From: Eubacterium sp. | Lineage (GTDB): Bacteria > Bacillota > Clostridia > Lachnospirales > Lachnospiraceae | Direction of reading: 5' to 3' | Length of the DNA: 64,000 nt | Assembly: GCA_017619835.1 (NCBI GenBank) | Contig: JAFZRN010000039.1 | Span: forward strand, 18,229-82,228 | Program-made: the position numbers and the translations under genes | Shown: one piece after another, positions 1 through 64,000 of the stretch | Position numbering within the stretch: the stretch's first letter is position 1 | Layout: every line of letters starts with the position of its first letter | The notes under the pieces: model-generated | Told to the model about the DNA's origin: nothing | What the model saw: the letters and a program-made list of their open reading frames with translations, nothing else | Databases searched by the model: none

Positions 1-215
1 CGATCAAAGAGGCGGCGGGAGATAACGAGATAAATCTTGCCGATTACGTTATGATTGGCGACAGATTCTATGATATAGACGGAGCCAATGCAAACTCGAT
101 CGATTCCATAGGAGTTCTTTACGGATACGGAAAAAGAGACGAGCTTGAGAAGGCGGGCGCAACCCATATCGCCGAAACAGCAGAGGACATATTGAAAGTG
201 AAAGGAATTATATAG
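1..215 (+). CDS. HAD-family hydrolase, C-terminal part (gene starts before the window)
   Basis: Only the last 70 codons are present, in the frame whose first whole codon is at base 3, ending in TAG at 213-215. The residues MIGDRFYDIDGANAN, followed by SIGVLYGYG, match the motif III/IV end of phosphoglycolate-phosphatase-like HAD enzymes: GDR plus D-I-x-GA for Mg2+ and phosphate handling, and the SIGVLxGYG tail typical of the Gph/PpaX group. It is probably a cytoplasmic small-phosphoester phosphatase; the substrate cannot be inferred. A cation-efflux remnant follows after 5 bases. Confidence 0.8.
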   Translation, partial: IKEAAGDNEINLADYVMIGDRFYDIDGANANSIDSIGVLYGYGKRDELEKAGATHIAETAEDILKVKGII

Positions 216-220
216 GAACT

Positions 221-361
221 ATGGAAAGAGAAATAAGCCGTGACCGCGTGATCGTCAGGACCAGCATAATAGGTATTATTGCAAATGTCTTCCTGGCTGC
301 ATTTAAAGCATTTCCGGAATATGACATTCATATAGCTGTGGATATCGACTTTAGTGAATAA
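221..361 (+). pseudogene. Internally deleted cation diffusion facilitator (CDF) gene remnant
   Basis: A 46-codon reading frame from ATG 221 to TAA 359-361. Its first ~30 residues (MEREISRDRVIVRTSIIGII, then ANVFLAAFKA) look like the N-terminus and start of the first membrane helix of a CDF metal transporter. The last ~16 (FPEYDIHIAVDIDFSE) look like the C-terminal cytoplasmic domain of the same family. The roughly 250 residues expected between them are missing and the junction is in frame, as after one internal deletion. All metal-binding Asp/His motifs are lost, so it cannot transport. It sits directly behind the HAD gene, probably once in its operon. A full-length CDF of another subgroup lies at 25974-26870. 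Confidence 0.7.
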
Positions 362-364
362 AAC

Positions 365-1453
365 ATGAGAAAGAATTTTATCGACAATTTAAGATGGATG
401 GATGTTTTTCTGCTCATCCCATATCATGCCTCACAGGCATTCAATACATGGGGTGAGTTGAATTATATCTTTTTCGCACCCAACAGAGGCATCAGCAGTT
501 TCATAGTATTCTTCAGTCCGTTCTTCATGCCGCTTCTTTTTATGCTTGCGGGAATGAGTACGAGATATGCGCTGAAGAAACGTTCTTACTCGCAGTATAT
601 TGCGGAAAGAATAAAGAGGCTGATGGTTCCTTTTCTGTTTGGAACTTTAGTATTCTGCCCGATCCTTGCTTACATTGGTGATAAGACAAACTTTGGATAT
701 AACGGAAGCTTTTTCGGACACTATAAAGTGTTCTTCACCAAATGGACCGATCTTTCGGGCTTTGACGGAGGCTTCGGAGTCGGACAATTCTGGTTTCTGT
801 ATTTTCTATTTGTAATATCGCTGGTTTCAATCCTGATATTTAAGGTGGTGGATCACATCAGGAAAGGTACGTCCGGCAGGACACTCCCATTCTGGGCAAT
901 CTGCCTTCTGGTAATCCCGCTTCCTTTCCTATATGACCTGTTAGCGGTTGGCGGAAAAAGCTTCGCTGAGTATATGTATATTTTTCTTATCGGTTATTAT
1001 CTGATGTCGGATGATAAGGCTATAGAAAAAGCCGAAAGATACAGATTTATTTCTCTGGCAGTCGGGATTGTAGCTGCTGTTTTGAATGTATATATGTTCA
1101 TCTGGTCGGGAAAAGATTTTGGTGTTATCAATGTTATAGCTAAAGCATTTGCCGAATGGTTTATGATACTTGCACTTATCGGAATCGGAAAGAATAAGCT
1201 TGATTTCAAAGGCAAGGTTTCAACCTATATGTCTCAGAGATCCTTCCCTTATTTCAGTATTCATTTCCTTTGGATCGTTCTGTTTCAATATTGGTTATCC
1301 AATGCTCTTGGGAATAATATCGCTTTATTATATTTTGTTCCTGTCATACTTGCATATATTGTAACGATGATATGTTCAGAGCTTGTATTAAAGAGCAGGG
1401 TGCTTTGTTTCCTGATGGGAACCAAACAGGTTCAGAAATCCGAAAAGAATTAA
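365..1453 (+). CDS. Acyltransferase family 3 integral membrane protein
   Basis: 362 residues with about ten hydrophobic segments. The N-terminus (NLRWMDVFLLIPYHASQAF) has the layout of the acyltransferase-3/OafB-MdoC family, in which a conserved His in the first helix region (here in IPYHASQ) acts in O-acyl transfer. Members move acetyl or succinyl groups onto cell-surface glycans. The protein ends in a short basic tail (KQVQKSEKN). ATG 365 follows the CDF remnant by three bases and has no clear ribosome binding site of its own, so it may be translated from an upstream message. The acceptor glycan is unknown. Confidence 0.8.
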   Translation: MRKNFIDNLRWMDVFLLIPYHASQAFNTWGELNYIFFAPNRGISSFIVFFSPFFMPLLFMLAGMSTRYALKKRSYSQYIAERIKRLMVPFLFGTLVFCPILAYIGDKTNFGYNGSFFGHYKVFFTKWTDLSGFDGGFGVGQFWFLYFLFVISLVSILIFKVVDHIRKGTSGRTLPFWAICLLVIPLPFLYDLLAVGGKSFAEYMYIFLIGYYLMSDDKAIEKAERYRFISLAVGIVAAVLNVYMFIWSGKDFGVINVIAKAFAEWFMILALIGIGKNKLDFKGKVSTYMSQRSFPYFSIHFLWIVLFQYWLSNALGNNIALLYFVPVILAYIVTMICSELVLKSRVLCFLMGTKQVQKSEKN

Positions 1454-1475
1454 TATAAAGAAGGAGAGGTAAGCT

Positions 1476-2114
1476 GTGGCAGCAAGATATGAAGAAGATA
1501 AGCTTGTAATAAAACCTTTATTTTCTCTCTTTAAGAGAAAGACAGAGATCCCATATGAAAAGATAGAGAGGATTGAATTTCCCCAGGGAGAGGATGTCTT
1601 CTTCTATATGAAAAACGGTAAAGTGATAAAGGTCAACGACCCCGGAATAGTAATATTCTATACAGGCTTTGGTGAGATGCTGAGAAAATACAGGATTCCA
1701 TATAAATGTTTGTTGGAAGGCACGGCAGATGCATCCATTCAAAAAGTGAGAGAGAAAGCTGATCAAGTAAAAGAAGCGGCGCTTACATATGCGAATCGAT
1801 CCCTGAAAGAAAAGCTTGGATCGGAATATGAACTTGATGCAAAGATAGTTGAGCGAATAGTAAGTACTACTATTGAGTTTCGTCTGCTTAAGAATGGATA
1901 TGTACTGGAAGAAGCGAATCAGGATAATAGTATAGATAATGAGCCGTTGGTTGATGAAATGGATCTTGCATATTTATGTGAGTGGAATCCTGAGTATGAA
2001 GAGGGTAAATATACTTTTTTAGAGGAAGCAGAAAATACGCAGGCATGCGAAGAATATATTGACAGAGTAGTGCTCGAGAATATTTATAAAGAAGAGGAAA
2101 TAGAGTATGAGTAA
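1476..2114 (+). CDS. Hypothetical soluble acidic protein
   Basis: 212 residues, GTG start at 1476 with AGGAGAGG six bases upstream. No family recognised. The first ~90 residues (ARYEEDKLVIKPLFSLFKRK, then alternating beta-like segments such as IPYEKIERIEF) could form a small PH-like beta domain. They are followed by a Lys/Glu-rich helical stretch and a very acidic C-terminus. No signal peptide or membrane helix. The last 8 bases overlap the next gene, indicating translational coupling with that membrane protein. Confidence 0.65.
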   Translation: MAARYEEDKLVIKPLFSLFKRKTEIPYEKIERIEFPQGEDVFFYMKNGKVIKVNDPGIVIFYTGFGEMLRKYRIPYKCLLEGTADASIQKVREKADQVKEAALTYANRSLKEKLGSEYELDAKIVERIVSTTIEFRLLKNGYVLEEANQDNSIDNEPLVDEMDLAYLCEWNPEYEEGKYTFLEEAENTQACEEYIDRVVLENIYKEEEIEYE

Positions 2115-2532
2115 GTTTAGGATGCCTAAAATTAATTCTATTCGTTTTGGTGCGGTATGGATAGTGATATCTTTAGTTATCGGGATATTATTGCCTGCTG
2201 TTATTTGGATTATCACAGGTTCTTTCTATTGGGGATTAAGTATTATCGGGGGAATCATTCTTTTAGGATTTATAATAGTATTTAACATAGAAATGAAACA
2301 GGATTCTGATAAGAAACCATACTACGAGAGATATCTTAGCGAAGATATACCGTTTGACTCCGATAAGCAGATAGCTGTAATTAAGTGTAGTATCTGTACC
2401 GGAGAACAGGTGGCAGGTTTTAAGAATAAAGAAGATGGTCATTTCACTGAAGTAATGTTAATAAGAGGGGCTAAGGATTTAGAAAAGTTTAAGGAAATAT
2501 ACAATATAGCAGAGATAAAAAAGGAATACTAA
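2107..2532 (+). CDS. Hypothetical membrane protein with two N-terminal helices
   Basis: 141 residues. Two hydrophobic segments (about residues 13-36 and 39-60) are followed by a soluble acidic domain ending in IAEIKKEY. The cytoplasmic part carries an ICTGEQVAG motif with Cys residues at about 97 and 100. No family recognised. The start codon overlaps the preceding gene by 8 bases, so the two products are probably made together and may interact at the membrane. Confidence 0.65.
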   Translation: MSKFRMPKINSIRFGAVWIVISLVIGILLPAVIWIITGSFYWGLSIIGGIILLGFIIVFNIEMKQDSDKKPYYERYLSEDIPFDSDKQIAVIKCSICTGEQVAGFKNKEDGHFTEVMLIRGAKDLEKFKEIYNIAEIKKEY

Positions 2533-2561
2533 AAATTCCGGTTTATGGAAGGCGTTTATAT

Positions 2562-3077
2562 ATGGCAAATATTATAACCGGTACCAGAATAATATGTTCC
2601 ATAGCTTTGTTGTTTTGTCCTGCTCTTTCAGTTGCATTTTATCTATTGTATATAATTGCAGGAATTTCAGATATGATTGATGGAACTATAGCAAGAAAAA
2701 CGTGTACCGTTAGTGAGTTCGGCTCTACATTAGATACAGTTGCTGATTTTATCTTTGTTGTTATATGCATGATCAAGTTATTACCAATATTAGATATTGC
2801 AATTTGGGTGTTTATCTGGATTGGGATCATTGCAATAATAAAGGTGATAAACATTGTGTCTGGGATTATAGTGCAGGGAAACTTTGTATCAGTTCATTCT
2901 GTGATGAATAAGATTACAGGTTGTTTGTTATTTCTATTACCTTTTACAGTGGGATTTGTTGAATTACGGTACAGTGTAGTAGTTGTATGTGTAGCAGCTA
3001 CCTTAGCCGCAATTCAAGAAGGTCATTACATCAAAACAGGAAGGTATGAGAAAAGTAATAGAATATACAAGGAATAA
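2562..3077 (+). CDS. CDP-alcohol phosphatidyltransferase family protein
   Basis: 171 residues, multi-pass membrane protein. It has the full family signature D-x2-D-G-x2-A-R-x8-G-x3-D-x3-D: D-M-I-D-G-T-I-A-R, then G-S-T-L-D-T-V-A-D. These Asp residues bind the metals and the CDP-diacylglycerol pyrophosphate. Family members transfer a phosphatidyl group to glycerol-3-phosphate, inositol, serine or a second lipid. The protein is about the length of PgsA, but its context does not identify the acceptor. The ribosome binding site is weak. Confidence 0.85.
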   Translation: MANIITGTRIICSIALLFCPALSVAFYLLYIIAGISDMIDGTIARKTCTVSEFGSTLDTVADFIFVVICMIKLLPILDIAIWVFIWIGIIAIIKVINIVSGIIVQGNFVSVHSVMNKITGCLLFLLPFTVGFVELRYSVVVVCVAATLAAIQEGHYIKTGRYEKSNRIYKE

Positions 3078-3115
3078 CATCGATGAATATTTTTAAGATT
3101 TAGAGGTAAAAATGT

Positions 3116-3481
3116 ATGGAGTTAAAAAAACTGGACTATGATCTGACCATCTGTAAAGTATCAGATGTTAAGAATATTGATTTGAGTAAGGATTTCTACT
3201 TTGTCGGAAAGACTGATGAAGAAATCTCTCTGGTATGTAAAACCGATGATGTGCCGGATAATACAACTATACGTGATGATGGCTGGCGTGGTTTTCGTAT
3301 TCAGGGAGTATTGGATTTTTCTCTTGTTGGAATTCTTTCAAAGATTTCCGGGATTCTTGCAGATAATAATATAGGGATATTTGCAGTATCTACATATAAT
3401 ACGGATTATATTCTTGTGAAAAAAGAAAACTTTGGGCATGCTTTAGAGGTGCTCTCAGATGCGGGTTATGCCATTGATTAA
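3116..3481 (+). CDS. ACT-domain protein
   Basis: 121 residues. The C-terminal half (FRIQGVLDFSLVGILSKISG, then ILADNNIGIFAVSTYNTDYI) is a typical ACT domain of the ACT_7/CASTOR-like type, which usually binds amino acids or nucleotides as an allosteric sensor. The N-terminal half (LTICKVSDVKNIDL, then FYFVGKTDEEISLVC) is probably a second, diverged ACT unit. Stand-alone members are common in Clostridia and their ligand is usually unknown. ATG 3116 has GAGG about ten bases upstream. A GNAT acetyltransferase follows after 29 bases. Confidence 0.8.
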   Translation: MELKKLDYDLTICKVSDVKNIDLSKDFYFVGKTDEEISLVCKTDDVPDNTTIRDDGWRGFRIQGVLDFSLVGILSKISGILADNNIGIFAVSTYNTDYILVKKENFGHALEVLSDAGYAID

Positions 3482-3510
3482 GGATTTGTTAGAAGGTAGA
3501 AGGAGTATGT

Positions 3511-3981
3511 ATGGATATTGTATATAAAAATCTAACGGAAGCAGAACTGGAAAACTTTATTGATATGAGGATCAAACAGTTGACTGAAGAATATGAGTCA
3601 GAGGGAAGAACTGTCCCAAGTGATGTAGATCTCAAATCTGCACTCTTTGACTATTATCATAAGCATATGTCGGATGGTACATTTGTTTCATGGCTTGCTA
3701 TGGATGGTGAGACGATTGTGGGAACTAGTGGAATGTCGTTTGTGGAAAAGCCGCCATATTTTTCTTGCCCATCGGGAAAGCTCGGCCTTCTTTCAAGTAT
3801 GTTTACTGATCCGAACTATAGGCGTATGGGGATTGCAAAAGAACTTCTTCATCGCGTTGTGGAAGAGGCAAGAGCATATGGGTGTGGATCGGTTCATATC
3901 ACTGCTTCGGATATGGGTGTAAAGTTATATACGGCATATGGTTTTAAACATAATGGAAACTTTATGATGTATAATTTTTGA
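3511..3981 (+). CDS. GNAT family N-acetyltransferase
   Basis: 156 residues. The acetyl-CoA loop is visible as FTDPNYRRMGIAKELLHRVV (R-x-x-G-I/A) after the beta4-like strand LGLLSSMF, with the terminal YTAYGFKHNG motif. The substrate is unknown. AGGAG lies just upstream of ATG 3511. It is one of at least five GNAT genes or gene stubs in the first 12 kb. Confidence 0.85.
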   Translation: MDIVYKNLTEAELENFIDMRIKQLTEEYESEGRTVPSDVDLKSALFDYYHKHMSDGTFVSWLAMDGETIVGTSGMSFVEKPPYFSCPSGKLGLLSSMFTDPNYRRMGIAKELLHRVVEEARAYGCGSVHITASDMGVKLYTAYGFKHNGNFMMYNF

Positions 3982-3990
3982 TAAAAAACA

Positions 3991-4023
3991 TGTCGTTCAC
4001 ACAGAATTTGTGTCGTTCACACA
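3991..4023. repeat. 13-bp direct repeat pair downstream of a GNAT gene
   Basis: TGTCGTTCACACA occurs at 3991-4003 and again at 4011-4023. The copies are 20 bp apart start to start, about two helical turns. The central ACACA-gaatt-TGTGT is also a small inverted repeat. It may be a protein binding site; no function can be assigned. Confidence 0.5.
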
Positions 4024-4112
4024 ATGGCTATTGATTTTTTATGAAAAATAAGTAATTATAATGTTCTGTATAATTAGATTGACAAGGGTTTCTATTTGTT
4101 ACTCTCTCTCAT

Positions 4113-4152
4113 GAAAGAACAGCTTGGGAAATTTGCTGTTCTTTCTTTTTTG
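4113..4152 (+). terminator. Rho-independent terminator
   Basis: An 11-bp perfect stem (GAAAGAACAGC at 4113-4123 with GCTGTTCTTTC at 4135-4145), an 11-base loop, then TTTTTTGTT. It lies between the GNAT gene and the next membrane-protein gene. Confidence 0.85.
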
Positions 4153-4217
4153 TTAAGGGGGTTTATGATATATTATATTGGATAACAAATCGCAGTTTGT
4201 CTGTGAAAGGATTTGAG

Positions 4218-4718
4218 ATGAATAACAGTATTTTAGTGATTGGCGGTGCAGATGGTCCGACTGTTCTATTCCTTTCCGAAATAGGTTGGCTTAATATATT
4301 TGGTTTGATAATAGTGGTATTGTTGTTAATTCCAAATATCATATATGCTTTAAAGGAAAAGAACGGGGAAAACAAATGTACAAATAAATTCATGAATATT
4401 CTGGAACAAATTGGTCGTTATGGGAGTATGTTTCTAATGGTATTCAACATTGGCTTAGCGGAATTTGGGTTTTGGTCTGTTGGAGCCTTTATTGTTTACT
4501 TGTTTGGAAACATATTATTAATGACTTCTTACTGGCTGATTTGGGTGCTATATTTTAGAAAGAAAACACGTTGGAAACAGATGGCATTGGCACTTATTCC
4601 GACGGGTATATTTTTGCTGAGCGGTATAACAATGCTTCACGTTTTATTGATTATATTTGCGGTGACTTTTGGAATAGGACACATATACGTTACGAGTAAG
4701 AATTATGATTACGAATAG
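4218..4718 (+). CDS. Multi-pass membrane protein with N-terminal IGGADGPT motif
   Basis: About 166 residues with roughly five membrane segments. ATG 4218 is preferred over an upstream TTG (4197) because AAAGGA lies about nine bases before it. The N-terminus reads NNSILVIGGADGPTVLFLS. The G-G-A-D-G-P-T core is the same as a motif in the beta subunit of Na+-translocating decarboxylases, but the rest of the protein does not resemble that subunit and is far too short. Function unknown. Its end overlaps the next GNAT gene if that gene starts at 4705. Confidence 0.6.
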   Translation: MNNSILVIGGADGPTVLFLSEIGWLNIFGLIIVVLLLIPNIIYALKEKNGENKCTNKFMNILEQIGRYGSMFLMVFNIGLAEFGFWSVGAFIVYLFGNILLMTSYWLIWVLYFRKKTRWKQMALALIPTGIFLLSGITMLHVLLIIFAVTFGIGHIYVTSKNYDYE

Positions 4719-5256
4719 GTATAAGAAAATGAAAAATTATTATGATGACGGAGAATTGAAAATCCGAAGTATGATACCGGAAGATGCAAAGGTATTGTAT
4801 GATACATATCTTTCCTACGGATGGCATCCTCAGATCAAAACTTATGAAGATTATTATATAGAACAGGAAAAAGGCGAAAGACTTGTATTCGTTGCTGAAT
4901 ATAAAGGTGAAGTGAAAGGTCAGTGTACTCTTGTTCTTCATCCAACAGAAGGCCCTTGGGGTGGTAAGGATTATCCTGAAATTGTCGATTTGACAGTGTT
5001 CTCTGATATTCATTGCAAGGGTATAGGAAACAAGTTGCTTGATGTGGCAGAAAGTGAAGCTGCGAAATTGTCTGATATGGTGTTTTTGGCTGTTGGATTA
5101 CACTCCGGTTATGGCCCTGCACAGCGAATCTACAGTAAACGCGGATACATTCCGGATGGAAGTGGTGTCTGGTATCAAAACAAAGTTCTGGAGCCGTATA
5201 CACCTTGTGTTAATGACGATGACCTGCTTTTGTTTTTATCAAAAAATCTAAACTGA
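4705..5256 (+). CDS. GNAT family N-acetyltransferase
   Basis: 183 residues from ATG 4705; ATG 4729 is equally possible and has AGG nine bases upstream. The GNAT core is clear: IVDLTVFSDIHCKGIGNKLL, with the C/H-x-G-I-G acetyl-CoA loop, and the late GPAQRIYSKRGYIPDG. The WHPQI, PEIVDL and GYGPAQRIY segments resemble uncharacterised GNATs of Clostridia. The overlap with the membrane protein in front suggests coupled expression. Substrate unknown. Confidence 0.85.
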   Translation: MITNRYKKMKNYYDDGELKIRSMIPEDAKVLYDTYLSYGWHPQIKTYEDYYIEQEKGERLVFVAEYKGEVKGQCTLVLHPTEGPWGGKDYPEIVDLTVFSDIHCKGIGNKLLDVAESEAAKLSDMVFLAVGLHSGYGPAQRIYSKRGYIPDGSGVWYQNKVLEPYTPCVNDDDLLLFLSKNLN

Positions 5257-5270
5257 CATAGGTGAAAAAC

Positions 5271-5774
5271 ATGGATAATAAATCGTTATATATTCTGGCA
5301 GGATATGACGACCTGACAGAAGAAAAACTATCAGCAATACAAAACAAACTATATGAAGCGGGATTCGAAGGATTTCAGACAAAAAATATCCCTATGCATT
5401 TTACTCTGGGATCTTATGATTGCAATCGCGAAGAAGACCTTATAAACCGCTTAAAAAGTATAGGTGATACAATCGAGACATTCGAGGTATCATTCAATCA
5501 TACTGGCTTGTTCAGGCTTCCGGAAAATGATGTTTTATTCATTAAGCCGGAATTAAGCAGGGAAATGCTTTCGCTGAAAGACCATTTTCTGGATAGTAAA
5601 GATCAATTCGAGTGGTCTCCTCACAGTACCTTGCTGATTGATAAATCTGATGTTATTCAAAAAGCAATGCCGATAGTATTAGATGAGTTTTCTCCTTTTG
5701 CCGGAAAGGTGAAAAAGCTTTATCTTTATGAATTTTGGCCGACAAGACATATTTTAACAGTTGAGATCATGTAA
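5271..5774 (+). CDS. 2H phosphoesterase (2'-5' RNA ligase-like) family protein
   Basis: 167 residues from ATG 5271, chosen over GTG 5262 because AGGTG lies about seven bases before the ATG. It has the two H-x-T/S-x motifs of the 2H fold: HFTL at about residue 42 and HSTL at about 118. These form the active site that opens or makes cyclic or 2'-5' phosphodiester bonds in RNA or nucleotides. The substrate is not predictable. The gene lies in a run of small enzymes with short spacers. Confidence 0.85.
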   Translation: MDNKSLYILAGYDDLTEEKLSAIQNKLYEAGFEGFQTKNIPMHFTLGSYDCNREEDLINRLKSIGDTIETFEVSFNHTGLFRLPENDVLFIKPELSREMLSLKDHFLDSKDQFEWSPHSTLLIDKSDVIQKAMPIVLDEFSPFAGKVKKLYLYEFWPTRHILTVEIM

Positions 5775-5794
5775 GAGAATATAGGAGTAAAAGA

Positions 5795-6403
5795 ATGAAA
5801 CACATTATCACGGTTCAACACACACAGTCAGTTCACCACACGAATGGAATGGTTGGTTCTTGGACTGATTGGGATTTAACGGAGCTTGGGAAAAATCAGG
5901 CTGATCATATTGGTAAAAAACTAAAAGAAGAACTGGCAGGAAAAAAAGTGATCATGTATTCTTCGGATCTAAAGCGTGCTAAACAGACTGCTGACGAGAT
6001 TGCAAAATATCTGGAAGTAAATCCGATATTAAAGAAAGAATTGAGAGAAAGAAATCTTGGAAAATGTTGTGGAAAGTCAGTACAGTGGCTTCGCGAGAAT
6101 ATTGAATCACCTGAGAATACAGTTGATGACAGATTATTTTCAGATGGTGAGAGCAGACGTGATGCATGGAATCGTCTTTTACCATTCTTTGAAGACGTGA
6201 TGGCAAGCGAAGAAGAAAATATAATCATCGTATCCCATGGAGATCTTTTAAGTATCTGGAATGCTATGTATCTGGGACTGCCGGTTGAATCATATTATCA
6301 GGTAGATATACATGGCCCGGCGGGAGGAGTATCTCACATGATCACCGGTGATGACGGAAAACATAGAGTAAGACATATCAATGATATGTCCTATATTGTG
6401 TAG
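5795..6403 (+). CDS. Histidine phosphatase family protein with altered RHG motif
   Basis: 202 residues, phosphoglycerate-mutase-like fold. The N-terminal catalytic motif, normally R-H-G-[EQ]-T, reads V-Q-H-T-Q-S: the His is kept, but the preceding Arg is Gln and Gly is Thr. The later parts are normal: WDLTELGKNQA, YSSDLKRAKQTA, a glutamate in ELRERNLGKC, and the second His in IIVSHGDLL. Several Clostridia carry this QHT variant, so it may be a subfamily with a different substrate rather than a dead enzyme. Confidence 0.8.
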   Translation: MKHIITVQHTQSVHHTNGMVGSWTDWDLTELGKNQADHIGKKLKEELAGKKVIMYSSDLKRAKQTADEIAKYLEVNPILKKELRERNLGKCCGKSVQWLRENIESPENTVDDRLFSDGESRRDAWNRLLPFFEDVMASEEENIIIVSHGDLLSIWNAMYLGLPVESYYQVDIHGPAGGVSHMITGDDGKHRVRHINDMSYIV

Positions 6404-6418
6404 CGAAAAAAGGAGAAT

Positions 6419-6961
6419 ATGATGAGAGCGTTGGTTATCAATTGTAGTCCTGTCAAAACTGGTGCTACTGCAGAAATCAGTAGAATTGTTTCAGAGGAAC
6501 TGGCTGACAGATATGATGTTAAATCTGTTTGTATTGATGATTATGATTTTTCTTTTTGCAGGGGATGCAGGAGTTGTCATGCAACAGCAGAATGTGTTCA
6601 ACAGGATGATGTAGATATTCTGATGAGCGAATTTGAACAGGCAGATGTGATCATATCGGTATCACCTTCCTATTGGGCTGATGTTCCGGGCCAGTTTAAG
6701 GCTTTTATAGATAGATGCACACCCTGGTGCAATACACATGAGCCACACAAGAGTATTCCGTCTGGAAAAAAAGGTTATGCCATTGCTCTTCGTACCGGTC
6801 CCAATGTTGCTGAGTGTAACAGAATTATTGGAACTATCGAACATTTTTATGGACATCTTGAAGTGGATTGCTGCGGCGGATTAGGACTTACATCAATCGA
6901 ATATAGGGAAGATGTTGAAACCAGAAAGCAGGAAATAATAGATTTTTGTAAGGCTATCTGA
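6419..6961 (+). CDS. NADPH-dependent FMN reductase / flavodoxin-like protein
   Basis: 180 residues. The FMN phosphate loop is INCSPVKTGATAEISR at the N-terminus, followed by the CRGCRSCHATAEC cysteine cluster and SPSYWADVPGQFKAFIDR of the iron-sulfur-flavoprotein-like NAD(P)H:FMN reductases. It probably reduces quinones or metals, or shuttles electrons in the cytoplasm. ATG 6419 has AGGAG upstream. A related protein is at 18576-19109. Confidence 0.85.
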   Translation: MMRALVINCSPVKTGATAEISRIVSEELADRYDVKSVCIDDYDFSFCRGCRSCHATAECVQQDDVDILMSEFEQADVIISVSPSYWADVPGQFKAFIDRCTPWCNTHEPHKSIPSGKKGYAIALRTGPNVAECNRIIGTIEHFYGHLEVDCCGGLGLTSIEYREDVETRKQEIIDFCKAI

Positions 6962-7037
6962 CAAGTCAGAATCGATAGCTGAGTTGAATAACGACTAAAA
7001 GGGTTATGAATAGAGAAGATACCGGTTTTCTTTCTTG

Positions 7038-7066
7038 TTGACATTTCCAACTTATCGGCGTATTAT
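7038..7066 (+). promoter_or_regulatory. Consensus sigma-A promoter of the attenuated leader
   Basis: TTGACA (7038-7043), exactly 17 bp, then TATTAT (7061-7066). The predicted transcript starts near 7073, just before the leader peptide reading frame. It is one of the best promoter matches in the window. Confidence 0.8.
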
Positions 7067-7101
7067 GGCATGCATATTAATTCAAAGAGGAAATGAAACT
7101 G

Positions 7102-7158
7102 ATGCTGATTAACAGTAATAAAAAACAGCATAAGCAGAGAAGACGTAGGTTTTTGTAG
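7102..7158 (+). CDS. Arg-rich leader peptide (18 codons)
   Basis: ATG 7102 to TAG 7156-7158 encodes MLINSNKKQHKQRRRRFL. AAAGAGG lies 11 bases upstream; an in-frame ATG at 7093 is too close to it. The peptide ends in four consecutive Arg codons plus Phe-Leu. It lies between a strong promoter and a set of alternative hairpins, the architecture of a ribosome-sensing transcription attenuator. The Arg run includes the +x+ pattern known to favour macrolide-dependent ribosome stalling in Erm leaders. That comparison is an inference. Confidence 0.6.
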   Translation: MLINSNKKQHKQRRRRFL

Positions 7159-7163
7159 CCACT

Positions 7164-7290
7164 ACAGATTATCCGTATGGCTGCTTGAACATATGTCTTG
7201 TTGCTGTACGGTGCTGTTAATAAGTAAAATATAAACAGAACCGTAAATGATCAGAAAGTGTATGAATATTTACGATTCTGTTTTTTCTTT
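7164..7290 (+). promoter_or_regulatory. Four-segment transcription attenuator (1:2, 2:3, 3:4 pairings)
   Basis: Segment 1 (ACAG 7164-7167, CCGTA 7173-7177) pairs with segment 2 (TACGG 7207-7211, CTGT 7214-7217). Segment 2, with one more T at 7218, can instead pair with segment 3 (AACAG 7234-7238, CCGTA 7241-7245) through two uninterrupted 5-bp blocks. Segment 3 can instead form the terminator with segment 4: AACAGAA 7234-7240 with TTCTGTT 7276-7282, and CGTAAAT 7242-7248 with ATTTACG 7268-7274, followed by a T run. Segment 1 starts six bases after the leader stop codon, so a ribosome stalled near the end of the leader would cover it, release segment 2 to form the 2:3 antiterminator, and allow transcription of 7310 onward. 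Confidence 0.7.
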
Positions 7291-7309
7291 ACTTGGAAAG
7301 GAGATTGAG

Positions 7310-7759
7310 ATGGAGAACAATCAAAAGGAAAAAGCACTTATTTACTTTAGTGAGAAATTTCACTGTTCACAAGCAGTACTTGCTTCATATGCTGAGGAAT
7401 GCGGGATTACCGAGGAACAGGCATTGAAGCTTGGTTCATGCTTTGGAAGCGGAATGAGAAAGGGTGAAGTTTGCGGGGCGTGTTCAGGAGCTCTTATGGT
7501 TTTAGGCCTCCTGTATGGACAAAGTATAAAAGGTGATATGAATGAACGCCATCGTTCTGACGAGGTAAATGATTATTTTCTAAAGCGTTTTAAGGAGATA
7601 AACGGCTCATATATATGCAATGATCTATTGGGTTATGACATTTCTACTTCGGAGGGACGGCAGGCTGTTTTAGAAAAAGGATTGTTTACGGATTTCTGCC
7701 CTAAGATGGTTGCGAGCGCAGTAGATATAATCGAAGAGATGAAGACAATTTATTCTTAA
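7310..7759 (+). CDS. C_GCAxxG_C_C family redox-type protein
   Basis: 149 residues from ATG 7310, which follows AAAGGAG. An upstream in-frame ATG at 7247 lies inside the attenuator stem and is rejected. The family pattern is present: FHCSQAVLASYAEECG, then GSCFGSGMRKGEVCGACSGA and a late FCPKMV cysteine. Members are small cytoplasmic proteins with conserved Cys thought to handle redox or metal chemistry; none has a firmly known role. It is the first gene behind the attenuator, followed 18 bases later by a GNAT. Confidence 0.85.
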   Translation: MENNQKEKALIYFSEKFHCSQAVLASYAEECGITEEQALKLGSCFGSGMRKGEVCGACSGALMVLGLLYGQSIKGDMNERHRSDEVNDYFLKRFKEINGSYICNDLLGYDISTSEGRQAVLEKGLFTDFCPKMVASAVDIIEEMKTIYS

Positions 7760-7777
7760 CATAGAGAGGATAAAGCT

Positions 7778-8293
7778 ATGGAAGATTACTTGATCAGAGA
7801 AGTGAAAATAGAAGATGCGGGAAGGCTGGCTGAGATATATTCATATTATGTTACAAATTCTGCTATTTCATTTGAATATGATGCTCCTTCAGTAAGTGAG
7901 TTTGAAGAGCGTATCAGAAAAACGAAAGAAAGGTATCCGTATCTTGTGTGCGAAAAAGATGGGCTTGTGATAGGATATATCTATGCAGGTCCTTATAGTA
8001 CAAGAGATGCATACTTCCGTACGGCGTCATCATCGATATATATTGATAAGGACTATCATAGACGTGGGATTGGCCGTATGCTGTATAAGGAATTAGAGCC
8101 CCGACTCCGAAGCATGGGAATCGTAAATCTGCTTGCAGGTGCAGCTTACACGGAAGTGGAAGATGAATACCTGACAAATGACAGTTATAGATTTCATACA
8201 AGCATTGGATTTGACAAAGTGGCTCATATGAGATCAATAGGAATAAAGTTTGACAGATGGTACGATCTTTTATGGATGCAGAAGAAATTATGA
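7778..8293 (+). CDS. GNAT acetyltransferase, phosphinothricin acetyltransferase-like
   Basis: 171 residues. It shows IREVKIEDAGRLAEIYSYYV, then SAISFEYDAPSVSEFEERI, VIGYIYAGPYSTRDAY, the acetyl-CoA loop YHRRGIGRMLY and the FHTSIGFDKVAHM terminus, the overall pattern of the Pat/Bar/YncA-type GNATs. These acetylate phosphinothricin, methionine sulfoximine or similar amino-acid analogues, and the natural substrate here is unknown. It is co-directional with the C_GCAxxG gene and would be controlled by the same attenuator. Confidence 0.85.
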   Translation: MEDYLIREVKIEDAGRLAEIYSYYVTNSAISFEYDAPSVSEFEERIRKTKERYPYLVCEKDGLVIGYIYAGPYSTRDAYFRTASSSIYIDKDYHRRGIGRMLYKELEPRLRSMGIVNLLAGAAYTEVEDEYLTNDSYRFHTSIGFDKVAHMRSIGIKFDRWYDLLWMQKKL

Positions 8294-8342
8294 TATAATT
8301 AACCTCGATTGGTGTGGAGTATATATAAGCGGAGAGAAAAAT

Positions 8343-8477
8343 ATGATCGATTATGAAATAACAAACACTATGACTCCCGAAGAGTACATGGAGATGAAGG
8401 TATCGATAGAAGAGGTGGCTTTTGTCGGTGATAAAAAGCCTGTTGGAGGTTTTGAATTATGCGGATTGAACATATAG
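8343..8477 (+). pseudogene. Stub of a GNAT acetyltransferase gene (N-terminus only)
   Basis: A 44-codon frame from ATG 8343 with GAGAG upstream. Residues 1-20 (MIDYEITNTMTPEEYMEMKV) match the start of a small GNAT family common in Lachnospiraceae, but the sequence then loses similarity (residues 21 onward, starting SIEEVAFVGDK) and stops. No acetyl-CoA loop remains. The end overlaps the VOC gene that starts at 8459. It may be a deletion relic that still supplies translation to the next gene, and could be an unrelated small peptide. Confidence 0.5.
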
Positions 8478-8842
8478 CTATGTATGTAAATGATTTGGAA
8501 GCTGCAAGAGATTTCTTTGTAAGATATCTTGGCGGTGTATCTAATGATGGCTACCATAATAAAACAACAGATTTCAGATCATATTTTATCTCGTTTGATG
8601 ACGGCGCCAGGCTGGAGATCATGAATAAACCGGGGATGACAGATTCCGAAAAGGCAGTAAATCAAACAGGTTATATTCATGTGGCATTCAGTGTTGGAAG
8701 CCGTGAGAAAGTAGATGAGATAACAAGCTTGTTAAAAGCAGATGGATATGAAGTATTAAGCGGCCCGAGAACCACCGGCGACGGATATTATGAAAGCTGT
8801 GTTGTCGCAGTGGAGGGGAATCAGATAGAGATAACAGTTTGA
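8459..8842 (+). CDS. VOC family (glyoxalase/bleomycin-resistance-like) protein
   Basis: 127 residues, one glyoxalase fold. [20 protein letters not shown] is the first beta-alpha-beta unit, with the metal-type His at residue 5 and Glu at about 57 (ARLEIM). The second half has [11 protein letters not shown] and [13 protein letters not shown] lies about nine bases before ATG 8459, inside the GNAT stub. Substrate unknown; similar proteins act as lactoylglutathione-lyase-like or resistance enzymes. Confidence 0.85.
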
Positions 8843-8867
8843 TAAAAAGAAAAGGAGAATCTGAAGT

Positions 8868-9905
8868 ATGAAAACAAGAATAGCTTTCTTCGATGCAAAA
8901 GATTATGACAAGGAATCATTTATCAGATCAAATAGTGATGAGAACTTCGATATCAGTTATTTCGAAACAAGACTATCAAAAGATACCTGCCGCCTGGCAG
9001 AAGGCTTCGATGCGGTCTGCGTATTCGTTAATGATGACATCAATAAAGATGTGATCGATATGCTTGTAGACATGGATGTAAAGCTGATAGCACTTCGCTG
9101 CGCCGGCTATAACAATGTCGATATTGATTATGCATATAAGAAGCTGCATGTTGTACGTGTGCCTGCATATTCTCCTTATGCAGTTGCAGAGCATGCGATG
9201 GCGCTTCTTCTTACATCGGTCAGAAGAATTCATAAAGCATACATCCGTACAAAAGATTTCAATTTCAGCCTGAATGGTCTGACGGGATTTGATCTTCACG
9301 GAAAAACTGTCGGCGTTGTAGGAACAGGTAAGATAGGAAGAATCTTTATAGATATCTGCCGTGGATTTGGAATGAACATTATTGCCTATGATAAGTTCCC
9401 GGCTGAGGGAAGCGGAATTGAATACGTATCTCTTGATGAATTGTGGGAGAGAAGTGATATCATTTCCTTCCACTGTCCTTTGACAGATGAGAATCATCAT
9501 ATGGTGAATGAAGAGACAATTGAAAAGATGAAGAAGGGTGTTATTCTGATCAATACATCCAGAGGCGCACTCATCGATGCCGAAGCACTTGTTGAAGGGA
9601 TAAAGCAGCGTAAAGTCGGAGCGGCATGCCTCGATGTATACGAAGAAGAATCAGATGTATTCTTCCATGATTATTCTAATCATATAGTGAATGATGATGT
9701 TCTGGCGAGACTCATTTCCATGCCTAATGTAATCGTTACATCTCACCAGGCATTCCTTACTCAGGAAGCGCTTTCCAACATCGCAGACACAACACTCGAG
9801 AATGTGAAAGACTTCTTTGAAAACGGCTACAGTAAAAACGAAGTTTGCTATAAATGTGCATTAATCAACACTTGCAATCAAGACCATAACAAGAAGTGCT
9901 TCTAA
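8868..9905 (+). CDS. ldhA: D-lactate dehydrogenase (D-2-hydroxyacid dehydrogenase, NAD+)
   Basis: 345 residues. It has the D-isomer-specific 2-hydroxyacid dehydrogenase pattern: LIALRCAGYNNVDI with the substrate Arg, the NAD loop VVGTGKIGRIF, the acceptor Asp in IIAYDKFP, HCPLTDENHHMVN, INTSRGALIDAEAL, the Glu in VYEEES, and the catalytic His in TSHQAFLTQEAL. It matches LdhA-type fermentative enzymes that reduce pyruvate to D-lactate and regenerate NAD+. The C-terminus carries an unusual Cys-rich tail, from CYKCALINTC to the final CF, beyond the usual end. AGGAG precedes ATG 8868. Confidence 0.9.
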   Translation: MKTRIAFFDAKDYDKESFIRSNSDENFDISYFETRLSKDTCRLAEGFDAVCVFVNDDINKDVIDMLVDMDVKLIALRCAGYNNVDIDYAYKKLHVVRVPAYSPYAVAEHAMALLLTSVRRIHKAYIRTKDFNFSLNGLTGFDLHGKTVGVVGTGKIGRIFIDICRGFGMNIIAYDKFPAEGSGIEYVSLDELWERSDIISFHCPLTDENHHMVNEETIEKMKKGVILINTSRGALIDAEALVEGIKQRKVGAACLDVYEEESDVFFHDYSNHIVNDDVLARLISMPNVIVTSHQAFLTQEALSNIADTTLENVKDFFENGYSKNEVCYKCALINTCNQDHNKKCF

Positions 9906-9958
9906 TGCATGAGCTGGAATATATAGTGTTAAGGAAATGATTGAAAGAATAAATTAAC

Positions 9959-10414
9959 ATGATCCGTTTAAAAACTATTACAAAAGACAACATAGATGCG
10001 GTATTAAACTTACGAGTATTTGACGAACAAAAGAAATTTGTATCTACAACGGCAGAATCATTAGCCGAGGCCTACGTCTATAAAGACACGGCCTTTCCGT
10101 TTGCCGTCTATGAAGATGACGAGATTGTCGGCTTCATTATGATGGGCTATTACGAGGCGAAAGAGTATTACACCTTGTGGAAGCTGCTGATCGATAAGAA
10201 TCACCAGAACAAAGGCTACGGACGAAAAGCGCTTGAGCTTGGCATTCAATTTCTCAAAGAAAAGTATAATGTCAAAGCAATCTATACAGGTGTGTCTCCC
10301 GGAAATGATGTCGCCAAACGCTTATACACTTCAATGGGATTCGTTGAGACGGGAGTATTTGAAAACAACATGGAAGAGCTGGTATATGATAACAATAACG
10401 AAACAACAGGCTAG
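9959..10414 (+). CDS. GNAT acetyltransferase, BltD-like diamine N-acetyltransferase
   Basis: 151 residues. It contains ITKDNIDAVLNLRV at the N-terminus, FIMMGYYE, LWKLLIDKNHQNKGYGRKAL (acetyl-CoA loop) and GNDVAKRLYTSMGFVETG, the pattern of BltD/PaiA-like spermine and spermidine acetyltransferases. If so, it would neutralise polyamines, which fits the polyamine genes at 14.7-18.2 kb, but this is an inference. The last 29 bases overlap the YcaQ-like gene. Confidence 0.85.
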   Translation: MIRLKTITKDNIDAVLNLRVFDEQKKFVSTTAESLAEAYVYKDTAFPFAVYEDDEIVGFIMMGYYEAKEYYTLWKLLIDKNHQNKGYGRKALELGIQFLKEKYNVKAIYTGVSPGNDVAKRLYTSMGFVETGVFENNMEELVYDNNNETTG

Positions 10415-11591
10415 ACAATTTATTCTCGCAAAACAAGGACTGATAGGTTCTTATCGGTTTAGTGGAAAAGATGGGGCGCTGGAGTATGTGCGACAGGCGG
10501 GATGCATTCAGTTTGATCCGGTAGATGTTTGCGGAAAAAACGCCGAGCTGACATTACAATCTAGAGTAAAGGGCTTCAAGAAGTCAATGCTTAGTGATCT
10601 GCTTTATAAGGACAGATTGCTGGTTGACTATGCAGATAAAGAGCTGTCAATATGGCCAACAGAAGATTGGCCTTATTTTTCATCCTATAGAGATAGAAGC
10701 CGTGAGTTAGGCAAGACATTTGACGGCATAGAAGATTTGAGGAAACAGGCGGTTAAATATATTGATGAAAATGGCCCGGTATGCAGCAGCTCTCTTCCGA
10801 TCGAGGGAGAGATATTCTGGCATTCATCCATGCATTGGAGTGGAAACTGGCAGAAACCTTCTCCGGCAGCAAGATCAATTTTGGAACAGTTATATACGGA
10901 TGGTGAACTGATCATTCATCATAAACAGGGAAGCCGTAAGTATTATGATCTTGCAGATAAATATATATCATCATCTATTCTTGAATCGGAAAACCCATGT
11001 GATGATGAAGAGAGCTTTCTTTGCTGGAGAGTACTGCGTAGGATCGGGGCAGTAGGACTTTTATGGGATAAGAACAGCACAGCATTTCTGGGGATATATA
11101 TTAATGCCGAAACAAGAAAGAAGATATACTCGATCCTGGAAGCAGAGGGTAAGATCCTTTCTGTGATGGTAGAAGGCATAAAGGTGCCATTTTACTATCG
11201 CTCTGAAGATGATGAGTTGATGAAGAAGATAATAGATGGCAGCGCAGATTTAAAACCCCGTATGTCATTTATTGCTCCGCTTGATCCGATGATGTGGGAT
11301 AAGGCTCTGATACTTTCGGTATTTGATTTCCGGTACTCGTGGGAGATATATACACCGGCTGTGAAAAGAAAGTATGGATATTATACACTTCCCATTGTTT
11401 ATGGAGATCGGTTTGTAGGACGCATCGATACTGCTGCCGATCGAAAGAACGGTATCCTTCAGATGAAGGGACTTTGGTGGGAAGAAGATGTTCGTAATAC
11501 AAAAAAATTAGATAATGCTCTTGAGAGCACTATAAAAAGATTTGCAAGGTTTAATAACTGTTATGATTATAAGAAAAGCGACAACAACTGA
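10386..11591 (+). CDS. YcaQ-type DNA glycosylase (winged-helix, interstrand crosslink repair)
   Basis: 401 residues from ATG 10386, about the length of E. coli YcaQ/AlkX. The N-terminus (ITKQQARQFILAKQGL) and GCIQFDPVDV carry the Gln-x-Asp motif of the AlkX branch of HTH_42 glycosylases. LWWEEDVR near the C-terminus and SFIAPLDPMMWDK are also family-like. These enzymes remove alkylated bases and unhook crosslinks. A 150-base upstream extension of the frame would run through the GNAT gene in another frame and is rejected. The end overlaps a GNAT stub. Confidence 0.85.
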   Translation: MITITKQQARQFILAKQGLIGSYRFSGKDGALEYVRQAGCIQFDPVDVCGKNAELTLQSRVKGFKKSMLSDLLYKDRLLVDYADKELSIWPTEDWPYFSSYRDRSRELGKTFDGIEDLRKQAVKYIDENGPVCSSSLPIEGEIFWHSSMHWSGNWQKPSPAARSILEQLYTDGELIIHHKQGSRKYYDLADKYISSSILESENPCDDEESFLCWRVLRRIGAVGLLWDKNSTAFLGIYINAETRKKIYSILEAEGKILSVMVEGIKVPFYYRSEDDELMKKIIDGSADLKPRMSFIAPLDPMMWDKALILSVFDFRYSWEIYTPAVKRKYGYYTLPIVYGDRFVGRIDTAADRKNGILQMKGLWWEEDVRNTKKLDNALESTIKRFARFNNCYDYKKSDNN

Positions 11592-11637
11592 TATAGAGAG
11601 CCTTCGTCCGTTATATCTGGAACTGGAAAAAGGATGA
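11563..11637 (+). pseudogene. 24-codon stub of a GNAT acetyltransferase gene
   Basis: ATG 11563 lies inside the last codons of the YcaQ-like gene in another frame and reads 24 codons to TGA 11635-11637. The peptide begins MIIRKATTTDIESLRPLY, exactly the usual opening of a GNAT (beta1 plus alpha1), then ends. Nothing GNAT-like follows in any frame. The overlap suggests the ancestral GNAT was translationally coupled to the glycosylase and has since been deleted. Confidence 0.5.
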
Positions 11638-11694
11638 AAACTATTGAAGTTTATCTATAATTGAGAAAAGATACAGTAATGGAGGAAAAGACCG

Positions 11695-12240
11695 ATGGAG
11701 CTATATAAAGGCAGGCCGGAAAATGAAGAAGGAAGACTTCCGAGAGAGATCAGGACATATGACTGTCTTGATAAACTTGGGATAGAATACTACCGTACCG
11801 ATCATGAACCAGCAGATAACATGGAGGCCTGCAATATAATAGATAAGGTGCTTGGCGTCATTATATGTAAGAACCTGTTTCTATGTAACAGACAGAAGAC
11901 AAAGTTCTATCTTCTGATGATGCCCGGAGATAAGAAGTTCAAAACCAAAGAACTCTCATCCCAGATCAATTCTGCGAGACTGTCATTTGCGGATGCCGAT
12001 GATATGCTGAAGTATCTCGACATCGAGCCGGGTGCAGTAAGTATTATGGGACTTATGAACGATAAGAACCATGAAGTTCAGCTTCTTATCGATGAGGATG
12101 TGCTGGAAGGTGAAGACCTTGGATGTCATCCGTGTGTATGCACTTCAAGCTTAAAGATGAAAACAAAAGATGTAATTGAAAAGTTCCTTCCGGCGATAGG
12201 ACATGACTTCATGAAAGTCCATCTAGTGGGAGAAGACTAG
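11695..12240 (+). CDS. YbaK/ProX-type aminoacyl-tRNA deacylase (prolyl-tRNA synthetase associated domain)
   Basis: 181 residues, free-standing. It has LGIEYYRTDHEPADNMEACN, ICKNLFLCNRQKTKFYLLMM, LSFADADDMLKYLDIEPGAV and the ligand loop VQLLIDEDVL, followed by GCHPCVCTSSLKM. This is the ProXp-ala/PrdX pattern. Such proteins hydrolyse mischarged Ala-tRNA(Pro) in trans to protect translation accuracy. GGAGG lies before ATG 11695. A terminator follows. Confidence 0.9.
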   Translation: MELYKGRPENEEGRLPREIRTYDCLDKLGIEYYRTDHEPADNMEACNIIDKVLGVIICKNLFLCNRQKTKFYLLMMPGDKKFKTKELSSQINSARLSFADADDMLKYLDIEPGAVSIMGLMNDKNHEVQLLIDEDVLEGEDLGCHPCVCTSSLKMKTKDVIEKFLPAIGHDFMKVHLVGED

Positions 12241-12264
12241 GTGCTTATGAAATAGAAGCAAGTC

Positions 12265-12298
12265 AACCAGATCTGCAAATAGAGTGGATCTGGTTTTT
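12265..12298 (+). terminator. Rho-independent terminator
   Basis: A 9-bp stem (AACCAGATC 12265-12273 with GATCTGGTT 12287-12295) and a T run behind the deacylase gene. Confidence 0.8.
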
Positions 12299-12372
12299 AA
12301 TTGACTATTTAGTTTGAAATTGATATTATAAAACTAACGCAGAGCGTCACTTGATTTGTAGAGGATATTTGT

Positions 12373-12573
12373 ATGGGTAGAGGTAAAAAGGTTAAAGAAT
12401 TAAGAGAAAAAATGGGTATGAATCGTCGGGAATTCAGTGAATATTTTGGAATTCCATATCGTACTGTACAGGATTGGGAAGCAGATAAAAGAGAACTGCC
12501 GGAGTATGTTTTAGGATTGATGTGGTATAGGGCAGGAATTGAGAAGAAGGTGGATCTTACAGATGATCAGTAA
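12373..12573 (+). CDS. Small XRE-like helix-turn-helix protein
   Basis: 66 residues, almost entirely one HTH: VKELREKMGMNRREFSEYFG, then IPYRTVQDWEADKRELPEYV. The recognition helix sits around residues 29-38. Probably an autoregulating DNA-binding protein. It lies directly upstream of the ORF6N gene, with a 29-bp near-palindrome right after its stop codon, so it may control that gene. Confidence 0.8.
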   Translation: MGRGKKVKELREKMGMNRREFSEYFGIPYRTVQDWEADKRELPEYVLGLMWYRAGIEKKVDLTDDQ

Positions 12574-12602
12574 TCGTGAAGTCACAAATTGTGATATCAC
12601 GA
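12574..12602. promoter_or_regulatory. 29-bp inverted repeat upstream of the ORF6N gene
   Basis: TCGTGA-ag-TCACAA-a-TTGTGA-ta-TCACGA, starting right after the stop of the HTH gene and ending just before the ribosome binding site of the ORF6N gene. An 18-base core (TGAAGTCACAAATTGTGA) recurs inside that gene at 12841-12858. It is a likely operator. Confidence 0.6.
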
Positions 12603-12614
12603 AAAGGGGTGTAT

Positions 12615-13532
12615 ATGATGGTGAATAATGATACTAATGAAATCGTTCCGATAAGTGTTAAACAAGAAGAAATAGTAAATATGATTTATACTATTAGAGG
12701 AAAGCAAGTTATGCTTGATTTTGATCTAGCTGTTTTGTATGGATATGAAGTAAAGACGTTAAATCAACAAGTAAAAAGAAACATTAATCGTTTTCCAGAA
12801 GATTTTATGTTTCAGCTTTCAAAGGATGAAGTTGAAAACTTGAAGTCACAAATTGTGACTTCAAGTTGGGGCGGTCGAAGAAAACCTCCTTATGCCTTTA
12901 CTGAACAAGGAATTTATATGCTGGCAACAGTCTTGAAAGGTGAAGTTGCTGAACAGCAGAGTATTTTTATTATGCGTGCATTTCGAGAAATGCGTAGATT
13001 TATTTCCAACAATGCGTTACTATTTGAAAAGGTTAGCCATATAGAATTAAAACAGCTAGAGTATCAAAAAAACACTGACGAGAGATTTGATAAAGTTTTT
13101 CAGTATATCGAAGATCATGCTGAGTCTGAACAAAAAGTTTTCTTCGATGGCCAAATCTATGATGCATTCAGTTTTATTGTTTCGCTTGTTCAAAAAGCAA
13201 AGACAGAGATTGTCCTTATAGATAGTTACGTAGATGTAAAGACGCTTGATATTCTTTCAAAGAAGAGACAGGGCGTAGATGTTATAATCATAACTTATGC
13301 AAATGCAAGACTATCCAATAATGATATTTCAAATTTTAATATGCAATATCCTAATCTTGTGGTAAAGAGATCTCAGGTTTTTCATGATAGATTTATTGTT
13401 ATTGACAGTTCTGTGGTTTATCATGTTGGAGCATCAATAAAAGATGCCGGAAAAAAGTGTTTTGGGATATCCCAAATTGAAGAAAGAGAAATAACTCAAG
13501 GAATTATAAACAGAATTCAATCGATAGTTTAG
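12615..13532 (+). CDS. ORF6N-domain DNA-binding protein with PLD-like C-terminal region
   Basis: 305 residues from ATG 12615, chosen for AAAGGGG upstream; the upstream frame from 12576 runs over the operator. Residues ~15-115 are an ORF6N (KilA-N-like) domain: VMLDFDLAVLYGYEVKTLNQ, NRFPEDFMFQL and PYAFTEQGIYMLATVL. A helical linker leads to a C-terminal module (EIVLIDSYVDVKTLDILSKK, then VVKRSQVFHDRFIVID) that resembles the PLD-like domain seen behind ORF6N. Such proteins come from phages and mobile islands. A 31-bp palindrome lies inside the ORF6N part. Confidence 0.8.
   Translation: MMVNNDTNEIVPISVKQEEIVNMIYTIRGKQVMLDFDLAVLYGYEVKTLNQQVKRNINRFPEDFMFQLSKDEVENLKSQIVTSSWGGRRKPPYAFTEQGIYMLATVLKGEVAEQQSIFIMRAFREMRRFISNNALLFEKVSHIELKQLEYQKNTDERFDKVFQYIEDHAESEQKVFFDGQIYDAFSFIVSLVQKAKTEIVLIDSYVDVKTLDILSKKRQGVDVIIITYANARLSNNDISNFNMQYPNLVVKRSQVFHDRFIVIDSSVVYHVGASIKDAGKKCFGISQIEEREITQGIINRIQSIV
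12837..12867. repeat. 31-bp perfect palindrome inside the ORF6N gene
   Basis: Two 15-base arms (AACTTGAAGTCACAA at 12837-12851 and its exact complement at 12853-12867) around one central A. It shares 18 bases with the upstream inverted repeat at 12574-12602 and encodes part of the conserved NLKSQIVTSSWGG segment. Confidence 0.8.
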
Positions 13533-13549
13533 GAAATGACTAGGAACGT

Positions 13550-13954
13550 ATGAAAAAGATACTTGGATACATCATAATAATAGCGACGGTTTTGATCGCA
13601 ATCACAGGTACTATTTTTGTGAGTATGAAAACCGGCTCTGGCATGCTTGCAACCATGGCTCTCACTGCAGGGCTTTCAGATGCTGCTATCGGCTATTGGA
13701 TTTCAAATCACATTACAGGGTTTAAGAAGGAAGGCTTCGAAAAGAAGGTCCCGATGATCTTAAGCCTCGCCTTTGCACTGGTAACGTTTTTGCTAGGACT
13801 GCTGAGTCTTCAGATCCATAGCGGCGAACTACTGGGGCATTTGGGTGCGTTGGTTCTGTGGAGCGGCCTTACGATCCCGTTTCTTATTTCATTTGTTGTA
13901 GAATTAATTATATATTTTGTTATGAAAAAACTTATTAGAAAAGATGATGAATAA
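13550..13954 (+). CDS. Hypothetical four-helix membrane protein
   Basis: 134 residues with hydrophobic segments near 5-25, 33-50, 68-88 and 98-125, and a short charged end (KKLIRKDDE). No family recognised. AGGAAC lies upstream of ATG 13550. Its end overlaps the nucleotidyltransferase gene by 11 bases. Confidence 0.65.
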   Translation: MKKILGYIIIIATVLIAITGTIFVSMKTGSGMLATMALTAGLSDAAIGYWISNHITGFKKEGFEKKVPMILSLAFALVTFLLGLLSLQIHSGELLGHLGALVLWSGLTIPFLISFVVELIIYFVMKKLIRKDDE

Positions 13955-14612
13955 AGAAAGTATATTAGCAAAGTGTCCCACTGACATTCATAAAGCATTT
14001 CTTGAATATGCAATCGGTTTCTTTGAGGAAAAATCCTGCAAGGCATTGCTGAAGGGCTCCATATGTAAAGGGACCGCGCACAGGTTTTCCGATATAGATC
14101 TTGTGCTGAAAAGGATGGATAAGGAAACTGCGGATTCATTTATCTACGGCTTCGGCGATGTTGCTCTTATCAGCAGGACCGAGAGACCGGCAGGCATTAT
14201 CATAGTGATCTACACTAATGGCCTGAGTCTCGATCTTGATTTCAGAGATAAGATCACTCGTGAAGAATTCGAGAATTCCGATATTATTGGAAATGAATTC
14301 GAAAGCGAAGATATAGGTGAAGAACTATCCCGATGCGAAAACATCCTAGAGTCGGAAAAAACAGATGAATGGGAAAGTATGAAGAGGCTCTTTCACCGCT
14401 CTCTTATAAAGTGGCTTGGGGGTAAGACAGAGTCCGGATACAGCATTCTCAAAGAGATAACAGATTTCATGAAAAACGAGAAGATAGATATCCCCGATTT
14501 TTCCGGAGACTATAAGCATGATTTCAGAGTGACCTTAGAATCATATAATGCAGTCTCTCAGCTTGAACAAAAGTATTACAGCGTGATCGAGAATCTATAC
14601 GCACTTCTCTAA
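13944..14612 (+). CDS. Nucleotidyltransferase-fold protein
   Basis: 222 residues. The NTase motif is LLKGSICKGTAHRFSDIDLVL (G-S-x3-G then D-x-D-L), with a third acidic strand at LDLDFRD. The C-terminal half is helical, as in kanamycin-nucleotidyltransferase-like or MNT-type proteins. No HEPN partner is adjacent, so a toxin-antitoxin role is not supported. Substrate unknown. Confidence 0.75.
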   Translation: MMNKESILAKCPTDIHKAFLEYAIGFFEEKSCKALLKGSICKGTAHRFSDIDLVLKRMDKETADSFIYGFGDVALISRTERPAGIIIVIYTNGLSLDLDFRDKITREEFENSDIIGNEFESEDIGEELSRCENILESEKTDEWESMKRLFHRSLIKWLGGKTESGYSILKEITDFMKNEKIDIPDFSGDYKHDFRVTLESYNAVSQLEQKYYSVIENLYALL

Positions 14613-14643
14613 AACGGAGAAATAGACCTGTTTATTTTTCTAT

Positions 14644-14690
14644 AGAATTAATGTATAAATATATTAGATTATGATATATTAATTCTGTTT
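14644..14690 (+). terminator. AT-rich hairpin before speD (weak terminator or attenuator)
   Basis: AGAATTAAT (14644-14652) pairs with ATTAATTCT (14678-14686) and the stem can be extended inward with A-T pairs and a G-T wobble. GTTTTTGG follows. It ends about 30 bases before the speD start, so it either terminates the upstream operon or acts in the speD leader. Confidence 0.45.
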
Positions 14691-14720
14691 TTGGTTATCA
14701 TATACAGGGTGGAGAATAAA

Positions 14721-15074
14721 ATGGCTAATCAACTTTTCGTAGACTTATATGGCTGCGATGAAATTCTACTTAATAGTGAAAAAGATATATGTGAGATTGC
14801 AAGAAAAGTGGTTTCAGATATAGGTGCGGAGATCGTGGAAGAATGTGTCCACACTTTCGAGCCTATCGGAATCACTTATTTTGCTGTTATTACGACCTCA
14901 CATTTTTCTATACATACCTGGCCGGAATATGGTTATGCGGCGGTGGATGTTTTCTCATGTGGTGAGGCGGTTGCCGACAGGATAGCCGATTCACTGAAGG
15001 AGACATTTAAAGCAACAGAGATCAATGTTGGCAGGTGTGAACGAGTAATAGGAAGGACACCGGAAAGGTCATAG
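14721..15074 (+). CDS. speD: S-adenosylmethionine decarboxylase proenzyme (SpeD type)
   Basis: 117 residues from ATG 14721 (GGTGGAG upstream), the usual length of the bacterial prokaryotic-type proenzyme. The self-processing site is at TTSHFSIHTWPEYGYAAVDV: Ser60, before His, would become the pyruvoyl group. The usual Glu before this Ser is Thr here. Further conserved residues are C in VFSCG and the N-terminal DLYGC. The enzyme makes decarboxylated AdoMet for aminopropyl transfer. It heads a cluster with DUF4178, DUF350 and membrane SpeE genes. Confidence 0.9.
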   Translation: MANQLFVDLYGCDEILLNSEKDICEIARKVVSDIGAEIVEECVHTFEPIGITYFAVITTSHFSIHTWPEYGYAAVDVFSCGEAVADRIADSLKETFKATEINVGRCERVIGRTPERS

Positions 15075-15079
15075 GGGAA

Positions 15080-16204
15080 ATGGCACATAAAGAGTATTTT
15101 ATTAATGAAAGAATCAAAGCCGACGGTGATTACTATCTGGTGATCGGCAGGATCACATTTCTGAATCTAGCAGATGGTAAATCCTGGGATGAGTACAGGC
15201 TGAGGGCGGAAAACTTCAATAATGCCGAGAGGTGGCTTTCAGTCGATAATGCCTATAATGAATATTCGCTTTCGAAGATCAATCCTACGGCAAGTACCCT
15301 TGGATATCACATCGTGGATCAGGGAAGAGCCAGGGTTACCTCGGTAATGGGTGACGTAGGTGATGTCGTTGTAGGCGATGAGGTTACCTTTGAGGAATAT
15401 GAGGATCGTGAAGAAGAGAAGATCGTCTCGATAGAACATTGGGAAGATGAAACGGAGTATTCTTCGGGATATTATCTGGATCCATGGGAATTCGGCAAAG
15501 ACGGAGAAGTCACTCAAAGAATATCATCCGGTGGCGGCGGCATGTTCGCCAAGGTAATGATGGTCATTTTAATAATGGCGGGGCTTGGTTCCGGATATTT
15601 AGGAGATTTATTCGATACTATTTCGGTCGGTTCAAAAAAGATAAGCACATATGTGAAGAAATCTACGCTTTATGAATATACTACTTCGATAACCGGTGAA
15701 GAAAAGCAAAGTGCAGATGTGTATGAGTATCTGAGCGGCTCGTCCCTGCTTCAGAATTATTCGGAAGAAGAAGCTCTGATGATGGTGGCTCATGATATCA
15801 TCGATGGAATAAACGGAAACTCCGAATCAATTCAGCAGAATGATGAGAAGGATGATAAGACAGTAGCCATTCTGACCAAGAAGGAGTACTGCATTATTTA
15901 TCGGAGTGAGGATGATAAGATACTTGTTCAGGTATCATCAAGAAAATATGCTTATACTACGGATAAGGAACCGTATCGTTCAAGGAATAGGACGCGGCGA
16001 TATTACAGAAGGTTCTATCGTTCGAGGGGATATTATAATGACGAATCGTCGTTCTCGAGATCCCGTTCGGCTTATACGGATTACTCGGACGATCCATTAG
16101 ATTATAATTCAAGTAATGAGTTGAATACTTATTCAGACAGTGTAAGACAAAGCAGCATAGGTTCACGAAGCTCTGACGGCGGCGGACTCAGCAGTGGTAA
16201 ATAG
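15080..16204 (+). CDS. DUF4178 membrane-anchored protein
   Basis: 374 residues. The N-terminal ~130 residues form a DUF4178 module (DGDYYLVIGRITFLNLADGK, then SWDEYRL and RWLSVDNAYNEYSL). A single hydrophobic segment follows a GGGG hinge (GGGGMFAKVMMVILIMAGLG, ~152-172). Behind it lies a second soluble domain of about 120 residues, then a low-complexity tail rich in Arg/Tyr (RSRNRTRRYYRRFYRSRGYY) and Ser/Gly. The tail would be highly basic and may bind lipid or nucleic acid. It starts five bases after speD and is co-transcribed. Confidence 0.75.
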   Translation: MAHKEYFINERIKADGDYYLVIGRITFLNLADGKSWDEYRLRAENFNNAERWLSVDNAYNEYSLSKINPTASTLGYHIVDQGRARVTSVMGDVGDVVVGDEVTFEEYEDREEEKIVSIEHWEDETEYSSGYYLDPWEFGKDGEVTQRISSGGGGMFAKVMMVILIMAGLGSGYLGDLFDTISVGSKKISTYVKKSTLYEYTTSITGEEKQSADVYEYLSGSSLLQNYSEEEALMMVAHDIIDGINGNSESIQQNDEKDDKTVAILTKKEYCIIYRSEDDKILVQVSSRKYAYTTDKEPYRSRNRTRRYYRRFYRSRGYYNDESSFSRSRSAYTDYSDDPLDYNSSNELNTYSDSVRQSSIGSRSSDGGGLSSGK

Positions 16205-16216
16205 GAGGGTATAGAA

Positions 16217-16654
16217 ATGAGTATGTTTTTAAGTGAATTAGTAAGTGTAGCAATATATTCGGTATTGGGAATAATCCTTATGCTTTTAGGTAGTTTCATC
16301 ATAGATCTTGCGATTCCCTGTTCATTTCCGGAGGAGATCAAGAAGGGCAATAAAGCAATCGGATGGATCTCAGCCGGTGCTTATATAGCTATCGGTCTTA
16401 TAATCAGAGTTGCAATAGCTTCCGGCGAAGTAGCAGAAGCTGTTGAGGCAACCCTTTTATCAGGAATTCTGAGCACTGTTTTCTACTATGCTATCGGAGT
16501 TGTATTCCTTGTGATAGGATACCTTGTTCTTAAGTTCCTGAACAAAAAGTACGATCTTAATGCTGAGGTTGGAAATGGAAATGCTGCCGCAGGTATCATG
16601 GTATTCGGCATATTCGTAGGATTAGGTTTAGTTATAAGCGGAGTTATAGCATAA
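16217..16654 (+). CDS. DUF350 (YjfL/UPF0719-like) membrane protein
   Basis: 145 residues with four membrane segments arranged as an internal repeat of two pairs: IYSVLGIILMLLGSFIIDLA matches YYAIGVVFLVIGYLVLKFLN, and KGNKAIGWISAGAYIAIGLI matches GNAAAGIMVFGIFVGLGLVI. This doubling is characteristic of DUF350 proteins. The biochemical role is unknown; the family is often encoded beside speD/speE-like genes and in envelope-stress neighbourhoods. The next gene starts immediately after its stop codon. Confidence 0.85.
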   Translation: MSMFLSELVSVAIYSVLGIILMLLGSFIIDLAIPCSFPEEIKKGNKAIGWISAGAYIAIGLIIRVAIASGEVAEAVEATLLSGILSTVFYYAIGVVFLVIGYLVLKFLNKKYDLNAEVGNGNAAAGIMVFGIFVGLGLVISGVIA

Positions 16655-18184
16655 ATGAAAAAATACAGATTGTTACTGCTTACCACGCTGATAATCTCAG
16701 GCTGTTCGATGGTCTACGAGCTTATTATCAGTGCGGTAAGTTCGTATCTTGTAGGTGACAGTACACTACATTATTCTATAACTATAGGACTATATATGTT
16801 TGCTATGGGCGTTGGCTCATATCTTTCAAAGTTTATAAAGAAAGATCTGTTTAACTGGTTCGCAAATATCGAGATTGGAGTGGGCGTGATAGGTGGACTC
16901 AGCTCGCTCCTCCTTTTTTTAGCAAACCTTTATCTCGAGTCATATGAGATAGTAATGTATGTAGAGATAATCCTGATAGGTACGATAGTAGGTGCAGAGA
17001 TCCCGGTACTTACAAGGATCATTGAAGAAGATAATAAGGATCTTCGTATAACTTTATCCAGTCTCTTCAGCTTTGACTATATCGGCGGACTTATCGGCTC
17101 GGTAGCATTTCCGCTGCTGCTAATGCCAAAGCTCGGTTTCTTTGCGACGTCATTTATGGCGGGAACATTTAATCTGATATGTGCAACCCTTATAGTCTAT
17201 AAATATCAGAGCAGGATACGCGGCGCGAAGTATTATAAGGTGATCACGCCCGTTCTTATGGTCACAATGATAGCCGGAATGATCGTTTCGGAGAATATCG
17301 GACACTTCATAGAAAACGGACTTTACAGAGATACAGTCATAATGTCCGAGCAGACGCCTTACCAGAATATAGTTGTCACAAGACATAAAGATGACGTCAG
17401 ACTCTATATAGACGGAAATGTGCAGTTTTCGTCTATGGATGAATACAGATATCATGAGGCACTCGTGCATATACCGATGAGCGTTACCGATGACAGATCG
17501 GAGGTCCTCATCCTCGGCGGCGGTGACGGAATGGCAGCAAGAGAGCTGCTCAAGTATCCTGAGACCAATATAACCATGGTCGATCTGGATAGCGAGATGA
17601 CCAGGATATGCAGTGAGAATAAGATAATAGCCGGGCTTAATCAGGGTGCTCTTGATTCAGACAGATTAACGATCATAAATACGGATGCATATGAGTATCT
17701 TGAGAAATGCGATAAGAAATACGGAGTTGTGATAGTTGACCTGCCCGATCCGAATAACGAGGCACTGGCAAAGCTTTACTCCAATGTTTTCTATCGTATG
17801 TGTGGAAATGTTTTGGAAAGCGGTGGTGTTCTGAATGTGCAGTCCACCAGTCCGTATTATGCTACGAAGTCATTTTGGAGCGTAACAAAAACTCTCGAAA
17901 GCGAAGGATTCAGCGTTGCGCCATATCATCTTCAGGTGCCGGCATTTGGTGACTGGGGCTTTAATATGGCGGTAAAAGATGAAAATGATCTGGTAACGGA
18001 TCCGTCCAAGATACAGATAGATCCGTCTATAGAAACTAAGTTTCTGACAGAGGAAAATGTGGCTATGCTCTTTAAGTTCGGTAAGGACGAGATGCCGGCT
18101 GAAGGCGAAATGATTGAGGTCAATCAGCTTACAAAGCCAGTAATGATCCAGTATTATAATGAGGCTGTTAGAAACTGGGAATGA
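16655..18184 (+). CDS. Membrane-fused spermidine-synthase-like aminopropyltransferase
   Basis: 509 residues. Residues 1-210 hold seven hydrophobic segments (ISGCSMVYELIISAVSSYLV at the start), and residues ~215-480 a methyltransferase-fold spermidine synthase domain. Visible motifs are MDEYRYHEALVH, LILGGGDGMAARELLKYPE for decarboxylated AdoMet, MVDLD, and VDLPDPNNEALAKLYS. The soluble domain would face the cytoplasm. With SpeD in the same operon it probably transfers aminopropyl groups to a polyamine or to a membrane-associated amine. The fused membrane part suggests sensing or modification at the bilayer. Confidence 0.85.
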   Translation: MKKYRLLLLTTLIISGCSMVYELIISAVSSYLVGDSTLHYSITIGLYMFAMGVGSYLSKFIKKDLFNWFANIEIGVGVIGGLSSLLLFLANLYLESYEIVMYVEIILIGTIVGAEIPVLTRIIEEDNKDLRITLSSLFSFDYIGGLIGSVAFPLLLMPKLGFFATSFMAGTFNLICATLIVYKYQSRIRGAKYYKVITPVLMVTMIAGMIVSENIGHFIENGLYRDTVIMSEQTPYQNIVVTRHKDDVRLYIDGNVQFSSMDEYRYHEALVHIPMSVTDDRSEVLILGGGDGMAARELLKYPETNITMVDLDSEMTRICSENKIIAGLNQGALDSDRLTIINTDAYEYLEKCDKKYGVVIVDLPDPNNEALAKLYSNVFYRMCGNVLESGGVLNVQSTSPYYATKSFWSVTKTLESEGFSVAPYHLQVPAFGDWGFNMAVKDENDLVTDPSKIQIDPSIETKFLTEENVAMLFKFGKDEMPAEGEMIEVNQLTKPVMIQYYNEAVRNWE

Positions 18185-18207
18185 TGATATAATAAAGGAC
18201 GATGAGT

Positions 18208-18528
18208 ATGAATTTGGATAGTATTTCACAGGAACTTGACAGATTATATGAATTTGAAATAAGCGAATATATAGCCAGATGTGATGAATTAAAAAAATCC
18301 GGTTATAAGATTTATCGTAACGACAAAGGTTTACATAAAGTTGCTTTGGGCGGACAGCGCAGCACCTCTCAGTCAGGTCAAACAGAGCAGTATGTAAATG
18401 AAAGAAATGAAGTAAAGAAAGAAAACATATTTGTAAGAGCCAAGAACAGGATCAAGCGAGGCGTCAGAAACATCAGATCCTTCATTGGATTCATTAAATA
18501 CCTGCATAGGATTTATAAGAATAGATGA
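18208..18528 (+). CDS. Hypothetical small basic protein
   Basis: 106 residues from ATG 18208, chosen because AAAGGA (18194-18199) is 8 bases upstream; ATG 18202 is too close. The N-terminal half is acidic helical (SISQELDRLYEFEISEYIAR), the C-terminal half strongly basic (RAKNRIKRGVRNIRSFIGFI) and possibly amphipathic or membrane-binding. No family recognised. It lies behind the polyamine operon and may belong to it. Confidence 0.6.
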   Translation: MNLDSISQELDRLYEFEISEYIARCDELKKSGYKIYRNDKGLHKVALGGQRSTSQSGQTEQYVNERNEVKKENIFVRAKNRIKRGVRNIRSFIGFIKYLHRIYKNR

Positions 18529-18575
18529 TCGAAAGATAGTGTATTCGTAAGTTAAGAAAAAAGGAGACATTGTCA

Positions 18576-19109
18576 GTGAGCAATATATTGGTATTATCCG
18601 GAAGTCCTAGGAAGAACGGGAATACAGAAAAGCTGGTGGAGTCATTTGTAAAAGGCGCCGAGAAAAATCATACCGTTGAAGTGGTGTCCGTCTCGGATTA
18701 TAAGGTTAATCCGTGTGTGGGATGTAATTCATGTTTTACCAGAGAAAACAATGAATGCTTTCAGCAAGACGACATGACTGTAATATATGATAAGCTGAGT
18801 AAAGCAGATGTAGTTATCATTGCTTCTCCGGTATATTTCTATGGGATCAGCGCTCAGCTTAAAGCAATCGTTGACAGACTCCATACTCCGATGAGAAATA
18901 AATTCCACATTAAGAAGCTTGGACTTATTCTTGTAGGAGCGGCAGAACTGCCCGATCTGTTTGACTCGATTATTACTCAATACAACCTGACCCTGAGATT
19001 CTTTGATTTAGAAGATGCAGGAACAGTACTTGTCAGAGGCGCAAAAAATATAGGCGATGTAAAGGAAAATGATTTGGAAATAGCATATGCTTTAGGAGAA
19101 GCTATATAA
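18576..19109 (+). CDS. NADPH-dependent FMN reductase family protein
   Basis: 177 residues from GTG 18576 (AAGGAG nine bases upstream; a TTG at 18570 is too close). FMN loop LSGSPRKNGNTEKLVESFV, cysteine group NPCVGCNSCFTRENNEC, then SPVYFYGISAQLKAIVDRLH. It is typical of iron-sulfur flavoproteins or azoreductase-like enzymes and related to the protein at 6419-6961. A helicase gene follows after 20 bases. Confidence 0.85.
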   Translation: MSNILVLSGSPRKNGNTEKLVESFVKGAEKNHTVEVVSVSDYKVNPCVGCNSCFTRENNECFQQDDMTVIYDKLSKADVVIIASPVYFYGISAQLKAIVDRLHTPMRNKFHIKKLGLILVGAAELPDLFDSIITQYNLTLRFFDLEDAGTVLVRGAKNIGDVKENDLEIAYALGEAI

Positions 19110-19129
19110 GGTAAAGCAATGGGGGTAAG

Positions 19130-22100
19130 ATGAATAATCATATTGAACAAATCAGATCTGGTGCAGAAACTGCATTTATAGATTCATCAATTAAATCTAA
19201 TCTTGCATATAAACCGACTTTTATTTCAAATGACCATACAAATGGTGTGAAGGTAATGACTACAATAGAGGATGAACTTAGAAAGTGTGAATCCTTTGTT
19301 TTTAGTGTTGCCTTTATTACTCTTGGTGGAATTACGCCTTTATTACAAACCCTTCAAGAACTTGAAAAAAGAGGTGTGCCCGGAAAAGTTTTAACGACTG
19401 ATTACAATATGTTTACAGATCCCAAGGCGTTAGACAAATTGGCTGAATTATCGAATATAGAACTTCGTATGTATAGAGAGGAAGCATTACTTCATCCAAT
19501 GAATGAAACAGCTGATGAAGAGAATCCATCTGTAGATACGGAAAATATAGGTTTTCATACAAAGGGATATATATTCAAAAATGATGGTACATTTACAATT
19601 CTAATAGGATCTTCAAATATGACACAGAAAGCTCTTTCTGTGAATAAAGAATGGAACACTAAAGTTGTTTCGACTGCTGAAGGAGAGATATATCAGACAG
19701 TAGGTGATGCTTTTGAGAAGTTGTGGAATGATGAGAATCATACACAGAAGTATTCTGATTTTATTGATGAATACCGAACACGTTATGAGACTATTAAGAA
19801 GCAGAGAAAGATAGCATTAGAAGCGGCTAAAAAATCACCGGTTTCAATTATTCAATATACCTTGCAACCTAATTCGATGCAGGTGGATTTTATTAGCAAT
19901 CTCAGTAAGTTAGTTGATAATGGTGAAGATAAAGCTTTGCTTATCAGTGCAACCGGTACGGGTAAAACGTATGCATCTGCATTTGGTCTTCGTGATGCGC
20001 TTAATAGAATCGGAGCTAATGAAAAAGTTCTTTTTCTTGTACATAGAGAGCAGATAGCAAAGCAGGCTATGAAGTCATACAAAATGGTATTTGGTAATTC
20101 AAGACGTTTTGGGCTTTTGTCCGGAAACAGTAAAAATACTGATGCGGATTTTCTCTTTGCCACAATGCAGATGATGGCAAAAGATGAAGTGAGACAGCAG
20201 TTTGAAAAAGATCATTTTCAGACCATAATTATAGATGAAGCACATCGCACTGGTGCTGGTAGTTATCAAAAGATTATGGAATACTTTAAGCCTATGTTTT
20301 GGTTGGGGATGACAGCATCTCCTGAAAGAACAGATGCTTTTGATGTATTTGCAGCGTTCAATCATAATATCGCACTTGAGATAAGACTTCAGCAAGCGAT
20401 GGAAGAGGATCTTCTATGTCCATTCCATTATTTTGGAATTACAGATCTTGAGATAGAAGGTGAAGTGATTGATGAGGAAACTGGTTTAAGGAATTTTAAT
20501 AGATTGGTTTCCGATACGAGAGTAGATTATATCATAAAGCAGATAGAGTATTATGGTTATTCTGGAGATAGGGTCAAAGGACTTATTTTCTGTAGCTCAA
20601 GAAAAGAAGCCATAAAGCTTAGTGAAATATTTAACACGAGAGGCTATAAAACTACTGCGCTTACCGGAAGCGATAGTCAGGAAGATAGGGAGAGAGCCAT
20701 AGAACTCCTTACTAAAGATGGTGGAGAAGATTATCTTGATTATATATTCACAGTAGATATATTTAATGAGGGCGTTGATATTCCTGAGATTAATCAGGTT
20801 ATCATGCTCCGCCCGACGGAGTCTCCAATTGTATTTGTACAGCAGCTTGGCCGAGGACTCAGAAATGCTGCTGACAAAGAGTTTGTAGTTATTCTTGATT
20901 TCATTGGAAATTATAAGAATAACTTTATGATTCCTATTGCACTTTCCGGCGACCGTACATATAACAAAGATAATATTCGTCGTTATGTAGCTGAAGGTGA
21001 GAAAGTGATCCCCGGGGCATCAACAATTCATTTTGATGAGATATCCAGGAAAAGAATTTATGCTGCTATCGATACAGCCAACTTCAGCGAACTCAAACTG
21101 ATAAGAGAAAACTATAAGAATTTGAAGTACAAGCTTGGACGCATTCCCAGCCTTATGGATTTTGATAAGCATGGCGAAATGGATGTACTTCGAATTTTCG
21201 ATAACAATAATCTCGGATCATATTATAAGTTCTTGGTTAAGTACGAAAATGACTATAAAATTCGACTTACGGAAGATCAAGAAAAGGTTGTGGAATTCAT
21301 TTCCAAAAAGCTAGCTAGTGGAAAGAGAATCCATGAACTTGAACTATTGGCAGGAATGCTTATGTATAATCATTCTTTGATTAGCGGTTTAAAAGCAGAT
21401 TTAAAGAATAAATACAATAAGGACTGCAGTGAAAAAGAGATTAATAGTGTTATAAACGTTATGACAAATGAATTCCCTTCGGGTTCTGGGAAGAAGACAT
21501 ATGAAAAATGTGTATTTATTGAAAAAGAATCTGATGGTGATTATCAGTCTAGTCAAGCATATAAGTCAATGATGGAGAATAAGGATTTCTATAATATCAT
21601 CAAAGAGCTTGTTGAGTTTGGCAGATATAGATATGAAAGAGATTACAGTAAGAATTATAAGGATACAGAATTGGTGCTATACCAGAAGTATACTTATGAA
21701 GATGCATGCAGACTCCTCAATTGGGAGCACAATGAAGTGCCTTTGAATATCGGTGGATATAAATACGATAGGACTACTAATACACTTCCTGTTTTTATCA
21801 ATTATGATAAAGCGGATGATATTCAAGATACCATAAAATATGAAGATCATTTTATTTCAAGAGACTCACTGATTGCTATATCAAAACAGAGTAGGACTGT
21901 TGAGTCGGAAGATGTTCAGAATTTCTTATATGCAAAAGAAAGAGGAATATCTGTCGAGCTTTTTGTGAGAAAAAATAAAGACGATAATGGATCAAAGGAA
22001 TTTTATTATCTTGGTAGGATGACAGCAACAGGTTATAAAAAACCATTTATCATGCCTAATACAGATAAAACTGCTGTAGAAATTGGGTGGCAACTGGATA

Positions 22101-22144
22101 CTCCTGTTAGAGAAGATATATATGAGTATATTGTGAATGGGTAG
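19130..22144 (+). CDS. PLD-nuclease / superfamily 2 helicase / DUF3427 protein
   Basis: 1,004 residues. Residues ~40-210 form a phospholipase-D-like module with H-x-K and a following GSSNMT (FHTKGYIFKNDGTFTILIGS). Residues ~250-650 are an SF2 helicase: SATGTGKT (Walker A), IIIDEAHRTG (DEAH), GMTASPERTD, VDIFNEGVDIP and VQQLGRGLRN (motif VI). The C-terminal third is DUF3427-like, with YKYDRTTNTLPVFINY near 880-895. This architecture occurs as a stand-alone protein across bacteria and resembles restriction-type effectors. A defence role is plausible but unproven. ATG 19130 follows GGGGG. Confidence 0.85.
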   Translation: MNNHIEQIRSGAETAFIDSSIKSNLAYKPTFISNDHTNGVKVMTTIEDELRKCESFVFSVAFITLGGITPLLQTLQELEKRGVPGKVLTTDYNMFTDPKALDKLAELSNIELRMYREEALLHPMNETADEENPSVDTENIGFHTKGYIFKNDGTFTILIGSSNMTQKALSVNKEWNTKVVSTAEGEIYQTVGDAFEKLWNDENHTQKYSDFIDEYRTRYETIKKQRKIALEAAKKSPVSIIQYTLQPNSMQVDFISNLSKLVDNGEDKALLISATGTGKTYASAFGLRDALNRIGANEKVLFLVHREQIAKQAMKSYKMVFGNSRRFGLLSGNSKNTDADFLFATMQMMAKDEVRQQFEKDHFQTIIIDEAHRTGAGSYQKIMEYFKPMFWLGMTASPERTDAFDVFAAFNHNIALEIRLQQAMEEDLLCPFHYFGITDLEIEGEVIDEETGLRNFNRLVSDTRVDYIIKQIEYYGYSGDRVKGLIFCSSRKEAIKLSEIFNTRGYKTTALTGSDSQEDRERAIELLTKDGGEDYLDYIFTVDIFNEGVDIPEINQVIMLRPTESPIVFVQQLGRGLRNAADKEFVVILDFIGNYKNNFMIPIALSGDRTYNKDNIRRYVAEGEKVIPGASTIHFDEISRKRIYAAIDTANFSELKLIRENYKNLKYKLGRIPSLMDFDKHGEMDVLRIFDNNNLGSYYKFLVKYENDYKIRLTEDQEKVVEFISKKLASGKRIHELELLAGMLMYNHSLISGLKADLKNKYNKDCSEKEINSVINVMTNEFPSGSGKKTYEKCVFIEKESDGDYQSSQAYKSMMENKDFYNIIKELVEFGRYRYERDYSKNYKDTELVLYQKYTYEDACRLLNWEHNEVPLNIGGYKYDRTTNTLPVFINYDKADDIQDTIKYEDHFISRDSLIAISKQSRTVESEDVQNFLYAKERGISVELFVRKNKDDNGSKEFYYLGRMTATGYKKPFIMPNTDKTAVEIGWQLDTPVREDIYEYIVNG

Positions 22145-22155
22145 AATATTGGCCC

Positions 22156-22190
22156 ACGGCATTCTTAATCTTTAAGAATGCCGTTTTTTT
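22156..22190 (+). terminator. Strong Rho-independent terminator
   Basis: A 13-bp perfect stem (ACGGCATTCTTAA 22156-22168 with TTAAGAATGCCGT 22172-22184), a 3-base loop and a T run, directly behind the helicase gene. Confidence 0.95.
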
Positions 22191-22346
22191 ATTTCGTGAA
22201 ATGACTTCATTTTTCCATTTGCGACATTATTTATCCCATTCACAACAGATTTTATCCTATATGAGTATTGATGATGTAATATCCAATCATCAAATAAATG
22301 TGAGCGAATATATCGCTGAAAATATAGGAAAGATGAGGATAATAAA

Positions 22347-22598
22347 ATGGATAATACAATGAATACTAGCAAGATGGAAATACTTAAGGGTGCAGCTGTT
22401 GGATTTGCAGTAGGAGTTATGTGGGAGCTTATGATTATAACACCGATCATGAGTGATTGGTCACTTAGAAGTATTATAGTTGCAATGACAGTTTCCGGAC
22501 TTGGATGCAGTGTGGCAGGTGGAATATTTGCTGTAGCTAAGAAGAACAGAACTGATAAGTCGGCAGATAAAGTTGAAGTAAGTGTTTTGGAGGGATAA
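22347..22598 (+). CDS. Small membrane protein, hypothetical
   Basis: 83 residues with two hydrophobic segments (AAVGFAVGVMWELMIITPIM and VSGLGCSVAGGIFAVA) and a charged tail (KKNRTDKSADKVEVS). GAGG lies upstream of ATG 22347. No family recognised. It is followed five bases later by another small membrane protein and is probably co-expressed with it. Confidence 0.6.
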   Translation: MDNTMNTSKMEILKGAAVGFAVGVMWELMIITPIMSDWSLRSIIVAMTVSGLGCSVAGGIFAVAKKNRTDKSADKVEVSVLEG

Positions 22599-22603
22599 GC
22601 ATT

Positions 22604-22996
22604 ATGACGGTAGGAGCAATTATTGGATTATCATTTCTAACAATAGTAGTTGCGGTCGTTGTTGGAGCAGTATGTGTCTATTACAAAAAAGCCAGGATTG
22701 TCAGTGTGATTTCCGGTATTATATTATTGGCAGCTGCATGGTCGATAGGTGTCTGGTATTACAACGGAACTGAGGCTGGTAAGCGTGCAATCAAAACACA
22801 GCAGAGCAACTTTGGTGGTGGTATAGAAAGAAGGATAACTGTGTTTGATGTTGAGGGTGACATTATAGCAACATATGAAGGAAGATTTGACATTGAATAT
22901 GACGATGACAGAATCCTGTTTGATGATGAAGAAGGTCTGAGACATATCATTTATTATCCGACAGGAAATGTAATAGTAGATGAATTAGCTAAATAA
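22604..22996 (+). CDS. Membrane-anchored hypothetical protein
   Basis: 130 residues: two N-terminal helices (IGLSFLTIVVAVVVGAVCVY and SVISGIILLAAAWSIGVWYY), then an extracytoplasmic or cytoplasmic beta-rich domain (IERRITVFDVEGDIIATYEG, IIYYPTGNVIVDEL). The layout, a helix hairpin plus a small domain with IIYYPTGNVIVDEL, resembles phage or conjugative-element membrane proteins of Clostridia, but no function can be assigned. Confidence 0.65.
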   Translation: MTVGAIIGLSFLTIVVAVVVGAVCVYYKKARIVSVISGIILLAAAWSIGVWYYNGTEAGKRAIKTQQSNFGGGIERRITVFDVEGDIIATYEGRFDIEYDDDRILFDDEEGLRHIIYYPTGNVIVDELAK

Positions 22997-23017
22997 ATTA
23001 ATGGATACATCGACAGG

Positions 23018-23055
23018 GCGTCTATGAGCAGAAATACTTGTAGGCGCTTTCTTTT
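23018..23055 (+). terminator. Rho-independent terminator
   Basis: A 7-bp stem with one wobble (GCGTCTA 23018-23024 with TAGGCGC 23041-23047) followed by TTTCTTTTA. Confidence 0.7.
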
Positions 23056-23100
23056 ATATGGTATTATTGTAATGTTTAATAATCATTTGGAGGAATTAAA

Positions 23101-23814
23101 GTGAAACACATAGAAGTAGTTGCTGCAGTGATCAGACATGGAAACAAAATATTTGCAACGCAGCGCGGTTACGGTGAGTTTAAAGACAGGTGGGAATTTC
23201 CCGGTGGGAAGATGGAACCGGGCGAGGAACCTGAGGCAGCTCTTGTAAGAGAGATAAAGGAAGAGTTGGATACGGATATAGAGGTTGGTGAACATATAAT
23301 CACAGTCGATACGGATTATCCGAATTTCCATATTACAATGCATGTATATTGGTGCTCCATACTCAGTGGAGAACTGACACTTCTGGAACATGAGGCAGCT
23401 AAGTGGCTTGAACTTGATTCTAAGTTACCGACAGCAGTTGACTGGCTACCGGCGGATCTGGAAGTGGTAGAAAAACTATATAATAAAAGTGATAACAACA
23501 GGAGGACAAAAATGGTTAAGCACGTTATTTTATGGCAGTTGAAGGATGAATTATCAGCTGAGGAAAAGGTAAAGGTTAAGGCAGATATCAAGGCCGGGCT
23601 GGAGGGTCTTGCGGGACAGATTCCGGGACTTATCGAGATTAAGGTTAATACCGAAGGTCTTGAATCTTCCAATGCTGATCTGATGCTGGACTCATCATTT
23701 GAGGATGAGGAGTCACTCAAAGGATATGCAGTACATCCGGCTCATGTTGCCGTTGCCAATGGAGTTGTCAGACCAAATGCTAAGCTGAGGGTATGCATGG
23801 ATTATGAGGTATAG
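23101..23814 (+). CDS. NUDIX hydrolase fused in frame to a Dabb (stress-response A/B barrel) domain
   Basis: 237 residues from GTG 23101. Residues 1-130 are a MutT-like NUDIX enzyme: FATQRGYGEFKDRWEFPGGK, then EPEAALVREIKEELD, the GX5EX7REUXEEXGU box. It probably hydrolyses 8-oxo-dGTP or CTP-type nucleotides. Residues 138-237 (MVKHVILWQLKDELSAEEKV onward) are a Dabb ferredoxin-like domain. The linker YNKSDNNRRTK is encoded by a run that includes AGGAGG eight bases before ATG 23512, so the Dabb part can also be made alone. Confidence 0.85.
   Translation: MKHIEVVAAVIRHGNKIFATQRGYGEFKDRWEFPGGKMEPGEEPEAALVREIKEELDTDIEVGEHIITVDTDYPNFHITMHVYWCSILSGELTLLEHEAAKWLELDSKLPTAVDWLPADLEVVEKLYNKSDNNRRTKMVKHVILWQLKDELSAEEKVKVKADIKAGLEGLAGQIPGLIEIKVNTEGLESSNADLMLDSSFEDEESLKGYAVHPAHVAVANGVVRPNAKLRVCMDYEV
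23512..23814 (+). CDS. Probable internal start: stand-alone Dabb-domain protein
   Basis: ATG 23512 lies in frame inside the NUDIX-Dabb gene and has AGGAGG 8 bases upstream, a better ribosome binding site than that of the full gene. Translation from here gives a complete 100-residue Dabb domain (HVILWQLKDE, a long helix, then HPAHVAVANGVVRPNAKLRV). Dabb proteins usually form dimers of unknown role. No stop codon separates the two genes, as if a former stop was lost. Confidence 0.6.
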   Translation: MVKHVILWQLKDELSAEEKVKVKADIKAGLEGLAGQIPGLIEIKVNTEGLESSNADLMLDSSFEDEESLKGYAVHPAHVAVANGVVRPNAKLRVCMDYEV

Positions 23815-23816
23815 CC

Positions 23817-24239
23817 ATGGATGAGTTTAATCTCGAACGATTTATTAAGCAGCATGAACAGACATATAAGACTGCTTATGAAGAGCTTTCTCAGGGCAGG
23901 AAGCGGACTCACTGGATGTGGTGGATCTTTCCGCAGATCGCAGGCCTTGGCATGACTGAGACATCGAAGTTTTATTCTATTCAAAGTGCTGAGGAGGCGA
24001 AGGCATTTCTTGAGCATCCGTATCTTGGAAAGAATCTGAGAGAGATATCGGAGGTTCTTCTTGGTTTGTCCGAAAATGACCCGGCTGTGATACTGGGTTA
24101 CCCGGATGACCTGAAACTATGTTCGTCGATGACGCTTTTCTCGGAGATTGCACCGGAGGAAGACATTTTCCAAAAAGTGCTTGATAAGTTCTATGATGGG
24201 AAGAAGGACGAGAGGACTGTAAGACTGATCGGTAGGTAA
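23817..24239 (+). CDS. DUF1810 domain protein
   Basis: 140 residues. The family pattern is complete: FNLERFIKQHEQTYKTAYEE, RKRTHWMWWIFPQIAGLG, SKFYSIQSAEEAKAFLEHP and YPDDLKLCSSMTLF. DUF1810 proteins are compact helical proteins of unknown biochemical role, possibly linked to ADP-ribose chemistry. It starts two bases behind the NUDIX-Dabb stop codon, so the genes form one operon. Confidence 0.9.
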   Translation: MDEFNLERFIKQHEQTYKTAYEELSQGRKRTHWMWWIFPQIAGLGMTETSKFYSIQSAEEAKAFLEHPYLGKNLREISEVLLGLSENDPAVILGYPDDLKLCSSMTLFSEIAPEEDIFQKVLDKFYDGKKDERTVRLIGR

Positions 24240-24260
24240 TGGAAAGGATCATGTGTTGGA

Positions 24261-25394
24261 ATGAAGCCGAATAAGACCAATAAAAAATTCATGCTGTTAT
24301 CTGCTATCGGTATTTTTATGGTCGTGGATCATCATACTTTCACGGCCATAAATCTTTTTGGGGATTATATACCATATAATTCTTTCTTTATGCCCATGTT
24401 CGTATTTATTTCCGGATATTTCAACAATGTGGATTCGGATACGAAAATGGGTTCTTACACGTTAAAGAAAGTTAAGTCACTTCTGATCCCGTATCTGGGT
24501 ATCGCGTTCGCGGTATTTATATTCCAACAACTGATCAACTGGTTTAAGCTCGGGGAGATCGAACCGCTTCCCTCCGGGTATCTTCTTTATATGCTTGAGC
24601 GTGTCGTTACGTCGGGCTCGCCGTTTGCGCTTGTAACGCCTATGTGGTTTGTCATCACATTGTTTGCGACACTGATGATATATGCGCTTCTTAAAAAATT
24701 CCTGTATAAAATCTGGAACAGCTATGTGATGTTTGGAGTGTTTACGGTGCTCCAGCTGCTTGCCGTATATCTAGCGAAGAATGTCTCGGCTGAAGCTCTG
24801 CACTGGTTCCTGCTTTTGATGAAGGTCATGTTTTTCCTTCCGTTTCTTGAGCTGGGGAAAATATATAGAGACCATCTGGAGAAGAGGCATGCCGGACTGT
24901 CGGGTGGATGGAAGGTCGGCCTGATGGCGGCTTTGTTTTTCATAAATATGATCCGCACAATGTATCTGCCTGCAGCCTACGATGTTGCCTTTGATACCAT
25001 TGATGAACTCTCAGGGTTTACGAGCCCATTTATCGTGACACCGATGGTTTCATCAATAGTCGGAATCTTTTTCTGGCTTACGTTTGTGGATATCATCGGA
25101 AATGCGCTCTATGAGAGCCGCTTCATCAATTTCATGTCGAACAATACGTTCTGGATAATGGGATTTCATATCCTGTTTTTCAATATACTTAACTGTATTC
25201 TTTTGCTGGTCGACAGACTTCTCGGATTACCGTACTTTGACGCAGAAGCCTTCCGGGAGTCGGAATGGTATATGTGGGAGATCAGCCCCAATATAAAGCT
25301 TGCATATGTGCTGATCGGCATCCTTGGCCCGCTGGGGTTTAGGTGGCTGTTCGGTAAAGTTCAATCTGGAATTGATAGAATACGGAAGGGATGA
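24261..25394 (+). CDS. Acyltransferase family 3 membrane protein
   Basis: 377 residues, about ten membrane segments. The N-terminus AIGIFMVVDHHTFTAINLFG has His residues at the place of the acyltransferase-3 active site, followed by FMPMFVFISGYF. It resembles fucose-4-O-acetylase/OatA-like integral O-acetyltransferases lacking an SGNH domain. Acceptor unknown. Its 3' end overlaps the convergent gene on the minus strand by 56 bp. Confidence 0.8.
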   Translation: MKPNKTNKKFMLLSAIGIFMVVDHHTFTAINLFGDYIPYNSFFMPMFVFISGYFNNVDSDTKMGSYTLKKVKSLLIPYLGIAFAVFIFQQLINWFKLGEIEPLPSGYLLYMLERVVTSGSPFALVTPMWFVITLFATLMIYALLKKFLYKIWNSYVMFGVFTVLQLLAVYLAKNVSAEALHWFLLLMKVMFFLPFLELGKIYRDHLEKRHAGLSGGWKVGLMAALFFINMIRTMYLPAAYDVAFDTIDELSGFTSPFIVTPMVSSIVGIFFWLTFVDIIGNALYESRFINFMSNNTFWIMGFHILFFNILNCILLLVDRLLGLPYFDAEAFRESEWYMWEISPNIKLAYVLIGILGPLGFRWLFGKVQSGIDRIRKG

Positions 25395-25887
25395 TCATCA
25401 CTATCCATTTAAGATTTAGAAATGTGTTCGCTATATCCGGTCTCTTTGTTTCGGAAAGTGATATATAGAAGTTGTTGAAAATGTCGTCGCCAAAGTTTTT
25501 CAGCATCGCATCATAATATAGCCCTGTTGCTCTTGTGATGAGGTAGATATTGGCGATTAGGGCGATGACGAAGACGATGATCGTCCACATATTGGGAGTG
25601 GGGCAGGCCATGAGACGCCCGAGAATGATAAGACCGGCAAAATAAAATATGGAATAAAGACCGCTCCCGATAGCTGAGAAAGCTATATAGCCTTCGTGGC
25701 TGTGAATGTGATTGAGAAGAATATATACGAGAAGCTTCTCATATAGTACGGTGAGCATGAATATATAGATGGCGCCGAAAATTATCGGAACACGCAGCTC
25801 GACCCCGGAGTTATTCCTGAACTTCGGGTCACATGCAATCCCGATAAAAAGTAGATATGTAAGAAAAATAAGAATATAATGTAGCAT
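25339..25887 (-). CDS. Hypothetical multi-pass membrane protein
   Basis: 182 residues on the minus strand from ATG at 25887, chosen because GGGAG precedes it. About five hydrophobic segments (LHYILIFLTYLLFIGIACDP, VPIIFGAIYIFMLTVLY, GSGLYSIFYFAGLIILG, WTIIVFVIALIANIYLI and a C-terminal one). No family recognised. Tail-to-tail overlap with the acyltransferase gene; its 5' side faces a REP-like repeat and the divergent CDF gene. Confidence 0.65.
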   Translation of the reverse strand: MLHYILIFLTYLLFIGIACDPKFRNNSGVELRVPIIFGAIYIFMLTVLYEKLLVYILLNHIHSHEGYIAFSAIGSGLYSIFYFAGLIILGRLMACPTPNMWTIIVFVIALIANIYLITRATGLYYDAMLKNFGDDIFNNFYISLSETKRPDIANTFLNLKWIVMIIPSVFYQFQIELYRTAT

Positions 25888-25914
25888 ATAATTTATCTCC
25901 CGCCACCAGTATAA

Positions 25915-25964
25915 CATGAAACTCGGGGACGGGGGAAGAGTTGCAAAATGAAACTTAGGGACGG
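25915..25964. repeat. REP-like dispersed repeat, copy A
   Basis: Two imperfect units around AACTCGGGGACGGG joined by GAGTTGCAAAATGAA. The same composite sequence occurs at 40276-40339. Here its last unit has changed to GGGACGGAGG, which supplies the ribosome binding site of the CDF gene. The pattern matches the short dispersed repeats mobilised by REP-associated transposases in Bacillota; no transposase is in this window. Confidence 0.75.
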
Positions 25965-25973
25965 AGGTCCGCT

Positions 25974-26870
25974 TTGGAAAAGTACAGCAAAGAAGAACAG
26001 AATATAATTAATAAAGTTTCCGCTGTCGGCATCTTTGGAAATGTCGTCCTGGCGGCTTTCAAACTGGTATCCGGACTTGTCGGAAAATCCGGTGCGATGG
26101 TCTCGGATGCTGTGCATTCACTTTCCGATGTCTTCGCGACACTGATCGCATATTTCGGTGTGACTATCTCGAAGCGTCCGGAAGATAAGGAGCATCCTTA
26201 CGGGCATGAAAGACTCGAATGCGTAGCCTCCCTGATCTTAGGACTTATCCTTGCGGGAACCGGAATCGGAATCGGTTACTCGGGTATTCAGAAGATCCTT
26301 TCGCCCGAAGATCTGGAGATTCCTACCATGCTTCCGCTCATTGCGGCGATAGTTTCGATCCTTGTTAAAGAAGGAATGTTCTGGTACACGATGTACTATG
26401 CGAAGAAGCTTGATTCATCGGCTTTTAAAGCAGATGCCTGGCACCATCGTTCGGATGCCATATCTTCGGTAGGCTCCTTCGTCGGTATCGGGCTTGCAAA
26501 GCTCGGCTTTCCTGTAATGGATCCGATCGCGAGTATCATCATCTGCGCCTTCATCCTGAAGGTTGCTTTCGACATAGCGAAGGATGCGATAATCAAGATG
26601 CTCGACACCTCCTGCGATAAGGACCTGGAAGAAAACTTCCGAGGTTTCATCCTGGACCAGCCGGGTGTTAAGGGGATAGATCTTCTGCAGACGAGGCAGT
26701 TCGGCAACAAGGTTTATATCGACCTCGAGATAGCGGTCGACCGGAACATATCCCTTATCGATGCACATAGCATTGCAGAGGATGTTCACGATAGCGTAGA
26801 GAGGGAATTTCCGAACGTAAAACATATCATGATACATGTTAATCCCGAAGAGGAAAAAAATAACGGGTGA
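25974..26870 (+). CDS. Cation diffusion facilitator (CDF) family metal exporter
   Basis: 298 residues, TTG start at 25974 with GGAGG six bases upstream. Six membrane helices. The metal site residues are visible in HSLSDVFATLIAYFG (helix 2; D-x3 pattern) and DAWHHRSDAISSVGSFVG (helix 5), with the cytoplasmic HPYGHERLECVASL. The C-terminal ~90 residues (LDQPGVKGIDLLQTRQFGNK onward, ending HIMIHVNP) form the CDF dimer domain. It exports Zn2+, Mn2+, Fe2+ or similar ions. Full length, unlike the remnant at 221-361. Confidence 0.9.
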   Translation: MEKYSKEEQNIINKVSAVGIFGNVVLAAFKLVSGLVGKSGAMVSDAVHSLSDVFATLIAYFGVTISKRPEDKEHPYGHERLECVASLILGLILAGTGIGIGYSGIQKILSPEDLEIPTMLPLIAAIVSILVKEGMFWYTMYYAKKLDSSAFKADAWHHRSDAISSVGSFVGIGLAKLGFPVMDPIASIIICAFILKVAFDIAKDAIIKMLDTSCDKDLEENFRGFILDQPGVKGIDLLQTRQFGNKVYIDLEIAVDRNISLIDAHSIAEDVHDSVEREFPNVKHIMIHVNPEEEKNNG

Positions 26871-26886
26871 GTCAATCGACTCACCC
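26865..26886. terminator. Bidirectional terminator between convergent genes
   Basis: A 9-bp stem (GGGTGAGTC 26865-26873 with GACTCACCC 26878-26886) and a 4-base loop. The plus-strand copy overlaps the CDF stop codon and is followed by ATTTTAAT. On the minus strand a run of eight T follows shortly after, serving the lipoprotein gene. Confidence 0.8.
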
Positions 26887-26920
26887 ATTTTAATGCTCAT
26901 AATATTATTGCTCATATTAT

Positions 26921-27964
26921 CTATTTCAGCGATTCAGTGAATTCAAGTATCAGCGCATTCGTGTCAACCTTATTGATATCAGCGCTCGGCCATGAGTGGC
27001 GGCCGTCCTTTACGAAGAGATCCCAAACCTGATTCTTCTTTCCGTCTGCTGAATACTTCTTCAGCTCGCCCTTTTCAAGCACGACAATTTCGGAAGATGA
27101 TAGCCCGGATGAGGTTGCCCAGTAATCCATAACGTCCTCGATCGCCGGATCCTTGGAATGCTCGACACTTCCGTCGGTGTATTTTGGAACAATGTCGTCC
27201 TTCTCGCCCGTGATCTGGAAGAAGCTCACGTCATTAGTCTCATTCCTGTTCTCCCATACGGACTCGGCCATCTTTCCCGCAACACTGATGAAGCCCGAAT
27301 AGGTTCCATCATTTTCCATTGCAAGGCGGTGGATCATGAATGCTCCGTTACTGAAGCCGCCTGCATATATCCTGTCCTCCGCAAATGAGTACTCCTGCTT
27401 CATATAATTAGCAAGTGCAATGAGGAATCCTACATCGTCATTACCCTCAGCGCCGATTCCGGAATTCCATCCTATAGAGGAGGTTGCATCGTTCGGATTG
27501 GATGAGCCGGTCACATAGAGGACTCCGTAACCTGCCGCATTTGCATCAACATCCATATTGGTCTTTGACTTCATCGTCTCCGCCGATTCGCCGTAGCCGT
27601 GAAGGAGTACAATGAGTGGTGCGCCGGCAGTTTCTTCCGGGGCACAAAGTATAAAGTCGTGCTCAACACCGTCATAGGTGCAGGTATATTTTCCGTCGCC
27701 GGCATCCGTCACACTTGCGATATCGTAGATGACTCTTTCCACCTTCTCAGGAGCTGCCTCAGCAGAATCTTCGGCTGCATCATCAGCGCCCTCGTCAGCA
27801 GCATCGGCATCCGGAACTTCCTCAGCCGCCTCTTCACTCACTGCCTCGGTCACTACCTCAGTATCCTTCTCGGAAGCAGTATCGGTGGCGGCGTCATTTC
27901 CACCACACGCACACATGGAAAAAACTAACCCTAGTGATAATAAAACCGCTAATCTCTTTTTCAT
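26921..27964 (-). CDS. Lipoprotein esterase of the PHB-depolymerase/feruloyl-esterase (LpqC) type
   Basis: 347 residues. Signal peptide with lipobox-like end (SLGLVFSMCACGG), so the mature protein is probably lipid-anchored outside. Residues ~25-75 are an acidic Ala/Glu/Asp linker (EEAAEEVPDADAADEGADDA). The catalytic domain shows LIVLLHGYGESAE, the nucleophile elbow GGFSNGAF, the Asp in TGEKDDIVP and the His in DGRHSWP. Family members hydrolyse short-chain esters such as feruloyl or acetyl groups on plant polysaccharides, which suits a fibre-degrading gut or rumen bacterium. Confidence 0.85.
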   Translation of the reverse strand: MKKRLAVLLSLGLVFSMCACGGNDAATDTASEKDTEVVTEAVSEEAAEEVPDADAADEGADDAAEDSAEAAPEKVERVIYDIASVTDAGDGKYTCTYDGVEHDFILCAPEETAGAPLIVLLHGYGESAETMKSKTNMDVDANAAGYGVLYVTGSSNPNDATSSIGWNSGIGAEGNDDVGFLIALANYMKQEYSFAEDRIYAGGFSNGAFMIHRLAMENDGTYSGFISVAGKMAESVWENRNETNDVSFFQITGEKDDIVPKYTDGSVEHSKDPAIEDVMDYWATSSGLSSSEIVVLEKGELKKYSADGKKNQVWDLFVKDGRHSWPSADINKVDTNALILEFTESLK

Positions 27965-27983
27965 ACTTTCAACCTCATAAAAC

Positions 27984-28685
27984 CTAATCTAATACTATCC
28001 CCTTCAGCAGATCTCCCAGCGATGTTGACAGCTCCTCTGATTCAGGAATCACCACATCTTCATTGGCTACCTCCTCCTCGGGATTATCGATGAGAGCCTT
28101 TATGGAAAGCGAGATCTTGCCTTCCTTTATATCGATGACCTTGACATCAACATCCTGGCCGACCTTCAGCACAACCTTCGGATGCTTGATCCTCTGGTGT
28201 GAGATCTGCGATATATGAACCAGTCCGGATATGCCGTCACCGAGATCTATAAATGCGCCGTAATCCTTGATGGTAGCAACAGTACCGTGAAGCACCTGTC
28301 CGATCTTAACATCGGAAAGCTTCTTCTGTCTGCTTAACTCCTGCCTCTCCCTCAGTATCTCCTTGGCGGAAAGGATAAGCTTGTCCTCATCCATATTTGC
28401 CTCGAAGACCCTGACCTCCAGCTCCTTTTCAAGGAACGGATTACAGTCGTCTATTCTTTCAAGTGTTAATTTGGAAATGGGTATGAAGGCTCTTATGCCC
28501 TCAAAGTCGGCAACCACGCCGCCCTTCACTATACCGTTAACGGTAACAGTGATATTTTCCTGTGACTCCTTAAGCTCTTCGGCTTTCTTCCATGCGAGAA
28601 GAGTATCTGTGTCATGAACTCCGTCGCCCATCAGGCTGTAAGAGTCTTCCAGCATCTTCTCATAGTCTTTCATTGATTCTTCCAT
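27984..28685 (-). CDS. S1-domain RNA-binding protein (short ribosomal-S1-like)
   Basis: 233 residues, ATG at 28685 with GGAGG upstream. Two S1 beta-barrels: residues ~46-112 (ITVTVNGIVKGGVVADFEGI, RAFIPISKL) and ~124-196 (IGQVLHGTVATIKDYGAFID, GLVHISQISHQRI). An acidic C-terminal tail follows. It is shorter than true ribosomal S1 and probably binds mRNA or modulates translation or RNA decay. It is followed by the lipoprotein gene on the same strand. Confidence 0.85.
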   Translation of the reverse strand: MEESMKDYEKMLEDSYSLMGDGVHDTDTLLAWKKAEELKESQENITVTVNGIVKGGVVADFEGIRAFIPISKLTLERIDDCNPFLEKELEVRVFEANMDEDKLILSAKEILRERQELSRQKKLSDVKIGQVLHGTVATIKDYGAFIDLGDGISGLVHISQISHQRIKHPKVVLKVGQDVDVKVIDIKEGKISLSIKALIDNPEEEVANEDVVIPESEELSTSLGDLLKGIVLD

Positions 28686-28877
28686 TTTTTCGGCCTCCTT
28701 TAAAACCTAAGCCCTTTTGCTTTTGTAATTCTATCAGACGAAGTCGTCTTATGCAATTGAAGTTTTTTTGAAGTGTCACAAAGAAAATTTTTAAAAGTGA
28801 TACATTCATGATACAACCTCATATTACAATGCGAGTATGATCAGAAAAATATAGGTATTTTTCGATGAGGTGAAACT

Positions 28878-30476
28878 ATGAAGAGATTATATAGAAAAAG
28901 CAGAAAAGTACTGGCTGTGATCCTGGCCGTTGGCCTCGTCATTTCCATGACCTCATGCGGACAGAAAGAAGCGGAAAGTATTGACGAATATGGCGGAAAA
29001 GAAGTGTCGCCCACCGCTGCTTCAGATACTGATGATAACGGCTTTGATGTAAGTGATGCTGTCACATCCAACGGTAAGACCCTGAGGGAATTCTTTGGTC
29101 AATTTATCTATTGGGATGATCTTTTCACTTATCAGAATAAGGAAATAAAAGTCCATATCGCTTCTGAAATTCCCGATGAGGACGGACTTGGTGTTTATAG
29201 TATCAATAATACTGTGGACGACTCACAGGAAGCTGCTCTTCTTGACAGACTGTTTGATGATGAACCAGAGAAGATAGAAGAGCTGGGTTACACAAATGAG
29301 ACGGACTATATCATGCATCTTTACAGGCTGAGAAGGTTAACCGGAGAGCTTTCGGGTAATTTCTCATACTCCTATAAGGTTATCGATTCATCTTTTGAGG
29401 ATAAGTTTCAATGGACTGATAATGCTAATTATTCTATCCACATGTATAAAGGAAAGTACCAGGGAATCGATTATGGTCTTATTCTGGCATATGACTATTT
29501 TGCAGGAGTAAGATATATAACTTTTCTTCCCGTAAGCATAAAAGATTATTATCCTGAGTTTAACTTTAAAACCCTGATGATAGAAGGAACAGAGGACGTC
29601 ATGGGTAATACCTTTGATATTAAGAATAAATGCCCGCTGTCTCCGGATGGAGTGAAGGATCAGGCCTTAGAATTTATGGAGTCAGAGCTGGGCATTACAG
29701 GATATACATGTAAGGTTTCAAATAATCATGAGGGTTATGTCACTAATATGAGTGAAATGACACCTTCGTTATATTATGGCATTCCGAATACCGATTGCAT
29801 ATCTATGCTTAGATTTTCGGATAGTGATTATATCAGTACAGATAAGGCTGCTCAGGACAGCTCAAGTTTAAGACATAATTTTATCCTTGCCGAGCAGGAA
29901 GATATCGCTGCAGAATATGCTGCGGATCATCAGGGGACGGATGAAATCCAGGCTGTATGGTTGGCTGCCGAATCTGACAGGGTTAATGAGGATGTAGAGC
30001 TATATACAGATGGCTATGCAGTATATCTTGAGAATCCATTCCAGATAGATTATGACGTTGATGATCTTTTTATCAATATTGAAGGCGGCCAGATATTAAT
30101 GTCGCAGACTGTTGGGTGTGATAACTTGGGTTGCATAATGGTCACTTCAAAGGGATTATTCGGAGCTGATATCAGACTGGGCGCAGATGTATATGATGTC
30201 ACTGATAATGTTGAACTTCTCAGCTTTGAAAAGATGAAAGAAGCTCTTAAAAATGCGCTTGAAAATGAGGTCGATCTGAGAAAAATTGCTGCAGATAAAA
30301 TTGATATACCACAGGTACTGCTAAACTACGCCATGGTAGTTGATGAAGATGATAGCAGCCTGATCTCCATGGTTCCGGTCTGGGAGTTCAGACTCGTTTA
30401 CGGTGAAAGAGTAGATAATATCCAGATAAATGCAATGGATGGATCGGTAGTTGATGCATCTTTGTTCGAGGGGTGA
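28878..30476 (+). CDS. Secreted lipoprotein, paralogue 1
   Basis: 532 residues. Signal peptide RKVLAVILAVGLVISMTSCG with Cys27 as the likely lipid anchor. The mature part has no family I recognise. It is acidic, mixed alpha/beta, and shares its order of blocks with the next gene: DEYGGKEV, LREFFGQ, DEDGLGVY, NETDYIMHLYRLR, HMYKGKYQGIDYGLILA, ITFLPVSIKDYYP and VPVWEF near the end. The two genes are tandem duplicates. Confidence 0.75.
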   Translation: MKRLYRKSRKVLAVILAVGLVISMTSCGQKEAESIDEYGGKEVSPTAASDTDDNGFDVSDAVTSNGKTLREFFGQFIYWDDLFTYQNKEIKVHIASEIPDEDGLGVYSINNTVDDSQEAALLDRLFDDEPEKIEELGYTNETDYIMHLYRLRRLTGELSGNFSYSYKVIDSSFEDKFQWTDNANYSIHMYKGKYQGIDYGLILAYDYFAGVRYITFLPVSIKDYYPEFNFKTLMIEGTEDVMGNTFDIKNKCPLSPDGVKDQALEFMESELGITGYTCKVSNNHEGYVTNMSEMTPSLYYGIPNTDCISMLRFSDSDYISTDKAAQDSSSLRHNFILAEQEDIAAEYAADHQGTDEIQAVWLAAESDRVNEDVELYTDGYAVYLENPFQIDYDVDDLFINIEGGQILMSQTVGCDNLGCIMVTSKGLFGADIRLGADVYDVTDNVELLSFEKMKEALKNALENEVDLRKIAADKIDIPQVLLNYAMVVDEDDSSLISMVPVWEFRLVYGERVDNIQINAMDGSVVDASLFEG

Positions 30477-30481
30477 TATGT

Positions 30482-32065
30482 ATGGTTAAAAGGATTTATA
30501 AGAGGGGACTCGCTGCAGCAATGGCAGCATGCATGATATTTGCAATGCCTTCCTGTGGCAATAAAGAGATAGAATCCGTAAATGAATATGGCGGAGAAAC
30601 AGTTGCCGATGTTCCTGTGACTGATCTCGAAACAGACGGAACTCAGGAAAAAGAGAAAAAGTATTCCGGAGAAAACTTAAAAGAATTTTTCGGAGAAACC
30701 GTATCCTGGCAGGAAGTGATAAATGTTCAGGACAGAGAGGTTGATGTTGATATAACAAGCAATATTCCGGATGCTGAAGGTCTTGGCGTATATGAAGTTG
30801 AAGATTTTGAGCTCGATGCTGATTCCGAAGAGGCTATAGTGAAGAACCTTTTCGGCGACACCGCCGAGAGACTTGAGCAGCTCTCATATGTAAATGAGAC
30901 CGATTATATAATGCAGCTTTATAAGCTGAGACAGATCTCGGCTTATCTTACCAATGATCCGAATGAATTCAATTATATGTATAATGTGATAGATGCATCA
31001 TATGATAAAACCTTTAAGTGGGATGATGTAGGAGGTACATTCATTCACATGTATCAGGGGAAATATAATGATATAGACTATGTTCTTATTCTTGCGGGAA
31101 GTGATTTCTTTGAAGAAACATACATCAATTTTCTTCCTGTCAGCATAAAAGATTATTTTCCCGATAAAAACTATAAAACCGTATTGTTCGGAGCTTCTAA
31201 AGATAATCAGGGACAAAGCTTGTCAGCTGATAATCAGTGCGGCATGTCCGAGGATGGCGTTAAGGAAAATGCGATAACATTTCTTAAGGATGATATTGGC
31301 ATAAACATGTTTGATAATATGCTTACGGAAAACCCGGAATCATATCAGATATTTCTCTCCACTATGACACTTGCATTAAAAGATGGAGAGTCGGACCCGA
31401 ACAGCATGTCTACAATGATCTTCTCGGATGACGATTATATCACTGCATATGCAGGACTTAATGGAAATGATGCCTACAGGCACAGTATGATCCTCGGTGA
31501 ACAAAATGATCTTGCGCAGGAATATATGGATGGAAATTCGGATACAGACGATCCGGCAATTGCTGCCATTAAATCTTCGGAAGTAGCGACTTCGAGTGGC
31601 AAAGGTCTTGAGCATGACGGATATGCCATATATCTGACGGCACCTTTTAGTCTGCCGGCACCCCAGGAGGAACCTGTGGAAGGAGTCGTATACTATTCAG
31701 GCCCGATTTCCAGAGGCACCGGATGTATAATGTTCACGCATAAAGGCTTTTTCGGAGCTGATCTGTTGTTATCGGACAAAGTAACCAACGTTACGGAAAA
31801 TGTTGAGCTTCTCGGATTTGAAAAGATCAAAGAATCATTTCGCTATGTACTTGAGAATAGTGTCGATTTAAGGAATTTCGGAATTCATGATTCCTATAAG
31901 ATAACAAGGGCATACTTATCTTATGGTGCGGTATATGATAACACGGAGGATATCGGTGGTGCGGTAACCATGGTACCTGTATGGAACTTCAGTGTCAGAT
32001 CGGGAGAGAATAACGGAGAGATCATGATCAATGCGATCGATGGCTCATACGTTAGAGGATATTAA
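30482..32065 (+). CDS. Secreted lipoprotein, paralogue 2
   Basis: 527 residues from ATG 30482 (AGGGG 8 bases upstream; an upstream GTG at 30473 overlaps the previous stop). Signal peptide with lipobox-like AMPSCGN. It repeats the block order of paralogue 1: NEYGGETV, LKEFFGETVSW, DAEGLGVYEV, NETDYIMQLYKLR, HMYQGKYNDIDYVLILA, INFLPVSIKDYFP and VPVWNFSV. Function unknown. The following protease gene is only 21 bases away, so lipoproteins and protease may be produced together. Confidence 0.75.
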   Translation: MVKRIYKRGLAAAMAACMIFAMPSCGNKEIESVNEYGGETVADVPVTDLETDGTQEKEKKYSGENLKEFFGETVSWQEVINVQDREVDVDITSNIPDAEGLGVYEVEDFELDADSEEAIVKNLFGDTAERLEQLSYVNETDYIMQLYKLRQISAYLTNDPNEFNYMYNVIDASYDKTFKWDDVGGTFIHMYQGKYNDIDYVLILAGSDFFEETYINFLPVSIKDYFPDKNYKTVLFGASKDNQGQSLSADNQCGMSEDGVKENAITFLKDDIGINMFDNMLTENPESYQIFLSTMTLALKDGESDPNSMSTMIFSDDDYITAYAGLNGNDAYRHSMILGEQNDLAQEYMDGNSDTDDPAIAAIKSSEVATSSGKGLEHDGYAIYLTAPFSLPAPQEEPVEGVVYYSGPISRGTGCIMFTHKGFFGADLLLSDKVTNVTENVELLGFEKIKESFRYVLENSVDLRNFGIHDSYKITRAYLSYGAVYDNTEDIGGAVTMVPVWNFSVRSGENNGEIMINAIDGSYVRGY

Positions 32066-32086
32066 AAAAATGAAAGGAGTATTATT

Positions 32087-35000
32087 ATGAGAAAAGGGGG
32101 ACTGTTGCTTGGACTCAAGGCCGGTGTATTGGCACTCTGTCTGGCTGCATCAATACCATTTAGTGTAAATGCGGCTACAGTAGTTAAACCGGATGGAACA
32201 GGTCTTGATGAAAGCAAGATGACACAGGAAGAAAAGGAGGGGTATGAGCTTACTAAGAAATACTCAAAGACTCTTCCGAAGATCAATCCAAATTCACACA
32301 TTCCGTCAAGGTACTTTTCCAGCAGGAAAAATAAACTAAACAGAGTACCGGATTTGGAGTCAAAGTATATTAGCAAAATAAGCTTACCGGTAAAGGATCA
32401 GAATATAACCGGTACATGCTGGTGCTTTTCTATGCTCGAGGCTTCTGAGCAAAGCATCTTAAGCAAGTCGGGAGCCAAATCAGTTGATCTTTCCGAATAT
32501 CAGGAATCATACTTTATCTATAACCAGAACGGTGACAAGCTTGGTCTTTCAAATGACTCGGTAGAGGCACCTATGACTGAAGTGGGCGGAATCGAATACT
32601 ATAGTTTAGGAGCTACAGTTCTGAGTGGACTGTTCTCCTCTACAAAGGGAGTCGGATTAATAGATGAAAACGACGCAAAGTTTACCGATCTTATCGACAG
32701 GCTTCATGATGAAGATAAGGCAGTACTATCTGAAGACTATTACTATAACCATAATAAGTATACTGTATCGGGAATAAAGATTCTTGATACCGTTAAACAA
32801 AGAAATGAAGTGAAGCAATATATCAAAGAATATGGTGCTGCTCAGACTTCATACATGCACTATGATGAGTGCTTTGATTACAGCACATATGGATATTATC
32901 ATGCTGAGGAGATTCCCGTATTCTGGGGCGGCGGTCATGCTGTAGCAATCGTAGGCTGGGATGACAACTATTCAAAGGATAACTTTGCATATTCTCCCGA
33001 ACATGATGGCGCTTGGCTTATAAAGAATTCATGGGGAGATATCTGGGGTCTGGATGGTTATTTCTGGATGTCATATGATGAGCCATCAATCGGTTCGGCA
33101 ATCTTCTTTGATCTTGAAGAGGCAGACAGCTACGATAACATTTATCAATATGATGGTACATTATCGGAGAATATCATCTCAGGCTATCTTACAGGTGCAA
33201 ATGTTTTCGAGGCTCAGAATGATGAGATACTTGGTTATGTTTCATTCTTCACAGTACAGGACAAAACTAATTACGAAGTAAGCATCTATAAGAATCCTGC
33301 AAATGGTAAGCCAAACGGTGGAACCCTTCTTGAAAAGCTGGAAGGATCCATCGATCATATGGGTTATACAAAACTTAAACTGAAATCTGAATACAAGATC
33401 AATAAGGGAGAAAAGTTCTCGGTTGTTGTTAAACAGACAGTAGATGGAAAAGCAGCAGATATATATTGTGATGAATCCGGCGATCTGATCTATGTCAAAA
33501 ATAACAGTGTATCAAAGCCGGGAGAATCATATGCTTCTAAGGATGGAAATACCTGGGAAGATTTATCTGCAAGCGGAAACAAGAATCTCAGGATCAAAGC
33601 ATTTACCAGGATTAATGAATCAGTAAGCGGTTCGAATCTTTCTTTTGAAAAAGATATATATGAATTGAAGATCGATGAAACTGTAGCAACGAAAGTTAAG
33701 CTTGATGGAAATATCGCTAACGGAAAAGCGAAGTTTGAATATTCCATAGATGATGACGAGATTGCATCAGTTGATTCGAGAGGCCTTATAACAGGTAAGA
33801 TTGCAGGTGAGACAACGCTTACGGTTAAGTATAAAGACAACCAGGTTGCGACTACAACGATCAAGGTGGATTTTGAAGGCTCTGTAAAAACCATAAAGAT
33901 CAGTAAAAAGAGTGGTTATGCAACCAAAGAAAATCCTCTGGCAGTAAGCGTTGGCAGTATGAATCCGCTTGAGTTCACTGTAACTCCGAAAACATATAAG
34001 AATAAAGTTCATTTCGAAGTAGAGGCATTAAGTGAAGGCATAGATCCTCTGGAGGTTGTCAACTCATATAATGCATGCAATCATATATTCTACAAAGAAG
34101 GACTTTATAAGGTTATTGTAAGTATAGAAGATCAGGGTGATATTAAGGGCTCTTCAGAGGAGTTCTATATAAATGCAAAACTTGATTCGATAAACTGCGG
34201 CAGCGACATTTCAAAGATAGCTGAAGAACCTTATGAACCAAGTATGAGCAGAATCTACAGATTCAGCGATCCCGATTGTGAAGGATATAGGTTTACGATT
34301 GAGGGCAAGATAGAAGAAGGTTACGATTTCCTTCTTGTAGCAGGTCTTGATGATCCTGAACGCACAGATCAGGAGATCTTTGACGGACTGATGACATGGG
34401 ATGGCGTAGAAGGAGTTGATCTTGTGGCAGAAGTGACAGGAGATCTGGGAGAAGATTATACTGTTACGGCACCATATAAGTATGTTGCATTTTTATTCAT
34501 CAGTGATGAAACGATTAATGGTAATTTCAAGGTAACAAAGGTTGAACCGCTTATACTGCCTTATCAGATATCAATGAATAAAGCTGATCTGACTATCGAA
34601 GCAAAAGCTGGTGAAAACATTGAAAAACAGATATCTATTCTTCCTGAAGGGGCTTCTTTAGATGATATATATATAGATGTTTCTGATAGTAATATTGCCG
34701 ATGCATCATTTGATGATGGCAAGCTGGTGATAACACCCAATAAGGTTGGTTCCACTACTATTATTCTTGGAGTAGATACCGGTTATGATGATGAGACAGA
34801 TTTTGAATCAGAGTATGAAGAGGATGGAAGTACTATATCAGGAGCGCATATCAAGATAACTGTGAATGTAACATCAGGTAAGGATCTTCCTGATCATCTC
34901 GCATTTGTTGATGAAGATAATGATGAGATTACAAATATTACCGTTGAAAGAAATGCTGTTACCAAGCTTGGATTAAACAGTGATGCATGGGAAGATTATC

Positions 35001-37177
35001 AGGTTGCATTCTACAGTGATGATCTTACTACCGCATATATTGATGGATTTGGAGAGCTGATACCTGTTTCTGCAGGTACTACCAAGATTAGGGCTGAAGT
35101 AAGCATACCGGGTGAATCTGAAGATGAAGCTGAAGTTTATTCAACAGAGCTCAAAGTCAGAGTTACACTGCCTGATGAAAATGATATCAACAATCTTCAG
35201 ACATTACATGAATATGTCAGAGGAACCGATGAAGTATATACTTACACTGACACGAATGCAGATACCGAGTGTATGAACATCTACTTCGATGCAAGATCAT
35301 CTCTGGATATGGAAGACTATATAACTATCCAGGATGGAAAGGGATACTTCTATGGTTTCGAAGACGGACATATTATCACCAAATGGTCCCAGAGTGAAAC
35401 CAAACTCAGTGACTCATTCAGATTTGGCAGTGATGAGAATCCTATACCGAGCGTACTTACGATCTATGATAAGACCATAAAAGTGCATCTTGTATCCAAG
35501 GAAGGTGAAAGATTATCAGATGATCCTGATTATATGGGTGATGACGTCTTCATAATATTCATGGGTTCAAATAAACAGGGTATAAATGGTGTGGATGATC
35601 CTTACAGAACCAGTTATGGCTTCAGTGTCAAGAGAATTGAGACAGGTGCTGCTACTAAAGAGATATCTGTAGAGGATATGGAACTCGACTTCTCAACATA
35701 CAGAACATTTGATAAGCGTCTTAAGGTGACGGTGGATGATGGCGCTATCGATAAGCTTTATTATGTGATTGATGATCCTGATATAGCATATGTAAGTAGC
35801 GAAGGCGTTGTAACCGGAATGCTTGAAGGTGAGACGACCTGCAGAGTATTTACCGCAAATCCCGATAAAAATGTAGAAGCAATAGCAACGATCAACATAG
35901 GTTCTAAACCACTTGTCGGTGCTAAATTCTACAAGCTGGGATTCTGGGGAGAAATCGTAGAGGAAATCACGGATAATCCTGCTGAACTTGAGATAGAGCT
36001 GGGATATAGTACATCACTCTTATACAGAAGGAATCCCTGGAATGCTTCACAGAATATAAGACTGGAAGTGTCTGATGAAGATGGTTTATATGCAAAGACA
36101 TATCTGGATTATTATGGCGATAATACGATTGCAATCTGGGGTGGAGAAGTGGGTGAATATACATTGGATGTATTTATCCCCAATCAGGAGGAACCTATTC
36201 AGACATTTAATGTAAAGATAGTTGAACCTAAGGGTCCTGAAGTTCCCGAACAATATACTACATTTGATCCCGAGAACTTTGCAACAGACGGTAATGATGG
36301 TATCGATCCTACAGAGATCACAGAAGCTGAAATAAAGCATATGGATTATGATAATGATGAATCAATCTACTGGACATATAAGAGAGAAGGCGCAGAATAT
36401 GTAGATATCACATTTGCAAAGAGCTGTGAGCTTGAAAGGAATTGGGACTGGATCTACATCTATGACCTGGAAGGAAATCTGATTGGACATTATACCGGAG
36501 ATAAGGATAATCCGGTTGAAGAAACATGTTTTGCAGGCAAGACCATAAGAGTTCCCGGAGAAGGATTCATTCTGGCCCTTGTATCTGATGATTATAATTA
36601 TGATTCATTCTATGGATTTAAGATCCTGGATATTACTCCTCATTTCAAGAAAGATGAACCTAAAAAAGAGGAACCTAAGGGCGACGAGAAGAAGGATGAC
36701 AAGAAGGATCCGACTGCTACACCGACTCCTACAACCGAAGACAAGACACCTCAGATCGGACAGAGTGTTGTAGTAGGAAAGGCTACATATAAGATCCTTA
36801 CAAAGGATACCGTAGCTTATGTGAAGTCTAATGTTAAGAATCCTAAGTCGGCATCTGTTCCCGCAACAGTTAAGATCAGCGGTAAGACCTATAAGGTTAC
36901 CGAGATTTCAGCGAACGCATTTAAGAATAAGAAGAAGCTGAAGAAGGTTACCGTTGGTAAGAATGTTAAGAAGATCGGCAAGAATGCATTCTACGGCTGT
37001 AAGAAGCTTAAGAAGATCACCATTAAGGGTAAGAATCTTAAGTCAGTAGGTGCAAATGCCATCAAGGGAATCAATAAGAAAGCAGTGATCAAGGTTCCTA
37101 AGGCTAAGCTTAAAGTATATAAGAAACTCTTCAAAAAGAAGACTGGTTACAAGAAGACAATGAAGATAAAAAAATAG
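32087..37177 (+). CDS. Secreted papain-like (C1A) cysteine protease with Ig-like and repeat domains
   Basis: 1,696 residues. Signal peptide 1-30 (ending SVNAA). The C1A peptidase at ~95-340 has the oxyanion Gln105 and Cys111 in QNITGTCWCFS, His284 in GGGHAVAIVGWDD and Asn314 in AWLIKNSWGDIWG, so it should be active. It is followed by a lectin-like/jelly-roll region (~350-510) and several Big_2-type repeats (KIDETVATKVKLDGNI, LITGKIAGETTLTVKYKDN, VVTGMLEGETTCRVFT). A Thr-Pro linker (~1535-1560) leads to a basic leucine-rich BspA-type repeat (NAFKNKKKLKKVTVGKNVKK). The Lys-rich end probably binds the wall. Confidence 0.85.
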   Translation: MRKGGLLLGLKAGVLALCLAASIPFSVNAATVVKPDGTGLDESKMTQEEKEGYELTKKYSKTLPKINPNSHIPSRYFSSRKNKLNRVPDLESKYISKISLPVKDQNITGTCWCFSMLEASEQSILSKSGAKSVDLSEYQESYFIYNQNGDKLGLSNDSVEAPMTEVGGIEYYSLGATVLSGLFSSTKGVGLIDENDAKFTDLIDRLHDEDKAVLSEDYYYNHNKYTVSGIKILDTVKQRNEVKQYIKEYGAAQTSYMHYDECFDYSTYGYYHAEEIPVFWGGGHAVAIVGWDDNYSKDNFAYSPEHDGAWLIKNSWGDIWGLDGYFWMSYDEPSIGSAIFFDLEEADSYDNIYQYDGTLSENIISGYLTGANVFEAQNDEILGYVSFFTVQDKTNYEVSIYKNPANGKPNGGTLLEKLEGSIDHMGYTKLKLKSEYKINKGEKFSVVVKQTVDGKAADIYCDESGDLIYVKNNSVSKPGESYASKDGNTWEDLSASGNKNLRIKAFTRINESVSGSNLSFEKDIYELKIDETVATKVKLDGNIANGKAKFEYSIDDDEIASVDSRGLITGKIAGETTLTVKYKDNQVATTTIKVDFEGSVKTIKISKKSGYATKENPLAVSVGSMNPLEFTVTPKTYKNKVHFEVEALSEGIDPLEVVNSYNACNHIFYKEGLYKVIVSIEDQGDIKGSSEEFYINAKLDSINCGSDISKIAEEPYEPSMSRIYRFSDPDCEGYRFTIEGKIEEGYDFLLVAGLDDPERTDQEIFDGLMTWDGVEGVDLVAEVTGDLGEDYTVTAPYKYVAFLFISDETINGNFKVTKVEPLILPYQISMNKADLTIEAKAGENIEKQISILPEGASLDDIYIDVSDSNIADASFDDGKLVITPNKVGSTTIILGVDTGYDDETDFESEYEEDGSTISGAHIKITVNVTSGKDLPDHLAFVDEDNDEITNITVERNAVTKLGLNSDAWEDYQVAFYSDDLTTAYIDGFGELIPVSAGTTKIRAEVSIPGESEDEAEVYSTELKVRVTLPDENDINNLQTLHEYVRGTDEVYTYTDTNADTECMNIYFDARSSLDMEDYITIQDGKGYFYGFEDGHIITKWSQSETKLSDSFRFGSDENPIPSVLTIYDKTIKVHLVSKEGERLSDDPDYMGDDVFIIFMGSNKQGINGVDDPYRTSYGFSVKRIETGAATKEISVEDMELDFSTYRTFDKRLKVTVDDGAIDKLYYVIDDPDIAYVSSEGVVTGMLEGETTCRVFTANPDKNVEAIATINIGSKPLVGAKFYKLGFWGEIVEEITDNPAELEIELGYSTSLLYRRNPWNASQNIRLEVSDEDGLYAKTYLDYYGDNTIAIWGGEVGEYTLDVFIPNQEEPIQTFNVKIVEPKGPEVPEQYTTFDPENFATDGNDGIDPTEITEAEIKHMDYDNDESIYWTYKREGAEYVDITFAKSCELERNWDWIYIYDLEGNLIGHYTGDKDNPVEETCFAGKTIRVPGEGFILALVSDDYNYDSFYGFKILDITPHFKKDEPKKEEPKGDEKKDDKKDPTATPTPTTEDKTPQIGQSVVVGKATYKILTKDTVAYVKSNVKNPKSASVPATVKISGKTYKVTEISANAFKNKKKLKKVTVGKNVKKIGKNAFYGCKKLKKITIKGKNLKSVGANAIKGINKKAVIKVPKAKLKVYKKLFKKKTGYKKTMKIKK

Positions 37178-37203
37178 CCGAAAACAGTGATTGATCACTA
37201 TGT

Positions 37204-37233
37204 CGGGCCGGGAGAAATCCCGGCTCGATTTTT
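37204..37233 (+). terminator. Strong Rho-independent terminator
   Basis: A 10-bp GC-rich stem with one wobble (CGGGCCGGGA 37204-37213 with TCCCGGCTCG 37218-37227), GAAA tetraloop and ATTTTTA, behind the protease gene. Confidence 0.95.
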
Positions 37234-37234
37234 A

Positions 37235-37264
37235 TCGACATATTTCCGGTTCTCGTGGTATAAT
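37235..37264 (+). promoter_or_regulatory. Probable promoter of murJ
   Basis: TCGACA (37235-37240), an 18-bp spacer and TATAAT (37259-37264), about 44 bases before the murJ start. Confidence 0.6.
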
Positions 37265-37307
37265 ACTAGATTGAGTTATTATGTACTTTTGACTAAAGAG
37301 GTTATCC

Positions 37308-38891
37308 ATGAGCGGGAAAAGAAATCAGACTCAGACCGGTGTCATGAAGGCTGCCGGGATTCTGGTAATAGCGAATCTTCTTTCGAGTATTCTGGGATAT
37401 GCCAGGGACATTATTCTCCTATCCGTTTTTGACGTAAGTCCTGCTACGGATGCTTATAATGCAGCCTTTGTTATTCCGGATCTCATATATACCATACTTG
37501 TAGGTGGTGGCCTTTCAGCCGCCTTTATTCCGGTATTCAGCGGATACATCGCGGAGAAGAAGTATGATGACGGTTTCAAGATGGCAAGTACCGTTCTTAA
37601 TATAGTTGCCATAGTCGCAGCCGTTATCTGTGTCATCGGCGAGATATTTGCACCCCAGATACTTCCTTTTGTAATAAGGGGAATGGTAACATGGGAGCCG
37701 GAGACCATCCAGCTCACGGTAACCCTGACGAGGATCATGTTCTTCCAGTGCTTCTTTATGTGCCTTACCGGTATCTGCATGGGAATCCTTCAGTCATATA
37801 AGGATTTTACGCCGCCATCGATTGGTGCGGTTTTATATAACATTACGATAATCGGTGTGGGAGTGCTTCTCCTTACACTCGGTACCGGAATCGCCGGATT
37901 CTCCATCGGTGTCGTGACCGGTTCCATCGTGAACCTTCTGGTACAGATATTCCCTATCCAGAAGCATGGTTTTAAGTATAGAAGAGTAGTGGATCTTGAT
38001 CACGAGGGCGTGAAGCAGTTCTTCAAGCTTTTTGCCCCGGTGCTTATCGGCATCTCGGTAACCCAGCTGAATCTTGTGGTCAACAAATCATTTGCATCTG
38101 CCCAGGGAAAGGGAATCCTGACCAGTATCACTCAGGCGCAGAGGCTTATGCAGCTTCCGATAAATATCTTCGCGCTGGCAATCGCAATGTCGATCTTCCC
38201 CACTATGGTGGAGCATTTTACAACGGATAATATGGACGAATATAAGAAGGACCTTTCGCTTGGCGTAAGGAACGTATCCTTTATCATCCTTCCCTGTGCA
38301 GTAGGTATGATAGCAGTAAGAGTCCCGCTCGTAAGAGCCATCTATCTTCAGGGTAATTTTTCGCCCGAAAATGTCCCGGTTGTAGCTACGCTTCTTGCAT
38401 TATACTGTATAGGAATGATCGGTTACTCCGTAAGACAGGTCATCCTTCAGGGCTTTTATGCAGTAAAGGAGACCAGGGTTCCGGTGAGGATAAATATATT
38501 TATTCTCTGCCTCAATATGCTGCTTACGGTTTTATTCGTAAGGATATGGAGCGCAAACGGTATCGCGTTTGCTTATTCCGTAGCAGGTCTCGCAAGTATG
38601 TTTATCCAGACCTACTACCTGAGGAAAAAGATCGGATCGATAAGAGGACATGAGATCAAGGATTCCATTATTAAATGCCTTATATGCTGTGCGGTAATGT
38701 TCGTAGTGACGACCGCCTCCATGATCATATTCGAACACTATATATCAGTTGAACTTAAGAGAAATATGCTTCTCGAGCTGATAGTACTTGCCGCCATCGG
38801 CGCCGGCACCTATGTGGTGATGGCTCTCGCACTTAAGATGCAGGAGCTGACCTCCATCCTCGCCGTGATAAAAAGAAGGCTGAGAGGATAG
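37308..38891 (+). CDS. murJ: Lipid II flippase MurJ (MviN family)
   Basis: 527 residues, about 14 membrane segments. MVF-type motifs: ANLLSSILGYARDIILLSVF at the start, AYNAAFVIPDLIYTILVGGG, LSAAFIPVFSGYIAEKKYDD, and PSIGAVLYNITIIGVGVLLL. It moves lipid II across the membrane for peptidoglycan synthesis. Pathway partners are not adjacent here, but vanW and other envelope genes lie downstream on the same strand. Confidence 0.9.
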   Translation: MSGKRNQTQTGVMKAAGILVIANLLSSILGYARDIILLSVFDVSPATDAYNAAFVIPDLIYTILVGGGLSAAFIPVFSGYIAEKKYDDGFKMASTVLNIVAIVAAVICVIGEIFAPQILPFVIRGMVTWEPETIQLTVTLTRIMFFQCFFMCLTGICMGILQSYKDFTPPSIGAVLYNITIIGVGVLLLTLGTGIAGFSIGVVTGSIVNLLVQIFPIQKHGFKYRRVVDLDHEGVKQFFKLFAPVLIGISVTQLNLVVNKSFASAQGKGILTSITQAQRLMQLPINIFALAIAMSIFPTMVEHFTTDNMDEYKKDLSLGVRNVSFIILPCAVGMIAVRVPLVRAIYLQGNFSPENVPVVATLLALYCIGMIGYSVRQVILQGFYAVKETRVPVRINIFILCLNMLLTVLFVRIWSANGIAFAYSVAGLASMFIQTYYLRKKIGSIRGHEIKDSIIKCLICCAVMFVVTTASMIIFEHYISVELKRNMLLELIVLAAIGAGTYVVMALALKMQELTSILAVIKRRLRG

Positions 38892-38931
38892 CCTAAGCCT
38901 GATGACATTTGGATTTTAGAAAGGGTATCAT

Positions 38932-40275
38932 ATGTATAGAGAACTGCCGAAACTGATAATGTTTCGCGAGCTGGGCGAGGACAGCATCCTCGGCAACCTG
39001 GCTGAGATAATCCGCGAGCAGGAGAGCGAGGTCTATGACAAGCTCGAGCTGACGGGGCGCATCTACCGCGAGATCAGAAGGATACTTAGTCTCGGGACTG
39101 ACTACGGTTTTGATAAGAATCTGTGGCACGACTATATTGCCTATGTGCTTGTAACGAACGAGAACCCATTTTCCCTTACATTGGAAAGGCTGGGCTCGGG
39201 TGAAGGCAGCGTGAATTCGATCGTGCTTGGCGATATGAAGGTTTTCAACAAGCTTTTTAACTATGATTTTTCCGGGCTTGAGGAGGCACTTGGGATAGAC
39301 TGCTTCTCCACCATCACAAACTATACGTCGATCCAGAAGCGTACACAGCTTTACAATAGAAATGTCTCCGAAAAGGTCAGAAGCTTAAGCGATACTATCG
39401 CCGAAGAGCTCGGCAAAGCCGGGAAGGTAAGGCTGGATGAAGGCATGACTGCCGCAGTCACGCTCAAGGTGGTATCGGATTTCTATAAGAAGTTCGGTGT
39501 CGGAATGTTCGGGCTGAATACCGCATTCCGTGTGGCGCCGGGAGTTAAGTTTACTCCTATCAACAATACCGACAGCTTCATGCTGGATGACCTCATCGGA
39601 TATGAGATACAGAAGAATAAGCTTCGTGAGAATACAGAGGCCTTCCTTGACGGAAAGCCTGCGAATAACGTGCTTCTCTTCGGAGATGCGGGAACGGGTA
39701 AATCCACCAGCATCAAGGCCCTGATAAATGAGTATCAGGACAGAGGACTTCGTATGATCGAGCTTTATAAGCATCAGATGCACATGCTGTCTTCGGTTAT
39801 CTCGGCAGTTAAGAACAGAAATTACCGCTTTATCATATATATGGATGATCTTTCGTTTGAAGAGGACGAGACCGAGTACAAATACCTGAAAGCCGTTATC
39901 GAAGGCGGCCTCGAAACGAGACCGGATAATGTACTCATATATGCGACGTCAAACAGAAGAAATCTCATCAGAGAGACCTGGAATGATATAAGCGATATCG
40001 AGCTGGATAAACACCGTTCGGATACACTGCAGGAGAAGCTTTCACTCGTAAGCAGATTCGGTATCACGATCCCTTACATGAAGCCGAACAAGAAGCAGTA
40101 TGAAGAGATAGTAAAAGGGCTCGCCGAGAAATCAGGCATCATGGGTGAGGAAGCTTCGGAGACTTCCGGATATACCTATGAGCAGCTCCTCGCCGAAGCC
40201 AATAAATGGAGCGTCGAACATGGTGGAATGTCAGGACGCGCTGCGCGCCAGCTGATCGATTCCCTCACCCGATAA
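38932..40275 (+). CDS. DUF815 AAA-type ATPase
   Basis: 447 residues. Helical N-terminal ~215 residues, then an AAA core: DDLIGYEIQKNKLRENTEAF, Walker A NNVLLFGDAGTGKSTSIKAL, Walker B FIIYMDDLSFEEDE, sensor IYATSNRRNLIRET and an arginine-rich lid. Members (COG2607) are cytoplasmic ATPases of unknown role often near cell-wall genes. The end lies one base before a REP-like repeat. Confidence 0.85.
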   Translation: MYRELPKLIMFRELGEDSILGNLAEIIREQESEVYDKLELTGRIYREIRRILSLGTDYGFDKNLWHDYIAYVLVTNENPFSLTLERLGSGEGSVNSIVLGDMKVFNKLFNYDFSGLEEALGIDCFSTITNYTSIQKRTQLYNRNVSEKVRSLSDTIAEELGKAGKVRLDEGMTAAVTLKVVSDFYKKFGVGMFGLNTAFRVAPGVKFTPINNTDSFMLDDLIGYEIQKNKLRENTEAFLDGKPANNVLLFGDAGTGKSTSIKALINEYQDRGLRMIELYKHQMHMLSSVISAVKNRNYRFIIYMDDLSFEEDETEYKYLKAVIEGGLETRPDNVLIYATSNRRNLIRETWNDISDIELDKHRSDTLQEKLSLVSRFGITIPYMKPNKKQYEEIVKGLAEKSGIMGEEASETSGYTYEQLLAEANKWSVEHGGMSGRAARQLIDSLTR

Positions 40276-40339
40276 TGCAACTCGGGGACGGGAGATCAGT
40301 TGCAAAATGAAACTCGGGGACGGGGAAGAGTTACAAAAT
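40276..40339. repeat. REP-like dispersed repeat, copy B
   Basis: Two units, CAACTCGGGGACGGGAGATC and then GAAACTCGGGGACGGGGAAG, joined by AGTTGCAAAAT, exactly filling the space between the DUF815 stop codon and the nth start. It shares more than 45 bases of near-identical composite sequence with copy A (25915-25964). Confidence 0.8.
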
Positions 40340-40340
40340 C

Positions 40341-40991
40341 ATGACGAAAAAAGAACGGGCGTTAGCCGTATGTGAGAAACTGAATAAAGAGTACGGCACC
40401 GATCTCAGATGTTACCTCAACTATGAGCCGGATAAGCCCTGGCAGCTCCTCTTCGCGACGATAATGTCAGCCCAGTGCACCGACGAAAGAGTAAATATGG
40501 TAACAAAGGAGCTATATAAAAAGTACCCGACCCTCGAAGCAATCGCGTCAGCCGACTTAAAGGAATTCGAGCAGGATATCTTTTCTACGGGCTTTTATCG
40601 TAACAAGGCAAAAAATATAATCGCCTGTGCAAATGTGCTCCTTAATGAATATGATGGAAATGTCCCATCTGACATCGACATACTTACATCCCTTCCCGGC
40701 GTGGGCAGGAAGACTGCAAATGTCATCCGCGGGAATGTATATAACATCCAGTCGATAGTCGTGGACACCCATGTAAAACGTGTATCAAAGCTCCTTGGAC
40801 TTACCGCTTCTGATGATCCGGTCAAGATCGAGATGGAGCTTATGAAGATACTTCCTAAAGAACAGTGGATACTGTATAATTTTCAAGTTATAGCACACGG
40901 AAGAAAGGTGTGTGTATCAGGACGACCCGCCTGTGGCGAGTGCGTACTTAAAGATGTGTGTAAAGGAGGATACCATGGTAGATTTCAGTAA
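40341..40991 (+). CDS. nth: Endonuclease III (DNA glycosylase/AP lyase)
   Basis: 216 residues. It has the helix-hairpin-helix LPGVGRKTANVI, the catalytic Asp in VVDTHVKRVSK and the 4Fe-4S pattern C-x6-C-x2-C-x5-C at the end (VCVSGRPACGECVLKDVC). It removes oxidised pyrimidines. The repeat element in front leaves only a poor ribosome binding site (GGGGAAGAG about 14 bases upstream). The end overlaps the start of a 36-residue membrane peptide in another frame. Confidence 0.92.
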   Translation: MTKKERALAVCEKLNKEYGTDLRCYLNYEPDKPWQLLFATIMSAQCTDERVNMVTKELYKKYPTLEAIASADLKEFEQDIFSTGFYRNKAKNIIACANVLLNEYDGNVPSDIDILTSLPGVGRKTANVIRGNVYNIQSIVVDTHVKRVSKLLGLTASDDPVKIEMELMKILPKEQWILYNFQVIAHGRKVCVSGRPACGECVLKDVCKGGYHGRFQ

Positions 40992-41085
40992 AAAGGCTAC
41001 AAAGAGAACAAGAATTATCGCTGCTATAATCAGCATTCTTCTCGTAGTTGGAATGGTAATCGGATTACTTGTTTCAATTCTGTAG
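40975..41085 (+). CDS. Small single-helix membrane protein (36 residues)
   Basis: ATG 40975 to TAG 41083-41085, in a different frame from nth and overlapping its last 17 bases. AAAGGAGG lies about 7 bases upstream, one of the strongest sites here. The peptide is a basic head (MVDFSKKATKRTRIIAA) and one membrane helix (IISILLVVGMVIGLLVSIL), similar in shape to DUF4044-type proteins. It is too short for standard gene finders. Function unknown; translationally coupled to nth and upstream of vanW. Confidence 0.75.
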   Translation: MVDFSKKATKRTRIIAAIISILLVVGMVIGLLVSIL

Positions 41086-41112
41086 ATTAAAAAACCAGTG
41101 AGGAAAATCAAA

Positions 41113-42681
41113 ATGATAAGTTTGAAAAAAGTAACTAAATCGGCATTTGCAATCCTGCTTGCTGCCGTAATGGTAGTCGAGGCTTCGCCCCTTGCGGTAA
41201 AGGCCAAGGCCACCAAAGAGGTCACCATCAAGGATAATATATCCATCAACGGGATCGACCTCGGCGGTATGAGCTATGACGAGGCCGTCGCAAAGCTCGG
41301 AGGCGCAAATGATTTCTCGGAGACAGCTGTAACACTTACAAGCGAATACGGCGATGTCGTTACCACTCTCGGAGACATCGGCCTCAGCGATAATACTGCA
41401 GAGGTAGTCGAGGAAGCTCTCGAATATGCTAATTCCGGAAATATTCTCGAAAGATACAGAGACACCAAGCTCCTTGAAAAAGAACCCCTCGAGCTTACCG
41501 TCAAAAAGACTGTCAGCAGCAGCATAATCGGCCAGATGATCGAGAATAATCTCGGTGAAGCCATGATGGGAGACGGAAGCTACAGCCTCTCAAAGGATGG
41601 CGGCGAGATCAAGGTAACAGTCGAAGGTAATTCCGTAAGTGCCGATGCAAATGCGATAGAGGAAGCGGTTGAGGACATCATCAATAAGGAAGGTTACTCC
41701 GGATCGGATGTGAATACTAAGATCATCCTTGCCGATAATTCCGAAAATGAGCGCGTTAAGCAGCTTTCAAGAATCAAGGACCTGCTGGGAACCTATACGA
41801 CCAGCTATTCATCCAGCGGACCTGCCAGAAAGACAAATGTCCAGAGAGCGGCATCTCTTGTTAACGGACACGTTCTCTACCCCGGAGAACAGATATCCGT
41901 TTATAACTGTATATCCCCTATCGAGATGAGCAATGGTTACGAGCTTGCACATGCATATGTGGGAACAGAGGTTGTCGACAGCCCCGGCGGCGGTGTATGC
42001 CAGGTTGCAACAACACTTTATAACGCAGTACTTCGTGCCGAGCTTGAGGTTATCCAGAGAAACTGCCACTCCATGAGAGTTACATACGTTCCCATATCGG
42101 CAGATGCTGCCATCGCAGGCGGCGTATTCGACCTTAAGTTCAGGAATAACCTCGATGCCCCGATCTATATCGAATCGGGCTGGGACGGTGCAAACCTTAC
42201 CTTCAGCATCTATGGTGAGGAATACAGACCTGCAAACAGAAAGATTGAATTCGAATCAGTCCAGACCGGTGTCATCAATCCTCCTGCAGAGCCTATCTAT
42301 ACAGAGGACAAATCCCTTCCTCCCGGAACGGAGATGGTAGTTGCCCAGGCAGTTACCGGATATACCGGTGAGCTCTGGAAGCATGTTTATATAGACGGAG
42401 TCCTGACTGAATCCATCCTTATCAATTCCAGCAAATATCAGAATTCACCTGCCAAGATCGCAGTGAATACTGATGAAGAGGAAGAAGACGAGGATAAGGA
42501 TAAGGAAAAGAAGAAAATGAAGAAGAAAAAGAAAGAAAAGTCCGAGGATAATACGGAGGCTACCACAGAGAAGAAGAAGGAAGAGAAGACGGAAGCTCCT
42601 ACCGAGAAACCGACCGAAGAGCCTACCGAAGCACCGACCGAAGCTCCTGTTGATCCACCTGAGGACGGAAACGAAGAATAA
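41113..42681 (+). CDS. VanW family protein with signal peptide and acidic/Lys-rich tail
   Basis: 522 residues from ATG 41113 (GAGGA seven bases upstream; GTG 41098 rejected). Signal or anchor segment FAILLAAVMVVEASPLAVKA, then a peptidoglycan-binding-like region (INGIDLGGMSYDEAVAKLGG). The VanW domain at ~250-390 contains YPGEQISVYNCISPI, PGGGVCQVATTLYNAV and RNCHSMRVTYVP. The C-terminus is low complexity: charged Lys/Glu runs, then Glu-Ala-Pro-Thr repeats (TEEPTEAPTEAPVDPPED). Extracytoplasmic, cell-wall associated; biochemical role unknown. Confidence 0.88.
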   Translation: MISLKKVTKSAFAILLAAVMVVEASPLAVKAKATKEVTIKDNISINGIDLGGMSYDEAVAKLGGANDFSETAVTLTSEYGDVVTTLGDIGLSDNTAEVVEEALEYANSGNILERYRDTKLLEKEPLELTVKKTVSSSIIGQMIENNLGEAMMGDGSYSLSKDGGEIKVTVEGNSVSADANAIEEAVEDIINKEGYSGSDVNTKIILADNSENERVKQLSRIKDLLGTYTTSYSSSGPARKTNVQRAASLVNGHVLYPGEQISVYNCISPIEMSNGYELAHAYVGTEVVDSPGGGVCQVATTLYNAVLRAELEVIQRNCHSMRVTYVPISADAAIAGGVFDLKFRNNLDAPIYIESGWDGANLTFSIYGEEYRPANRKIEFESVQTGVINPPAEPIYTEDKSLPPGTEMVVAQAVTGYTGELWKHVYIDGVLTESILINSSKYQNSPAKIAVNTDEEEEDEDKDKEKKKMKKKKKEKSEDNTEATTEKKKEEKTEAPTEKPTEEPTEAPTEAPVDPPEDGNEE

Positions 42682-42682
42682 T

Positions 42683-43666
42683 ATGAAGGGAACAGCTCCG
42701 GGAAGAATCCTGAATAGAAGTATAGTTAAGCATATTCCCGCATACGGTGCGGGGAGAGCCTGTGCCGGCCGCGATTACTCGATCCTCGAAGAGGATAACG
42801 GGTCAGGTCAGGCAGTGGTTCTTGCCGAGGGCTATTCCGTGGATTCCGTAGTCGCATATCTTCGCGCGGCCAATAATCTTGCCACTTCAGGCGCCGCCGC
42901 AGATAAGATTACGGTTAATATAGTTGCGGGAAAGGATACTCCCGAAAATGTCTTCAGAAGCGAAATGCTTAAGCTTACAGACTATGCCCGCAGCAAGAAT
43001 ATCAGGATAATAGGTGGCAATACCGTTTATTCGGGTCAGGGTTCGGAGGCTGCCTTTACGGTCACAGCCTACGGAAAGACCCCGGCCGAAACCTTAAAAA
43101 AGCTTACCCGGATGCCGGAAGAATGCGATAAGCTGGTTATCTTCGGCAATGTGGGTGAGTATGGCGCGAGCGTTATCGCGGCCGAAAAAAGAGAAGAATT
43201 AAAGAAAAGATTTCCGGAGAGCTATATGGAGTGCTATAACTTTCCGGCAGAAAAACTTGATATAACTCACGCTGCAAAGTGCCTCATAGAAGCGGGCGCA
43301 GTCATGCTTCATGACATTTCCTTCGGCGGAGTCTTCAGGGCACTCCATGATATAGCAGAATATTCGGGCCTCGGCCTCGAGATCCTGCATGAGAATGTTC
43401 CGATAAAACAGAGTACCATCGAGCTTACGGAATACTTTAACATCAATCCTTACATGCTTCTCGGAACCGGAGGGCTTATCGCAGTCGTTAAGCCTGATCT
43501 TCCCGAAAATGTTTTGGAAGAGATTGAACAGAAAACAAAGACTCCCTGTCGCATGGCGGGAAGGCTTACCAAAGAAAGACAAGTGACTATAACTTCCGAA
43601 GTTTATCAGATGAGAAGATCCATCGGACTATATGAGGAGGACGAGATATATAAGGTCTTAAAGTAA
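42683..43666 (+). CDS. AIR synthase-related (HypE/PurM-like) protein
   Basis: 327 residues from ATG 42683, one base behind the vanW stop codon. A PurM/HypE-like fold is suggested by GKDTPENVFRSEMLKLTDYA, then the C-terminal AIRS_C unit with ITHAAKCLIEAGAVMLHDIS, GGVFRALHDIAEYSGLGLEI and MLLGTGGLIAVVKPD. Members bind ATP and thiol or amide substrates. It resembles hydrogenase-maturation-factor-like AIRS proteins common in Clostridia, with no hydrogenase genes nearby. Confidence 0.8.
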   Translation: MKGTAPGRILNRSIVKHIPAYGAGRACAGRDYSILEEDNGSGQAVVLAEGYSVDSVVAYLRAANNLATSGAAADKITVNIVAGKDTPENVFRSEMLKLTDYARSKNIRIIGGNTVYSGQGSEAAFTVTAYGKTPAETLKKLTRMPEECDKLVIFGNVGEYGASVIAAEKREELKKRFPESYMECYNFPAEKLDITHAAKCLIEAGAVMLHDISFGGVFRALHDIAEYSGLGLEILHENVPIKQSTIELTEYFNINPYMLLGTGGLIAVVKPDLPENVLEEIEQKTKTPCRMAGRLTKERQVTITSEVYQMRRSIGLYEEDEIYKVLK

Positions 43667-43683
43667 GACCGCTGACTAAAGTT

Positions 43684-46080
43684 ATGAACGTAAGATCAAT
43701 CCGCGTACTTGAATTTAATAAGATACTTGATATGCTCTCGGGCTATGCCGTGACCGAAGGCGCGAAGAAGAAGGCTCTTAACATTAAGCCACTTAAGGAC
43801 AGAACTAAGATAGAGCTTCTTCAGCAGAATACAAGAGATGCTTTCCTAAGGCTGGAAAGACACGGTTCGGTCTCATTTTCGGGCGTAAGAAGTGTGGCTG
43901 AGCCATTAAGGCTGCTGGAGATAGGTTCATCCCTGAATGCCTCCGAGCTTCTCGATGTTGCAAGCCTTCTCGAGGCTGCTTCAGAGGTTAAGAGCTACGG
44001 TGAAAAGGGTAAGGATGAGGCTGCGGCCTTTGACAGCATCACATATCTTTTTAACGAACTGACACCCCTTGAGGATATATCGGGCGAGATAAGACGCTGC
44101 ATAATCTCCGCCGATGAGATCGCTGATGATGCGTCGGGAAATCTTAAGTCGATAAGACGCAAGATCGTAGAGGCTGAGGCGAGCGTGCATCAGACTCTGA
44201 ATAAGATAATCAAGAGTGAGTCGACCAGGGATCTTCTGATGGATTCGTTGATAACCTCCAGGAACGGGCGCTACTGTATCCCGGTAAAGATTGAGCATAA
44301 GAACTCATTTCCGGGAATGGTACATGACAGATCCTCGACGGGTGCAACGGTATTCATCGAGCCTATGCAGGTTGTGGAGCTGAATAATAAGATCCAGGAC
44401 CTTCATACCGACGAGCTTCTCGAGATAGAAAAGATACTTGCCGGCTTAAGTGCGATGGCCGAGCCGGTGAGGGAAGAGATAAAGATAGATTATGATACTC
44501 TGGTGGAGCTTGATTTTATCTTCGCAAAGGCAAAGTTCGCAAGGGCGACCGACGCGAACGAGCCCACCTTTAATGAAGACGGAGTGATCGAGCTGAAGCG
44601 TGCGATCCATCCGCTCCTCGATCCGAAGACGGCGGTGCCGATCGATGTGTCCCTTGGTGAGAATTATAATCTCCTCATAATAACCGGTCCCAACACGGGC
44701 GGTAAGACGGTGTCCCTCAAAACTCTGGGACTCCTCACGTTGATGGGGCAGGCCGGACTGCATATCCCTGCGATGGCAGGCAGCAGGCTGAGTGTTTTCG
44801 AGGATGTATTTGCGGATATCGGTGACGAGCAGAGCATTGAGCTGAGTCTCTCGACCTTCTCGTCACATATGAGCAATATCGTTTATATAGTTAAGCATGT
44901 AAATGAGAAGTCGCTGGTTCTCTTCGATGAACCGGGTGGCGGAACGGATCCTGCGGAGGGTGCATCCCTTGCGATTGCGATCCTTGAGTTTTTAAGAAAT
45001 ACCGGTGCCCGCGTGATGGCAACTACGCATTATACCGAGCTTAAGACCTATGCCATAGGAACCGAGGGAGTCGAGAATGCTTCATGCGAATTCGATATGA
45101 AGTCGCTCCGCCCGACCTACAGGCTGATGACGGGGATCCCGGGGTCTTCGAACGCATTTGCAATCGCAAAAAGACTCGGAATGCCGGATGATATCACCGA
45201 GGCGGCGAGAGCCGGAATGGATGAAAATCAGCTCAGCATGGAGCGGATAATCAGTGAGCTCGAGGAAAATGAGAAGGAAACGAAGAGACTTAGAGAAGAG
45301 CTCGAGATAGAGACCGCGTCGGCGAAGAAGCTTCGCGAGAGGCTTGCCGAAAAGGAAAAGACTCTGACCGAAAAGCGCGGCGAACTGATAGAACAGGCCA
45401 AGCTCGAGGCAAGAGAGATAGTCGAAGAGGCAAAAAGCTTTGCCGATGATGCTATAAAAGATTATAATAAATGGTTGAAAAACCCCGAAAAGATTGACGC
45501 CCGTACTCTTGAGATGAAGAGGAGTGATCTTCGTGAAAAGACCAGGTCCTACGGCGAAAAGAAGGAGAAGAAGGATACTAAGTATTCCGGACATAAGCTG
45601 ACTGATTTTCATATCGGTGACAAGGTGCTCGTTCTCAGCCTTGATACCGAGGGACATGTGATCGAGCTTCCGGATAAGAACGGAATGCTGCTTGTCGAGA
45701 TGGGAATTCTTACATCAAGATTTCCGACTACGGATCTTCTCATAATTGATGAGGATAAGCTGGAGACGAAGAGTGCCGATGAAAAGTTCATGAAGACAAG
45801 ATCGGTCAGTACCTTCAGTGACAGCAGCAAGGCTATGAACTTTAATCCCGAGATCAATCTTCTCGGAAAAACAGTGGATGAAGCAATCGCTATCCTGGAT
45901 AAATTCCTGGATGATGCGCTTCTCACACATGCCGAATATGTACGCATCGTACACGGCAAAGGAACCGGTGCCTTAAGAAGAGGTGTCACGGAATATCTGA
46001 AGACAAAGAAGTTTGTTAAAAGCTTCAGAGCAGGGGAATTTGGTGAAGGTGACACAGGAGTAACAATTGTAAAGTTATAA
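43684..46080 (+). CDS. mutS2: MutS2 endonuclease/ATPase
   Basis: 798 residues. Walker A GPNTGGKTVSLKTLG at ~335-350, Walker B SLVLFDEPGGGTDPAEGASL, and the MutS-type helix ending MATTHYTELKTYA. A long coiled coil follows (ISELEENEKETKRLREELEI). The C-terminal Smr domain has DEAIAILDKFLDDALL and VRIVHGKGTGALRRGVTEYL. It acts on ribosome collisions and/or limits recombination. ATG 43684 follows the AIRS gene by 17 bases. Confidence 0.93.
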   Translation: MNVRSIRVLEFNKILDMLSGYAVTEGAKKKALNIKPLKDRTKIELLQQNTRDAFLRLERHGSVSFSGVRSVAEPLRLLEIGSSLNASELLDVASLLEAASEVKSYGEKGKDEAAAFDSITYLFNELTPLEDISGEIRRCIISADEIADDASGNLKSIRRKIVEAEASVHQTLNKIIKSESTRDLLMDSLITSRNGRYCIPVKIEHKNSFPGMVHDRSSTGATVFIEPMQVVELNNKIQDLHTDELLEIEKILAGLSAMAEPVREEIKIDYDTLVELDFIFAKAKFARATDANEPTFNEDGVIELKRAIHPLLDPKTAVPIDVSLGENYNLLIITGPNTGGKTVSLKTLGLLTLMGQAGLHIPAMAGSRLSVFEDVFADIGDEQSIELSLSTFSSHMSNIVYIVKHVNEKSLVLFDEPGGGTDPAEGASLAIAILEFLRNTGARVMATTHYTELKTYAIGTEGVENASCEFDMKSLRPTYRLMTGIPGSSNAFAIAKRLGMPDDITEAARAGMDENQLSMERIISELEENEKETKRLREELEIETASAKKLRERLAEKEKTLTEKRGELIEQAKLEAREIVEEAKSFADDAIKDYNKWLKNPEKIDARTLEMKRSDLREKTRSYGEKKEKKDTKYSGHKLTDFHIGDKVLVLSLDTEGHVIELPDKNGMLLVEMGILTSRFPTTDLLIIDEDKLETKSADEKFMKTRSVSTFSDSSKAMNFNPEINLLGKTVDEAIAILDKFLDDALLTHAEYVRIVHGKGTGALRRGVTEYLKTKKFVKSFRAGEFGEGDTGVTIVKL

Positions 46081-46092
46081 GAGGAAAGTGCC

Positions 46093-46812
46093 ATGGTTAA
46101 ACAAAAAGTTCTGATAGTTGATGATGATGAGAATATTGCGGAGCTTATTTCGCTCTACCTTGAAAAGGAGCAGTTTGATACCGAGACTGCGTCAGACGGA
46201 GAGGAAGCCCTTAAGCTTATCGAAGTCTATAATCCCGACCTCATCCTCCTGGATATAATGCTTCCGGGAATGGATGGCTACGAAGTCTGCCAGCAGATCA
46301 GAAAGACAAGGGATACGCCTGTCATCATGCTGTCCGCTAAAGGCGAGGTCTTTGATAAAGTGCTCGGTCTTAAGATGGGTGCCGACGATTATATCGTCAA
46401 GCCTTTTGATTCAAATGAGATGGTTGCGAGAGTAAGTGCAGTCCTCCGCCGTTCCGGAACACAGAAGAATGAAGTTGAACCTTCACCGCAGGTTTCGGAT
46501 GCAGAGCACAGGGGTGACTTTATCGAGTATCCCGGTCTTGTCGTCAATCTTTCCAACTATACGGTTTCTTATGAGGGAGTACCGGTGGAAATGCCTCCGA
46601 AGGAGTTAGAGCTTCTCTATTTCCTTGCATCCCACCCGAATCAGGTTTTCACAAGAGACCAGCTCTTAAGCCAGCTCTGGGGTTATGATTTCATCGGTGA
46701 TTCCAGAACTGTTGATGTTCATGTAAAGAGACTTAGAGAAAAACTGAGCGGTGACCATAACTGGTCCATAGCAACCGTTTGGAGAATAGGTTATAAGTTT
46801 GAGGTTAAGTAG
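46093..46812 (+). CDS. OmpR/PhoB-family response regulator
   Basis: 239 residues. Receiver domain 1-118 with acidic pocket VDDDE and phospho-acceptor Asp54 in LILLDIMLPGMDGYEV, and Lys in YIVKPFDSNE. Winged-helix effector ~140-239 with PKELELLYFLASHPNQVFTR, and SRTVDVHVKRLREKL. Its partner kinase follows at once. It starts 12 bases behind mutS2; GAGGAAAG precedes ATG 46093. Confidence 0.92.
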   Translation: MVKQKVLIVDDDENIAELISLYLEKEQFDTETASDGEEALKLIEVYNPDLILLDIMLPGMDGYEVCQQIRKTRDTPVIMLSAKGEVFDKVLGLKMGADDYIVKPFDSNEMVARVSAVLRRSGTQKNEVEPSPQVSDAEHRGDFIEYPGLVVNLSNYTVSYEGVPVEMPPKELELLYFLASHPNQVFTRDQLLSQLWGYDFIGDSRTVDVHVKRLREKLSGDHNWSIATVWRIGYKFEVK

Positions 46813-46813
46813 T

Positions 46814-48361
46814 ATGCAGCATTCCCTGCTGGACAGAATTTATATAACATTCCTTGTTATCCTTATCGTGTCCTTTGGATTCCTTATCTTCTTCATTTCG
46901 TATTTCACGAGAAGAAGTCTGATATCGGAGAAGAAGGAGACTATCACTAACGAGGCAACTCTGATAGCTTCACAGGCTATTACTTCGTATGCGTCCGGAA
47001 ATATGGACGCTGCCAGCCTGTCAAGCTATTTTGATTACTATGCCCAGACGCTGGATTCGGATATCTGGTACATTGATGAGGATGGTGATCTTATCTCGTC
47101 ATCGGGTTACTTTGATTCGATTAGCGTTAAGGATAAGGCTTCTACGGCTGAACCGAACATTGCGATCACCAAGAAGCTTCCGTCAAATATATATAATCTG
47201 GATAAAACCTATGATATCCATTCCAATTTCTATATGGTTGGAAATTTCTATGGCATGTACAGCGGAAATGTCATCACTGTCAATACGCCTGTTAAGTTTA
47301 ACCGCTATAAAGGACCGCTGGAGGGAACGGTCCAGATCCCGTCGGGAGCGCTTATAATCCACTCCACCACCTCGGATATAAATGAGATGATGAAGAGTAT
47401 CTACAGCATAAGCTTTATCCCGTGTCTCGTTATCATCATAATCGCATTTGCGTTCCTCGGAATCATTTCCAGAAAGGTCGTTAGACCTATCAAGAAGCTT
47501 GCGGATGTGGCTGAGGAGTATTCCAAGGGAGACTTTGATGTTGAGACAGGGATCAGCTCGGATGATGAGATCGGACAGCTTGCGAATTCGATGGAATATA
47601 TGGCGTCGGAGCTTTCGAAGCTCGAGGAGTACCGGCACGAATTCATTTCCAATATATCGCATGATTTCAGAAGCCCGCTTACTTCGATAAGAGGTTATGT
47701 GACTGCAATGCAGGATGGAACGATCCCGCCGGATAAGCAGGACAGATATCTCGGTATCGTGCTGGATGAGACAAACCGTCTGACCAAGCTGACACAGGGC
47801 CTTCTGGATCTGAACAGGCTTGAAATCTACGGTCCGTACCTTAAGCTGACCGAGTTTGATTTTATCGATATCGTCAGGACGACGCTGAATACATTTGAGA
47901 TCAAATGTATCGATAAGAATATTGCTATCTACCTTAATAATCACGCCGAGAATACGGTGGTAAATGCCGATAAGACGAAGATTCAGCAGGTGGTATATAA
48001 TCTTCTGGATAATGCGATCAAGTTTACTCCCGAGGGGAAAAGCATTTTCATGGAGATAAATGAGACGGCTGAGAAGCTTATCGTAAGTGTAAGGGATGAG
48101 GGTATCGGAATGAATGAGGATACCCAGAAGAAGATCTGGACCAGATTTTATAAAGATGATTCCAGCCGCGGTAAGGATAAGGCCGGAACGGGCCTCGGAC
48201 TTGCCATTACGAAGGAGATCATCAAGGCTCACCACGAGACTATTGAGGTTACAAGTAAAGAGGGTGAGGGCTCCGAGTTCGTGTTCACGCTGACCAAGAT
48301 CGGTGCTAAGGGAACACACTCCGGCGCAACTGAGATACTTGTAAATCCAAGTGATAAATAA
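46814..48361 (+). CDS. Sensor histidine kinase
   Basis: 515 residues from ATG 46814 (GAGG nine bases upstream). First membrane helix ~10-33, an extracytoplasmic sensor domain ~40-195, second helix ~198-222 (SISFIPCLVIIIIAFAFLGI), HAMP ~223-275, then HisKA with phospho-acceptor His283 in NISHDFRSPLTSIRGYV. The HATPase domain has VVYNLLDNAIKFTPEG, VRDEGIGM and GTGLGLAITKEII. It pairs with the regulator at 46093. Signal unknown; the sensor domain resembles those of Clostridia cell-wall stress kinases. Confidence 0.9.
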   Translation: MQHSLLDRIYITFLVILIVSFGFLIFFISYFTRRSLISEKKETITNEATLIASQAITSYASGNMDAASLSSYFDYYAQTLDSDIWYIDEDGDLISSSGYFDSISVKDKASTAEPNIAITKKLPSNIYNLDKTYDIHSNFYMVGNFYGMYSGNVITVNTPVKFNRYKGPLEGTVQIPSGALIIHSTTSDINEMMKSIYSISFIPCLVIIIIAFAFLGIISRKVVRPIKKLADVAEEYSKGDFDVETGISSDDEIGQLANSMEYMASELSKLEEYRHEFISNISHDFRSPLTSIRGYVTAMQDGTIPPDKQDRYLGIVLDETNRLTKLTQGLLDLNRLEIYGPYLKLTEFDFIDIVRTTLNTFEIKCIDKNIAIYLNNHAENTVVNADKTKIQQVVYNLLDNAIKFTPEGKSIFMEINETAEKLIVSVRDEGIGMNEDTQKKIWTRFYKDDSSRGKDKAGTGLGLAITKEIIKAHHETIEVTSKEGEGSEFVFTLTKIGAKGTHSGATEILVNPSDK

Positions 48362-48374
48362 AGAGGAAAATATT

Positions 48375-48863
48375 ATGCGTAAGGAAATACTAAAGCTACT
48401 GGAAACCAACAGCCGCCTGACCCCGGCTGAGATCGCCGCAATGCTCGGTCTTGAAGAAGCCGACGTGGCATCCGAGATAAAGAAGATGGAGGATGAGCAG
48501 ATAATCTGCGGTTATCAGACTCTCATCAACTACGACAAGCTGGGCGATGAGCATGTGTCTGCGCTGATCGGAGTTAAGATATCGCCGGTAAGAGGCGAGG
48601 GCTTCAATCGTATCGCTACAAGGATAAGCAAGTTCGACGAAGTAAAGTCTGTTTATCTTATGTCAGGCTCCAGCAGCGACCTCATTTTATCCATAGAAGG
48701 TGATTCCCTTAAGGAGATATCACAGTTTGTTTATGAGAAGATCGCACCGATGGATACTGTTGTGTCCACGGCTACTTATTTTGTCCTGAAGAAGTATAAG
48801 GAACACAGAGTTGATCTGACAGAGGGCTCTGTTGAGGATAAGCGAATCGAGGGAATGGCTTAA
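48375..48863 (+). CDS. Lrp/AsnC family transcriptional regulator
   Basis: 162 residues from ATG 48375 with AGAGGAAA upstream. N-terminal winged helix (ILKLLETNSRLTPAEIAAML, then LEEADVASEIKKMEDEQIIC), then a RAM ligand domain (VSALIGVKISPVRGEGFNRI, VYLMSGSSSDLILSIEG). It is adjacent, with no gap, to the aminotransferase gene and probably senses its amino acid. Confidence 0.88.
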   Translation: MRKEILKLLETNSRLTPAEIAAMLGLEEADVASEIKKMEDEQIICGYQTLINYDKLGDEHVSALIGVKISPVRGEGFNRIATRISKFDEVKSVYLMSGSSSDLILSIEGDSLKEISQFVYEKIAPMDTVVSTATYFVLKKYKEHRVDLTEGSVEDKRIEGMA

Positions 48864-50015
48864 ATGAGAGATGTTAGTCGTATTGCGGACGGCATAAAGC
48901 CATCCGGAATAAGAAAGTTTTTTGATATAGTGAGCGAGATGCCGGATGCCATATCTCTTGGTGTTGGTGAGCCGGATTTTGATACGCCCTGGCATATAGT
49001 CGATGAGGGAATCTACTCGCTTGAAAGAGGCAAGACCTTCTACACGTCGAACTCCGGTCTGGTAGAGCTTCGTGAGGAGATATGCAGCTGGTACGAGAAA
49101 AAGTATGAGGTGCATTTTAATCCGGCGAAGGAATGTCTCATTACGGTCGGCGGTTCCGAGGGAATCGACCTTGCTCTTCGTGCGCTTATCAATCCCGGCG
49201 ATGAGGTCATAATCCCCGAGCCATGCTATGTTTCCTACGTTCCCTGCGCTGCCCTTGCAGGCGCTGTGCCGGTAACAATAGATCTTAAGAATGAGAATCT
49301 GTTTAAGCTTACGGCAGAAGAGCTCGAGGCGGCGATCACTGATAAGACCAAGGTTCTGATCCTTTCGTTCCCGAATAATCCGACGGGAGCGGTCATGACA
49401 AAGGAAGACCTTCGCCCGATAGCAGAGCTCTGTATAAAGAATGATATATATGTCATATCCGATGAGATATATTCGGAGCTTACCTATACCGAGGAAGGCC
49501 ATTATTCGATCGGCGCATTTCCCGGAATGGAAGACAGGACAATAATTATCAACGGCTTTTCGAAGGCATATGCGATGACGGGCTGGAGGCTCGGCTACGC
49601 GCTGGCACCTCAGAAGATTGCCGGACTCATGACCAAGATCCACCAGTTCTGTATCATGTGCGCACCGACGACCAGCCAGTATGCCGCAATCGAAGCGGTA
49701 AAGAACGGAGATAAGGATATCGCAGTTATGCGTAAATCCTATGATGAGAGAAGAAGATTCCTGTTTAAGAGACTTGGCGAGATGGGAATGCCGGCATTTG
49801 AGCCGATGGGAGCATTCTACATATTCCCGAGCATTCAGAATTTCGGCATGACATCCGACGAGTTCGCGACGAAGCTTCTTAAGGAGCAGAAGCTTGCCGT
49901 AGTACCCGGAAATGCTTTCGGTACCTCCGGCGAAGGCTTCATAAGAATATCCTATGCATATTCTATCGACCAGCTCCGCGAAGCCCTCGACCGCATTGAG
50001 AAATTTATCATGTGA
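48864..50015 (+). CDS. Pyridoxal-phosphate aminotransferase, class I/II
   Basis: 383 residues. It has SLGVGEPDFDTPWHIVDEGI, SNSGLVELREEICSWYEKKY, FPNNPTGAVM, VISDEIYSELTY with the PLP Asp/Tyr, INGFSKAYAMTGWRLGYALA containing the Schiff-base Lys, and GFIRISYAYSIDQLREAL with the carboxylate Arg. It is of the AspC/PatA type and transfers amino groups between an amino acid and 2-oxoglutarate. It is directly coupled to the Lrp gene. Confidence 0.9.
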   Translation: MRDVSRIADGIKPSGIRKFFDIVSEMPDAISLGVGEPDFDTPWHIVDEGIYSLERGKTFYTSNSGLVELREEICSWYEKKYEVHFNPAKECLITVGGSEGIDLALRALINPGDEVIIPEPCYVSYVPCAALAGAVPVTIDLKNENLFKLTAEELEAAITDKTKVLILSFPNNPTGAVMTKEDLRPIAELCIKNDIYVISDEIYSELTYTEEGHYSIGAFPGMEDRTIIINGFSKAYAMTGWRLGYALAPQKIAGLMTKIHQFCIMCAPTTSQYAAIEAVKNGDKDIAVMRKSYDERRRFLFKRLGEMGMPAFEPMGAFYIFPSIQNFGMTSDEFATKLLKEQKLAVVPGNAFGTSGEGFIRISYAYSIDQLREALDRIEKFIM

Positions 50016-50064
50016 CAAACAAATCAGATCTGTTTGACACATTATTGAAGAAAGGAAAACCAAC

Positions 50065-51003
50065 TTGAATTACATCAATACTTTAAGAGAAGGCGACAAT
50101 ATAACCGACATTTACTTCTGCAAGTCAAAGATAGTGGCACAGTCCAAGGCGGGCAAGACCTATTACAGTCTTACACTTCAGGATAAGACCGGAACCATCG
50201 ACGGAAAGATATGGGACCTGAGTAATGCAATCGAGCATTTCGAGGCCATGGATTATATCAAGGTCAGCGGTCAGATCACAAGCTTCAATAACCAGCTTCA
50301 GTTCAATATCAAGCGCGTGCAGAGAATGCAGGAAAATGAGATCGACGTATCCGACTACATGCCGACTTCTCAGTATAATATTGAGGAAATGTTTTCGGAG
50401 CTGAAAGGTTTCATAGACTCCGTTGAGGAGCCGCATCTGAAGAAACTCCTTCAGAGTTACTTTGTAGACGATGCACAGTTTATAAAGAAGTTCAAGAGAC
50501 ACAGTGCTGCCAAGATCGTGCATCACTGCTTCATCGGAGGACTTCTCGAACATACATTATCAGTTACAAGACTCTGTGACTTTTATGCAAAGAATTATCC
50601 GATGCTGAATAGAGACCTTCTTATCACGGCGGCTATCTGCCATGATATCGGTAAGATCTACGAGATATCGGACTTCCCGTTAAATGATTATACCGACGAG
50701 GGCAACCTTCTCGGTCATATCGTGATGGGAACAATGATGATTAGAGACAGAGCCAACACGATTGAAGGCTTCCCGCAGTCACTTCTCAGCGAGCTTGAAC
50801 ACTGCATCCTTGCTCATCACGGCAAGCTCGAGTTCGGTTCACCGAAGAAGCCCGGACTCATGGAAGCAATGGCGCTTGCCTATGCAGATGATACGGATGC
50901 CAAGATGGAGACCTTCAAGGAAGCACTCGATGCCAATCCCGATAACAGTGACTGGCTCGGCTATCAGAAGTTCTTTGAGTCGAATATCAGAAGGACAAAG
51001 TAA
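50065..51003 (+). CDS. YhaM-like 3'-5' exoribonuclease (OB-fold plus HD domain)
   Basis: 312 residues, TTG start at 50065 with AAAGGA nine bases upstream. N-terminal OB fold (SKIVAQSKAGKTYYSLTLQD, GTIDGKIWDL) and HD domain (VHHCFIGGLLEHTLSVTRLC, then LITAAICHDIGKIYEIS, and CILAHHGKLEFGSPK). YhaM degrades RNA and single-stranded DNA from the 3' end. The family's usual length is about 310 residues, matching. The stop codon overlaps the dus start (TAATG). Confidence 0.9.
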   Translation: MNYINTLREGDNITDIYFCKSKIVAQSKAGKTYYSLTLQDKTGTIDGKIWDLSNAIEHFEAMDYIKVSGQITSFNNQLQFNIKRVQRMQENEIDVSDYMPTSQYNIEEMFSELKGFIDSVEEPHLKKLLQSYFVDDAQFIKKFKRHSAAKIVHHCFIGGLLEHTLSVTRLCDFYAKNYPMLNRDLLITAAICHDIGKIYEISDFPLNDYTDEGNLLGHIVMGTMMIRDRANTIEGFPQSLLSELEHCILAHHGKLEFGSPKKPGLMEAMALAYADDTDAKMETFKEALDANPDNSDWLGYQKFFESNIRRTK

Positions 51004-52013
51004 TGCAGATTTATCTTGCACCCATGGAGGGCATAACTACTTATATTTTCAGAAATGCTTTTGAAAAATACTACGGAGGGGTGGATAAATATTTCACCCC
51101 TTTTCTTACAGCGAGCCATCTTAAGGGAAGGGAACTCCGTGATGTCCATCCTGATAATAATCAGGTTTCGCAAGTTGTTCCGCAGATTCTGGTAAATGAT
51201 TCCAAACTTTTTCTTGATATAACGCGCCAGCTTGCCGAGATAGGTTATCGTGAGGTGAATTTAAATCTCGGATGTCCTTCGGGTACGGTCACGGCAAAAG
51301 GGCGAGGAGCGGGATTCCTCGACAGGACGGAGGAGCTGAAGAGATTCTTATATGAGATATATGAGGGAGCGCCGAGAGTAGCGGCTGAAGCAGGCGCCGG
51401 CAGCGTCGACATTTCCATTAAAACAAGGATCGGTATGGAATTCCTTTCCGAGTGGCCGGATATCCTGGATATCTACAGGAAGTATCCGATCTCCGAGCTG
51501 ATAATCCACCCGAGGCTTCGCGAGGAATTCTATTCGGGCGAGATTCATATGGACAGCTTCATCGAGGCTTTCGATAAGATTCCAAAGGAAACGCACATCT
51601 GCTATAATGGTGATGTTACGGACATCGATTCTTACGAAGAAAGGATGATATTCCTTCGTGCTCTCTCAAATGACGCGGGCTACGAACCGGCTGTCATGAT
51701 CGGGCGCGGCGCTCTGATGAATCCCGAACTAATCAGGAATCTGAAAAAATACGAGGCGCTGTCTGACGAGGAGAAGCTCCGGCAGACAGGCTTTGATACA
51801 CCGGATAAGGATACCTTCAAGGCCTTCATCTCCGAGATCGCAGATGCCTATGTAGACGAGATGTCCCAGGAAAAACAAGTAGTAATGAAAATGAAAGAAC
51901 TGTGGTCATACTTCGCTAAGGGCCTCGACCTTAGCCCCCGCCAGCTGAAAGAGATCCACAAGACCTCCCGCCTGGCCGAGTATAAATCCGTGGTTCAATA
52001 TATCTTATCTTAG
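51003..52013 (+). CDS. dus: tRNA-dihydrouridine synthase
   Basis: 336 residues. It has the FMN-binding N-terminus YLAPMEGITTYIFRNAF, LNLGCPSGTVTAKGRGAGFL with the catalytic Cys, a Lys in ISIKTRIGME, HPRLREEFYSG, and YNGDVTD/VMIGRGALMNPELI. It reduces uridines in tRNA D-loops using NAD(P)H. It starts within the YhaM stop codon. Confidence 0.9.
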   Translation: MQIYLAPMEGITTYIFRNAFEKYYGGVDKYFTPFLTASHLKGRELRDVHPDNNQVSQVVPQILVNDSKLFLDITRQLAEIGYREVNLNLGCPSGTVTAKGRGAGFLDRTEELKRFLYEIYEGAPRVAAEAGAGSVDISIKTRIGMEFLSEWPDILDIYRKYPISELIIHPRLREEFYSGEIHMDSFIEAFDKIPKETHICYNGDVTDIDSYEERMIFLRALSNDAGYEPAVMIGRGALMNPELIRNLKKYEALSDEEKLRQTGFDTPDKDTFKAFISEIADAYVDEMSQEKQVVMKMKELWSYFAKGLDLSPRQLKEIHKTSRLAEYKSVVQYILS

Positions 52014-52023
52014 GAGAAATAAT

Positions 52024-52524
52024 ATGAAAAAAACATTAATTGTCATTGATATGCAGAATGATTTCATCGACGGAAGCCTCGGTACGAAAGAGGCTGAAGC
52101 CATCGTAGAAAATGTCCAGGCCAAAATCCAGGAATATAAGAACCGCGGTGACGAGATCATCTTTACCCGTGATACACATCACGAGGATTATATGGATACT
52201 AATGAAGGAAAGCATCTTCCCGTAATTCACTGCATCGAAGGAACCGATGGCTGGCAGATAAGACAGGAGCTGGACACAGAAGGAGCTGAGATCATCAACA
52301 AGCCTTCCTTCGGATATACAGGCTGGGATAAATACAGCTTTGAAGAGGTTGAACTGATCGGACTCTGCACCGATATCTGTGTGGTTTCAAATGCGCTCAT
52401 TCTTAAAGCACTCTTCCCGGAGATAAAAGTCAGTGTCGACAGCAGCTGCTGCGCAGGAGTTACTCCCGACAGCCATGAAGCCGCGCTCAAAACCATGCAG
52501 ATGTGCCAGGTAGAGATAATATAG
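52024..52524 (+). CDS. Isochorismatase-family cysteine hydrolase (nicotinamidase-like)
   Basis: 166 residues. It has TLIVIDMQNDFIDGSLGTKE with the catalytic Asp, DTHHEDYMDTNEGKHLPVIH as the metal triad region, a Lys in IINKPSFGYTGW, and the nucleophile Cys in ELIGLCTDICVVSNALIL. The zinc-site layout fits nicotinamidases, which would make nicotinate for NAD salvage, but a related amidase is possible. Confidence 0.85.
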   Translation: MKKTLIVIDMQNDFIDGSLGTKEAEAIVENVQAKIQEYKNRGDEIIFTRDTHHEDYMDTNEGKHLPVIHCIEGTDGWQIRQELDTEGAEIINKPSFGYTGWDKYSFEEVELIGLCTDICVVSNALILKALFPEIKVSVDSSCCAGVTPDSHEAALKTMQMCQVEII

Positions 52525-52529
52525 GTTTG

Positions 52530-52630
52530 ATTCGCGGTATGCTTCGCAGGATAGATAAAAAATTTGAAGCATTCATCTATATTTGCAAGCAAATACGATG
52601 TCTGCTTCAATTTTTTATCTTACCGCGAAT
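52530..52630. repeat. Long hairpin upstream of tRNA-Gln
   Basis: Outer arms ATTCGCGGTA (52530-52539) and TACCGCGAAT (52621-52630) are perfect. Inside, 52554-52585 and 52588-52619 form a nearly complete inverted repeat: GATAAAAAATT, GAAGCA, CATC and ATTTGC match their partners, closing on a two-base AA loop. It is a large RNA or DNA hairpin, possibly a terminator variant, a small mobile-element remnant or a non-coding RNA. Confidence 0.7.
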
Positions 52631-52657
52631 AGTAACGTGGGCGTTTACAAAAAGTAC

Positions 52658-52686
52658 TTGCATTTTACAGCGCATTTGTATATAAT
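52658..52686 (+). promoter_or_regulatory. Promoter of tRNA-Gln, flanked by an 11-bp inverted repeat
   Basis: TTGCAT (52658-52663), a 17-bp spacer and TATAAT (52681-52686). TTTTACAGCGC (52663-52673) and its exact complement GCGCTGTAAAA (52694-52704) bracket the -10 and the start point, so a factor bound there could block initiation. Confidence 0.75.
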
Positions 52687-52716
52687 ACATCTTGCGCTGT
52701 AAAAAGCTACATATTT

Positions 52717-52788
52717 AGGGGTATCGCCAAATGGTAAGGCAACGGACTCTGACTCCGTCATTTCAAGGTTCGAATCCTTGTACCCCTG
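52717..52788 (+). tRNA. tRNA-Gln (anticodon CTG)
   Basis: 72 bases. Acceptor arms AGGGGTA/TACCCCT, D arm with TGGT, anticodon stem ACGGA/TCCGT around loop CTCTGAC (anticodon CTG, reading CAG), and T arm AAGGTTCGAATCCTT. The CCA end is not encoded. Its 3' 43 bases are repeated at 62107-62149, so it is the integration site of the element that follows. Confidence 0.95.
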
Positions 52789-52789
52789 C
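52747..52789 (+). repeat. attL (3' end of tRNA-Gln)
   Basis: Starts CTCTGACTCCG and ends TACCCCTGC; identical over 43 bases to 62107-62149. It extends from the anticodon loop through the T arm and acceptor. Confidence 0.95.
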
Positions 52790-52791
52790 TC

Positions 52792-52833
52792 AAAGGGAGT
52801 TTAGTAAGTTATTTTACTAAACTCCCTTTTTTG
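52792..52833 (+). terminator. Element-borne terminator behind tRNA-Gln
   Basis: A 16-bp perfect stem (AAAGGGAGTTTAGTAA 52792-52807 with its complement 52814-52829), GTTATT loop, then TTTT. Supplied by the element, it replaces the chromosomal terminator displaced to 62157. Confidence 0.95.
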
Positions 52834-52911
52834 GCTTATTTAGGGGCTTTGAGGTCAGTATGAGTAAGTTCGTATAAACTTGTTTGTAATATAAGACGGA
52901 CAGACAAATTA

Positions 52912-52926
52912 GTACGAAAATCGTAC
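52912..52926. promoter_or_regulatory. Repressor operator O4, beyond the repressor 3' end
   Basis: GTACGAAAATCGTAC, the same 15-bp motif as the operators at 53531-53675, about 65 bases beyond the end of the repressor gene. Confidence 0.65.
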
Positions 52927-52934
52927 AAAAGCTC

Positions 52935-52973
52935 AAAAAGTTATCTATTTTTTAAAAAAATAGATAACTTTTT
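52935..52973. terminator. Bidirectional hairpin terminator of the repressor gene
   Basis: Two 19-base perfectly complementary arms (52935-52953 and 52955-52973) starting with AAAAAGTTATCTA and ending with TAGATAACTTTTT around one base. It ends 19 bases before the repressor stop codon and gives T runs on both strands. Confidence 0.85.
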
Positions 52974-52991
52974 AGATACGTTTTTAGTGAA

Positions 52992-53474
52992 TTACCAGCC
53001 CTTAATCTGCTTGATCTCTTTCTCACGCTCCTTGTCAGTGTGAGTCTTCAGCTTGATTTTTATCATTTCTATTATTTCCTGACGAGCTTCATCGTCAAGT
53101 TTGTAGAAAGATGTAAGTAAGTTATCTACATCGGGCATCGATTTTTTTCCGAACAGATTCATAAGTGGATATAGGGAATTCTTGAGATACATCTTGATTC
53201 TGCCTGAATCCAGTACGCCGTTAAGACCTTCAGGAAGAGCCGGGAACACTTCGTTCGCAGCTATATCACCTGAGAAAGGAGTATTGGAGCAGATATCAGA
53301 TGTTTCGATATCGAGTTCATTTGCGATTCTGAGAGCAAAGTCGAAACGGATATTAGTATCTTTCTGAATGATTGAATAGATAGTGGTTCGACTGATACCG
53401 GTTCTTCGGGATAACTCTCTGACACTCATATTTTTTGAATCAAGTATTTCCTTAAGTTTTTTTCCGTCACCCAT
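52992..53474 (-). CDS. XRE/cI-like transcriptional repressor
   Basis: 160 residues on the minus strand. ATG 53474 is chosen because GGAGG precedes it; a 12-residue extension is rejected. N-terminal HTH at ~5-60 (LKEILDSKNMSVRELSRRTG, then ISRTTIYSIIQKDTNIRFDF), a variable middle, and a C-terminal helical domain (FYKLDDEARQEIIEMIKIKL). It is divergent from xis and int. The 15-bp repeats around it are its probable operators, making it the lysogeny-type switch of the element. Confidence 0.85.
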   Translation of the reverse strand: MGDGKKLKEILDSKNMSVRELSRRTGISRTTIYSIIQKDTNIRFDFALRIANELDIETSDICSNTPFSGDIAANEVFPALPEGLNGVLDSGRIKMYLKNSLYPLMNLFGKKSMPDVDNLLTSFYKLDDEARQEIIEMIKIKLKTHTDKEREKEIKQIKGW

Positions 53475-53530
53475 GATTATTACCTCCGAATTGAATAAGT
53501 AGATGATCATAAAAAGTATTCTACGATATA

Positions 53531-53675
53531 GTACGAAATTAGTACATTAATCATAATACCATAATTGACATAGAAAGGGAAGTAAAAAGTGTACGAAAAA
53601 CATACGGTCTATAATGAACGATATATTGACAACTGTTTAAATGGATGATATATTATAGGTGTACGAAAATAGTAC
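53531..53675. promoter_or_regulatory. Three repressor operators O1-O3 between repressor and excisionase
   Basis: GTACGAAATTAGTAC (53531-53545), GTACGAAAAACATAC (53591-53605) and GTACGAAAATAGTAC (53661-53675) share a 15-bp consensus with half-sites GTAC. The third covers the predicted start point of the xis promoter. The fourth copy is at 52912-52926. Confidence 0.85.
53626..53654 (+). promoter_or_regulatory. Promoter of the xis-int operon
   Basis: TTGACA (53626-53631), a 17-bp spacer and TATATT (53649-53654). Operator O3 begins seven bases downstream. Confidence 0.75.
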
Positions 53676-53717
53676 ACGCTATTAAATATGAAAATAGACA
53701 AGAAAGGAGGAAACTAT

Positions 53718-53930
53718 ATGTATAACGATGATATAAGCTATTCAGACGATATTAAGGTTTATACAGCCAAGGATCTTGCAGAGATATTAAAGATCGGAAG
53801 AGATAGAGCGTATGCATTAATGAAGTCCAAAGCATTTCCGTCTATCTGTATAGGCAAACGATATATCGTAACAGAAAAAGCATTAAATGAATGGCTAAGC
53901 AACTATGAACATAAGAGATACATCATTTAA
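53718..53930 (+). CDS. Excisionase (HTH_17/MerR-like Xis)
   Basis: 70 residues from ATG 53718 (AGGAGG ~8 bases upstream). It has VYTAKDLAEILKIGRDRAYA, MKSKAFPSICIGKRYIVTEK and LNEWLSNYE, the standard small winged-helix excisionase that bends DNA and turns integrase to excision. It is the first gene of the operon repressed through O1-O3, followed by integrase. Confidence 0.9.
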   Translation: MYNDDISYSDDIKVYTAKDLAEILKIGRDRAYALMKSKAFPSICIGKRYIVTEKALNEWLSNYEHKRYII

Positions 53931-53942
53931 ATCAAGAGTCAT

Positions 53943-53986
53943 ATGGTGAGAGGCTTTCACTGAAGAAAGTGAATAGCCCTCGCCAT
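53943..53986 (+). promoter_or_regulatory. Imperfect hairpin between xis and int
   Basis: Arms starting ATGGTGAGAGGC and ending CCCTCGCCAT pair with few mismatches over about 18 bp around AAGTGA/TCACT. It lies in the xis-int gap and could adjust integrase output (processing, attenuation). No T run follows, so it is not a simple terminator. Confidence 0.45.
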
Positions 53987-54008
53987 TATGACAAAGAAAG
54001 GAGAAAAC

Positions 54009-55298
54009 ATGGGAAATACAAAACGAAATGTAAAGGGACAGGGTACCTTTGTTGAGATGGAAAATGGAAAGATCATTCACAGAAAATATGTTGAATCAGA
54101 TATTCCGGGAAAACGAAAAGTGTTAACAGTCAGAGGTGATAATCGTGCAATCTGTGTCAAGCTTATGAAAAAAAAGGAGAAAGCCTGGGAAGAAAGAATG
54201 GCTCTGATCAATGCTAATCCGGACGAAACGGTTGCAGATCTGTGTAAGAGGCATCTTGAGTTTCAGGTACAGAATGGCGAATTGAAACCTAAGTCAGTAG
54301 ACAGGCGTGAGGATACAATCAAAAATCAGATCGAAAAGTATTCTTTAGGGTATATGCAGACACAGGCTGTAACCCCTGCAGATATTGATAATCATATAAG
54401 TGCTTTGATAAAGACAGGATTATCACCTTCGACAATAAAGAAGGTTGTTGATGTTCTGAATGCGGCGCTGGAGTGGGCAGCGGTCAGGAATGAGCTGCAT
54501 AGAAATCCGGCTAAATCTATAAAGAAGCTTATTATGAAAAGGCTGTCTAAGCTTGAATCAAAATCTGCAGCAGAGGCAGATGTGATAGTTCTCTCAGAAG
54601 AGGAAGAAGAAAAGTTCTTACAGGAAACATTAAGAACCAATGATAACAATGGTGAGCTGAAGTATTCAGGTGGACTATATGGAAGACTGCTGCTTCATTC
54701 AGGCATGAGAGTCGGAGAGCTCATAAGTCTCAGATGGAAGGATTATGATAAGGAAAACGGATATATTGTCATAAACAAAAGTACTTCTTTCTGCAGGAAT
54801 AGGAATGCTTCCGAAAATGAGGCAAAATATATAGCTGTTCAGGGTACGACCAAGAATCAGAAAGCCAGAGTGCTTCAACTATTTGATGAAGCCATTGAAG
54901 ATCTGGATATGATCATGAATGAAAAAGGTGGTGGTCCGGATGATCTGATATGCAGAACCAAGAATAATAAACAGTATTCGGCAACTATGATGGAACACTG
55001 TATGGGAACAGTATATAAAAATGCCGGACTTGATGATAAAGTAAGCGGTCTTCATATCCTGAGAAGAACATTTGCCACCAGGATGTATGAAAATGGTGCA
55101 GACACAAAAGAGATAGCAGCATATATCGGAGATCTGGAATCGACCACGATGCAGTATTATATAGCGGCCAGAAAAAAGGTTATAGTTGGAGGTGCCGTAA
55201 AACAGATAGTACCGAGACCGGGATATAGAATAAACAAAGAAAATGAAAAAATAAGAAAAGGAGATGCCCCTGCTGGGAACAGGAACATCTCCGAATAG
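54009..55298 (+). CDS. Tyrosine integrase
   Basis: 429 residues from ATG 54009 (AAGGAG six bases upstream). An N-terminal arm-binding region (GQGTFVEMENGKIIHRKYVE, GRNRAICV-type), a SAM-like domain ~85-165 (TVADLCKRHLEFQVQNGELK), and a catalytic domain with Arg234 in HSGMRVGELISLRWKDYDK, HILRRTFATRMYENG, and the nucleophile Tyr383/384 in STTMQYYIAARK. It is the type found in Tn916-like and satellite elements of Bacillota, and acts on the tRNA-Gln att core. A perfect short hairpin (55260-55292) lies in its last codons. Confidence 0.93.
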   Translation: MGNTKRNVKGQGTFVEMENGKIIHRKYVESDIPGKRKVLTVRGDNRAICVKLMKKKEKAWEERMALINANPDETVADLCKRHLEFQVQNGELKPKSVDRREDTIKNQIEKYSLGYMQTQAVTPADIDNHISALIKTGLSPSTIKKVVDVLNAALEWAAVRNELHRNPAKSIKKLIMKRLSKLESKSAAEADVIVLSEEEEEKFLQETLRTNDNNGELKYSGGLYGRLLLHSGMRVGELISLRWKDYDKENGYIVINKSTSFCRNRNASENEAKYIAVQGTTKNQKARVLQLFDEAIEDLDMIMNEKGGGPDDLICRTKNNKQYSATMMEHCMGTVYKNAGLDDKVSGLHILRRTFATRMYENGADTKEIAAYIGDLESTTMQYYIAARKKVIVGGAVKQIVPRPGYRINKENEKIRKGDAPAGNRNISE

Positions 55299-55304
55299 AA
55301 AGAC

Positions 55305-55361
55305 AAAAGCCTCTCTATAGCTTAAAAGCAAAATAAGTATAGCAGAGGCTTTTCTTTTTTT
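55305..55361 (+). terminator. Terminator of the xis-int operon
   Basis: AAAAGCCTCT (55305-55314) pairs with AGAGGCTTTT (55344-55353) over 10 bp, with inner partial pairing, and is followed by CTTTTTTT. Confidence 0.8.
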
Positions 55362-55378
55362 GCAAGAAAAATGTAATA

Positions 55379-55651
55379 ACCTCAGTAGGTTTTCCGGATA
55401 CCTACGTAGGATACCTCAGTAGGTTTATAGAATACCTACTTAGGTTTGATGAAAAAATGACTCCATTTATGACTTCATTACTACTCCGTACCGAAGAAAA
55501 TGACTCAATCTACGACTTCATTACTACTCCATGCAGAAAAATTGACTTCATATATGACTTCAATATCAGGATTACGACTTCAGTTATGACTTCAAAATGG
55601 TGATTTCCTACTTCAAAATGGCAAAAAACTACTTAGGTTACCTACGTAGGA
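55379..55651. repeat. Repeat-dense non-coding locus (two interleaved repeat families)
   Basis: Family A, consensus ACCTACGTAGGT: 55379-55390, 55400-55411, 55413-55424, 55433-55444, then 55627-55638 and 55640-55651, at both edges. Family B, TAYGACTTCA: 55468, 55511, 55542, 55553, 55573, 55585, plus a weaker CTACTTCA at 55608; the first two sit in a 30-base direct repeat (55458-55487 and 55501-55530) with three mismatches. No reading frame crosses it. It resembles an iteron-type origin, a packaging or partition site, or an integrase arm array. Confidence 0.75.
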
Positions 55652-55771
55652 ATATATGTTAGATAAAATAGAATAAATCAGGGGGTTTTAGGGGGAATAT
55701 CTCCACCTAACCAGAGGCATTTTTCCGCGTGTCGGACAAAATGCGTATCTGGCGAACGCCCCTGGGAGCCT

Positions 55772-55861
55772 AAAAAACCATGGTATCCAATGGATACTTT
55801 TGCAGAAATTGGCATTTTTCACTTGAAGTTTAGTTTTGTATATATTAAGGTTGAGCTAGAT
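55772..55861 (+). promoter_or_regulatory. Upstream block of the element surface-protein gene (copy 1)
   Basis: A 49-base stretch, 55772-55820, starting AAAAAACCATGGTATCCAAT and ending GGCATTTTTC, is identical to 62223-62271. The following ~40 bases (AGTTTTGTATATATTAA) are also alike. It contains the palindrome GTATCC-aat-GGATAC. The next ~50 bases lead to the start codon of the surface gene, so it is a likely promoter or operator. Confidence 0.7.
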
Positions 55862-55914
55862 ATTATCTCACAAAAGCATGAATAATAATATATATCATGT
55901 GAAGGAGGATTTAT

Positions 55915-58452
55915 TTGAATAAGGTGAGAAAAAGGTTATTGAGTATTGTAATGACCATTGTTATGGTACTCGGATTAGTATGTGGAATGGGCCTGAAAGT
56001 ACAGGCATGGGAAGGAAATCCTTATACCGCTTATGAGGGAACCAATAGAACTGTCATTTTTAATGATATGGAATGGTATATTATTAAGGACGAATCTACA
56101 GCAGCGGATGCAGGTACGCTTACGCTGTTTGCAAAGGAACAGATTGGATGCTCTGCATTTCAATACAACAACAGTGGTTATAAATACAGCAGCTCTTATG
56201 CAAAACAATATGTTGACGCATGCATTCATAATTATTTTTCGAAAGTGGCGGATGCGATTGTAACCATCCCTTCCCTGACGACTAACGGATTTGAAAGCAC
56301 TGAGATATATGATACGGCAACGGATGTCAAGCTTTACCTGTTAAGTACAGAGGAATTTAATGAGATTACAAATGAATATGTTAGAAAATGCCCCGATGCA
56401 TATAATGGCTTATTTTGGCTTCGCTCGCCCGGAAATAGTGATAATCACGTTGCATGTGTGTACGGATCAACCGGATATCTCGAAGCAGAAGGCTGGACTG
56501 GAAACTATACGCTTGGCATCCGTCCCGCTTTAAAGCTCGATCTGTCAAAAGTCATCTTTTCATCTGAATCAAAGACTTTCAGTCTGAAGCCGCCAGGATA
56601 CAGCGTGACGCTGTCCGGCGGCGCAAATGCAGTGGCTGATCCATCGACCGGCACATCACAGTACGGACTAACTGGTGCTATGACCACAGTTACCTATGAA
56701 GCAATCAGCGGGTATCATTTTAAGGAATTTTCGGATATTACAAACAATGGTATCACAGTTACAAGAACCAGCGATACAAAAGTTACCGTATCGGGTACGC
56801 CGACGGCTGACACAGCCATCACGGTTCCGAATGCGGTGGAAAGAGCCTATGCCGATTTTGTGAATACCACGAATACTGTGAAGTTTAACGACATTGACTG
56901 GTATATCATAGCCGATGATTCCACGGATGCAGATACCGGAACGATTACTTTGTTAGCAAAGGATCCGATCGGTGCAAGTAAATTCAATGATAATACAAAA
57001 GACAATTTATATAGCAGTTCTACGGTAAAAACATACCTTGACGGAATGACTGCAGAAGGAGGCGCCTTTGAAGGCGTAGCTCATGAGATCGTGACTATTC
57101 CTTCCTTAGTGGCCCAAGGAAGCTCCAGCTCAGGTATGACAGATACGGTCGAAAATGTAAAACTATATCTTCTGAGTACGGAAGAAGCAGATGCTATTAC
57201 GAATGCTGATGTCAGAAAATGCTCCACGGCAAGTGGCTCAAATTTTAACATATGGTGGTTACGCTCGCCAGGTAGCAAGGCTGAAAATGCGGCGGCAGTG
57301 ACTGGGAATAACGGCGTTGTTGTCGCCGCTGGATACCAATCAGATTTTTGTTTCGGAGTTCGTCCCGCTTTAAAGCTCGACCTTTCAAGGGTTATCTTTT
57401 CATCTGAGTCAATGACTTTCAGCTCGAAACAAGCTCATGCCTGGGATGAAGGCGTTGTAACAAAGGAAGCAACCTGCACGGAGAAAGGTATTATGACATA
57501 TACTTGTACATGTGGTGAGACTAAGACTGAAGAGATAAATCTTAAAGCGCATACCCTTACAAAGGTTCCTGCTAAGGATGCTACCGTAAGTGCAGAAGGA
57601 AACAAAGAGTATTACATCTGCTCGGTTTGTGAAAAATGGTTTGAAGACGCTGCAGGAACAAAGGAAATAACAGATCATAGTTCGGTTGTTATACCTAAAC
57701 TAGTTCCTCCGACTGCATCGCCGGAACCAACAGCAACCCCTGAAGTAACACCAACGGCGGAAGTGAAACCTTCAATTGAACCTACATCATCACCTGAACC
57801 AACGCCAACACCAGACATTACTCGTGATAAAAATGATATATCTCCATCAAATCCTGTAAAAGTTGATGAAATAGAAAAGACTATTTTAAATATCAAGGAC
57901 GAGAAGGATACAAAGGGTTCAACATTCACATTGCTTAAAGCAAAAGGTACTCCTAAGTCAAAGAAGTCCATTAAGCTGTCCTGGTCAAAGGTTCCTGGAG
58001 CAGAGGAGTATATAATCTACGGCAACAAGTGTGGCAAGAAGAATAAGTATCAGAAGATAGCTACTGTAAAAGGAACTTCATATACAGCAAAGAAGCTTAA
58101 GAAGGGAACTTATTACAAGTATACAATAGTTGCTGTAAAGGGTGATGAAGCTATTGCGACATCTAAAGCGATACATGTAGTAACAGACGGTGGAAAGAAG
58201 GGTAATAATACAAAGGTTAAGCTTAGCAAGACCAAGTTATCCCTTGCTGCAGGTAAGTCAAAGAAGATCAAGGCAACTCTTAAATACAATAAGAAGGTTG
58301 CTTCACATCGTAAGGTGGCATGGGAATCTGACAACGTAAGCATTGCTACTGTAAAGAACGGCAAGATTACAGCTGTAGGAAAAGGTACCTGCTACGTATA
58401 TGCATATGCCCAGAACGGTGTATCAGCCAAAATCAAAATAACAGTTAAGTAA
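55915..58452 (+). CDS. Secreted surface protein with two DUF6273-like domains and FN3/Big_2 C-terminus
   Basis: 845 residues, TTG start at 55915 with GGAGG seven bases upstream. Signal peptide 1-30 (IVMTIVMVLGLVCGMGLKVQ). Two DUF6273-like domains at ~40-220 and ~315-500 share IWYII, LLSTEE, VRKC, WLRSPG and GIRPALKLDLSKVIFSSES, showing an internal duplication. Between them lies a YSVTLSGGANAVADPSTGTS module. Then come an AHAWDEGVVTKEATCTEKGI cysteine repeat, a Pro-Thr linker, an FN3-like module and a Big_2-like end, Lys-rich. Probably wall-bound; role (adhesion or carbohydrate binding) unknown. Confidence 0.8.
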   Translation: MNKVRKRLLSIVMTIVMVLGLVCGMGLKVQAWEGNPYTAYEGTNRTVIFNDMEWYIIKDESTAADAGTLTLFAKEQIGCSAFQYNNSGYKYSSSYAKQYVDACIHNYFSKVADAIVTIPSLTTNGFESTEIYDTATDVKLYLLSTEEFNEITNEYVRKCPDAYNGLFWLRSPGNSDNHVACVYGSTGYLEAEGWTGNYTLGIRPALKLDLSKVIFSSESKTFSLKPPGYSVTLSGGANAVADPSTGTSQYGLTGAMTTVTYEAISGYHFKEFSDITNNGITVTRTSDTKVTVSGTPTADTAITVPNAVERAYADFVNTTNTVKFNDIDWYIIADDSTDADTGTITLLAKDPIGASKFNDNTKDNLYSSSTVKTYLDGMTAEGGAFEGVAHEIVTIPSLVAQGSSSSGMTDTVENVKLYLLSTEEADAITNADVRKCSTASGSNFNIWWLRSPGSKAENAAAVTGNNGVVVAAGYQSDFCFGVRPALKLDLSRVIFSSESMTFSSKQAHAWDEGVVTKEATCTEKGIMTYTCTCGETKTEEINLKAHTLTKVPAKDATVSAEGNKEYYICSVCEKWFEDAAGTKEITDHSSVVIPKLVPPTASPEPTATPEVTPTAEVKPSIEPTSSPEPTPTPDITRDKNDISPSNPVKVDEIEKTILNIKDEKDTKGSTFTLLKAKGTPKSKKSIKLSWSKVPGAEEYIIYGNKCGKKNKYQKIATVKGTSYTAKKLKKGTYYKYTIVAVKGDEAIATSKAIHVVTDGGKKGNNTKVKLSKTKLSLAAGKSKKIKATLKYNKKVASHRKVAWESDNVSIATVKNGKITAVGKGTCYVYAYAQNGVSAKIKITVK

Positions 58453-58460
58453 TCTCAAAG

Positions 58461-58502
58461 AAGATGACGCTCTGAACCAGGTTCAAAGTGTCATCTTTTT
58501 AC
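58461..58502 (+). terminator. Terminator of the surface-protein gene
   Basis: AAGATGAC (58461-58468) pairs with GTCATCTT (58490-58497); an inner TGAACC-a-GGTTCA stem continues it. TTTTTAC follows. The 3' half, starting TGAACCAGGTTCAAAG, recurs at 61729-61755. Confidence 0.85.
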
Positions 58503-58528
58503 GGTTATCAAAAAAGTAAACGCCTCAA

Positions 58529-58562
58529 GACTGCATCTATTGGTGCAGTCCTTTCTTTTTTA
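58529..58562 (+). terminator. Second hairpin terminator
   Basis: GACTGCA (58529-58535) with TGCAGTC (58544-58550), followed by CTTTCTTTTTT. The rest of 58563-58800 is a non-coding AT-rich stretch with small AT palindromes around 58727-58779 and no gene. Confidence 0.7.
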
Positions 58563-58807
58563 TGACGAATCGGTAATTAATTGGTTTGCCTATATAACAA
58601 AGCATCATTCGTTCTCAGATTTCTGATATCTCAAACGAGAATTCATCTGCTATATATACTGGCTCAGTCTAACTGACTTTCTCATAGTGCAATTCATGAC
58701 CAATTAACAAATATTGTTATATAATATATATTAGTATAGTGATTTATAATACTATATATAAATATATACTATATATAGTATGCTTGAAGAAAAAACAAAA
58801 CTAGATA

Positions 58808-58836
58808 TTGACATAAAGACTTTACAAAACGATAAT
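58808..58836 (+). promoter_or_regulatory. Probable promoter of the XRE-ImmA/IrrE operon
   Basis: TTGACA (58808-58813), a 17-bp spacer and GATAAT (58831-58836); a further TATAAT lies at about 58843. Confidence 0.6.
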
Positions 58837-58947
58837 ATGTGTTATAATATGTGCTGTAAGATTTCAATGCATATTGAAAATAACTATGAATCAGAGCAAA
58901 ACAGAAAAAGAGAAACTATAAAAAGGGAAGAAAGTAGAGGATACGCT

Positions 58948-59280
58948 ATGAAGGCTATGGATACAATGGGAACAAGGATATCTGAGTTACTTGAAAAAAA
59001 GAAGATGACGCAGAAGCAGCTATCGGATAAAGCGGGAATCACAGAAGCGGCAATCTCTTTATACATCAGAGGTGAAAGGACACCTCGAGCAAACATTCTT
59101 AATAAACTGGCAGAGGCTCTGGATACAACAACTGATTATTTATTAAAAGGAATTACTCCGGATGCAAAAGAAGAGTTGGGATATGCAAAGAAGCTAATAG
59201 CGAGGAATTATACACAGATGACTAAGGAAGAAAAAATAGAAATAATTAAACTACTTATGGGAGACGATGATGAAACTTAA
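58948..59280 (+). CDS. XRE-family transcriptional regulator
   Basis: 110 residues from ATG 58948 (AGAGG seven bases upstream; a 56-codon upstream extension has no family-like content). HTH at ~8-65: TRISELLEKKKMTQKQLSDK, AGITEAAISLYIRGERTPRA. The C-terminus is a short helical tail. Its last codons overlap the ImmA/IrrE gene by 14 bases, the usual pair in which the protease cleaves the regulator. Confidence 0.88.
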   Translation: MKAMDTMGTRISELLEKKKMTQKQLSDKAGITEAAISLYIRGERTPRANILNKLAEALDTTTDYLLKGITPDAKEELGYAKKLIARNYTQMTKEEKIEIIKLLMGDDDET

Positions 59281-59854
59281 ACATGGAAAACTATCTGATG
59301 AAATATATGAGTATATCAAGGAAGAGGCATGCTTCTTATTGGAAAAGTATGATGTAAGGTGTATGCCAATCTCTGGATTTGAGATTGCCATTAAGATGGA
59401 AATAATAATTGTACCCTATTCTTCATTGAGTGAGAAGAAACAAAAATGGGCTTTAGAAATAAGCGAAGATGGATTTTATTACGAAGATAATGAAAAATGT
59501 TTTGGACAAGAGTTCATCTATTATAATGACATAGATAAATCATATGCACGGCAGAATATGACTATATTACATGAGATAGGTCATTGTGTTCTGGATCACA
59601 CTGGAGAGAATCCAAATCAGGAAGAGATTGAGGCAAAGTTCTTTGCGAAATATATTATTGCTCCGCCGGTGTTAGTAGATAAAATCAATCCTGAATGGCC
59701 AGATGAAATAATGAATTTCTTTGATGTTTCACCTGAAGCTGCTGGATATGCTTTTGAGTATTATCAGAATTGGAAGAGATTTCATTATGCCTACGGAGAT
59801 TATACACCGTATGAACGTAGGCTTTTGAGACTATATAATAAATATAGTGCTTAG
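59267..59854 (+). CDS. ImmA/IrrE-family metallopeptidase
   Basis: 195 residues. Zinc site HEIGHCVLDH (H-E-x-x-H) with a later Glu in EEIEAKFFAKYIIAPP. Family members cleave XRE repressors after DNA damage or conjugation signals and so switch on mobile elements. The coupled start with the XRE gene supports this role. It is a second regulatory module besides the repressor at 52992. Confidence 0.9.
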   Translation: MMKLKHGKLSDEIYEYIKEEACFLLEKYDVRCMPISGFEIAIKMEIIIVPYSSLSEKKQKWALEISEDGFYYEDNEKCFGQEFIYYNDIDKSYARQNMTILHEIGHCVLDHTGENPNQEEIEAKFFAKYIIAPPVLVDKINPEWPDEIMNFFDVSPEAAGYAFEYYQNWKRFHYAYGDYTPYERRLLRLYNKYSA

Positions 59855-59968
59855 AGATATAAAATATATTTCAGAGATGATTAGCATGAAGGGTTTGGAA
59901 GGAGATGGTCAAATTGAAGGTTTTAAAAAAAGCACTACATAAGTAGCGGGAACTACATATGCAGTGCA

Positions 59969-60087
59969 AGTCGAGTGTTTTAACTCGAACATAGACAACT
60001 AGATAATAACAAATATGTATGAATAATTCAACATACGATTTAACTAATTTACTGACTCGAGTGTTTTAATTTGAACATAGACAACTC
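59969..60087 (+). ncRNA. Tandem hairpin RNA-like leader before the DUF4417 gene
   Basis: Two 31-base units, 59969-59999 and 60057-60087, 88 bp apart. Each has a hairpin (TCGAGT-gttttaa-...) and the conserved tail GAACATAGACAACT. Unit 1 pairs TCGAGT with ACTCGA; unit 2 has ATTTGA, where two C-to-T changes keep G-U pairs, as expected for a structured RNA. The region 59855-60163 holds no other gene; it also has a third TCGAGT-like segment at about 60098. Confidence 0.55.
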
Positions 60088-60163
60088 ATGATAAGACCTC
60101 GAGTCTACCTCTGGGAGAAGTCTGCTCTCTTTCAGTTGTACCTCATGAAGGGAGGGTTTTATT

Positions 60164-60847
60164 ATGAGTAGAATAAATTCAGAAAGAAACAATTGTAAGG
60201 ATGTATTTAATTCATTTCTTGTCAGGTTGGCATGTTATGCAGGATTATTTGAGTTCCCGGTTTTAAAACCAACATATTGCATACCAAATAGGTTGTTAGC
60301 ATTCTCTAAAGCAGTATCATCAAAAGATTATGATTATTGGGTTCATTTTTATGAGGATGACTACCTGTTCGAACGGCTGTGGCGGAATCCCAGAAAGTAT
60401 CTTGAAATTTTAAAAAAATATAATGGTGTTATATTACCAGATTTTAGTTTGTATCGCGATATGCCATTCGTAATGCAACTGTGGAATATATATAGAAGCA
60501 GGGCGATTGGTGCATGGCTACAGATTAATGGAATTACAATTATTCCGAATATCAGATATGCAGATCGAAGAACATATAAATATACGTGCGACGGAATAGC
60601 TCCCAAGTGCGTTATTGCAATAGGTTCACATGGAACAATAAAGCTATTAGAAGATCGAAAGTATTTTGTTGAAGGTCTAGATTATATTGTAAAAAAATTG
60701 AATCCAATAGCTATAATAGTTTATGGTTGTGCACCAGATAAGATATTTGATCAATACAAAAATAAAGGTATAGCTATTTATCAATTTGATAGTGATTTCA
60801 GTACCTCTATAAAGAAAAAGGAGGTATTGAAAAATGGGAGCAGGTAA
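60164..60847 (+). CDS. DUF4417 protein
   Basis: 227 residues from ATG 60164 (GGAGGG upstream). It contains GVILPDFSLYRDMPFVMQLW, NIYRSRAIGAWLQINGITII, PNIRYADRRTYKYTCDGIAP and IIVYGCAPDKIF, the pattern of DUF4417. Family members occur in phages and mobile islands; function unknown. It overlaps the next gene by 14 bases. Confidence 0.8.
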   Translation: MSRINSERNNCKDVFNSFLVRLACYAGLFEFPVLKPTYCIPNRLLAFSKAVSSKDYDYWVHFYEDDYLFERLWRNPRKYLEILKKYNGVILPDFSLYRDMPFVMQLWNIYRSRAIGAWLQINGITIIPNIRYADRRTYKYTCDGIAPKCVIAIGSHGTIKLLEDRKYFVEGLDYIVKKLNPIAIIVYGCAPDKIFDQYKNKGIAIYQFDSDFSTSIKKKEVLKNGSR

Positions 60848-61319
60848 TCATGGTGGCTTTGGAGCCACCAAGGGAAGCAGACTTAAAGATGTAGTTGTTG
60901 CTGATTCAACACTTGTCGGAAACGGAAAAGGTTTTAGATTAAAAGAAGTTGCTAAAATAGTAAAAAAGGAACCAGGATATACAGACGTTGCCGTACATGG
61001 AGCGCCAGATCATGTGTCATTTATAATTAACGATGGTGTTAAAGATCATGAAAAAGAGCTGTCGCATAGAAGTTTGGCAAAGTTTTTGAAGGCAGATAAA
61101 GGATATTCGGGTGGAAAAATAAGGTTATTATCATGTAAAACCGGAAGTGAATAGGGTTCATTTGCTCAGGATTTGGCTAACAAGATGGGGGTTGTTGTAA
61201 GAGCACCATCAGATACACTTCATATTTACCCAAACGGACGGATGGTAATAGGCCCGGATGCATTACATAATACTGGTCGATGGATAGATTATTATCCTCA
61301 AAAAAGAAAGAAGAGGTGA
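60834..61319 (+). pseudogene. Polymorphic-toxin-like domain interrupted by one in-frame amber codon
   Basis: ATG 60834 (AGGAGG upstream) runs to TGA 61317-61319 in one frame with a single TAG at 61152-61154. Before it lies GAGNHGGFGATKGSRLKDVV, AVHGAPDHVSFII and IRLLSCKTGSE; behind it GSFAQDLANKMGVVVRAPSD, then TLHIYPNGRMVIGPDAL. The SCKTG...FAQDLA...VRAP line is typical of toxin domains in Rhs and WXG-type polymorphic toxins, where this segment is continuous. The codon replaces one expected residue, so this is either a nonsense mutant or a readthrough gene. Confidence 0.7.
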
Positions 61320-61324
61320 ATACT

Positions 61325-61708
61325 ATGGATTTAAAAACAGTGGGTTTTTATAAAGAAATGCCTCATGGCATGGATTCAAAGTTGTCTATAAAAGACTATA
61401 TTCAGAAAGAGAAGGAAGATACTAAAAAAATATCAGATTACCTTTTGCGTGGAATTGAAATAATTGTTAGTCCTGGAACAGTAAATGATTTGCTTGATGA
61501 GAGCAAAGGAATCGCAGGTACCACGTCATTATTTACTGATGGGGAATGGGTATGGTCAGGTGACTTAGCATATTATGTGCGGGAATATAAATTGCAGCTT
61601 CCTAAAGAATTTATAGATACAATGAAAAACAATTCCTGGGAGATTAATGTATCTATGGAGGATTTAGACTTGGAATCACTTTCTATAGACGGTAAGTTGG
61701 TTTATTGA
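61325..61708 (+). CDS. Probable immunity protein of the toxin-like gene
   Basis: 127 residues from ATG 61325 (AGAGGTG upstream). It has YKEMPHGMDSKLSIKDYIQK, then GTTSLFTDGEWVWSGDLAYY and YKLQLPKEFIDTMKNNSWEI, which resembles small acidic immunity proteins encoded behind polymorphic toxins. It follows the toxin stop codon by five bases and is intact even though the toxin frame is broken. No specific immunity family is claimed. Confidence 0.6.
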   Translation: MDLKTVGFYKEMPHGMDSKLSIKDYIQKEKEDTKKISDYLLRGIEIIVSPGTVNDLLDESKGIAGTTSLFTDGEWVWSGDLAYYVREYKLQLPKEFIDTMKNNSWEINVSMEDLDLESLSIDGKLVY

Positions 61709-61728
61709 TTTATTATAGACAATGGTTG

Positions 61729-61755
61729 AACCAGGTTCAAAGTGTCATCTTTTCG
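61729..61755. repeat. Partial copy of the surface-gene terminator
   Basis: TGAACCAGGTTCAAAGTGTC and the next seven bases repeat the right half of the terminator at 58461-58502, but the left stem is absent. The rest of 61756-61968 is AT-rich with no recognisable gene. Confidence 0.6.
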
Positions 61756-61968
61756 ACTTATCAGGAAAAAATTCTGATTAGAACTGAAGTTTGTGAAAAA
61801 TATGTTTTTGTACTACAAGTTCAATGACAGAAAGAGAAAATGGTGGTATTATAAGATATAATATAAGAAGTTGTGGGGATAATAAACTGACTAGATAAAT
61901 AGAAAATGATTTAATTATTATTAACGAAAACAAATATGATACCACACATACCTATAGTATAAAATAAA

Positions 61969-62013
61969 ATTACGCGGTGGTTTCGTGGTATTTCGCGGTG
62001 ACTGCGAGGTTTC
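61969..62013. repeat. GC-rich 11-bp tandem-repeat patch near attR
   Basis: About four imperfect units (ACGCGGTGGTT, TCGTGGTATTT, CGCGGTGACTG, CGAGGTTTC) in an otherwise AT-rich stretch, ~95 bases from attR. Candidate arm-type or directionality-factor sites. A 15-base string ATAGATAACTTTTTA at 62034-62048 is also found at 52960-52974 near attL. Confidence 0.5.
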
Positions 62014-62106
62014 TCATATGTGCAGATAACTATATAGATAACTTTTTACATCTTAACACTGAAGAATGTAGTAAAATAGCGGTTTTGACGGCAGAGATTC
62101 TTATTC

Positions 62107-62149
62107 CTCTGACTCCGTCATTTCAAGGTTCGAATCCTTGTACCCCTGC
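62107..62149 (+). repeat. attR (tRNA-Gln 3' fragment)
   Basis: 43 bases identical to 52747-52789. The sequence to its left does not complete a tRNA, so this copy is only the displaced 3' end. Confidence 0.95.
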
Positions 62150-62156
62150 ACTAAAG

Positions 62157-62189
62157 AGGCAAACGATGTTAGGTCGTTTGCCTTTTTTA
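62157..62189 (+). terminator. Terminator following attR (probable original tRNA-Gln terminator)
   Basis: A 10-bp stem (AGGCAAACGA 62157-62166 with TCGTTTGCCT 62174-62183) followed by TTTTT. Confidence 0.85.
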
Positions 62190-62222
62190 TGTCTGAGAAG
62201 AGGTGAATGTTCCTAAAAAGCC

Positions 62223-62311
62223 AAAAAACCATGGTATCCAATGGATACTTTTGCAGAAATTGGCATTTTTCGATTGAAATTGAGTTTTGTATATATTAAT
62301 GTTGACCTAGA
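62223..62311 (+). promoter_or_regulatory. Upstream block of the second surface-protein gene (copy 2)
   Basis: Its first 49 bases (62223-62271) are identical to 55772-55820 in the element, followed by a similar AGTTTTGTATATATTAA stretch. It includes GTATCC-aat-GGATAC. Confidence 0.7.
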
Positions 62312-62356
62312 GATTTTTTATTAGAAGATTTATGATTTTCTAAGGGAGGAATGAAG

Positions 62357-64000
62357 ATGACTAAGAACAGAGGGAAGAAGCTGTTGTCGCTATTTATGGC
62401 ATCGGTAATATCAGCATCGATGCTGACAGTTGTGGGTGGTCCTGTATCACAGGTCAATGCAGAGGAAGGAGATAAGCAGGTTGCATGTCTTGGAACAAGT
62501 GATATAAATGAACCGGAACCGGGTGAGACAGATAAATCATGGACCGGAAGTTTTGTATGGTACGGTACATATAATGGAAAGCCGGTGAGGTATCGCGTGC
62601 TTGATCCGAAGACTTCAAAATTCGGTGGAACAACCATGTTCCTTGACTGTGACAGTATACTGTACAAGGCTAAGTTCGATGAAGACGGAATTGCAAATGA
62701 GGGAGCTGCAAATCCTAACGAGTGGGCTTATTCCGATGTGAGGACTGGACTTAATGGAAGTGCATTTCTTGAGAAGGCAGAAAGTTTTACTGATTCTGAA
62801 AAAGCTGCGATTGCTTATAGTAATATAATATCTCATAAGCTTAATGCTGAAGGTGAGGTCCAAGTGGAAGACTGGACTAAAGATACTTTCGAAGACTATG
62901 TTGCTCTTGAGGACGATAAGGTATTTCTTCTGGATATGGAGGATATTTCTAATAATGCTTATGGTTATTCTGTAGTAGATGACTTGGTAGAGTACAGAAT
63001 AAAGAAGTCGGACAGTGAAACTGATCTTGGTTGGTGGTCGCGCTCAGCTATTAAAAGCTTGTCAAACTATGTTGGTGGCGTGTTCCCGTATGGTGCTTTT
63101 ACTGGTGGCAGCGTAGATAAATACTACGGTGTGAGTCCCGCATTTAATGTGAATCTTGAATCTGTTATCTTCTCATCGATAATCCCGGAAACTGCCGGGG
63201 AGAAGTATGCTGATTATAAGCTGACACTGCTGGATGGCGACATAACTGTAGCTGTTCAGTCAGGAAAAAAGATAGAGGTAAATGGAGATAAGGTTACGGT
63301 ACCCTATGCCATAAGCGGAGCAAACAATACCCATGCTACGCAGATTTCTGTCCTGATTCTTGACAAGGATTATCAGAAGGCAAATGCAAATGATGCAGAG
63401 ATACTCTATTATGGTAAGCTGGATGTAAAAGGAATTTTTTCAACTAAAAAGGGTGAGGGAACATTTGAGTTTCCTTCAGAGCTTGATAAGAGCAAATGGG
63501 GAACAGACTATCAGGTATATCTTCTTGCAGAGGATGTAAATGGAGAAAAGAAATCTGACTATGCAAGTGAACCTGTAAAACTTGATATACCTGAAGCTTT
63601 AGTAGATTATACAGTTACAGTAACAAATGACGGAAATGGAACTGCAGAAGCTTCAGTTGAAAAGGGGACTGAAGGAACAGAGGTTACACTTACGGCGACA
63701 CCGAAGAGCGGTTATCAGTTCAAGGAGTGGCAGGTCATATCCGGTGGAGTCACAATAAATGATAATAAATTCAAGATTGGAAACGCAAATGTTGAAATAA
63801 AGGCAGTTTTTGAGCCTATATCATTCACAGTAGAGCCCACACCAACACCGGAAGTAGAGCCAACACCTGATATTACTCGTGATGCAAATGATATTTCTCC
63901 ATCAAACCCAGTAAAGGTTGATGAAATAGAGAAAACTATCTTAAGTATCAAGGACGAGAAGGATACGGCGGGCTCAACATTTACATTGCTTAAAGCAAAA
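62357..64000 (+). CDS. Secreted surface protein, paralogue of 55915-58452 (runs off the window)
   Basis: At least 548 residues from ATG 62357 (GGAGG seven bases upstream; an ATG at 62351 is too close). Signal peptide RGKKLLSLFMASVISASMLT, ending SQVNA. A DUF6273-like domain (FVWYGTYNGKPVRYRVLDPK, ..., LGWWSRSAIKSL, YYGVSPAFNVNLESVIFSS) is followed by an Ig-like part and a bacterial-repeat module (YTVTVTNDGNGTAEASVEKG, YQFKEWQVISGG). Then a Pro-Thr linker leads into the same ISPSNPVKVDEIEKTIL and STFTLLKAK segment as the element's protein. No stop codon before the window end. Confidence 0.8.
   Translation, partial: MTKNRGKKLLSLFMASVISASMLTVVGGPVSQVNAEEGDKQVACLGTSDINEPEPGETDKSWTGSFVWYGTYNGKPVRYRVLDPKTSKFGGTTMFLDCDSILYKAKFDEDGIANEGAANPNEWAYSDVRTGLNGSAFLEKAESFTDSEKAAIAYSNIISHKLNAEGEVQVEDWTKDTFEDYVALEDDKVFLLDMEDISNNAYGYSVVDDLVEYRIKKSDSETDLGWWSRSAIKSLSNYVGGVFPYGAFTGGSVDKYYGVSPAFNVNLESVIFSSIIPETAGEKYADYKLTLLDGDITVAVQSGKKIEVNGDKVTVPYAISGANNTHATQISVLILDKDYQKANANDAEILYYGKLDVKGIFSTKKGEGTFEFPSELDKSKWGTDYQVYLLAEDVNGEKKSDYASEPVKLDIPEALVDYTVTVTNDGNGTAEASVEKGTEGTEVTLTATPKSGYQFKEWQVISGGVTINDNKFKIGNANVEIKAVFEPISFTVEPTPTPEVEPTPDITRDANDISPSNPVKVDEIEKTILSIKDEKDTAGSTFTLLKAK

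Follow-up and report, generated by a model that had tools for sequence, protein, structure and literature searches.

What controls expression of the putative redox gene that starts at position 7310 of the window, the 64,000-nucleotide stretch of a Eubacterium sp. genome analysed here, is the question that this locus raises. The encoded C_GCAxxG_C_C protein (7310-7759, 149 aa; PF09719, E 4.3e-30) is the first gene after a candidate attenuator, and is followed by a GNAT N-acetyltransferase resembling phosphinothricin and arsinothricin acetyltransferases (7778-8293, 171 aa). The GNAT scores 154 bits against the ArsN1b model, below its cut-off of 210, and, among proteins of solved structure, its best relatives carry the name phosphinothricin N-acetyltransferase. 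With good confidence, we read the upstream region as a ribosome-mediated, arginine-sensing transcription attenuator that belongs to a family of argS leaders, was captured by the C_GCAxxG-GNAT operon and most likely controls it. This reading rests on sequence, homology, covariation and predicted folding, all in silico. From it we infer how the cell would respond, and that regulation extends past the first gene to the operon as a whole.

All elements of the region lie on the forward (+) strand. A sigma-70-type promoter-like pair, TTGACA-17 bp-TATTAT, spans 7038-7066, with TTGACA starting at 7038 and TATTAT ending at 7066. It is the top sigma-70-like match in the scanned region, and its 17-bp spacer is as an earlier note on this DNA had described; it is not the perfect pair claimed there, with 11 of 12 consensus bases. 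Promoter-like sites of such quality number 12, where shuffled sequence would give 13.6, and the match by itself therefore proves nothing. TTGACA boxes were also seen by eye 5' of three argS leaders (L157, L162 and L166). A Shine-Dalgarno sequence, AAAGAGG (7084-7090), precedes the leader peptide ORF, MLINSNKKQHKQRRRRFL (7102-7158), which was defined from the sequence and from alignment with 18 homologous leaders. As claimed, it has 18 codons, including four consecutive Arg codons (AGA AGA CGT AGG, 7138-7149); it begins with ATG at 7102 and ends RRRRFL-stop, the stop being TAG at 7156-7158. An alternative in-frame ATG at 7093 is, in our reading, too near the Shine-Dalgarno sequence.

The approximately 130 bases 3' of the ORF are strongly structured RNA, the last part of which is a U-tailed hairpin at 7234-7290. 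The leader RNA folds at -67.9 kcal/mol, as compared to -40.85 +/- 3.7 for shuffled sequences (z -7.3), and none of 200 shuffles is as good. The hairpin is a predicted intrinsic terminator with arms at about 7234-7248 and 7268-7282 and a U-tail at 7281-7290, in agreement with the U-tailed terminator previously assigned to the 3:4 form. It is seen in folding and in covariation, as helix 4 of the alignment, with 96.7% of cells paired. The start codon of the C_GCAxxG gene, with its own Shine-Dalgarno sequence, lies 19 bases 3' of the U-tail. The predicted leader therefore has the short ORF, Shine-Dalgarno sequence and run of one amino acid's codons that mark an attenuator, and its mutually exclusive RNA structures end in an intrinsic terminator. 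Together with the fold, these bear out the observation of a leader-peptide attenuator in front of the C_GCAxxG gene. At gathering score, Rfam models match one tRNA in the window and nothing in the leader itself, on which ground a riboswitch or T-box from Rfam was rejected. The three argS loci checked (L003, L004 and L005) give zero Rfam matches.

The exclusive structures were examined in 19 aligned homologous leaders, in which the conserved pairings anticipated earlier were found; the five leaders of a 15-genome genus sample were left out of this covariation and folding set. A long hairpin (7124-7218), defined by predicted folding and covariation, brings AACAGCAU (7124-7131), AAGACGUA (7140-7147) and the stop region (7155-7161) into pairing with 7178-7218. 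Helices 2 and 3 are strong; the outer helix 1, which involves the first Arg codons, is weaker, with 80.7% of cells paired. Both the Arg codons and the stop are themselves paired with downstream RNA, a feature missing from the earlier pairing scheme. Its 1:2 pairing is real and conserved: it is a protector hairpin (7173-7211) in which CCGUAUGG (7173-7180) pairs with CUGUACGG (7204-7211), with consensus CCGYAUGG and CUGURCGG and 96.7% of cells paired in the 19 leaders, and it excludes the long hairpin. An antiterminator (7207-7245) joins UACGGUGCUGUU (7207-7218) to AACAGAACCGUA (7234-7245) by 11 pairs. It is paired in 89.0% of cells, as compared to 29-57% for slid partners, with no covariation of its own in the 19 leaders.

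For the long hairpin and terminator, 94.7% of cells are paired (34-49% for slid partners), and 25 double-changed cells are found versus 8.2 in shuffles (0/500), a count made on an alignment fitted to the covariance model itself. The protector hairpin has 4 double-changed cells versus 0.5 in shuffles of a MAFFT alignment, where 6 of 500 shuffles reach 4. A measure of further pair types is little above shuffles, with 48/500 for the long hairpin and terminator and 475/500 for the protector hairpin. Among the 19 leaders, two changes are found in the window alone: an A-U pair at the leader stop has become G-C, TAA being TAG here with U to C opposite, and the protector hairpin has a C-G to U-A double change. 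The stop-codon double change recurs in G1114, outside the 19-leader set. Because these base changes are compensated, they suggest that the leader has been kept under selection for pairing, either on the way to its present place or in it.

The relatives of the leader point to its origin. Reading covered 24 full-length homologues of the leader, spread over 23 genomes of a single bacterial family. Of these, 11 came from 397 genomes of the family, 2 more from 392 of the order, 6 more from 79 of one genus and 5 more from 15 of another, these genome samples overlapping. The leader DNA alone matches homologues in the same taxonomic family, and three clear ones (G277, G096 and G288) lie directly before argS; the blastn match to the G277 argS leader has E 1.4e-22. 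At E <= 0.01, blastn matched 25 of 299 genomes, including the window's own. Five of the others were read (L003-L006 and L008), of which three are true argS leaders, and the remaining 19 are alignments of approximately 19-38 bases. Covariance models built from 4 leaders (R1) and 11 leaders (R2) find the window at 8.2e-34 and 2.4e-26, respectively, E-values that are not independent because the window is in both seeds. In both sequence and structure, therefore, the window leader is homologous to argS leaders. Its nearest relatives are the leaders of genus g207 and G277 (76-82% identical in the core, 60-64% overall); with the G773 leader, identity is 82% from the leader's end to the antiterminator and 62% over the whole alignment. 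A leader tree also places it near the g207 and G277 leaders, where its branch is long and the support very weak.

An Arg-rich leader peptide is present in all 24, with several Arg replaced by Glu in G115, where the U-tail is also broken. A truncated twenty-fifth leader, in G826, was left out of the count. In the window's own genus, 61 genomes gave the leader in the window genome alone, other matches being at E 0.003 or weaker, and among 291 genomes drawn from the class the window genome alone was matched at 1e-4. On reading, R1 matches above 1e-4 in G110, G058, G408 and G423 and same-genus matches in G352, G345 and G355 proved to be unrelated terminators; weak same-genus matches in G331, G306 and G337 (E 0.17-0.23) stayed outside the reading. 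Opposite-strand matches at the positions of other matches (L117, L133-L135, L161 and L169-L172) were dropped as mirror images of hairpins. L127, in G409, is not a member of the argS leader family: its leader is of Asp type, and an aspartate--tRNA(Asn) ligase gene follows.

The usual target of the family is argS. The gene lies downstream of 18 of the 24 leaders; in 14 cases it scores over the TIGR00456 cut-off, and in 4 it was recognised by reading the sequence. The gap between leader and argS is longer, approximately 150 bases, in G774 and G1124, and the G774 argS frame holds one TGA. Two further leaders, both intact, are followed by a decayed argS: a remnant of approximately 28 codons in G682 (L158, ~1735-1830) and a C-terminal fragment in G1125 (L206). 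Other genes stand behind the remaining four (the window, G115, G007 and G404b), with a gene start close 3' of the terminator only in the window and G115. Behind the truncated G826 leader there is no argS. From these counts, argS has repeatedly been lost while the leader survived.

In the genomes tested, the argS concerned encodes a second synthetase. Two ArgS are encoded in each of the four leader-argS genomes tested (G404, G774, G773 and G277, out of 18; loci L174/L184, L175/L182, L173/L181 and L176/L183), one of each two being leader-linked. The leader-linked ArgS scores 496-513 bits and the other 423-446 bits, and the two types are 28-32% identical in pairs measured against G773. Where the leader is orphaned or truncated, each of the four genomes tested (G682, G007, G115 and G826) has the second ArgS type only; the G115 protein, which is not in the tree, was assigned to this type on score alone. 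Where tested, then, the leader belongs to a spare ArgS. In the window genome, which is 93% complete, a single ArgS scores above cut-off. It is of the first type and 53-60% identical to leader-linked ArgS, and no leader precedes its gene, which lies in another place (G000:C21:23035-24729).

Because 18 of 24 homologous leaders precede argS, uncharged tRNA-Arg, rather than a macrolide, appears to be the likeliest signal. The earlier note had offered Arg starvation or an antibiotic that stalls ribosomes at +x+ motifs, and the first of these stands. In the antibiotic case, a macrolide or similar compound would stall the ribosome at R-x-R and open the operon. The RRRR run does contain +x+ motifs, and macrolide-dependent leader-peptide control has a precedent in an ABC-F gene, as described in the accessible part of PMC10314930. 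However, apart from the argS association, a recognisable ribosome-protection or rRNA-methylation gene follows none of the 24 leaders, in the window or its relatives, and C_GCAxxG and GNAT proteins are not ribosome-protection families. We rejected this reading on those grounds and regard it as highly improbable. A methyltransferase-like protein noticed by eye behind the G115 leader matches no NCBIfam model at 1e-20.

These pairings allow a switch to be proposed for the Arg-sensing attenuator. When charged tRNA-Arg is plentiful, the ribosome would reach the leader stop codon and cover the stop region, which would free 7173-7180 to pair with 7204-7211. The resulting protector hairpin would hide the antiterminator strand, and the terminator (7234-7282) would form. 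When charged tRNA-Arg is scarce, the ribosome would wait at the first Arg codons, so that the helix at the stop codon (7155-7161 paired with 7178-7184, and adjoining pairs) would stay closed, leaving 7207-7218 free for 7234-7245, and RNA polymerase would read on. The stalled ribosome had previously been thought to cover segment 1; with the assumed footprint, a ribosome at the Arg codons reaches 7149-7158, not 7173.

Folding was calculated with the ribosome masked codon by codon, before the terminator 3' arm is made, for footprints P+11, P+14 and P+17. In the window, the predicted antiterminator probability reaches 0.90-0.92 when any of Arg 1-3 occupies the A site, and falls to 0.35 for Arg 4 and 0.23 at the stop. 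It is also 0.8-0.9 at every ribosome position before Arg 4, so the calculation separates a ribosome stalled early from one that has finished, without singling out the Arg codons. For the 19 leaders (P+14), the mean probability is 0.64-0.66 at 16 to 13 codons before the stop, 0.88-0.91 at 11 to 9 codons before it, where the first Arg cluster of most other leaders lies, and 0.26 at the stop. The contrast between Arg and other codons depends on the footprint (0.78 versus 0.55 at P+11, 0.68 versus 0.57 at P+14) and is gone at P+17 (0.55 versus 0.59). The ribosome-free window favours the antiterminator (0.90); in the other 18 leaders the value is at most 0.02 in 16 and 0.06 and 0.42 in two. Since it is predicted to be open, the window switch may be leaky without translation. 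In the full transcript at equilibrium the terminator wins for every ribosome position, and the switch would therefore need co-transcriptional folding. These models support the switch logic but do not prove it.

How the leader came to precede this operon was addressed by searching related loci. Among the best 80 of 230 C_GCAxxG relatives, none has the leader, although four (L050, L085, L096 and L101) hold fewer than 200 bases upstream, too little to show one. None of 18 same-genus GNAT loci has it either. R2 gives nothing below E 0.2 on these 98 loci, its single match at that value (L055, 4246-4337) lying beyond the C_GCAxxG gene. From these 98 loci, we rejected the leader as ancestral to the operon. 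A crude script scan 5' of C_GCAxxG genes at 83 loci, run with no control, returned terminator-like sites at 8 and Arg-rich short ORFs at many, and nothing resembling the window leader. The gene pair occurs without a leader: the GNAT match begins at most 130 bases downstream in 17 of the best 80 of 230 loci. No second genome with the leader before a C_GCAxxG-GNAT operon was found. In the same-genus genome G317, the phosphoesterase-like and FMN-reductase genes are kept (87-89% identical DNA), the sequences diverge right after the FMN reductase, and neither leader nor operon is found at the corresponding place. The earlier note held that orthologous loci without a conserved leader would count against an attenuator. 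Such loci are what the operon has, but the leader is conserved before argS, which indicates that the find is genuine and that the module was captured. Its absence from the C_GCAxxG and GNAT loci and from the window genome's own argS leads to the same view, and the leader, as judged from its distribution, is a captured module with the C_GCAxxG-GNAT operon, and not argS, downstream.

A captured leader could also be a dead relic, left after loss of the leader-linked argS and of no regulatory use to C_GCAxxG. The decayed argS genes in G682 and G1125, the truncated G826 leader, and the broken U-tail and Glu substitutions of G115 are in keeping with such decay. In the window, however, all elements are intact, the C_GCAxxG start and its Shine-Dalgarno sequence follow closely on the U-tail, no argS remnant is seen by eye between them, and the window-specific changes in two helices are compensated. 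We therefore consider a relic improbable and retain the functional attenuator as the preferred reading.

A variant compatible with that reading concerns what the leaders respond to. They may answer mainly to ArgRS inhibitors or Arg analogues, with the Pat-like GNAT detoxifying such a compound. The leader would then be a transferable alarm for failing tRNA-Arg charging, serving ancestrally a spare ArgRS held in reserve for ArgRS poisoning or Arg famine and passed to other genes once that synthetase was lost; here, a translation failure at Arg codons would trigger a redox protein and an amino-acid-analogue acetyltransferase. The second, approximately 30% identical ArgS in four of four genomes tested fits this picture, as does the similarity of the GNAT, nearest to amino-acid-analogue acetyltransferases, although its score falls below the ArsN1b cut-off. 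Supplementary aminoacyl-tRNA synthetases for antibiotic resistance have been reviewed (PMC9437257, in the part accessible), and the accessible part of Vecchione and Sello 2010 reports an antibiotic-resistant auxiliary tryptophanyl-tRNA synthetase under ribosome-mediated transcriptional attenuation, to which the argS relatives correspond as a second synthetase behind a cognate leader peptide. The amino acid is Arg here and Trp there. We know of no operon captured by that Trp attenuator. Altogether, this variant is conceivable but doubtful.

The anatomy and inferred logic of the window leader are those of amino-acid leader-peptide attenuators, with an unusual target. Ribosome-mediated attenuators of the trp, his and leu type in Proteobacteria combine a leader peptide with regulatory codons, alternative hairpins and an intrinsic terminator. 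The window leader shares these features but has one more alternative in its chain (stop-region helix, protector, antiterminator and terminator), and it does not precede arginine genes. In bacilli, a histidine leader peptide is predicted before hisZ and a hisS paralogue (PMC2965389), a comparable Firmicutes case in which synthetase paralogues are predicted to be under the control of leader peptides; the likeness is by description, the amino acid differs, and the accessible part of that source reports no unrelated redox operon. In Salmonella orf34-speF, the mRNA folds differently when ribosomes pause on successive Arg codons in the leader ORF, a parallel to what is proposed for the window. According to the accessible part of PMC6386406, the output of that system depends on Rho, the RBS and RNase G, and the authors found no Rho-independent terminator, whereas the window leader ends in a predicted intrinsic one. 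In searches of the open-licence PMC literature we found no Firmicutes argS leader peptide, and no link to a spare ArgS, survival of such a leader after argS loss, or intact copy before a redox/GNAT operon.

The family adds an amino-acid attenuator that is unmatched by Rfam and lies outside the T-box class. Its leader is seen outliving argS, with one intact copy before a non-arginine operon, a concrete and testable example of a cis-regulatory RNA that has moved to a new target. For the putative redox protein C_GCAxxG, it provides a regulatory clue, Arg-tRNA charging, and it suggests that spare arginyl-tRNA synthetases may serve as reserve enzymes.

Several observations lie beside these findings. 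L127 (G409:C132, ~1505-1700) has a leader ending VSMNRDDDR-stop and a terminator, and its downstream gene matches NF003483 at 549 bits; it resembles an Asp-type attenuator, and its genome is from the bacterial family that has the argS leaders. In the window, 3511-10414 is an array of co-directional small genes, with GNATs at 3511, 4705 and 9959 besides that at 7778, together with phosphoesterase-like (by eye), histidine phosphatase, FMN reductase, glyoxalase and D-2-hydroxyacid dehydrogenase genes. The corresponding array of same-genus G317 lacks the histidine phosphatase gene between the two that flank it, and has a different end. A 44-codon ORF between the GNAT and glyoxalase genes (8343-8477) has no Pfam match and may be a gene fragment. 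The D-2-hydroxyacid dehydrogenase (8868-9905) is VanH-related (250 bits, model cut-off 540) and has a Cys-rich C-terminal tail. Further downstream, 12576-13532 encodes a protein with an ORF6N domain (PF10543), a domain that occurs in phage regulators.
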